From positions 1-24,276 of IMG/VR virus record IMGVR_UViG_3300030117_006115: a stretch of 24,276 nt of DNA, one strand, 5' to 3'. This DNA is from a virus. Below, in pieces: positions 1-24,276 of the stretch. The notes under the pieces were generated by a model. That model was not told the DNA's origin, made no database searches, and saw nothing but the letters and a program-made list of their open reading frames with translations. Position numbers and translations under genes: made by a program. Position 1 is the first letter of the stretch; every line of letters starts with the position of its first letter.

Positions 1-348
1 GTCATCGAAGAGACCGCGCATGACTTCTTGGCAACATCTAGAACCATCGGCCTCGAGCATAACGGGCGGCTTGATGCTCAGGTAGTTGAGAGCTGGGTTC
101 AGCCCTACCCCAGCGCCGATGACTACAAGGCAGCCATGGCAGGCGAGCCGCACAAGGCCAACCGTGTGCTGTTTGGAGACGATGTCGTCCATTCGGGCTC
201 TTGGATTCTCGGCGTGAAGCTCGAGCCCGAAGCGTGGGCGAAAGTGCAAGAGGAGGAGCTAAACGCGTTCTCAATCGGTGGATTCGGCCAGCGCGAAGAG
301 ATGACCGAAGACGAGATGCCAGAGGTGGAATTCATAGATGCTAAATAA
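1..348 (+). CDS. XkdF-like prohead serine protease, C-terminal part
   Basis: The 5' end lies outside the window. The frame is open from base 1 and stops at 348, leaving 115 residues. The visible part carries the pattern of the phage XkdF-type putative serine protease family: AHDFLATSRTIGLEHN near the left edge, then VVESWVQP, GSWILGVKL and LNAFSIGGFG. Proteins of this family lie just before scaffold and capsid genes and are thought to mature the prohead by cleaving scaffold and capsid precursors. The order here (scaffold-like, decoration, capsid) fits that role. The tail of the protein is acidic. Which residues are catalytic cannot be judged because the N-terminal half is missing. The family assignment is from recalled motifs, not a search. 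Confidence 0.8.
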   Translation, partial: VIEETAHDFLATSRTIGLEHNGRLDAQVVESWVQPYPSADDYKAAMAGEPHKANRVLFGDDVVHSGSWILGVKLEPEAWAKVQEEELNAFSIGGFGQREEMTEDEMPEVEFIDAK

Positions 349-351
349 TGC

Positions 352-380
352 TTGACGATAATAAATAAAATAAAGATAAT
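352..380 (+). promoter_or_regulatory. Sigma70-type promoter ahead of the head genes
   Basis: TTGACG (352-357) and GATAAT (375-380) are separated by exactly 17 nt of almost pure A/T. This is a near-consensus -35/-10 pair in the gap between the protease and scaffold genes. The element GATAATAAA occurs twice here (357-365 and 375-383). The 13-mer starting at 356 recurs at 12050 with the same distance to a -10 hexamer. Confidence 0.65.
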
Positions 381-390
381 AAACCCACAG

Positions 391-421
391 CCGAGACCAG
401 GCTGACCAGCCCGAGACCAGG
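391..421. repeat. Two 11-bp direct repeats in the scaffold leader
   Basis: CCGAGACCAGG occurs at 391-401 and 411-421, a period of exactly 20 bp. The bases between contain a small hairpin (GGCT 400-403 with AGCC 408-411, loop GACC). The repeats start about 10 nt after the predicted -10 box, so they would sit at the 5' end of the mRNA. They could be an operator or an RNA element; function is unknown. Confidence 0.5.
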
Positions 422-454
422 GCGCCATTCCAAAAAATCGAAATGAGGTGCGCA

Positions 455-1414
455 ATGACGAAGCGCCGCATCACCTCGCTTAAAGACGTGAAGACCCTCG
501 AGGTCTCACTGGTTGAGCGCGGTGCCAATTTGAAACGACGCTTTCCGGTGATGAAGGCAAGAGGTGACCAGATGGATGAAGTCTTGGTTGAAGTGCTCAA
601 GGCTGAAGGCTCAAGTGAAGCCGTGGATAAGCTCGAGAGCATTTTAAAGATGGAGCATATGCCAGCAGATGCCAAAGCGGCAATCATGGCAGCGATGAAA
701 CTGCTTGAAGCATATTCGGACATGATGCCAGTTGGCGAGGCGCTCAGCGCGCTCGGCAGGGCTTCGGGTGCCAAAGGTATGCACGAAGACAAGAAAGAAA
801 AAGCCGAGCACGAAGACAAAAAGGAAAAGGGCGGCCACGAAGAGGACGAAAAAGAGAAGGCCATGGAAGAAGTGGAGAAGCCTTATCATAAAGAGAAGAA
901 AGAGGATGATGACCTCAAGAAATCTCTGGAGACTCTGCCCCCTGCTGCTCGCCAAGCTATCGACGCCATCTGGAAGGCCAAGGAAGAGCTGACGGAAAAG
1001 AGCGAGAAGCTCGAGAAGCAGTTAGGCGAGGAGATCGCCAAGCGTGCGCGGCGTGAGTATCTCGCCAAGGCAGAACAGACGCTTTGCAACATTCCAGGCC
1101 ATAGCCTTGATGAGGTGGTGGACTTGATGATTGCAGTGAAGGCGACTGATAGCGGCCTAGGTGAGCGCGTAGAGAAAGCCCTCGAGGCTTCCAGCGCAGC
1201 GCTCCAGGGCGGTGCTCTGCTTGTTGAGGCTGGGCGCTCAGTGCCGGATATGTCCGGCGGTGACCCATGGGCCAAGATTCAGCGAATCGCAAAATCGGAA
1301 GTCGAGAAGTCGGGGGGCTCCCTCAGCATGCCGCAGGCGATTGCAAAAACAATTCAAACAAACCCAGCGCTCTATCAGGCTTACAACCAAGAGCGTCAAA
1401 ACGGAGGGCGCTGA
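455..1414 (+). CDS. Putative capsid scaffold protein
   Basis: A 319-residue, very charged, mostly helical protein between the protease and the decoration/capsid genes, the usual place for a phage scaffold. The N-terminus (ITSLKDVKTLEVSLVERGAN) resembles segments seen in phage protease/scaffold regions. Residues about 107-155 are a run of Lys, Glu, Asp and His with repeated HEDKKEK units. Residues about 170-210 are predicted coiled coil (KEELTEKSEKLEKQLGEEI). The C-terminus (SMPQAIAKTIQTNPALYQAY) resembles the end of many phage scaffolds. The start at 455 is preferred over the in-frame ATG at 443 because GAGGTG (445-450) sits at proper distance only for 455. Scaffold function is inferred from position and composition. 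Confidence 0.65.
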   Translation: MTKRRITSLKDVKTLEVSLVERGANLKRRFPVMKARGDQMDEVLVEVLKAEGSSEAVDKLESILKMEHMPADAKAAIMAAMKLLEAYSDMMPVGEALSALGRASGAKGMHEDKKEKAEHEDKKEKGGHEEDEKEKAMEEVEKPYHKEKKEDDDLKKSLETLPPAARQAIDAIWKAKEELTEKSEKLEKQLGEEIAKRARREYLAKAEQTLCNIPGHSLDEVVDLMIAVKATDSGLGERVEKALEASSAALQGGALLVEAGRSVPDMSGGDPWAKIQRIAKSEVEKSGGSLSMPQAIAKTIQTNPALYQAYNQERQNGGR

Positions 1415-1416
1415 TT

Positions 1417-1791
1417 ATGGCGTTTGAACAAAGCAAACTGACCATCACGCTCGAGGCGGGCGCTGACTTGTCAGCCAAGCAATATTATTTCGTAGCGGTC
1501 GATACCAACGGTAAGGCGGTTTTAACCGGCGACGATGGAAACCCCATCGGCGTTCTGCAAAACAAGCCAACCGCAGGCCAAGCGGCGAGCGTGTGCGTCT
1601 ACGGCGTGACCAAGCTCTATATTGGCACAGAGTCGGGCTTAGGCGCGGGCTACAACGTCGGGTGTGACTCGAACTCAGCGGGCAAGGTTTCCGATACCGG
1701 GTCTTTCCGCATGGGTGTTGCGCTCGAAGATCCAACCGCTGATGGGGATATCGTTTCCATCCTTCTCCAGAAAAACGGCAAGCAGGCGTAA
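1417..1791 (+). CDS. Capsid decoration protein, DUF2190-like
   Basis: A 124-residue small beta-rich protein directly before the capsid gene. It resembles phage capsid cement/decoration proteins of the DUF2190 type: an opening beta segment (KLTITLEAGADLSAKQYYFV), then NPIGVLQNKPTAGQAASVCV and a C-terminal MGVALEDPTADGDIVSILL. Such proteins bind the outside of the mature head and stabilise it. The chosen start ATG 1417 follows a strong ribosome-binding site (ACGGAGGG, 1401-1408). The frame is open further upstream to 1267, but that part overlaps the scaffold gene. The gene starts 2 nt after the scaffold stop. Confidence 0.75.
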   Translation: MAFEQSKLTITLEAGADLSAKQYYFVAVDTNGKAVLTGDDGNPIGVLQNKPTAGQAASVCVYGVTKLYIGTESGLGAGYNVGCDSNSAGKVSDTGSFRMGVALEDPTADGDIVSILLQKNGKQA

Positions 1792-1801
1792 GGAGTAAAC
1801 G

Positions 1802-2752
1802 ATGCCTATTACTACTTCAGAAGTTCATGTTGACCAAGCTTTGACCAACATTAGTTTGGCGTACGCGCAAGAGCAGACGGCTTTTATCGCTGATAAGATT
1901 TTTGGCCGTGTGAGCGTCGACAAGCTTTCTAATAAATTCCATGTATTCTCAAAATCGGACTACCTAAGAGGTGTTGCCGAGATGAGAGCCCCAGGCTCGC
2001 CAACGGCTGGTGCTAACTTTACGCTAAGTCAGCAAACCTACTCTTGCGACCAGTTCGGCGTCCATATGGACGTTGACGATTTGGTTCAAGCTAACTCAGA
2101 TGCAGGTGTCAACATTCTTACGAGTGCAGCAACCTATGTCACTGAAAAGCTTCTCCAGAAGCGGGACCAAGAGTTTGCGGCGGCGGCTTTCACCACCGGC
2201 ACATGGACCGGATCTTCTACGGGTACCGATATCGGCGTAGGCACAGGCATTGCGACTGCTTGGAGCGCTTCGGGTGGTACGCCAATCAAGGACATCCAGA
2301 CCCAACAAGATGCGGTCTATTCCAAGACTGGTCGCAAACCTAACGTTCTCGTTTTGGGACGCGACGTGTTTACATCGCTCCGTGATAGCGACGATATATT
2401 GGATAGGGTCAAATTCACTCAGCGGGGTGTTGTAACCACCGATCTACTCGCGGCGCTTTTTGACGTTGACGAAGTATTGGTTGCGGGCTCAATCGTTAAC
2501 ACGGCAAACGAAGGCGCGACTGCAAGCTTTAGCTATGTCTTCGACCCTGATGATGCTCTGTTGGTTTACCGTCCCCCGAATCCGGGTCTTATGACTCCGG
2601 CTGGTGGGTACATGTTTGAGTTTGAGCCAATCCGTGCGCTTCGGTATCGCATGGACCAGAATCACTCAGAGCGCATCGAGGCGGTTAGCACCTTTGACTT
2701 CAAGGTGACCGGCGCAGATCTCGGCGTGTTCTTCAATGAGTGCGTAGCATAA
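1802..2752 (+). CDS. Major capsid protein
   Basis: 316 residues. The N-terminus (VHVDQALTNISLAYAQ, then FIADKIFGRVSVDKLSNKF) and the following MRAPGSPTAGANFTL and DDLVQANSDAG segments match a widespread family of HK97-fold phage capsid proteins with Ala/Pro-rich early regions. The middle segment (VLVLGRDVFTSLRDSDDILDRVKF) and the end (FEPIRALRYRMDQNHSERIEAVSTFDFKV) are also typical. It forms the icosahedral shell, probably on the scaffold encoded just upstream and under the cement protein. It starts after AAGGAG (1790-1795). The length fits a subunit without a large cleaved delta domain, consistent with a separate scaffold gene. Its stop codon overlaps the next start (TAATG). Confidence 0.85.
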   Translation: MPITTSEVHVDQALTNISLAYAQEQTAFIADKIFGRVSVDKLSNKFHVFSKSDYLRGVAEMRAPGSPTAGANFTLSQQTYSCDQFGVHMDVDDLVQANSDAGVNILTSAATYVTEKLLQKRDQEFAAAAFTTGTWTGSSTGTDIGVGTGIATAWSASGGTPIKDIQTQQDAVYSKTGRKPNVLVLGRDVFTSLRDSDDILDRVKFTQRGVVTTDLLAALFDVDEVLVAGSIVNTANEGATASFSYVFDPDDALLVYRPPNPGLMTPAGGYMFEFEPIRALRYRMDQNHSERIEAVSTFDFKVTGADLGVFFNECVA

Positions 2753-2949
2753 TGATTTTCCCCACGCGGGATATCACGACCAACGAGGGCAAGGTAGCGG
2801 CATGGACGCCGCTACCTGACGCCCAAAGTTGGCCGGCGTTTCGGCGAATGATTGCATCGGGTACGCTTGTAGAGGTGCCCGACCATTTGCTAGCCGCTGA
2901 CCTAAAGCCAAAGCGCAAACGCGGGAGACCTCGCAAAAGGGTTGAGTAA
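2752..2949 (+). CDS. Small basic-tailed head protein, unknown
   Basis: 65 residues, translationally coupled to the capsid gene by a TAATG overlap and to the next gene by another. The C-terminal third is strongly basic, and KRKRGRPRKR (about residues 54-63) contains an RGRP core like an AT-hook minor-groove binding motif. The N-terminal part (WTPLPDAQSWPAFRRMIASG) shows no recognised domain. Small proteins of this type often lie between capsid and connector genes. Contact with packaged DNA or capsid is a guess from the basic tail. A similar Lys/Pro-rich tail occurs in the small gene at 4437. Confidence 0.6.
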   Translation: MIFPTRDITTNEGKVAAWTPLPDAQSWPAFRRMIASGTLVEVPDHLLAADLKPKRKRGRPRKRVE

Positions 2950-3353
2950 TGAGCTGGTCATATTCGGACAGTCTAAGCACAGACCGGGACCGGCTCCGAT
3001 TTCGAATCGGCGATGTCGATACGAACGACCAACTCTTGAGCAACGAGACGCTGGACGCTCTGCTTACGACGCGGCCAGACCCGACACTTGCGGCCATTGA
3101 TGCCATTGAGGGCATTCTGGCTAAATTTGCTCGAGAGATTGACCGGGGATCCTTAGGTCTTGGCGGCTCCCGCTCGCAGAAGACCCAGTTTTACCGGGAC
3201 CTACTCAAAGAGCTCAGGGCCGAGGCTGCTCGAGGTGATACCGGGGCGTTTTTCGGCGGTGGCTCTGTGTCTGGAAAAGAGACAATCCAGGAAGACGAAG
3301 ACAAGCCATTGACCCCCTTTCGGCTCAATCAATTTGATAACCTGGATGATTGA
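2949..3353 (+). CDS. Head-tail connector (gp6-like adaptor)
   Basis: 134 residues. The opening STDRDRLRFRIGDVDTNDQLLSNETLDALL is characteristic of phage head-tail adaptor/head-completion proteins that plug the portal from below. It is followed by a helical segment (LAAIDAIEGILAKFAREIDR) and a flexible Gly/acidic C-terminus. It stands directly after the head genes and before the tail-completion genes, as expected. Start ATG 2949 overlaps the upstream stop by one base. Confidence 0.75.
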   Translation: MSWSYSDSLSTDRDRLRFRIGDVDTNDQLLSNETLDALLTTRPDPTLAAIDAIEGILAKFAREIDRGSLGLGGSRSQKTQFYRDLLKELRAEAARGDTGAFFGGGSVSGKETIQEDEDKPLTPFRLNQFDNLDD

Positions 3354-3355
3354 CG

Positions 3356-3973
3356 ATGGCCGAGCCCTTCAAAGTCGAGGCTGATGATTCAATCAGAGAA
3401 TTTGCCCGCAAGTTTTCCAGCGAGCTAGGCCCGGCGCTTACCATGGGGATGCTGCGAGCAGCTCAACAGGTTCAAGGCTCGGTCAATGAGGTGGTGGGCT
3501 TGCGGCTCAACAAGTACGGCAGAGCCAAGGGCAGACTGGCCAATAGTTTCACCCCAGGTCCGCTCAAAACATCGGCCAATAAATTTGTTATTGATGTTAC
3601 ATCAACCGTACCTTACTCGCTGATTCACCACTATGGCGGAGTGATTAGACCGCGCAGGGTCAAAGCTTTGGCGGTGCCGAATTACAGTTACAGCCCCATC
3701 ATCCGAAACAATGCCGCGATTGCTCCGAGGGAGTTTGACCCCGGGCGAACTAAACTCAAGTTCTTTCCACCAGTGAGCACGGCCCCAGGCAGATTGCGCG
3801 GCTATCTTGTAGACAAAAACAGCGGCGAGCTTGCTTATACCTTGATGGCCTTCGTTAAAATTAAGCCGACAAATTACCTGGGAGAGGCAGTAGAGCTCGC
3901 GCTTCCAAATATCAAAGACGAAATTGAAAGCGTGATGAAGGCGGCCAAAGAGGCAGCGGCGAGGGCTACCTGA
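3356..3973 (+). CDS. Head-tail joining / tail-completion protein (HK97 gp10-like)
   Basis: 205 residues from ATG 3356. A TTG three codons... two codons upstream at 3350 is in frame but less likely. The conserved segment is YSLIHHYGGVIRPRRVKALAVP (central), a pattern shared by phage virion-morphogenesis and HK97-gp10-like neck proteins, where a His-Tyr-Gly-Gly turn precedes a beta hairpin. The N-terminal helix (IREFARKFSSELGPALTMGM) and the segment GRLANSFTPG also fit. Position between connector and tail-terminator genes supports a role in joining head and tail. The stop overlaps the next start (TGATG). The family assignment is by recalled motif. Confidence 0.65.
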   Translation: MAEPFKVEADDSIREFARKFSSELGPALTMGMLRAAQQVQGSVNEVVGLRLNKYGRAKGRLANSFTPGPLKTSANKFVIDVTSTVPYSLIHHYGGVIRPRRVKALAVPNYSYSPIIRNNAAIAPREFDPGRTKLKFFPPVSTAPGRLRGYLVDKNSGELAYTLMAFVKIKPTNYLGEAVELALPNIKDEIESVMKAAKEAAARAT

Positions 3974-4428
3974 TGGGGACACCAGCACGCAAACTCATCT
4001 TGGATAATCTCCAGACAACCTTTGAGGGGGTTACCACCGGCAACGGGTTTAAGACCTCGGTTGATACGGTGCAGGCTTTGGCCCGGGGATACTTCGACGT
4101 AAAGAGCGGGGAGCGGCCTTTCATCGGATACGTGCCCGGGGTTGAGACGGTGCAGCACCAGCCCGGTGGCAATATTTATTGCAGCATGGCGGTTTCGGTG
4201 ATTGGCCATGTCTCGGGCACTACGCTTGCAGACCGACAGACCAAGCTAAACAATCTGGTAGACGATTTGATTGCAGCTCTTAACACGGACACAACTCGAG
4301 GCAGCAACGCAATCAGCACAACTATTTCTCAATATGAAACAGACGAGGGCGACCCAGACGCGCACGGGGATGGTTCAGTGTTAATGCAGGTGCAGATCAA
4401 GTATCTGCGCAGCACGGCATCAAGTTAG
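3973..4428 (+). CDS. Tail terminator / tail-completion protein
   Basis: 151 residues, coupled to the previous gene by TGATG. The layout is typical of phage tail-terminator proteins: an N-terminal helix (ARKLILDNLQTTFEG), a central segment with PFIGYVPGVE, then the helix LADRQTKLNNLVDDLIAAL and a closing strand VLMQVQIKYLRSTASS. These proteins cap the tail tube and provide the docking surface for the head. Gene order (connector, joining protein, this gene, tail tube) is canonical. Confidence 0.7.
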   Translation: MGTPARKLILDNLQTTFEGVTTGNGFKTSVDTVQALARGYFDVKSGERPFIGYVPGVETVQHQPGGNIYCSMAVSVIGHVSGTTLADRQTKLNNLVDDLIAALNTDTTRGSNAISTTISQYETDEGDPDAHGDGSVLMQVQIKYLRSTASS

Positions 4429-4436
4429 GGGATAAC

Positions 4437-4622
4437 ATGCGAATCAGGCTAATCAGCGAAACACCTATCAGGATTGACGACAAGCCCATTCAACCGGGCG
4501 ACGTGGTAGAGTTTCCCTCAGAGATTGCAAAAGCATTGATTGACGGTGGGCGCTTTGAGACAGCGGAGCCGAAGCCGAAGCGCAAAAAGAAACAAGACGA
4601 AACACAAAGCGAGGAGAGCTGA
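4437..4622 (+). CDS. Small basic-tailed tail protein, unknown
   Basis: 61 residues. The first 35 residues (IDDKPIQPGDVVEFPSEIAKALI) look like a small beta-barrel-like fold with PGD and a helix, as in several short phage proteins near tail-tube genes. The rest is a Lys-rich and acidic tail (EPKPKRKKKQDETQ). The ribosome-binding site GGGGAT precedes the ATG at 4437. No function is assigned. Its tail composition echoes the 65-aa protein at 2752. Confidence 0.6.
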   Translation: MRIRLISETPIRIDDKPIQPGDVVEFPSEIAKALIDGGRFETAEPKPKRKKKQDETQSEES

Positions 4623-4625
4623 CTC

Positions 4626-5807
4626 ATGGGAGCATCAACAGATCACGCATTAGGCCGCAATCTAAAATTTTTCTGCAAGAAAGAAAGCGCAGCGGGTGGG
4701 GCATATGGCACAGCGTCGCAAGAGGCTTTGGCCGGCGGTGACGCCGCTAAGGTGCTTGCATCATCCATCGAGTTTACCGTAACACGTAGCGACCGCATGG
4801 ATTCTCGAGCGAGCCGCTCAGTGCTCGAGCGCATCACGGGCAAGCAAGAGGTAAGCTTTAGTTGTGAAAGCTATCTTCTGCCAGCGGGTAGCACGACGGC
4901 CCCCGACATTGACCCGCTGATCGAGGCGGCGATGGGTGGCACGTTTGGCGCGAGTACATCCAACACGTACAAGCTCAGCGACACCAACGCTCTGCCAACT
5001 TGCAGAATCGCCCGCACAGCGAACGGCGTATTCCGAGAGGACCTCTTTGGTGCATACGTCGAAGAGATGAGCATCTCGGCCAGTGGTGGTGAAGAGCCTC
5101 GGATGAGTTTTAGCGGTGGAGCTTTTAACTACGCGCTGACTGGCACAGGCACAAGCCACGGGTCCTCATCCGTGACTAGCACATCGGTCCCGCTCGTGAC
5201 AGGCGACGGTGTAAATTTCATGGTTGGCTCTTGCATTGATATTAATGGAGACTCGGCTATTGTCACGGCGAAAGCCGCAGCCGATACATTGACCGTCACC
5301 AGTGGAACGTACTCCAACAACGAAGCAATCACACCAGATACCTATACAGAGTCAACAGCGGCAACTAGCCCCGTCAACGGCATTAGCGGCAGCCTTACAC
5401 TTAACAGTGTAACACTGCCGATTACCGCCTTTGACATGACCTTGACGAACAACATCAAGCCGCTATCAGATGAAGCTTTTGAAAAAGGGACCAGTGATTT
5501 TGTGGCGGGTATACGATCGGTCACTGGCACCGTGACGGTCAGAGCACGAAAGGACTTTATCAAATCGCTAGCCCAAAGATACGTACAGCTCACGGCATCC
5601 GGTGACCCAACATTCTCGAGCGTGCCTATCGTGGTTACGCTTGGCGGGGTAGCGTCTAAAAAGGTAGTGATCACCATGTCAACTTGCGAGCTAGACTTCG
5701 GAGCCATTGACGTACCGGAGGCAGAAGAAGCAATTTTAAACATTCCGTTCACATCGCTGGGCAATAGCGGCGGGGATGAGCTGACGCTTGCTTGGAACCA
5801 GTCGTGA
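4626..5807 (+). CDS. Major tail tube protein
   Basis: 393 residues. The start (GASTDHALGRNLKFFCKKE) and the SIEFTVTRSDRMDSRASRSV and KQEVSFSCESYLLPAGSTTAPDIDPLIEAAMGG regions resemble phage tail-tube proteins that tile the tail. The C-terminal part (FVAGIRSVTGTVTVRARKDFI to LNIPFTSLG) also fits a tube fold. The middle, residues about 180-245, is Thr/Ser-rich (VTGDGVNFMVGSCIDINGDS onward) and looks like an inserted beta domain that could decorate the tube surface. The length is above that of a minimal tube subunit (about 200), consistent with that insertion. It lies between the tail terminator and the frameshifting chaperone. Confidence 0.75.
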   Translation: MGASTDHALGRNLKFFCKKESAAGGAYGTASQEALAGGDAAKVLASSIEFTVTRSDRMDSRASRSVLERITGKQEVSFSCESYLLPAGSTTAPDIDPLIEAAMGGTFGASTSNTYKLSDTNALPTCRIARTANGVFREDLFGAYVEEMSISASGGEEPRMSFSGGAFNYALTGTGTSHGSSSVTSTSVPLVTGDGVNFMVGSCIDINGDSAIVTAKAAADTLTVTSGTYSNNEAITPDTYTESTAATSPVNGISGSLTLNSVTLPITAFDMTLTNNIKPLSDEAFEKGTSDFVAGIRSVTGTVTVRARKDFIKSLAQRYVQLTASGDPTFSSVPIVVTLGGVASKKVVITMSTCELDFGAIDVPEAEEAILNIPFTSLGNSGGDELTLAWNQS

Positions 5808-5831
5808 TATCAAAACTAAAAAGGGAAAAAC

Positions 5832-6191
5832 ATGGAAGCAAGAGAAGAGGATTTGCGTGAGTACGTCCCAGAGTGGAACGGCAACCGAGACAAGCCAGAG
5901 GCTGAACAGATGAGCGTAGAGCTCGCACCGATGACCGGCGGCGAGCTTAGGGCAGCGCAAAGGGCAGCGCTCGGCAGAGATGGCAAGGTGAGCCTTAAGA
6001 GCGCAGAGGCGGCCATTGAGCGCATCATTAAAGCTCGAGTGGTTCGGCTCCATCAATGCGAGGATATTCTGGGGCAGCCTATCGAGACTGGGGAGGCATT
6101 GTGGGAACGCGCAGAGCAGAGCCTTATAGATGAGTGCTATGCGGCGCTCACGGAAGTTTCTACGCTCTCGGAGGGGATGCGAAAAAAATAG
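5832..6191 (+). CDS. Tail assembly chaperone, short product (G-like)
   Basis: 119 residues, starting after AAGGG (5820-5824). Acidic and mostly helical (MTGGELRAAQRAALG, then SAEAAIERIIKARVVRL). It lies between tail tube and tape measure, where tail-assembly chaperones are nearly always found. It ends with a stop at 6189-6191 directly after seven A bases, which form a -1 slippery site giving the longer product. In lambda the G and GT proteins from this arrangement bind the tape measure and recruit tube subunits and are absent from the virion; the same role is inferred here. Confidence 0.75.
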   Translation: MEAREEDLREYVPEWNGNRDKPEAEQMSVELAPMTGGELRAAQRAALGRDGKVSLKSAEAAIERIIKARVVRLHQCEDILGQPIETGEALWERAEQSLIDECYAALTEVSTLSEGMRKK

Positions 6192-6595
6192 AGCTGGCTG
6201 CTCGGTTTTTCTCGAGCGGCCATAAGGCTTTAGGTTGGGGGTGCTCAAAGTGCAAAGGCCCAGAGGCAGCGGATGGGGATGAGTTCAGGGATGCGCGAAA
6301 TTGTGACGAAGAAAAGAGCGCCAATCTGGCCTTTGAGTTTGCCCCCAGCCTTCGGCGTTGCCCGTGGTCTGAGCTTGATGGGCACTCTATTCTGCACGTT
6401 AAGTGGTTTAGTGATTGGCGGGACTATCGCATACTTCCTTACGGTGGCAGGCGGTTAGATGAGGAGCCTGCTTTCGTTTATGAGGCGATTGATTTGGTGG
6501 CGCAGACGATCAAGCAGGTGGAACTAGAGAGGGCGAAAAAGCAGAAGGCAGAGATGGAGCGGCAAGCAAAGAGGGCAAGAAATGGCAGACGTTGA
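5832..6595 (+). CDS. Tail assembly chaperone, -1 frameshift product (GT-like)
   Basis: A ribosomal slip of one base back at A AAA AAA (6182-6188) joins the 119-residue upstream frame to a second frame continuing at 6188 (ATA GAG CTG) and ending at 6595, giving about 254 residues. The extension contains Cys residues in the pattern C-x2-C (GWGCSKCKG), then NCDEE and RRCPWSEL, a possible zinc-binding set. A segment WFSDWRDYRILPYGG and a closing charged helix (LVAQTIKQVELERAKKQKAE) follow. No start codon with a good ribosome site opens the second frame independently; the ATG at 6134 has none. Its end overlaps the tape measure start by 14 nt, which is usual. Confidence 0.7.
6182..6222 (+). promoter_or_regulatory. 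Programmed -1 frameshift signal
   Basis: The slippery heptamer A AAA AAA (6182-6188) is in the correct phase (CGA AAA AAA TAG). Six bases later a stem begins: 6195-6204 pairs with 6213-6222 over 10 bp including one G-U, with an 8-nt loop (6205-6212). Heptamer, 6-nt spacer and stable stem are the classical elements of -1 frameshifting in phage tail genes. Confidence 0.75.
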
Positions 6596-8069
6596 AGCTA
6601 AAATTGAGATAACCGCCGAGGATAATGCCAGCGGAGAGATCGAGGGAGTCGGCAAGAAATCAAACCGGGCGCTCGCTGCTGTCAAAAAATTCGGAAAAGC
6701 GGGCGCATCGGCTTTCAAAGGTTTTGCAATCGCGGCGGCAGGTATCAACCAGGCGCTTGAGGTTTTTTCAAAATTCAAAGAGATGGCTGGCGCGGCTGTA
6801 GAGAAAGCGCTCGAGTTTCGTTCTGCTAACGATCCGCTTGTTCAAAGCTTTGGCCAAATCAAAGACTCTGTGAACTCACTGATTGCCCGAATGGGTGATG
6901 TTCTGCTCAATGTCTTTGTTGCGCTCGGTAATCAATTTGCACCGCTCATCCAAAGAGCGCGGGATTTCTTAGCAGCCAACCAGCAAATACTAGCCATTGG
7001 CTTAGTTGAGTTTTTTCAGAAAATGGCAATCAGCATCACACAGGGTGTTGCGGGTGCTTTCAATCTCGCTCGGGACGTTTCGACAAAATTTAAGCAAGGA
7101 TTGATCGCGGTAACGGCGGCCTTTCTCAAGTTCGCGTCGCTCTTTTCGGATGAGTATAAACCGGCGCTTGTTGAGGCCCAGAAAGAATTCGCCAAGCTCG
7201 GCAGAGAGCAAGAGGATTTCGAGGCGCGCACCAACGCAATATCTACAGCGGTGCAAGAGGGAATCGGCAAGGTTTCGGTGGGCGCAATCAAGGCACTCGG
7301 CACCGCAACCGCCGGCCTTAACAAGCCCTACGAGAAGCTCGTGGCAACGCAGGAAAAACAGAAGGCGCACCTGCAAACTATCGCCACGCTCGAGGAGCGG
7401 ATACAGGCGGGCATCGAAGAGACGGCAGCCGCAAACCTTCAGCGCCGGATTGACTTGACTAACTCGCTTATCGAAGCGCAAGAGCAGCAGGCCCAGGCAG
7501 CAGCAGAGCGGACCCAAGAGCAGGTTGACGCGGCGGTAACCGGCGCGGATGCCATCGGCTCGGCCTTCGTTAGCGCGTTTGGTGCAGCAGAGGAAGGTCA
7601 GAGCCGCTTTGGTGCAGCCATGAAAGCGGCGAGCGCATCCGCTATCGATATTGCGCTTGAGACCATGCAGAAGCAAGTTATGGCAAGCGCGGCCACTGGT
7701 GCAGCGAGCGCGGCAGCATCGTTTGGCTTTGCTGGTCCGGTGGTGGCATCGGCAGCAGCGGCGGCAATGTTTGGCCTGATTCGCGGGTTTATCCAGATGG
7801 GGTTTGAAGGCATGCAGGACGGCGGCTTAGTGACCGGCGGGGTGCAGGGCCGGGATTCCGTCCCAACGATGCTACAGCCTGGCGAGTTTGTGTTGACCAA
7901 AGAGCAGACCGATAGCCTGCGGCGTGGCGGTGGTGGCGGCCTTGGCTCTCAGATTGTGAACATAGAGCTCAACTCGACGATGCCGCAGAGCCGGGCAGAA
8001 ATTAAGCGCTTTGTTCGTCAAAACGTGGTGCCCGCTCTTCGAGACCTCAAAGCGCAAGGGATGTTCTGA
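6582..8069 (+). CDS. Tail tape measure protein
   Basis: 495 residues following the chaperone genes. It is Ala-rich and helical with hydrophobic stretches near residues 45-70 and 365-405 (the latter containing ASFGFAGPVVASAAAAAMFG), typical of tape measures. Residues about 250-300 are coiled coil (KLVATQEKQKAHLQTIATLE). The C-terminal motif GGLVTGGVQGRDSVPTMLQP (about residue 412) followed by GEFVLTKEQ is common at the ends of tape measure proteins. The protein sets tail length. At about 0.15 nm per residue, a family rule of thumb, it predicts a fairly short tail near 75 nm. The start after GAGGG (6567-6571 region) overlaps the chaperone frame. The stop overlaps the next ATG (TGATG). Confidence 0.8.
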   Translation: MADVEAKIEITAEDNASGEIEGVGKKSNRALAAVKKFGKAGASAFKGFAIAAAGINQALEVFSKFKEMAGAAVEKALEFRSANDPLVQSFGQIKDSVNSLIARMGDVLLNVFVALGNQFAPLIQRARDFLAANQQILAIGLVEFFQKMAISITQGVAGAFNLARDVSTKFKQGLIAVTAAFLKFASLFSDEYKPALVEAQKEFAKLGREQEDFEARTNAISTAVQEGIGKVSVGAIKALGTATAGLNKPYEKLVATQEKQKAHLQTIATLEERIQAGIEETAAANLQRRIDLTNSLIEAQEQQAQAAAERTQEQVDAAVTGADAIGSAFVSAFGAAEEGQSRFGAAMKAASASAIDIALETMQKQVMASAATGAASAAASFGFAGPVVASAAAAAMFGLIRGFIQMGFEGMQDGGLVTGGVQGRDSVPTMLQPGEFVLTKEQTDSLRRGGGGGLGSQIVNIELNSTMPQSRAEIKRFVRQNVVPALRDLKAQGMF

Positions 8070-9001
8070 TGGCCTATTCTGCGGCAGCGCTGACCAGCGC
8101 AGAGACTACCGGCTTTAACAACGATAAGCCCATGTTTGTGGTGCAGCAGGCGGGCACCGCTTCGGATGCTCATTTCACATCTGACGGCGAGCACGTAGAC
8201 ACAGACAAGACAGACTCGAGCTTTCCAGCGGCCCGCGCCTATGATGACCTCGGGAGCCTGTTAACCAAGTACGCCAGCGCCAGCGCCTCGGACTCGACAA
8301 AGTACTATAACTTCTATTTCGCAACCGGAATAACCTTTGACACCATTATACTACTCGGCCACAACTTCAACAGCCTCAGCCTGACCACGGCGGCTATTGA
8401 GATTGCAGACAGCGAGGATTTCTCTTCGAATCAGAAGCGCATTGCAGCCTTTACGATATCCGGGGGCTCTGCTGATTCGAGATATGCAATCTTCAATCTC
8501 AACTCCGAGAGCGGCGGGACAGCCTACAGCTCGAGCGGCACCGCTCAGAGATATTCGAATGTTCAATATGTGCGGCTAAAGCTCACCAAGTCATCAGGCT
8601 CGTACATTCCAGAGGTGGGTGAGATTATTTTGGGCAGGCGATACCAGCTCCAGCGAAATCCAGACTTGCCATACAATAACAAGAATGAGCAGAGCCTGGT
8701 CAGTGACTACGTGAGCAATTCAGGAATCACGAAGCGCTACACGTTTTACAGAGGCCAAGCGGTGCGCGCTTTCCAAGCGTCTATTTCTGCATCGGCTGAA
8801 ATCACGGTCATTGATGATTGGTTCAACGATATCAATGAAGGGACGCGGCCCTTTGTCTATGTCGAGACGCCATCGAGCAGCCCGAAAAGTCAGCTGATGA
8901 TTTTGGATGATGCGGGGCTAAATTTCCCGCTGGTGGGACCCACCGAGCGGCGGCTTGCTTTCGGCATGACAGAACAGCCCCCATTTCTCTCGAGGGAATA
9001 G
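8069..9001 (+). CDS. Putative distal tail protein with galactose-binding-like fold
   Basis: 310 residues between tape measure and hub, the usual place for a distal tail (Dit-like) or baseplate protein. Residues about 60-190 (YYNFYFATGITFDTIILLGH, then YSNVQYVRLKLTKSSG and IPEVGEIILGRRYQL) have the strand pattern of a discoidin/galactose-binding-like domain that reports differences from a background, as in several phage tail proteins. The C-terminal part (TFYRGQAVRAFQASISAS, VIDDWFNDINEGTRPFVYVE) resembles the tail-ring half of distal tail proteins. The protein is likely a ring joining tube to hub. It starts 1 nt overlapped with the tape measure stop and ends immediately before the hub ATG. 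Confidence 0.55.
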   Translation: MAYSAAALTSAETTGFNNDKPMFVVQQAGTASDAHFTSDGEHVDTDKTDSSFPAARAYDDLGSLLTKYASASASDSTKYYNFYFATGITFDTIILLGHNFNSLSLTTAAIEIADSEDFSSNQKRIAAFTISGGSADSRYAIFNLNSESGGTAYSSSGTAQRYSNVQYVRLKLTKSSGSYIPEVGEIILGRRYQLQRNPDLPYNNKNEQSLVSDYVSNSGITKRYTFYRGQAVRAFQASISASAEITVIDDWFNDINEGTRPFVYVETPSSSPKSQLMILDDAGLNFPLVGPTERRLAFGMTEQPPFLSRE

Positions 9002-11989
9002 ATGGCCTTTACGCTCAACGCTAATTTCATCAAAGCCATGGCCCGGGCCACCGTTGAGCCCGTAGTGCACTGCTCCATTGCCTTGAGCGGTACCACTATG
9101 GACTTCCACAACTCGCCAGAGGCGCTAGATAGCACCGTAACGGGCGATCCTGTCTTGGGCGAGGTAACATCCGTATCCCAATCAGTGGACCCCGTATCGC
9201 GCAAGGTGCAGCATGGGGAGATGACTTTCACGCTTGTTGATGATGGCAAGATACGCGGCCTAGTATCCTCGCAAAGCTTCAACGAAAAAATCATCACCGT
9301 GAAGCTTGGCGAGACAGAGCTCGCGCTCTCGGATTTTGTCGGCATCTTCAAAGGGCCGATTATTTCCGTTATCCCCCAAGAGGGGCGAATCGTCATTAAG
9401 GCTCGAGCCTTTACGCATCAACTCAAAGGCGTGAAGACATACCGCACATACTTGGGCGAGCATCCTTTCGCGGTGGTCTCTCAAATGCTCCAAGATTGCG
9501 GGGTAGCATCTGGTGATATCGACACAGCATCATTCACGCCGTCAAATCACACAGATATCAGTCACTACAACTTTAGTTCAATCGCCTATTACAATACCGG
9601 ATTGGGCGCACCACCAGCACTTCAGGATGGTATCGGGGTGGAGGGCTTTGACGGCAGCCCAGAGGATGCGCCCAACGCTTTCGCGTCTCAAGAAATCACT
9701 ATTGAGAATTTCGTGAATGAGACAATGAGGCTAACGCGCTCAACTCTCGTGCATGACCCGGCAAGCGGTGACATCAAGATTGTACGTTATGACTCGAGCG
9801 CTTCGGTGGCCAAGCATTTTACCACCGACGAATACACTGACTTTCAACAGCTTGACCCGGCACAAGGCATCATCACTGAAGTCAAAACAGCCTTCGGCAA
9901 AATCTCAGGCACTGATCTGTTGATGCAGAGCGACAACACAGCCGCCACCAACCTAGGCGCTTCGGATTACTCGCATACGGTCAATTACCTGTCAGGCTCC
10001 TCGATGGTATTCGCAGACACTTTGACCGGCGGCGCTACTGCTCTTGCATCAATTGGAGGCGAGGGCGGAATATCCGGGACCCGGGGCGGGCTGCTTGGCA
10101 GCTCGCAGCCAGCCGATGCAAAGTTATCAGCAAGCCGCCCATTCTATGCGCTATACAAATCTGAAATCCTTAAAAGCACGACAGCCTTTACCGTAAGCAC
10201 TGTTCCCACCATTCATTCAGAGCGAGACCATGACGGGGACCTAACAGGCTCTACGGTTTCCGGGCCCCTTGGCTTCAATACTACGCTGGTATCCAGGCCA
10301 TTCGCGGGCACCGAGGTTGACACCGGCGGGGCTACAACCGGCGGCGACAACATAGGGGTTATTATCGACGCAACCCCAGCATTTGAGTTTGGCGAGTACG
10401 TTGTAAACAGGTTCTCGAATACATGTCCTCTGGTGTCTATACTTGTCGGGCTCGAGCACCTCAACCTAGAGATTGGCGATCTAGTCTCGATCGATAACGA
10501 TCTGTTTCTCTCGACCGAGCTGGGGCTTGATGGGCTAGATTCAACCGTCAAGTTCGAGATTACCAAACGCGAAATTTTGCCGCTTGGCGATGCGATAGGT
10601 ATTGAGCTTGAGCTGAGCTATGCCACCAAGTCAAGCCCGCCTAGCGTGACGATTGCGAGCAAGCCCCCAAGGGCTGTTACCAGCGACTTCGGTAGGATAC
10701 CACCGGCCCAGATGATTGCGTCCCGCTCTGGCACTATGAATAGAGCTCTGATTGACAATCAAGCAAGCTCGATGGCTGTTACAGCCACAAGCGGCCTAGG
10801 CGTAAGCATTGCAGGGGGGGTTGCTGCTGCGTCGGGGCTCACGCTCTCGAGCAATGAGGCTCACGCGCTCACAATGACGGCGAGCAAGCACACCTACTTG
10901 GGCTTAAACATGATGACCGGCGGCATCATCAAGCAAGAGGTAGCCATAGGCGCAGCGGAGCCAGACCTAGCAGCGGGTGAGCTTAGACTTGCGAAGGTGG
11001 TAACCGACGGCTCATCTGTTACTAGCGTTCATGACTTGCGGCGCTTTGGTGCTATCGGAATCGAGCAGATTGACAAACAAGCCTTGCAGCCGGGGGCCAA
11101 TCTGCTTTGGAATCCTGGCTTTGATGTTTGGGATGATCCAGGGCAAATGTGCCCAGGGTGGACCGTGACATCTGGGACAATCGGAACAGACCTGAAGCGA
11201 TCTGGCCCTAGCGGGGTTCACTCAGGGCGATATATGCTCCGCACGATCGACACGGCCACAGTCGCAACCGTGATGACCGACAAAGTACCGATATCGGAAT
11301 ACAAGCCATATAGAGCCAGCGCTTGGGTCTTTCACGACAGCTCGCACGCTATCACGCTCAAAATTTTCTGGTGGGACTATGACAAATCAGCCAACAGCAC
11401 GGCGAGCGCTACCGTCTACAGCGCAAGCCCCACTGATTCCGAATGGGTCAACATCAGCGGCGTGGCATCACCGCCATCGGATGCGGCTTATGCAAGTGTG
11501 GAACTGAGCCGGGCAGCTAACCCAGGGGATGAGGGCTTCTGGGACGATATCGCGCTTGCGAAAGAAAAGCCGAGCTTTGCGGCAAAGCGCACAGGCTCAA
11601 GTTTTACCGCGAGTAGCTCAGGCGATTCTATCGTGTTTAACACCGAGTTCCATGACTATGGCAGCAACTACAACAACAGCACGGGCGTATTCACAGCGCC
11701 AGAGGCTGGGACTTATGCGCTATCTTGTACGCTCAATGTAGATCCGGCATCCAACTCCCGCCTGGTCTCTTTTACGATGACCGCAAGCACAGCGGGCAAT
11801 CTGTCAGTGATAAATCTCTTTGATGAGCTTAACAGCTCCAGCGCAAATAAGCGGCGGCGGTTTACGCTTGGAACAGATTCAGCGGAGCTGGCAAAAGGCG
11901 AGACTGTAAGCGTCACGGTCACCTTCACGAATAACGCGCCAGTGGTGCGGCTCAATGAGTCTTTTTTTAGTGGACGCAAAATCTCATGA
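9002..11989 (+). CDS. Tail hub / tip protein with CBM-like and C1q-like C-terminal domains
   Basis: 995 residues. The first 545 or so residues resemble phage tail-hub (Tal/gp27-like) proteins: SVSQSVDPVSRKVQHGEMTF, LSDFVGIFKGPIISVIPQEG, then FVNETMRLTRSTLVHDPASG. Residues about 550-695 are a low-complexity Ala/Ser/Gly linker. Residues about 699-853 (LLWNPGFDVWDDPGQMCPGW, later FWDDIALAKE) look like a carbohydrate-binding module of the CBM4/9-like jelly-roll type. Residues about 855-995 carry FNTEFHDYGSNYNNSTGVF and TAPEAGTYALSC, a clear C1q/TNF-like beta domain. The fusion suggests a central tip that opens the cell surface and carries receptor- or sugar-binding heads. No enzyme active site was recognised. 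It begins 1 nt after the upstream stop. Confidence 0.65.
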   Translation: MAFTLNANFIKAMARATVEPVVHCSIALSGTTMDFHNSPEALDSTVTGDPVLGEVTSVSQSVDPVSRKVQHGEMTFTLVDDGKIRGLVSSQSFNEKIITVKLGETELALSDFVGIFKGPIISVIPQEGRIVIKARAFTHQLKGVKTYRTYLGEHPFAVVSQMLQDCGVASGDIDTASFTPSNHTDISHYNFSSIAYYNTGLGAPPALQDGIGVEGFDGSPEDAPNAFASQEITIENFVNETMRLTRSTLVHDPASGDIKIVRYDSSASVAKHFTTDEYTDFQQLDPAQGIITEVKTAFGKISGTDLLMQSDNTAATNLGASDYSHTVNYLSGSSMVFADTLTGGATALASIGGEGGISGTRGGLLGSSQPADAKLSASRPFYALYKSEILKSTTAFTVSTVPTIHSERDHDGDLTGSTVSGPLGFNTTLVSRPFAGTEVDTGGATTGGDNIGVIIDATPAFEFGEYVVNRFSNTCPLVSILVGLEHLNLEIGDLVSIDNDLFLSTELGLDGLDSTVKFEITKREILPLGDAIGIELELSYATKSSPPSVTIASKPPRAVTSDFGRIPPAQMIASRSGTMNRALIDNQASSMAVTATSGLGVSIAGGVAAASGLTLSSNEAHALTMTASKHTYLGLNMMTGGIIKQEVAIGAAEPDLAAGELRLAKVVTDGSSVTSVHDLRRFGAIGIEQIDKQALQPGANLLWNPGFDVWDDPGQMCPGWTVTSGTIGTDLKRSGPSGVHSGRYMLRTIDTATVATVMTDKVPISEYKPYRASAWVFHDSSHAITLKIFWWDYDKSANSTASATVYSASPTDSEWVNISGVASPPSDAAYASVELSRAANPGDEGFWDDIALAKEKPSFAAKRTGSSFTASSSGDSIVFNTEFHDYGSNYNNSTGVFTAPEAGTYALSCTLNVDPASNSRLVSFTMTASTAGNLSVINLFDELNSSSANKRRRFTLGTDSAELAKGETVSVTVTFTNNAPVVRLNESFFSGRKIS

Positions 11990-12087
11990 GCTACCCCAAG
12001 GCTTATGATGGCGCGGGCGGGTACCCTCACAACTCGACCCGTGCACCTTCGATAATAAATAATCCCTGTACAATGTACGGAGATTAG
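11986..12087 (+). CDS. Possible 33-aa peptide coupled to hub gene
   Basis: An ATG overlaps the hub stop (ATGA) and opens 33 codons, translating to a Gly/Pro/Asn/Tyr-containing peptide (MSYPKAYDGAGGYPHNST at its start). No ribosome-binding site of its own is needed if coupled. The promoter-like element at 12046-12074 lies within its 3' half, which argues against strong coding constraint. It may be a real small gene or chance. Confidence 0.25.
   Translation: MSYPKAYDGAGGYPHNSTRAPSIINNPCTMYGD
12046..12074 (+). promoter_or_regulatory. Promoter-like site ahead of the fibre genes
   Basis: TACAAT (12069-12074) is a good -10 hexamer. It lies 6 nt after the 13-mer at 12050-12062 (CGATAATAAATAA), the same 13-mer at the same distance from the -10 as in the promoter at 352-380. 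The -35 position (12046-12051, CCTTCG) is poor, so a phage activator or modified polymerase may be needed. TACAAT is part of GTACAATGTAC (12068-12078), an inverted GTAC pair. Confidence 0.5.
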
Positions 12088-12089
12088 GT

Positions 12090-12122
12090 CCCCTCTGGTT
12101 TACTTTTTCCCTTCCAGAGGGG
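12090..12122 (+). other. Strong hairpin in the fibre-operon leader
   Basis: CCCCTCTGG (12090-12098) pairs perfectly with CCAGAGGGG (12114-12122) around a 15-nt loop. No T run follows, so it is not a classical terminator on the + strand. It would lie about 10 nt from the 5' end of a transcript from the site at 12069-12074, as a stabilising 5' hairpin or partial terminator for upstream transcripts. A second, weaker inverted repeat (GTCAGGG 12146-12152 with CCCTGAC 12179-12185) ends just before the next ribosome-binding site. Confidence 0.5.
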
Positions 12123-12200
12123 GCCGCTTATGATAAGATTTTGAAGTCAGGGGGCACATGGCAGCCTATCTGATTTGACCCTGACGGGAGGAAAATGACC

Positions 12201-12506
12201 ATGGCTACCAGAGGTACTACTGTATCCGGCAAGGCTTACACCACCAGCCAGACCGATATTCTCGAGGGGCAATGCCCCCACACCGCAAAGCGCGGCGCTG
12301 TTTTTTTCGTCTTTGCTACAACAGCGGGCACGGCAAAAGTTCACTACAAAGACCCGGGCGGCACCTACCGAGAGCTAGAGAGTCAAGCCGTCGCAGCTAA
12401 CGATCTAACGGCCATTGCTTTTGGATTCCCAATTTCAGAATTCAAGTTAACCTATGTAGGCACCAGCTCGGGCGGAACGATTAACGCAGAAGGGCGGGGA
12501 TTCTGA
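12201..12506 (+). CDS. Small virion-type protein, unknown
   Basis: 101 residues from ATG 12201, or 103 from ATG 12195. GGGAGG (12186-12191) is 9 nt from the first and only 3 nt from the second, so 12201 is slightly favoured. The sequence is beta-rich with no Lys-rich or helical regions: ILEGQCPHTAKRGAVFFVFA, then TAKVHYKDPGGTYRELESQA and FPISEFKLTYVGTSSGGTI. It could be a small head- or tail-decoration protein of jelly-roll type. It is the first gene after the leader and lies 1 nt before the fibre gene, so the two are probably co-expressed. No family recognised. Confidence 0.6.
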   Translation: MATRGTTVSGKAYTTSQTDILEGQCPHTAKRGAVFFVFATTAGTAKVHYKDPGGTYRELESQAVAANDLTAIAFGFPISEFKLTYVGTSSGGTINAEGRGF

Positions 12507-12507
12507 T

Positions 12508-15318
12508 ATGCCTAAGATTGTTCAAATTGGGATGGGCGGTTCTGATGTAGCTTCGCCGCCAACGGAGTTGACCACGAATCTGGACCCGGCGCTCTTGTTC
12601 GAAGATGGGACGACTGGTGCTGATTTTGTAGAGGTGGATACTACTACCTCAGCCCAGAAATTAATCCTGGCGGGTGGTGGTGCGAAAGTCGGGATCAATA
12701 ATACAGACCCTGAAGCGCAAGTACACATTGTGGAAGGGACAGAATCAGGCGTTGCGCCGGAAACCGGATTCGACACGCTAGTTCTTGATAACGCGGCTGG
12801 TCCAGGGCTCACGTTTTGCAGCGGCAATAACACAAATGGCACAATTGCCTTTAGAACAGAAAACTCGGGCGGAAGCGACAGCTATGCCATGTTTATTCAG
12901 GCTCGGCAAACGAGCAGCGGCAGCAACTACATCGGTCAAATCAGGCTCATGAATGGAACGTCGGCGAATGATTTTCTTGAGCTTGAGACTGCGGGTTCGT
13001 CGAGGTTGAGGATTACGGGCCAGGGTAAAATTACGACGGGCGGTGAGACCACTTCAATGGCAGACGATGCTGGCTCGCTGCATATCTATACGGGCAACTC
13101 CGGCCAGACCGATATTTCTGGCAACGCTGACGATTTAATTGTTGAAGGCGTTGAAAACACTGGTCTGTCAATTGCGTGTCCAAATGACCATCAAGGTCAA
13201 ATCGCCTTTACGGCAAACGGCACCTCAAATGACAGAGGTGCAATCACTTATCTGCATAACGGTGTGGGTGGTGGAGAGGCAATGACCTTTAAGGTCAACG
13301 ACGCTGTAAGACTCAATATTTCATCTGCGGGCCTTGCCAAATTTGCCGGTGATGTCGAGGTTGAAAAAGATAGTCCTGTTTTGACACTGGATAACTCTGC
13401 GGCTAGTGACAACTCTGGCGAGCGCTCAAGCACAATTCAGTTCAATGGCGTTGCAACACGGGGTAGCGGGACTGCTACGACTCTGGGCAGCATAAGGTAT
13501 CAGCATCTTGGATCGGGCACAGGTAACCGTGCAGAGTGGGTTGTTTCGGTCAACGATGCGAGCGATTCAGAGACAACTGACGATCTCAACGATCGGCTTA
13601 GAATTCTTGGCAACGACGGCACAATGCGCCTGAACGGGCGCTTTCAGACAAATGACGGGGATGCAGGCAATCCAACTCATTCGTTCACAAACTCCTCAAA
13701 CTCCGGAATGTTTCACGCAGGCTCAAACAGCATAGCTTTCTCTGCCAATGGCGGTGAAAAAATGCGCATCACCAACGACGGTAAGGTCGGGATTGGTGAG
13801 GATACGCCGCTTGGCGCTGACGGCGGCTCGGTTCACATCAAAACCGCTGATTCTGGGGTTTCTGATGCTTCAAACGATTGTGACGAACTGGTTATCGAAG
13901 GATCTGGAAACAGCGGCATTTCGATTCTCAGCGGAAACAGCAGCGGTACAACGGCTTTTGGAGGTCTTGCTTTTGGAAGAGCGAGCGGTTCGTATCGGGG
14001 CGGCGTGAATTACCGGCACGGTTCCGCAAACGACTATCTACAATTTTTGACGGCTGGCGAAACAAAAGCAATAGTCGATCAGAACGGCCAGATGGGCACA
14101 GTTGGCGCTGGTTCCACTACCCTGAGCGCCATGATTATGGCTCGCGGCAATCTCAAAACGCAACTCACTGGTCACCTCGACTCATCATCATCAGGCACTA
14201 GCCTTGTTGGTGACGGAACTGATTTCAAGACGCAGCTTCAAAGAGGCAGCGCTGTCAAGATTTCAACAAGTGCGGGTAATGAAATCTTTACCGTTGAAAG
14301 CGTCACGAGTGATACCGTTGTTGTCCTTGACAGTGCAATAAGTGGCACGCCTGTCGACGGGTCAAACATCCTTGGAGACGGCACTTTGCTTGCGGCTGAA
14401 ACAGGCGACCAAAAGCAATGTTTCGCAATCAAGCCAAACGGCGGCATTGCGGTGGGCTTTGCTCGCGACGGTGACAGCAATGAGTTTAACAACAACATTT
14501 TGCTGATTAACCCTGATGGGTTTACCGATGTTGGGACCTGCGCCAAGAACGTGATTATTGGATACGACCCAGGCCCAAGTGAGCTGCTTAAAGTCACTGA
14601 CTCAGTGATCATGGGATACAAGGCTGGTGGCAAAGGCAACAACTACAATATTAACAACTCGGTAGTCATTGGCAATGAGACCGCCGATAGCTCATCAGGG
14701 GCACATGAGAGTTGTGTTGTCTTAGGAAAAGAAGCTGGCATCAATCACGCGACTGATGGCATCGCAATCGGGCGTGACTCGAACTTTACCGCTGGCTCTA
14801 CCAACGAGATTGTTATTGGCGATGCGGCTACCGGCAACGGAGACAACACGGTAACTCTAGGCAACTCTAGCATCGGCGCCATTCACTGCCAGGTACAAAC
14901 AATTAGCACCTTGTCTGATTCTCGAATCAAGCAAAACGTTGCTGATTCTGCTGTTGGCCTGGATTTCATTAACGCCCTTCGGCCAGTGTCGTATCAGAAA
15001 CTTCACCCAGCCGATTACCCGGCAGAGCTGCTAGAACATCGATTTATTGGCGGCGCGTTTGATGAAGACGGAAACGAAATCCCCGCTGACGCAAAGCCAG
15101 GCGACTGGTCCCCGGTTAGCGAAATTGGATTGATTGCCCAAGAGGTTGCGACTGTTGCAGAGCAGTTCCCACTTGTCGATTGTCACAGCACAGCACCGAA
15201 TGGCGTACAGAGCGTGAAGTATGGGGCGCTGATTCCAATTCTCGTGAAAGCCGTTCAGTCCTTAAGCTCTGAAATCGAAACATTAAAATCACAAATTGAG
15301 GCAAGCAATGGCAACTAA
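12508..15318 (+). CDS. Tail fibre with S74 intramolecular chaperone domain
   Basis: 936 residues. Residues about 59-525 contain four related beta modules: a KVGI or KITTG opening, VHI or LHI, an LVL or LIV-type strand, an IAF or TAF-type strand, and an RLRI or MRIT end. They are clearest at residues about 168-275 and 420-525 (MRITNDGKVGIGEDTPLGAD). Residues about 680-790 have YadA-head-like repeats (VIMGYKAGG, VVIGNETA, VVLGKEAG, IAIGRDSN, IVIGDAAT). Residues 803-936 are a peptidase S74 domain beginning S803-D804-S805-R806-I807-K808. In this family the Ser and the Lys five residues on form the dyad that cuts before the Ser after trimer folding, here releasing 134 residues. The C-terminus is a coiled coil (VQSLSSEIETLKSQIE). 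The protein binds the host receptor. The gene lacks CTCGAG sites, unlike its surroundings. Confidence 0.85.
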   Translation: MPKIVQIGMGGSDVASPPTELTTNLDPALLFEDGTTGADFVEVDTTTSAQKLILAGGGAKVGINNTDPEAQVHIVEGTESGVAPETGFDTLVLDNAAGPGLTFCSGNNTNGTIAFRTENSGGSDSYAMFIQARQTSSGSNYIGQIRLMNGTSANDFLELETAGSSRLRITGQGKITTGGETTSMADDAGSLHIYTGNSGQTDISGNADDLIVEGVENTGLSIACPNDHQGQIAFTANGTSNDRGAITYLHNGVGGGEAMTFKVNDAVRLNISSAGLAKFAGDVEVEKDSPVLTLDNSAASDNSGERSSTIQFNGVATRGSGTATTLGSIRYQHLGSGTGNRAEWVVSVNDASDSETTDDLNDRLRILGNDGTMRLNGRFQTNDGDAGNPTHSFTNSSNSGMFHAGSNSIAFSANGGEKMRITNDGKVGIGEDTPLGADGGSVHIKTADSGVSDASNDCDELVIEGSGNSGISILSGNSSGTTAFGGLAFGRASGSYRGGVNYRHGSANDYLQFLTAGETKAIVDQNGQMGTVGAGSTTLSAMIMARGNLKTQLTGHLDSSSSGTSLVGDGTDFKTQLQRGSAVKISTSAGNEIFTVESVTSDTVVVLDSAISGTPVDGSNILGDGTLLAAETGDQKQCFAIKPNGGIAVGFARDGDSNEFNNNILLINPDGFTDVGTCAKNVIIGYDPGPSELLKVTDSVIMGYKAGGKGNNYNINNSVVIGNETADSSSGAHESCVVLGKEAGINHATDGIAIGRDSNFTAGSTNEIVIGDAATGNGDNTVTLGNSSIGAIHCQVQTISTLSDSRIKQNVADSAVGLDFINALRPVSYQKLHPADYPAELLEHRFIGGAFDEDGNEIPADAKPGDWSPVSEIGLIAQEVATVAEQFPLVDCHSTAPNGVQSVKYGALIPILVKAVQSLSSEIETLKSQIEASNGN

Positions 15319-15562
15319 AGTACTACATACAGTTCAAGTCACAATTACAAAATCAATCGCAGAAGGCAGCGTGACCGCATCATGCCAAGCGATTGCAACG
15401 CTGCCGGAAATCAACGGCACGCGCTTCGGTGTTAATCTGCCGCTAGAGGGTGATGGTGTTACATCGCTGATTGATAGCGCCGTTGATGCGCTCAAGGTCA
15501 AGATGAGCGAAGGCGGCCACATGGTTGAAGAGGCCCAGCCGCCGGCGGAAGACGAGGGCTAG
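15308..15562 (+). CDS. Small unknown protein after the fibre
   Basis: 84 residues from ATG 15308, with GAGG (15298-15301) 6 nt upstream. It overlaps the fibre end by 11 nt, so translation is coupled. N-terminal alternating residues (KVLHTVQVTITKSIAEGSVT) suggest beta strands, followed by an amphipathic helix (TSLIDSAVDALKVKMSE) and an acidic Pro-rich tail (AQPPAEDEG). No family recognised. It may assist fibre folding or attachment, judged only from position. Confidence 0.6.
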   Translation: MATKVLHTVQVTITKSIAEGSVTASCQAIATLPEINGTRFGVNLPLEGDGVTSLIDSAVDALKVKMSEGGHMVEEAQPPAEDEG

Positions 15563-15563
15563 C

Positions 15564-15848
15564 GTGGACCCTGAATCAGCACTCGGCGGGGGCGTTGTTG
15601 CAGCTATCGTTGTAGGCATGCGCCTAGCCGAGCGATTCAGTGACAAGCGAAACCCGAAGCACAATGGGAATGGCCTGGCCTCTAAGCTAGCGGTCAACGA
15701 AGAAAAAATTGAAGCGCTGAGCGATAGGGTCAACGACGTAAGCGAAAAGACGCGGGAAGCGCTTAGTAATACCTATGAAATAATTCGCAGAATGGACATC
15801 AAGGACGCGGTGGAAAGAGACCGAAGGGAGCGAGATGATACAGGGTAA
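15564..15848 (+). CDS. Membrane protein with one TM segment and coiled coil
   Basis: 94 residues from GTG 15564, preceded by GAGGG (15554-15558). The first residues (VDPESALGGGVVAAIVVGMR) form a transmembrane or signal-anchor segment. A basic stretch and a coiled coil (VNEEKIEALSDRVNDVSEKT) follow, then a very charged end. The layout resembles XhlA-like or accessory lysis proteins, one TM with a coiled coil. Its last 14 nt overlap the two-TM holin candidate, and both precede the endolysin. A lysis-helper role is inferred from topology and position. Confidence 0.6.
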   Translation: MDPESALGGGVVAAIVVGMRLAERFSDKRNPKHNGNGLASKLAVNEEKIEALSDRVNDVSEKTREALSNTYEIIRRMDIKDAVERDRRERDDTG

Positions 15849-16086
15849 GACCAATGGCAAGTTTTCGTCGGAGTTTTTCATTTCTATTTTGGGAATGTGC
15901 GGTGGGATCCTTTGCGCCATATTCTCAGAAAGCCAATGGGCAATAATTGGCGGGCCCATTCTCTCAGCGCTCTGCGGCGCTAGCTATTCGCAAAGTAGGG
16001 CAACGGTGAAGCGTGCTCTTTTGGCCAAGCAGGCAGCCGCTGAGGTATCCTCGCTGGGAAAGCCCGAAAGCTCAGAGAGCAAGTAA
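15835..16086 (+). CDS. Putative holin, two transmembrane segments
   Basis: 83 residues from ATG 15835 with an AAGGGAG ribosome site. Two hydrophobic segments are visible: FFISILGMCGGILCAIF (about residues 14-30) and WAIIGGPILSALCGASYS (about 35-52). A basic amphipathic tail (RATVKRALLAKQAAAEV) follows, typical of class II-type phage holins. It stands between a membrane/coiled-coil protein and the endolysin gene. Holins form the membrane lesions that release the endolysin and time lysis. The family is inferred from topology. Confidence 0.65.
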   Translation: MIQGKTNGKFSSEFFISILGMCGGILCAIFSESQWAIIGGPILSALCGASYSQSRATVKRALLAKQAAAEVSSLGKPESSESK

Positions 16087-16100
16087 GCCGTGCGCTCGGT

Positions 16101-16286
16101 GTGGCGGAATCTATCGCACCGGGCGCAGGATCGATTGATTTTGGTATTGGCATTGATGGCGATGGGGCCCGGGGCTTTATGTCTGGGGCTGCTCGCCTTA
16201 GCGAAAGCGCAAGCCTATTTGTTGATGCTAGCGTTGATACTAGCAAGCAGTGGGAGGCGCTAGGCGGCCTCAGAATAAGATTCTAA
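16101..16286 (+). CDS. Small Gly/Ala-rich protein in the lysis region
   Basis: 61 residues from GTG 16101, with no convincing ribosome site. In-frame codons continue upstream to a stop at 16041-16043 with no better start. The sequence (GSIDFGIGIDGDGARGFMSG, then SLFVDASVDTSKQWEALGG ending LRIRF) alternates small and hydrophobic residues and ends in an aromatic residue, like outer-membrane beta strands. Similar short proteins follow holins in some environmental phages as I recall them. A different, very hydrophobic frame lies over the same DNA at 16090-16263. Confidence 0.45.
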   Translation: MAESIAPGAGSIDFGIGIDGDGARGFMSGAARLSESASLFVDASVDTSKQWEALGGLRIRF

Positions 16287-16301
16287 TAGAAGGCGGCAAT
16301 C

Positions 16302-16868
16302 ATGCTTCCCCCGGTTCTAAAACAGATACGAGCTCTAGGATATCCGGTTTTTGATGGCCAATATGACCTGAACCTTTTTGGCATCCGAAAGCGCAACGGC
16401 GCCCCGAATGCCTTTGATGATTTGGTGGGGTGCGCGTATCGCCAGGGCGGGCAGTGGATGACTCACTACTGGAAGGCCACCACGGACCCGGGGCAATATT
16501 ACTTGCTGAACCCGCTTCAGGTAAAAGGAACGGCAATATTATGCCCTGGTCATTATCGCGGCATCTGGGAGATTGACCAGCATCGAGGTCAGTATGAGGC
16601 GTTATGCCAGCGCGGCGGCGAGGTTACGGTGTGGCGGGACGCCAATAGGGATGGCGAGTTTGACACCAACGGCCCGACGGACACAGGGTTTTTCGGCATC
16701 AACCTGCACAAAGCCGGGCAGCACTCCACACGGGTGGACCGTTGGAGCGCAGGCTGTCAGGTGCTGGCAAATGAGTCTGACTTTGAAGAGGCTATGCGCC
16801 TTGCCCGGTTGCAGATTGCTACAACCGGATGCAAGACGTTTAGCTATACCCTACTCGAGGAGTGGTAA
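16302..16868 (+). CDS. Putative endolysin, L,D-transpeptidase-like
   Basis: 188 residues from ATG 16302 with AAGG upstream. The key region is H136 (INLHKAGQHS) followed 16 residues later by C152 in RVDRWSAGCQVLAN. The spacing of His and a Ser-x-Gly-Cys motif recalls YkuD-type L,D-transpeptidase or carboxypeptidase catalytic sites. Proteins with this pattern sit in endolysin positions of several phages. The segments GYPVFDGQYDLNLFGIRKRN and EVTVWRDANRDGEFD are other landmarks. It has no signal peptide, fitting release through the upstream holin. The gene ends the lysis region. Exact activity is inferred; a structure-based comparison would decide it. Confidence 0.6.
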   Translation: MLPPVLKQIRALGYPVFDGQYDLNLFGIRKRNGAPNAFDDLVGCAYRQGGQWMTHYWKATTDPGQYYLLNPLQVKGTAILCPGHYRGIWEIDQHRGQYEALCQRGGEVTVWRDANRDGEFDTNGPTDTGFFGINLHKAGQHSTRVDRWSAGCQVLANESDFEEAMRLARLQIATTGCKTFSYTLLEEW

Positions 16869-16915
16869 TGGGCTTGTGGTTCATGTGCGGCGCCTATCTT
16901 TGCGTCATTGTCTGA
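16868..16915 (+). CDS. Possible 15-aa hydrophobic peptide
   Basis: An ATG overlaps the endolysin stop (TAATG) and encodes 15 residues, MGLWFMCGAYLCVIV, almost fully hydrophobic with two Cys. Coupling is possible. Peptides this short are seldom confirmed, and it may be chance. The gap from here to the convergent gene (16916-16926) shows no classical terminator. Confidence 0.2.
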   Translation: MGLWFMCGAYLCVIV

Positions 16916-16926
16916 AGCGCTCGAGG

Positions 16927-17346
16927 CTATGAAGAGCCCGGGCGGCTTATCAGTGCCCCTGGGGCATGGCGCGCCAGCGCGTCTAAGAGCTGATTGATTT
17001 GCTTGCTCTGCTCTTCAACTCGAGCCTTCAGCGCATCAACCTCTTGGTCTTTTTTCGAATGTCTGCCGATGCGCCGCCAGAGCGCCTCATGCTCAATCAT
17101 CAAGCTCATTACTCGCTGGTCTTGAACGTACATGAAGCCGTCGCGGATTCGACCGAACATGCCCTCAACCGCCTTCGGCGTGCGGCCTTCGGTGCCTGGG
17201 AAGAATCTTTGATTGTGCAGCCTTGCAATGTTGGCCCAGCCCACGCGCGGGTAGTCGCCAGCCTCTGCCACAATCTCAATCAGTCCAATAATTTGCTCAA
17301 TGTCCCAAGGGCGAATCACTCTCGGTCGCTTGTTTTGTTTTCCCAT
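16927..17346 (-). CDS. Myb/SANT-like DNA-binding protein with coiled coil
   Basis: 139 residues. Residues about 10-70 (RPWDIEQIIGLIEIVAEAG, then WANIARLHNQRFFPGTEGRT followed by PKAVEGMFGRIR) have the helix spacing and aromatic positions of a Myb/SANT or trihelix-like domain. GRTPKAVEGMFGRIR is a likely recognition helix. Residues about 95-130 are predicted coiled coil (VDALKARVEEQSKQINQLLD), probably for dimerisation. The gene is the last of the - strand set and is separated from the others by a terminator and 248 nt, so it may be separately expressed. A transcription or DNA-organisation role is inferred. It converges on the lysis genes. Confidence 0.6.
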   Translation of the reverse strand: MGKQNKRPRVIRPWDIEQIIGLIEIVAEAGDYPRVGWANIARLHNQRFFPGTEGRTPKAVEGMFGRIRDGFMYVQDQRVMSLMIEHEALWRRIGRHSKKDQEVDALKARVEEQSKQINQLLDALARHAPGALISRPGSS

Positions 17347-17382
17347 TTTTCTCTGCCTTTTGTTTGTAAGTTAGAAGATCCC

Positions 17383-17451
17383 AAAAACCCCTGCCCCGGG
17401 TGGTCGCCAGTGCTGCGCGTGTTTCTTCACAGTGCGGCACCGGGGCAGGGG
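17383..17451 (-). terminator. Rho-independent terminator of the early operon
   Basis: CCCCTGCCCCGG (17388-17399) and CCGGGGCAGGGG (17440-17451) are perfect 12-bp inverted repeats around 40 nt that can fold further. Read on the - strand the stem is followed by TTTTT (17383-17387). It would end transcripts of the early operon before the gene at 17346. The remainder of the gap 17347-17594 has two small hairpins (for example GGCG/CGCC near 17490) and no credible gene or tRNA. Confidence 0.65.
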
Positions 17452-17594
17452 ATAGCGGCAGAATTACCGCGTGCTATACCAGCCAGGTAGGCGCTTCTCG
17501 CCCTTGGCTGCTCGTCGTTGCAGCGCGTCGCACTTTGAACATGCGCGAATCCACGAGCTATGATAAATCCATCGATGCAATCCCAGCCAACACA

Positions 17595-17921
17595 TCATGT
17601 TGCGGGCCCCCCTATTTGGCGTCTCTTTTTGCCACCGAAGCCGAAGAGCATCCCGAAGACTCCAGGCTCTTCGGCGATGCGCTGTGACATTACCTTGTCA
17701 ATCACTGAGCCAGTGCCCACGCGCTCTTCGAGGCTTTTCAGGTCTTTCACCGCATCCCGCAGTAGGTCGCTCAACTCGAGGTCTTGCTCATGGCCTTCGA
17801 TTTGGTGCCTTCGGTAATACTCAGCGCTCCGGTCTGCACATTCGTTAGTGAGTAGGTTGATTGTTTTAACAATGGCTTGCAGTCTGCCGTGGTCATGCTC
17901 AAATAGTTTTTTGCGACTCAT
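17595..17921 (-). CDS. Unknown helical protein
   Basis: 108 residues. Long helices dominate (LQAIVKTINLLTNECADRS, then LELSDLLRDAVKDLKSLEER), with a Gly/Phe/Lys-rich C-terminus (GMLFGFGGKKRRQIGG) that may touch a membrane or nucleic acid. No family recognised. The start overlaps the upstream stop by 4 nt (ATGA), so it is translated with the 143-aa membrane protein, which also has a long coiled coil. The two might form a complex; this is inferred from coupling only. Confidence 0.6.
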   Translation of the reverse strand: MSRKKLFEHDHGRLQAIVKTINLLTNECADRSAEYYRRHQIEGHEQDLELSDLLRDAVKDLKSLEERVGTGSVIDKVMSQRIAEEPGVFGMLFGFGGKKRRQIGGPAT

Positions 17922-18349
17922 GATTCCCCCTCGGCCATTGCGGCCAGCTTGCTTCGGTCGTCTTCGGTATACGGGTTAGATTCTCGCGCATTCAGCAAAG
18001 CCTCAAGCTCTGCGACCCGCTCCAGTAGATGCTTTTTTTGCTCTTGCCACCGCTCGCGCTCTTCCTCGAGGGTCTCGCGCTCTTTCGGCAAAACATCCCG
18101 CGTGAGCTCTGCTATGCGGCGCTGCGCCTTCGCAAGCTGCGACTCAAGATGCGTGCTATGCAACACTCCCCGGTTATCCACCGTGCGCGGCGCGTCCGGA
18201 TACGCTGGCAGCATCTTAGACACCTTGAAATCTCCCCAATCGTAAATTGCGACATGTGCAATTGTCGCAACCGTTAAAACCCCCAGGACTATTGGCCCAA
18301 ATCTCGGCGGGCTATCATGGCCCCCATAACTTGCTCTGCTCATTTTCAT
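17918..18349 (-). CDS. Membrane-anchored coiled-coil protein
   Basis: 143 residues from ATG 18349; ATG 18343, two codons on, is equally possible. AAAGGG is 3 nt before the first and 9 nt before the second. One transmembrane segment (FGPIVLGVLTVATIAHVAIY, about residues 17-36) is followed by a long coiled coil (residues about 70-120, containing LEEERERWQEQKKHLLERVA). This is the shape of an inner-membrane spanin (Rz-like), but the gene lies in the early operon, away from the lysis genes. A membrane role in host takeover or superinfection exclusion is therefore also possible. No family recognised. Confidence 0.6.
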   Translation of the reverse strand: MKMSRASYGGHDSPPRFGPIVLGVLTVATIAHVAIYDWGDFKVSKMLPAYPDAPRTVDNRGVLHSTHLESQLAKAQRRIAELTRDVLPKERETLEEERERWQEQKKHLLERVAELEALLNARESNPYTEDDRSKLAAMAEGES

Positions 18350-18358
18350 TTTCCCTTT

Positions 18359-18451
18359 TTAAACGTCCATTTTCCAGGTGGACAAAAAAACCCCTATGCT
18401 GCCGCATACGCCAGTAACGGCGCAGGCGATAACCCCCTCTAGAAAGCTCAT
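18359..18451 (-). CDS. 30-aa single-pass membrane peptide
   Basis: ATG (18449-18451) to TAA (18359-18361) encodes 30 residues with a hydrophobic core FLEGVIACAVTGVCGSIGVF (residues 3-22) and small-residue spacing suited to helix packing. AAAGGG lies 9 nt upstream of the start. It fills an otherwise empty gap between two operon genes, 18 nt after the upstream stop, and its stop is followed at once by the next gene's ribosome-binding site. That tidy fit supports a real gene. Function unknown. Confidence 0.5.
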   Translation of the reverse strand: MSFLEGVIACAVTGVCGSIGVFLSTWKMDV

Positions 18452-18469
18452 TGATATTTTCCCTTTAGT

Positions 18470-18715
18470 TTATTTCCCCTTGGCCTCGGCTCGCTTTTTC
18501 TTTAGCCAGCCCAGGTCATTCCAAGCTGCGCCATGCTCAACCAGAGCATCTTGCGCAGCCTCGATTCGTTCGCCATGCGTCTCGAGCCCTTCGACGGCTT
18601 CCGCAATGATGGTGCGGGCGGGCTCTTTCGTTTTGCCATCGTCCACGATGACTGCGCGGTTTCCGTAACGCGCTTTGACTTTCTCGATTGCTATTCTGAT
18701 GGTTTCTTCCCTCAT
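18470..18715 (-). CDS. Unknown small charged protein
   Basis: 81 residues. It starts with ETIRIAIEKVKARYGNRAVI and ends in a basic helix (AAWNDLGWLKKKRAEAKGK). The start overlaps the upstream stop (ATGA), with GAGGAC upstream. It is predicted soluble, alternating acidic and basic helices. No family recognised. Confidence 0.55.
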   Translation of the reverse strand: MREETIRIAIEKVKARYGNRAVIVDDGKTKEPARTIIAEAVEGLETHGERIEAAQDALVEHGAAWNDLGWLKKKRAEAKGK

Positions 18716-18873
18716 CGCCAGTCCTCATCTTCCCAGCGCGGCTCTTGTCGGCGCGCTAAGTCTTGGTCAATTCTGCGGGCAAGCTCACGCCGCGCAGAGG
18801 CATCAATACACATTGCAAAAAAACAAAGGATTCCGAGGCAAGCGAGCCCGGCTAGCGCATAAACCATTTTCAT
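18712..18873 (-). CDS. 53-aa single-pass membrane protein
   Basis: The frame is open to 18987, but the start ATG at 18873 is preferred: it follows a strong purine tract (AAAGGGGAGAGA) and begins directly with a membrane segment, VYALAGLACLGILCFFAMC (residues 4-22). The rest is highly charged (RRELARRIDQDLARRQEPRW), probably cytoplasmic or DNA-facing. Its stop overlaps the next gene start. It is one of three small membrane proteins in this operon. Function unknown. Confidence 0.55.
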   Translation of the reverse strand: MKMVYALAGLACLGILCFFAMCIDASARRELARRIDQDLARRQEPRWEDEDWR

Positions 18874-18957
18874 TCTCTCCCCTTTCCCCTCTGGCAATTC
18901 TATCAGAATGGTATACATAGGGGCTATCTCTCCCGCTTGCGGGAAGATCCCCCTGGC

Positions 18958-18985
18958 GCTGGGGTGGCTCGCACGGCCCCCCAGC
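18958..18985 (-). other. Hairpin between SSB-like and membrane-protein genes
   Basis: GCTGGGG (18958-18964) pairs with CCCCAGC (18979-18985) around 14 nt. A second hairpin, TCCCGC TT GCGGGA, lies about 20 nt further along the transcript. Neither has a T run. They may slow transcription or protect the SSB/RecT part of the mRNA from decay. The stretch 18874-19002 holds no other feature I can support. Confidence 0.3.
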
Positions 18986-19002
18986 ACCGTCGGGGTTATC
19001 CG

Positions 19003-19545
19003 TTAGAATGGTACGTCGTCATCCAGCTCTTTGACGGGCTCCGGCGGTGTCCAGGTTGACGTGTCCGGCTCTTCGGTGCGAAAAGCATAAATCTCGTCTT
19101 TGTCCGGATAGCCATTTGACCCCTTGTTGGTGTCAATGAACACCACCACCGGCTTCTCAAGCAGGTGGTCTGTATCCTCGAGCATGTCAGGGATTCCAAT
19201 CTGACGACAGAAAGCCGCCAAAAGCTTCTCTGCTTTCTCTTGGTTTTTCCTTGCTCGGTCTACCAGTTCAGGATCAGGCTCCCCTGTTCTCAAATTCTCG
19301 AGCGCGTGCGCGTCGGGCATCCATAGCATGAAGTGACGGGCAACCCATTTGCCCTTCCATGGGCCAGCAATTACCTGGAAAGCCACACGCAAGTAGTTGG
19401 TGGTGTCTTTTTGGTTGCGCTTAACCTCAGCCTCTTTCGCGACAACCGAGTAGTTCCCTTTGGGCATCGGCTCGCTGAAATCTACGCGCTCCACCTCATC
19501 GCCGTTGCGATCGATTGCGCTGATTGGAATATTGAGCATGGCCAT
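19003..19545 (-). CDS. DUF669-family SSB-like protein
   Basis: 180 residues from ATG 19545, with AAGGAG 9 nt upstream. The frame runs further upstream, but that part overlaps the RecT gene. Landmarks of the phage DUF669 family are PKGNYSVVAKEAEVKRNQKD (about 28-47), LRVAFQVIAGPWKGKWVARH (52-71) and KAEKLLAAFCRQIGI. The protein ends KELDDDVPF, the acidic-then-Pro-Phe tip that bacterial SSB uses to dock repair proteins (E. coli SSB ends in DDDIPF). It probably coats single-stranded DNA and recruits partners. It lies 1 nt after the RecT stop, so both are co-translated. Confidence 0.7.
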   Translation of the reverse strand: MAMLNIPISAIDRNGDEVERVDFSEPMPKGNYSVVAKEAEVKRNQKDTTNYLRVAFQVIAGPWKGKWVARHFMLWMPDAHALENLRTGEPDPELVDRARKNQEKAEKLLAAFCRQIGIPDMLEDTDHLLEKPVVVFIDTNKGSNGYPDKDEIYAFRTEEPDTSTWTPPEPVKELDDDVPF

Positions 19546-19546
19546 T

Positions 19547-20332
19547 TTAGGCTTCTCCTTTTTTGGTGTTAATGTAGAGCTCACGAAGGTCTTTGAGATG
19601 AGCGGGCTCGATTTGCTCGACTCGCTCGAGACTCAAGTAGTCTAGAGCGCTCTGCTCGCTGATCTCCAGCGTCTCAAGATGAGCCAGGGCCCGCAGCACA
19701 TCGTCGCTCACGGGAGGCTTGGCAGGCAGCGCAGCAGCCTTCGACTCAAGCACCTCGGCGGTGATGACGGTTGGCTCTGACTCTGGCTTGCGCGGCTTTG
19801 TCGATGTCTGCTCAGGATAATCTTGGGCTTCTTCGGTGGTGATGAAGCCTGCGAGCGCATCGGCGAAAACATCACGGAGAGCAAAGCCTCGAGCGCGCAT
19901 CTGTAGCATTCGGTCAGGGTACGATGACCAGGGCCCCTTGTTGCCCCAGAGATCCGCCCGCTTGGCGTCATCAACCGAGAAGGTGCGCTCGGCTGGCTTG
20001 CAGCCTTTACGATGCACGATGCATCGGGCGATGGCTTTCTCTGTGCCGGGGTTGTCGATGGTCTCTTCGATGTCTTCGCATTCTGGATGCTTGCGACAAA
20101 GCGCCATCATGGAGTCTCCATAAATTGTCGGCTTGCCTTTGATGACCGCGATGGCGCTCAGGCTCTGCATCGGCTTGAGGCCAAGCTCGGCTCCATGCTG
20201 GATAGCGGCTAGGATTGCTCCAGGCTTGCCGCGATAGCTTGCCGGGATGATCTCATGCTGTGCCGATGCCAGCTCCCGGCAAAACATCATAGCGGCGTCC
20301 AGCTCTGATGGTGCGATGGTAAGAATGCTCAT
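19547..20332 (-). CDS. recT: RecT-like single-strand annealing recombinase
   Basis: 261 residues from ATG 20332, with AGAGG 5-6 nt upstream. The family signature is clear: IQHGAELGLKPMQSLSAIAV (44-63), GKPTIYGDSMMALC (66-79), FSVDDAKRADLWGNKGPWSS (118-137) and RMLQMRARGFALRDVFADAL (141-160). These proteins anneal complementary single strands and drive phage recombination. Residues 170-210 form a flexible linker (EQTSTKPRKPESEPTV), followed by a C-terminal helical domain. A partner exonuclease was not found in this window; it may lie elsewhere. The start overlaps the upstream stop (ATGA) and the stop precedes the SSB-like gene by 1 nt. Confidence 0.85.
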   Translation of the reverse strand: MSILTIAPSELDAAMMFCRELASAQHEIIPASYRGKPGAILAAIQHGAELGLKPMQSLSAIAVIKGKPTIYGDSMMALCRKHPECEDIEETIDNPGTEKAIARCIVHRKGCKPAERTFSVDDAKRADLWGNKGPWSSYPDRMLQMRARGFALRDVFADALAGFITTEEAQDYPEQTSTKPRKPESEPTVITAEVLESKAAALPAKPPVSDDVLRALAHLETLEISEQSALDYLSLERVEQIEPAHLKDLRELYINTKKGEA

Positions 20333-20523
20333 TTTGTCCTCTTGTTGTTTACGAGCTTGAAACAGCTCTTGTTTTCCCAATACTTCGAACGCTGACCCGA
20401 AACAGGGTCGCGGCGCTCCATCAAAACCCGCTCGGGGTTCGCAGCAATCAGCGATACCCAGCCGAAAACCAGATGCTCAATCTCGAGCGTCTGGCCAACT
20501 TTTCTCATCTTATAATCAAGCAT
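20329..20523 (-). CDS. Small basic unknown protein upstream of recT
   Basis: 64 residues from ATG 20523, with GGAGG 5 nt upstream; a TTG just before it is in frame. It begins MLDYKMRKVGQTLEIEHLVF and has ERRDPVSGQRSKYWENKSCF towards a basic end. It looks like a small beta-strand-plus-helix protein. It is coupled on both sides by short overlaps, so it belongs to the recombination operon. No family recognised. Confidence 0.6.
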   Translation of the reverse strand: MLDYKMRKVGQTLEIEHLVFGWVSLIAANPERVLMERRDPVSGQRSKYWENKSCFKLVNNKRTK

Positions 20524-20998
20524 CAACCCCTCCTAGGCGTGCAATAGTGCGCTGTGCAGCTTCTCGCTCGCGTCGTTCGTGCTCTAGTTGCTCGCGAAGC
20601 GCGGCAACCTTGCCGCCTTCTCCTTTTTGCGAAAAGATGCAAGCCACCTCTTCGCGGCTCCCAGGCATCCACCGCATGCAATCGATAATCTTCACAATCT
20701 CGCAGCGGGCGCGCTCAATGTTAAGATCCCACCCCTGCTCAATGCAGAATTCTCGGCAAAGATTGAAAAGGCTGAGATCACTTTGAGCCACGAGGCGAAT
20801 AGAAGGCGCATCGTAGACGATCGTAAAAATCAGCTCACAATCCCCAGGGATATCACTTAGAGCGTCCGGCTCATCGAGATGTCCGGGGATTGCTAAAATC
20901 TGGCCGTTGTCATTGATTCGATAAACAAGCTCATCGGTCAGAAAGTGCGCAAGGCAGTTATCAATCGCGGCTTCTGCGGCCTTCGTAATTCTCAACAT
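20516..20998 (-). CDS. Unknown early protein
   Basis: 160 residues from ATG 20998; the frame is open to 21088, but the upstream part runs through the TTCG tract. A purine run AAAGGAAAA ends about 5-10 nt before the ATG. The N-terminal half is acidic (AAIDNCLAHFLTDELVYRIN, CELIFTIVYDAPSIRLVAQS). The C-terminal part is a coiled coil (VAALREQLEHERREREAAQR). No family recognised. It may be an early regulatory or structural DNA protein. The 8-nt overlap with the next gene implies coupling. Confidence 0.55.
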   Translation of the reverse strand: MLRITKAAEAAIDNCLAHFLTDELVYRINDNGQILAIPGHLDEPDALSDIPGDCELIFTIVYDAPSIRLVAQSDLSLFNLCREFCIEQGWDLNIERARCEIVKIIDCMRWMPGSREEVACIFSQKGEGGKVAALREQLEHERREREAAQRTIARLGGVDA

Positions 20999-21011
20999 GC
21001 TGTTTTTTCCT

Positions 21012-21035
21012 TTCGTTCGTTCGTTCGTTCGTTCG
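21012..21035. repeat. TTCG tetranucleotide tract, six units
   Basis: Six uninterrupted TTCG units lie in the leader of the - strand gene starting at 20998, between it and the stop of the gene upstream. On the coding strand it reads (CGAA)6 followed by AGGAAAAAACAGC and the ATG. A five-unit copy is at 21551-21570 in the same relation to the neighbouring gene. Confidence 0.85.
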
Positions 21036-21041
21036 CTTGCT

Positions 21042-21536
21042 CTAAGAAACAGCAACCGGGCGAGAGTTTGTAGTAGGCTCGAGCCCAAGCATCTGCGCTA
21101 GAGCATCGCATTGCTTGAAAGCGGGTAGGCGGCCCCGGTTCCAAAGGCGCGGGCTTAACCTTGCCAAGTAGAGGGTGTAGGCGAAATTACCGCGCCCCTT
21201 GATATCTTTGGGGTTCACCTCAAAAAAGGAGGCGGTGCCGTACTCCGCATGCGCGGCATGGCAGGGCTGCTGACCTTCAACAGCCTTACCAGCGCGATAA
21301 TATTCGACGTGGAGAAGCTCCCACAAATCGCTCGCGGCCGCAGATAACAACATGTGAGCGTGCAGCATGTTGCGGTCTGGGTTTCGTGCAACGTTACCCC
21401 CCTTGCGCTTGCTCATTCCTTTTGCGGGGAAATACACCACAAACCGGCCATCCTTCATGCCAATTCCTACTTTAGCATTAATGCCTTGCGCCGTATAAAA
21501 CCGGAAATCATTTCTGCTCTTTGCTGCCTTGCTCAT
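21042..21536 (-). CDS. Unknown early protein, first gene of the operon
   Basis: 164 residues from ATG 21536, with AAAGG 7-8 nt upstream; the frame is open to 21596 through the second TTCG tract. It is basic at the start (MSKAAKSRNDFRFYTAQGIN), then DGRFVVYFPAKGMSKRKGG, a central helix RNMLHAHMLLSAAASDLWEL and a C-terminus rich in Arg, Leu and Pro. Its fold was not recognised. As the first gene of the divergent operon it would be the earliest product. Confidence 0.6.
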   Translation of the reverse strand: MSKAAKSRNDFRFYTAQGINAKVGIGMKDGRFVVYFPAKGMSKRKGGNVARNPDRNMLHAHMLLSAAASDLWELLHVEYYRAGKAVEGQQPCHAAHAEYGTASFFEVNPKDIKGRGNFAYTLYLARLSPRLWNRGRLPAFKQCDALAQMLGLEPTTNSRPVAVS

Positions 21537-21550
21537 CGCTCTGCCTTTCT

Positions 21551-21570
21551 TTCGTTCGTTCGTTCGTTCG
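21551..21570. repeat. TTCG tetranucleotide tract, five units
   Basis: Five TTCG units directly upstream of the ribosome-binding site of the gene starting at 21536 ((CGAA)5 then AGAAAGG on the coding strand). It lies in the transcribed leader if the promoter at 21595-21623 is right. It shows the same architecture as the tract at 21012-21035. Confidence 0.85.
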
Positions 21571-21594
21571 TTGCGGCCCCTTGGCCACACCTTC

Positions 21595-21623
21595 ATTCAA
21601 CATCATCCAGGGCTTGCAGTCAA
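21595..21623 (-). promoter_or_regulatory. Divergent promoter for the early - strand operon
   Basis: On the - strand, TTGACT (21623-21618) and TTGAAT (21600-21595) are 17 nt apart. The -35 is near consensus and the -10 is moderate. It is the only well-spaced pair I see before the operon and overlaps the + strand -35 at 21614-21619. Confidence 0.45.
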
Positions 21624-21642
21624 CAATCGTACAACGTACAAT
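21614..21642 (+). promoter_or_regulatory. Promoter of the methyltransferase operon
   Basis: TTGCAG (21614-21619) and TACAAT (21637-21642) are separated by 17 nt, a near-consensus sigma70 promoter. The start point would be near 21649, about 40 nt before the methyltransferase ATG, which has GAGG 7 nt upstream. Confidence 0.65.
21628..21641. promoter_or_regulatory. Tandem CGTACAA repeat, possible operator
   Basis: CGTACAA occurs twice without a gap, covering most of the + strand -10 box. It includes GTACAACGTAC (21629-21639), nearly the same as GTACAATGTAC at 12068-12078 over the other -10. A repressor bound here would block the methyltransferase promoter and, through overlap, affect the divergent one. 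The ribbon-helix-helix-like protein at 22448 is a candidate binder. Confidence 0.4.
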
Positions 21643-21687
21643 CAACATCGATAGGTTTTTTTTGAGGTAAAAAGTACGAGGCATAGA

Positions 21688-22446
21688 ATGAAGATTTGCA
21701 GCCTATTTAGCGGAATCGGCGGATTGGAGCTAGGGCTTGAGGCCGCCGGAGTGGGCGAGACGCTCTGGCAAGTCGAGCAGGATGCTTTCTGCCGTTCTGT
21801 GCTGGCAAGGCACTGGCCCGATGCGAGGAGGTTTGAGGATGTCAGAACAGTTAGAGCTGGGGATATTGCTGGCGCAGAGCTCATCTGCGGGGGGTTCCCC
21901 TGCCAGGATATCTCAAAGGCAGGTGCAGGTGCTGGGCTGGCGGGGAGCCGCTCCGGCCTTTGGTGGGAGTTTTTGCGGATCGTTCGCGAGAGTTTGCCCC
22001 GATTCGTGGTCATTGAGAACGTCCCAAACATTGTTATCAGGGGGCTTGGCACCATACTCGGCCAACTTGCCCAAAGCGGGTATGATGCGCAGTGGGACAC
22101 TGTCAGCGCTCGAGCCGTCGGGGCTTGCCACCGGCGTGATAGAGTTTTCGTCATCGCATGGCTTCGGGGTTCTGCCGACGCCAACAGCATCGACTTACGG
22201 CAGCAGTCAAAACGGCACGCGGGCAGACGGCTCAACGTTCAACCAAGCGGGCAAGCCATCCCTTTGGACGATGGCCGTGCGCGGGGATTTAGGATCGACC
22301 CGTGGGAAACTGAGCGCGGAGTTTGTCCGGTGGATGATGGGGTTTCCAACAGGCTGGCTCGACAGCGAGCTTTAGGCAATGCAGTGGTTCCCCAAGTCGC
22401 GTATCGGGTGGGGTTGCGAATTCAACAACTAAAAGGAGAGATATGA
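21688..22446 (+). CDS. dcm: DNA cytosine-5 methyltransferase
   Basis: 252 residues with the C5-methyltransferase motifs in order: motif I FSGIGGLELGLEAAG (7-21), the AdoMet-binding Gly loop; motif IV GGFPCQDIS (68-76) with catalytic Cys72; motif VI VIENV (108-112); motif VIII RRDRVFVIA (149-157); and motif IX-X with RLARQRALGNAVVPQVAYRV at the end. The target-recognition region between VIII and IX is short (about 60 residues), so the enzyme is compact. It methylates cytosine in host or phage DNA, perhaps against restriction. Recognition sequence cannot be read from the protein. It is the first gene of the rightward operon. A second frame overlaps most of it (21839-22375). The gene ends 1 nt before the next ATG. 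Confidence 0.9.
   Translation: MKICSLFSGIGGLELGLEAAGVGETLWQVEQDAFCRSVLARHWPDARRFEDVRTVRAGDIAGAELICGGFPCQDISKAGAGAGLAGSRSGLWWEFLRIVRESLPRFVVIENVPNIVIRGLGTILGQLAQSGYDAQWDTVSARAVGACHRRDRVFVIAWLRGSADANSIDLRQQSKRHAGRRLNVQPSGQAIPLDDGRARGFRIDPWETERGVCPVDDGVSNRLARQRALGNAVVPQVAYRVGLRIQQLKGEI
21839..22375 (+). CDS. Out-of-frame 178-aa protein nested in the methyltransferase gene
   Basis: An ATG at 21839 in the +1 frame relative to the methyltransferase has GAGGAGG (21825-21831) 7 nt upstream, one of the best ribosome sites in the window. The 178-residue product contains GGSPARISQRQ, SWSLRTSQTLLSGGLAPYSA, LPKAGMMRSGTL, GVLPTPTASTYGSSQ and FVRWMMGFPTGWLDSEL. I recall these patterns (SWxTSQ, SGMMRxG, LPTPTAS, WxMGFPxGW) from many phage proteins annotated as methyltransferase-related and of unknown function. 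Each sits over a methyltransferase motif: PARIS over PCQDIS, RTSQ over IENV, EFSSS over RRDRVFVIA, and WMMGFP over the motif IX region. It may be truly translated or an open shadow of conserved motifs. Confidence is limited for that reason. Confidence 0.4.
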   Translation: MSEQLELGILLAQSSSAGGSPARISQRQVQVLGWRGAAPAFGGSFCGSFARVCPDSWSLRTSQTLLSGGLAPYSANLPKAGMMRSGTLSALEPSGLATGVIEFSSSHGFGVLPTPTASTYGSSQNGTRADGSTFNQAGKPSLWTMAVRGDLGSTRGKLSAEFVRWMMGFPTGWLDSEL

Positions 22447-22447
22447 G

Positions 22448-22639
22448 ATGGCAAAATCAGAGGTTTATGGGCTGCGATGCAGCCAGAAATTATTCGACCA
22501 GTGTGATGAGCTGGTAGAGAAAGTGGCAGATGATGAGCGATTGAGCCCCCGGGGTATTGCCACGCGGGCCGACGTTATGCGACTTGCAATCGTGCGGGGG
22601 CTCCCGATTCTAAGACGGGAGCTGGCGAAATCCAAATAG
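22448..22639 (+). CDS. Ribbon-helix-helix-like regulator candidate
   Basis: 63 residues. A short strand (EVYGLRCSQKL) is followed by a helix (FDQCDELVEKVADDE), a loop, and a second helix starting TRADVMRLAIVRGLPIL, the layout of CopG/Arc-type ribbon-helix-helix DNA-binding dimers. The purine-rich AAAGGAGAGATATG before it is a good ribosome site. It is co-transcribed with the methyltransferase, and autoregulation at the promoter repeats is possible. The family is inferred from pattern only. Confidence 0.6.
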   Translation: MAKSEVYGLRCSQKLFDQCDELVEKVADDERLSPRGIATRADVMRLAIVRGLPILRRELAKSK

Positions 22640-22688
22640 TTCAACAATATCAACTGAATTGAAAAAACTAGAGATATGCCAGGGGGCA

Positions 22689-24276
22689 ATGATGATGGCC
22701 AATTTTACAGCAGGGGACTGGGGTAAGCTTTTTGAGCTTTTCCCGGGCCGAGTGCTACGCGGGGAGCGTGGCACAAATAAAGTGATCACCAAAGGTTGGA
22801 ACCGCTTCGATGCGGGTAACACTGTAAGCGAGGAGGAGATTGAAGAGATTGACGAGGAGAACCCGCAAATTAATTTAGGCATCCGCACGGGGCGGGGGCT
22901 TGTGGTTGTCGATATCGATGACCCAGCGAAAGAAGAGCTAATACGCTCGATTGTTGGGCGGTCGAATTTCGAGGTGAGTACGCCGAGGGGAAAGCACCTC
23001 TATTTCAGAACAGACCCAGCGGCGCGGCTGGCAAGCCGTATCAATCAAGGGATAGACCTTTTTCATTCACCCCAAGGCGACCCAGAGCGCGGATCTTACG
23101 TCGTAGCGCCGGGCAGCGTACGCACGGCAGACAAAGACGAGAAGCTCGTGAGCTATGGCGTCAAGCGGGCGGCGTATGACCTCGAGGTGTGTGATGGCGT
23201 CGATGAGTTTGACGATATTGCCTATCGCTCGCCCAAAGTGCTCGAGAAGCTTTATCAAGCGGTTCAGGGCAAGGTGAACCCGGCGCAGAAGGAATATCGA
23301 GATATCATCTTTGACGTATCATCTGTGCGGCTCCCTCATGATGGTTCGCCCGTTCACGAAGGCAGGCGCAACGATTCGGGGGCTTCACTTGTAGGTCAAT
23401 GGATTCAGGAAGGGCTAGACCAAGCCCAATGTTACCACCGGCTAGCAGCATGGAATAGGCACAACACCCCAGAGCCGCTCGATGATTCCGAGATTCGACG
23501 GATTGTCTGGAGCATCTGGAAGACGCACAAGCAAAACAACCCAGAAGCCGAGCCGATTCAGGTTGCGGTTGACCCAGTGAAACTCAAGCAGCCCGCAAAG
23601 CAAAGCGGATTGCCAGAGCACCTTCACTCAGTGCCCGGGGTGCTCGGCTCGCTTGTTGAGTGGTACATGCAGACAGCCCCAGCGCCGCATATTGACATGG
23701 CGATTCAATCAGCGCTCGCGCTCGGCTCCGTGGTGCTCGGGCGGCGCTACATTACAACGGAGAGCAATTGCACAAGCCTCTATTTTTTGACGGTGGCTAA
23801 GAGCGGGACAGGCAAAGAGTACGGCAAGAAAGCGGTGGAGAAGGTGCTCGAGGCGGCTGGGCTCGGTGACCTAATTGGGGGCAGCGGCTACACATCACCC
23901 GGCGCTGTTTTTTCAGAGCTCAGGGACAGGCCAACACATATCTGCATCATCGATGAGTTTGGGAAATACCTCCAGGCTTGCCAAGCGAGCGGCAACTCTC
24001 AGCTGCAAGAGGCGGTCACGGTGCTTGTCGAGGCTTTCGGGCGGCTGGATGGCGTGTTGAGACCGCGCGCATATTCGACCATGGGTCTGACAGAAAAACA
24101 GCGCAGCGAGTCGGAGAGGCTCAAGGTGGTAAGCCCGGCAATCACGGTTTACGCGATGACCACGCCGCGCCAGTTCTACTCAGCTATCGGGGACGCTGAC
24201 ATCGAGGCGGGGATGTTGGGCCGCTTTCTCGTGATTGAGTCTGACGCAGAATGCCAAGCTAGGCGGCGGGGGCGGG
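22689..24276 (+). CDS. Primase-polymerase fused to helicase-type ATPase, N-terminal part
   Basis: The frame is open from ATG 22689 to the window end (529 codons). ATGs at 22692 and 22695 are in frame; AGGGGG (22681-22686) best suits one of these. The N-terminal prim-pol domain shows LGIRTGRGLVVVDIDD (catalytic D75 and D77), EVSTPRGKHLYFR (95-107) and GSYVVAPGS (135-143). After a linker, an ATPase domain has AKSGTGKE at about residue 370 (Walker A, with Glu in the place of Ser/Thr) and HICIIDEFGKYL at about 417 (Walker B). The layout resembles phage primase-helicases with DUF3987-like ATPases. It would prime and unwind DNA at the fork. The C-terminus is outside the window. Confidence 0.8.
   Translation, partial: MMMANFTAGDWGKLFELFPGRVLRGERGTNKVITKGWNRFDAGNTVSEEEIEEIDEENPQINLGIRTGRGLVVVDIDDPAKEELIRSIVGRSNFEVSTPRGKHLYFRTDPAARLASRINQGIDLFHSPQGDPERGSYVVAPGSVRTADKDEKLVSYGVKRAAYDLEVCDGVDEFDDIAYRSPKVLEKLYQAVQGKVNPAQKEYRDIIFDVSSVRLPHDGSPVHEGRRNDSGASLVGQWIQEGLDQAQCYHRLAAWNRHNTPEPLDDSEIRRIVWSIWKTHKQNNPEAEPIQVAVDPVKLKQPAKQSGLPEHLHSVPGVLGSLVEWYMQTAPAPHIDMAIQSALALGSVVLGRRYITTESNCTSLYFLTVAKSGTGKEYGKKAVEKVLEAAGLGDLIGGSGYTSPGAVFSELRDRPTHICIIDEFGKYLQACQASGNSQLQEAVTVLVEAFGRLDGVLRPRAYSTMGLTEKQRSESERLKVVSPAITVYAMTTPRQFYSAIGDADIEAGMLGRFLVIESDAECQARRRGR

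Follow-up and report, generated by a model that had tools for sequence, protein, structure and literature searches.

A nested +1-frame gene within a phage C5-cytosine methyltransferase gene and its probable role as a small-domain subunit

A phage C5-cytosine DNA methyltransferase (MTase) is, in our assessment, very likely made of two subunits encoded in overlapping frames of the same DNA, the nested product (beta) being the small-domain partner of a catalytic chain (alpha). The locus lies in the virus record IMGVR_UViG_3300030117_006115, whose 24,276 bases, hereafter called the window, include head, tape-measure, tail, RecT-like and primase genes. Long nested genes on the same strand are rarely accepted in DNA phages and bacteria. 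The comparative data presented here make a strong case for one, and they come with a clear biochemical prediction.

The two products of the locus

Both frames are read from the plus strand. The alpha gene (21688 to 22446) encodes a large-domain polypeptide of 252 aa with motifs I-VIII and X. The beta ORF (21839 to 22375) lies wholly within it, in the +1 frame, and runs from the ATG at 21839 to a TAG ending at 22375, i.e. 178 codons and a stop. Its 178-aa product has a TRD-like LPTP region and a motif-IX-like C-terminus. A putative Shine-Dalgarno sequence, GAGGAGG (21825 to 21831), is supplied by the alpha codons GCG AGG AGG and is separated from the ATG by exactly 7 nt (TTTGAGG), in agreement with a preliminary description of this DNA made from its letters alone. 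The words which that description had picked out in the nested frame (SWSLRTSQ, LPKAGMMRSGTL, LPTPTAS and FVRWMMGFPTGW) are all present in beta. In agreement with the description, they overlie PCQDIS, IENV, RDRVFVIA and the residues immediately preceding motif X. More precisely, motif IV of alpha (PCQDIS, 21898 to 21915), with the catalytic Cys72 that is invariant in 70 homologues, reads PARIS in the beta frame, motif VI (ENV, 22015 to 22023, E110 and N111 invariant) reads RTSQ, and motif VIII (RDR, 22135 to 22143, R150 and R152 invariant) reads VIEF. The TRD-like region of beta begins at LPTPTAS (22172 to 22192), where P113, T114 and P115 are at least 90% conserved. Beta's motif-IX-like segment, KLSAEFVRWMMGFPTGWLD (22307 to 22363), lies over an alpha linker ending in VDDGVSNRLAR. 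The preliminary description had set MMGFPTGW over motif IX of the MTase; the position was right, but it is MMGFPTGW itself that resembles motif IX, and the MTase frame reads VDDGVSNRL at this place. Finally, the beta stop codon ends on the base that starts the first codon of alpha motif X (GNAVVPQ, 22375 to 22395, G230 invariant).

Alpha matches Pfam PF00145 (1e-42) and PHROG 363 (7e-71), and it has a match to M.HhaI over residues 3-158. The C5-MTase motifs I, IV (PCQ), VI (ENV), VIII (RxR) and X are all present in order, with Cys72, ENV and RxR kept in 70 of the 70 rows of the alignment. In ordinary C5-MTases, a small domain carries the TRD and motif IX. Both motif IX and the small domain were absent when we searched for them in the alpha chain, where residues 161-229 are predicted to form a low-confidence linker (pLDDT about 50, versus about 96 for residues 1-160 and about 90 for residues 230-252). 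The best solved match of the alpha model is M.HhaI (Z of 24.9, 206 aligned residues), with a superposition spanning M.HhaI residues 12 to 325. The model and this superposition indicate that alpha consists of a large domain onto which motif X folds back, and that it lacks a small domain, whose place is taken, in the prediction, by a disordered linker.

A search with the 178-aa beta protein, one of the checks proposed in the preliminary description, returned PHROG 1008 (3.5e-16). The second half of this family is also matched by the in-frame C-terminus of Tweety gp72, an MTase encoded in one frame. The beta segment KLSAEFVRWMMGFPTGWLD aligns with the position of motif IX in Tweety gp72 (probability 93%) and in Papez gp46 (86%), and weakly with motif IX of M.HhaI, KLHPRECARVMGYPDSY (E 0.0032, probability 10%), a segment whose sequence was checked against PDB chains. 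The M, G and P of this motif-IX-like end are each found in 69 of 70 rows. The beta profile had only insignificant matches among solved structures, no relative of solved structure was found for the TRD-like and N-terminal parts, and the model of beta by itself (pLDDT 61) found no match with Foldseek. Since the N-terminal half of beta overlies conserved alpha motifs, part of its similarity is inherited from alpha. As far as the sequence can tell, beta ends in a motif-IX-like segment and halts where alpha motif X starts, and it is probably the missing DNA-reading half of the MTase. In L008-L012 and other viral loci, the beta TRD regions carry variable counts of LPTPTA repeat units, and the alpha linker lengthens in step.

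Openness and conservation of the +1 frame

Nearly all homologous loci were gathered through their similarity to alpha, with 6 of the 78 contributed by searches with beta, which avoids a selection for open +1 frames. As a null model, synonymous codons were shuffled within each alpha gene, which holds the alpha protein and the codon counts, but not the codon context. Across the 78 non-redundant MTase homologues, the +1 frame has no stop between motifs VI and VIII, where 141.7 are expected (the lowest shuffle had 121), and 4 stops between motif VIII and the position of motif IX, where 89.2 are expected. From the beta start to motif VI there are 61 versus 124.5, and these residual stops fit loci where beta starts later. 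Outside beta, the counts are 60 upstream (52 expected) and 101 after motif IX (69 expected). Frame +2 has observed/expected values of 122/154 (VI-VIII), 376/383 (VIII-IX) and 136/135 (before beta), and no depletion comparable to that of the +1 frame was seen in these loci either in frame +2 or in the three antisense frames. Stops in the +1 core were scored in three loci, two of which (L035 and L067) keep the MGFP motif within an open +1 frame, so only L055 looks truly interrupted. In the window locus alone, the core has no +1 stop versus 4.1 expected, and about 1 in 300 shuffles is equally free of stops. The expected numbers of +1 stops are present in a T4-like Klebsiella MTase (5 versus 5.0) and in the fused Alteromonas MTase described below (6 versus 5.4). 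The firmicute MTases picked as controls, which are also described below, turned out not to be clean ones.

The preliminary description had also proposed a comparison of conservation in both frames across homologous loci. Over 86 mostly divergent pairs of loci, the identity of the +1 product exceeds that of synonymous shuffles within beta, being 38.2% versus 24.8% between motifs VI and VIII and 25.3% versus 12.9% between VIII and IX, and no clear excess was found before or after beta in the same pairs. The close pair formed by the window and L007 is uninformative, because similarity is high in all frames and regions. Mean identity in the stretch between VIII and IX is 27% in the beta TRD region versus 14.5% in the alpha linker, and in the motif IX segment it is 57% in beta versus 44% in alpha.

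Start signals for beta are enriched as well. Candidate +1 starts with a properly spaced Shine-Dalgarno match of at least 5 bases occur in 42 of 78 loci, versus 17.0 (sd 3.5) in the shuffles, and with a match of at least 4 bases in 73 of 78, versus 49.5. Where the +1 frame has an early stop, beta in many loci begins further downstream, at an ATG preceded by a good Shine-Dalgarno sequence, and an ATG located 57 bases 5' of the motif VI anchor recurs in many loci with +1 stops near PCQ. This pattern fits an independent initiation of beta. Double coding of alpha and beta thus appears, from these alignments, to be maintained in nearly all relatives, which makes the hidden gene look real. The depletion of stops, the excess of conservation and the enrichment of start signals make it very probable that one DNA specifies both proteins, as had been suggested.

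Arrangements in relatives and origin of the overlap

The window locus and most viral loci have the nested arrangement, with motif X in alpha and motif IX in beta. Other examples are Salmonella phage S9-5, Acinetobacter phage ABMM1, the M. smegmatis phages ShroomBoi and SG4, and plasmids from Acinetobacter and Leptospira. In a second arrangement, seen in genes 89/88 of mycobacteriophage Cookiedough and in L193, L195, L197-L202 and L204-L207, the two genes overlap in tandem and beta carries motifs IX and X. In a third, represented by Tweety gp72 and Papez gp46, the MTase occupies a single frame, and in such one-frame relatives (L092) motif VIII is separated from motif X by the TRD and motif IX, all in one chain. 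In Tweety gp72 the segment with LPTP and MGFPxGW is read in the main frame, and Papez gp46 has MGLPRGW. Finally, MTases from Vibrio and Alteromonas plasmids have motifs I-VIII followed by motif X and by a beta-like C-terminal domain, in the same frame and without overlap. This fused domain aligns with beta over 100 columns (hhalign, 97.2%, E 3.5e-11), versus E values of 0.14 or worse in controls (reversed and 20 column-shuffled). Because it is free of any overlap with alpha, shadowing by alpha codons cannot explain its likeness to beta. The unusual order of motifs was observed in four MTases of marine gammaproteobacterial plasmids (L264:940-2139, L269:580-1824, L270:607-1785 and L271:523-1806), the C-terminal domain being beta-like by profile in the first three and less clearly so in L271.

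We scanned bacterial genomes for beta with a 12-row subset of the 70-row beta alignment. Among the 80 loci picked in this way, an automatic classification found 61 to be nested; the remaining 19, when inspected, all proved to have MTase sequence in frame -1, including two at contig edges (L153, L161) and three with a stop in alpha (L143, L150, L166). We found no stand-alone beta in these 80 loci. The preliminary description had spoken of phage proteins that share the words of beta, often as stand-alone genes. These proteins, which carry the words of PHROG 1008, turn out to be nested ORFs annotated without the underlying MTase (L001, L005), and the stand-alone genes are thus an artefact of annotation, as exemplified by Rctr197k 201 and phPA-G CDS0044, which overlie an unannotated MTase. 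In Paenibacillus phage Likha, gp51 and gp52 (L268:1117-2154 and 1301-2005) are both annotated as cytosine MTases, one nested in the +1 frame of the other. In mycobacteriophage Llama, the nested locus (L091:1423-2182) appears in the annotation as two DNA methyltransferase genes, its alpha being broken across frames by comparison with ShroomBoi. A nested gene would account for many entries of phage databases that are labelled "hypothetical" or duplicated as "DNA methylase". It is a warning to gene callers, which routinely lose one of the two frames, and to single-gene views of such MTases, which would yield half an enzyme.

Some relatives have beta-like ORFs and keep motif IX in the catalytic frame. 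MTases of a Streptococcus phage (L260:1117-2259), a Lactococcus phage (L261:1117-2343) and a C. difficile plasmid (L263:1126-2199) have +1 ORFs of 150-165 codons, yet motif IX is encoded in frame 0. These ORFs match the beta profile (E 1e-11 to 1e-13 at Z=100,000), and their openness has P of about 0 to 0.03 by shuffling. The one-frame actinophage relatives have 7 stops between motifs VI and VIII of the +1 frame, versus 27.2 expected. Since both groups have beta-like ORFs in spite of a frame-0 motif IX, carrying this motif cannot be the only role of beta, which may have another. In the actinophages (L177-L186, L188, L190-L192, L196, L203 and L209) the +1 frame retains LPTP units, and in most loci a stop, mostly GTA-GAC (V-D in frame 0), occurs two codons before the first frame-0 LLPTP. 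These phages seem to have their TRD modules distributed over two frames.

The preliminary description suggested that the stand-alone family may have arisen by overprinting on a methyltransferase. This suits the N-terminal part of beta, which we take to be overprinted on alpha motifs IV-VIII. From motif VIII to motif X the opposite seems to hold, the MTase frame being the overprinted one: the segment with LPTP and MGFPxGW belongs to the main-frame small domain in one-frame relatives and, from its sequence, looks like the old small domain, so that the alpha linker between VIII and X is probably the younger reading.

Proposed enzyme, alternatives and known two-part methyltransferases

We infer that frame 0 yields alpha, the catalytic large domain with motifs I-VIII and the returning helix of motif X, and that the internal Shine-Dalgarno sequence and ATG allow translation of beta from the +1 frame. 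Beta would provide the small domain that alpha lacks, i.e. the target-recognition region and motif IX, and the two would bind to form one active enzyme that probably methylates the phage's own DNA and thereby marks and protects it.

The preliminary description named as the alternative a shadow frame, kept open by chance by the conserved MTase motifs and a high GC content, without a product. The overlap of the N-terminal half of beta with conserved alpha motifs, from which some of its similarity comes, and the 1 in 300 shuffles that are equally open in the window locus would suit this view. Chance openness was nevertheless rejected by the synonymous shuffles with their frame and region controls: when the alpha proteins and their codon counts are held constant, the stops expected between motifs VI and VIII are entirely missing from the 78 loci, whereas the Klebsiella and fused Alteromonas MTases have theirs. 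Internal Shine-Dalgarno sites are enriched, and the Vibrio and Alteromonas fusions have a beta-like domain that is not overlapped by alpha. We therefore regard a shadow frame as extremely improbable.

Programmed frameshifting, with ribosomes passing from alpha to the +1 frame and back to make one long MTase instead of two proteins, would be in keeping with the single chain of one-frame relatives, where the TRD and motif IX stand between VIII and X, and with the TRD units in two frames of actinophages. Yet beta is conserved over motifs VI-VIII, a region that would go unread in the +1 frame if ribosomes shifted after VIII, internal start sites are enriched, motif X would require a second shift back, and mycobacteriophage relatives have two overlapping genes; we find this explanation quite improbable. 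Beta might also be translated and serve an unrelated task, such as counter-defence, given that no solved structure was found to be related to its TRD-like and N-terminal parts and that the firmicute beta-like ORFs lack motif IX. This too seems improbable, as the motif-IX-like end is present in all but about 1 of 70 rows, alpha is without a small domain, natural fusions join the two in one chain, and beta never occurs without alpha in the 80 genome loci. A broader version of the two-subunit reading, rather unlikely in our view, is that two-frame coding of C5-MTases is a general and long-lived phage strategy, in which small-domain modules are kept off the catalytic frame, swapped as LPTP repeat units, and split between frames in actinophages and firmicute phages. 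If so, one DNA segment could yield MTases of changeable make-up or specificity.

We found no description of this nested family in the open-access literature searched, and its breadth and selective maintenance in phages are the part that we did not find described there. PHROG 1008, labelled "DNA methyltransferase", mixes nested beta ORFs with the C-termini of one-frame MTases, and the nested nature of the gene is not recognised in it. The two MTase genes of Likha resemble the window locus and have their +1 nesting annotated; the passages that we found in a related genome paper (PMC6070908) do not discuss it. Among characterised enzymes, M.AquI is a tandem split C5-MTase whose small subunit holds motifs IX and X (PMC3404938). 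Like the proposed enzyme, it consists of two polypeptides forming one C5-MTase, but motif X of the window stays in alpha, and it is the Cookiedough 89/88 pair that has an M.AquI-like arrangement. M.EcoHK31I is a C5-MTase of two polypeptides, the large one with motifs I-VIII and X and the small one with motif IX (PMC3404938). Alpha resembles the larger polypeptide of M.EcoHK31I (and of M.EaeI) in carrying motifs I-VIII and X, and beta would correspond to the small one with motif IX, judging from its profile matches to one-frame MTases and from the fusions. Lee et al. (1995) reportedly located the gene of the small M.EcoHK31I polypeptide within that of the large one, in a different frame, and the beta gene of the window is likewise nested in a different frame of alpha. 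The specificity of M.EcoHK31I is YGGCCR. The two differ in that the predicted TRD of M.EcoHK31I is assigned to its alpha polypeptide, whereas in the window the TRD-like region is in beta and the alpha segment is predicted to be disordered. The window gene is a phage gene, likened to M.EcoHK31I by architecture and not by sequence, and by this analogy its locus fits a known kind of two-polypeptide C5-MTase.
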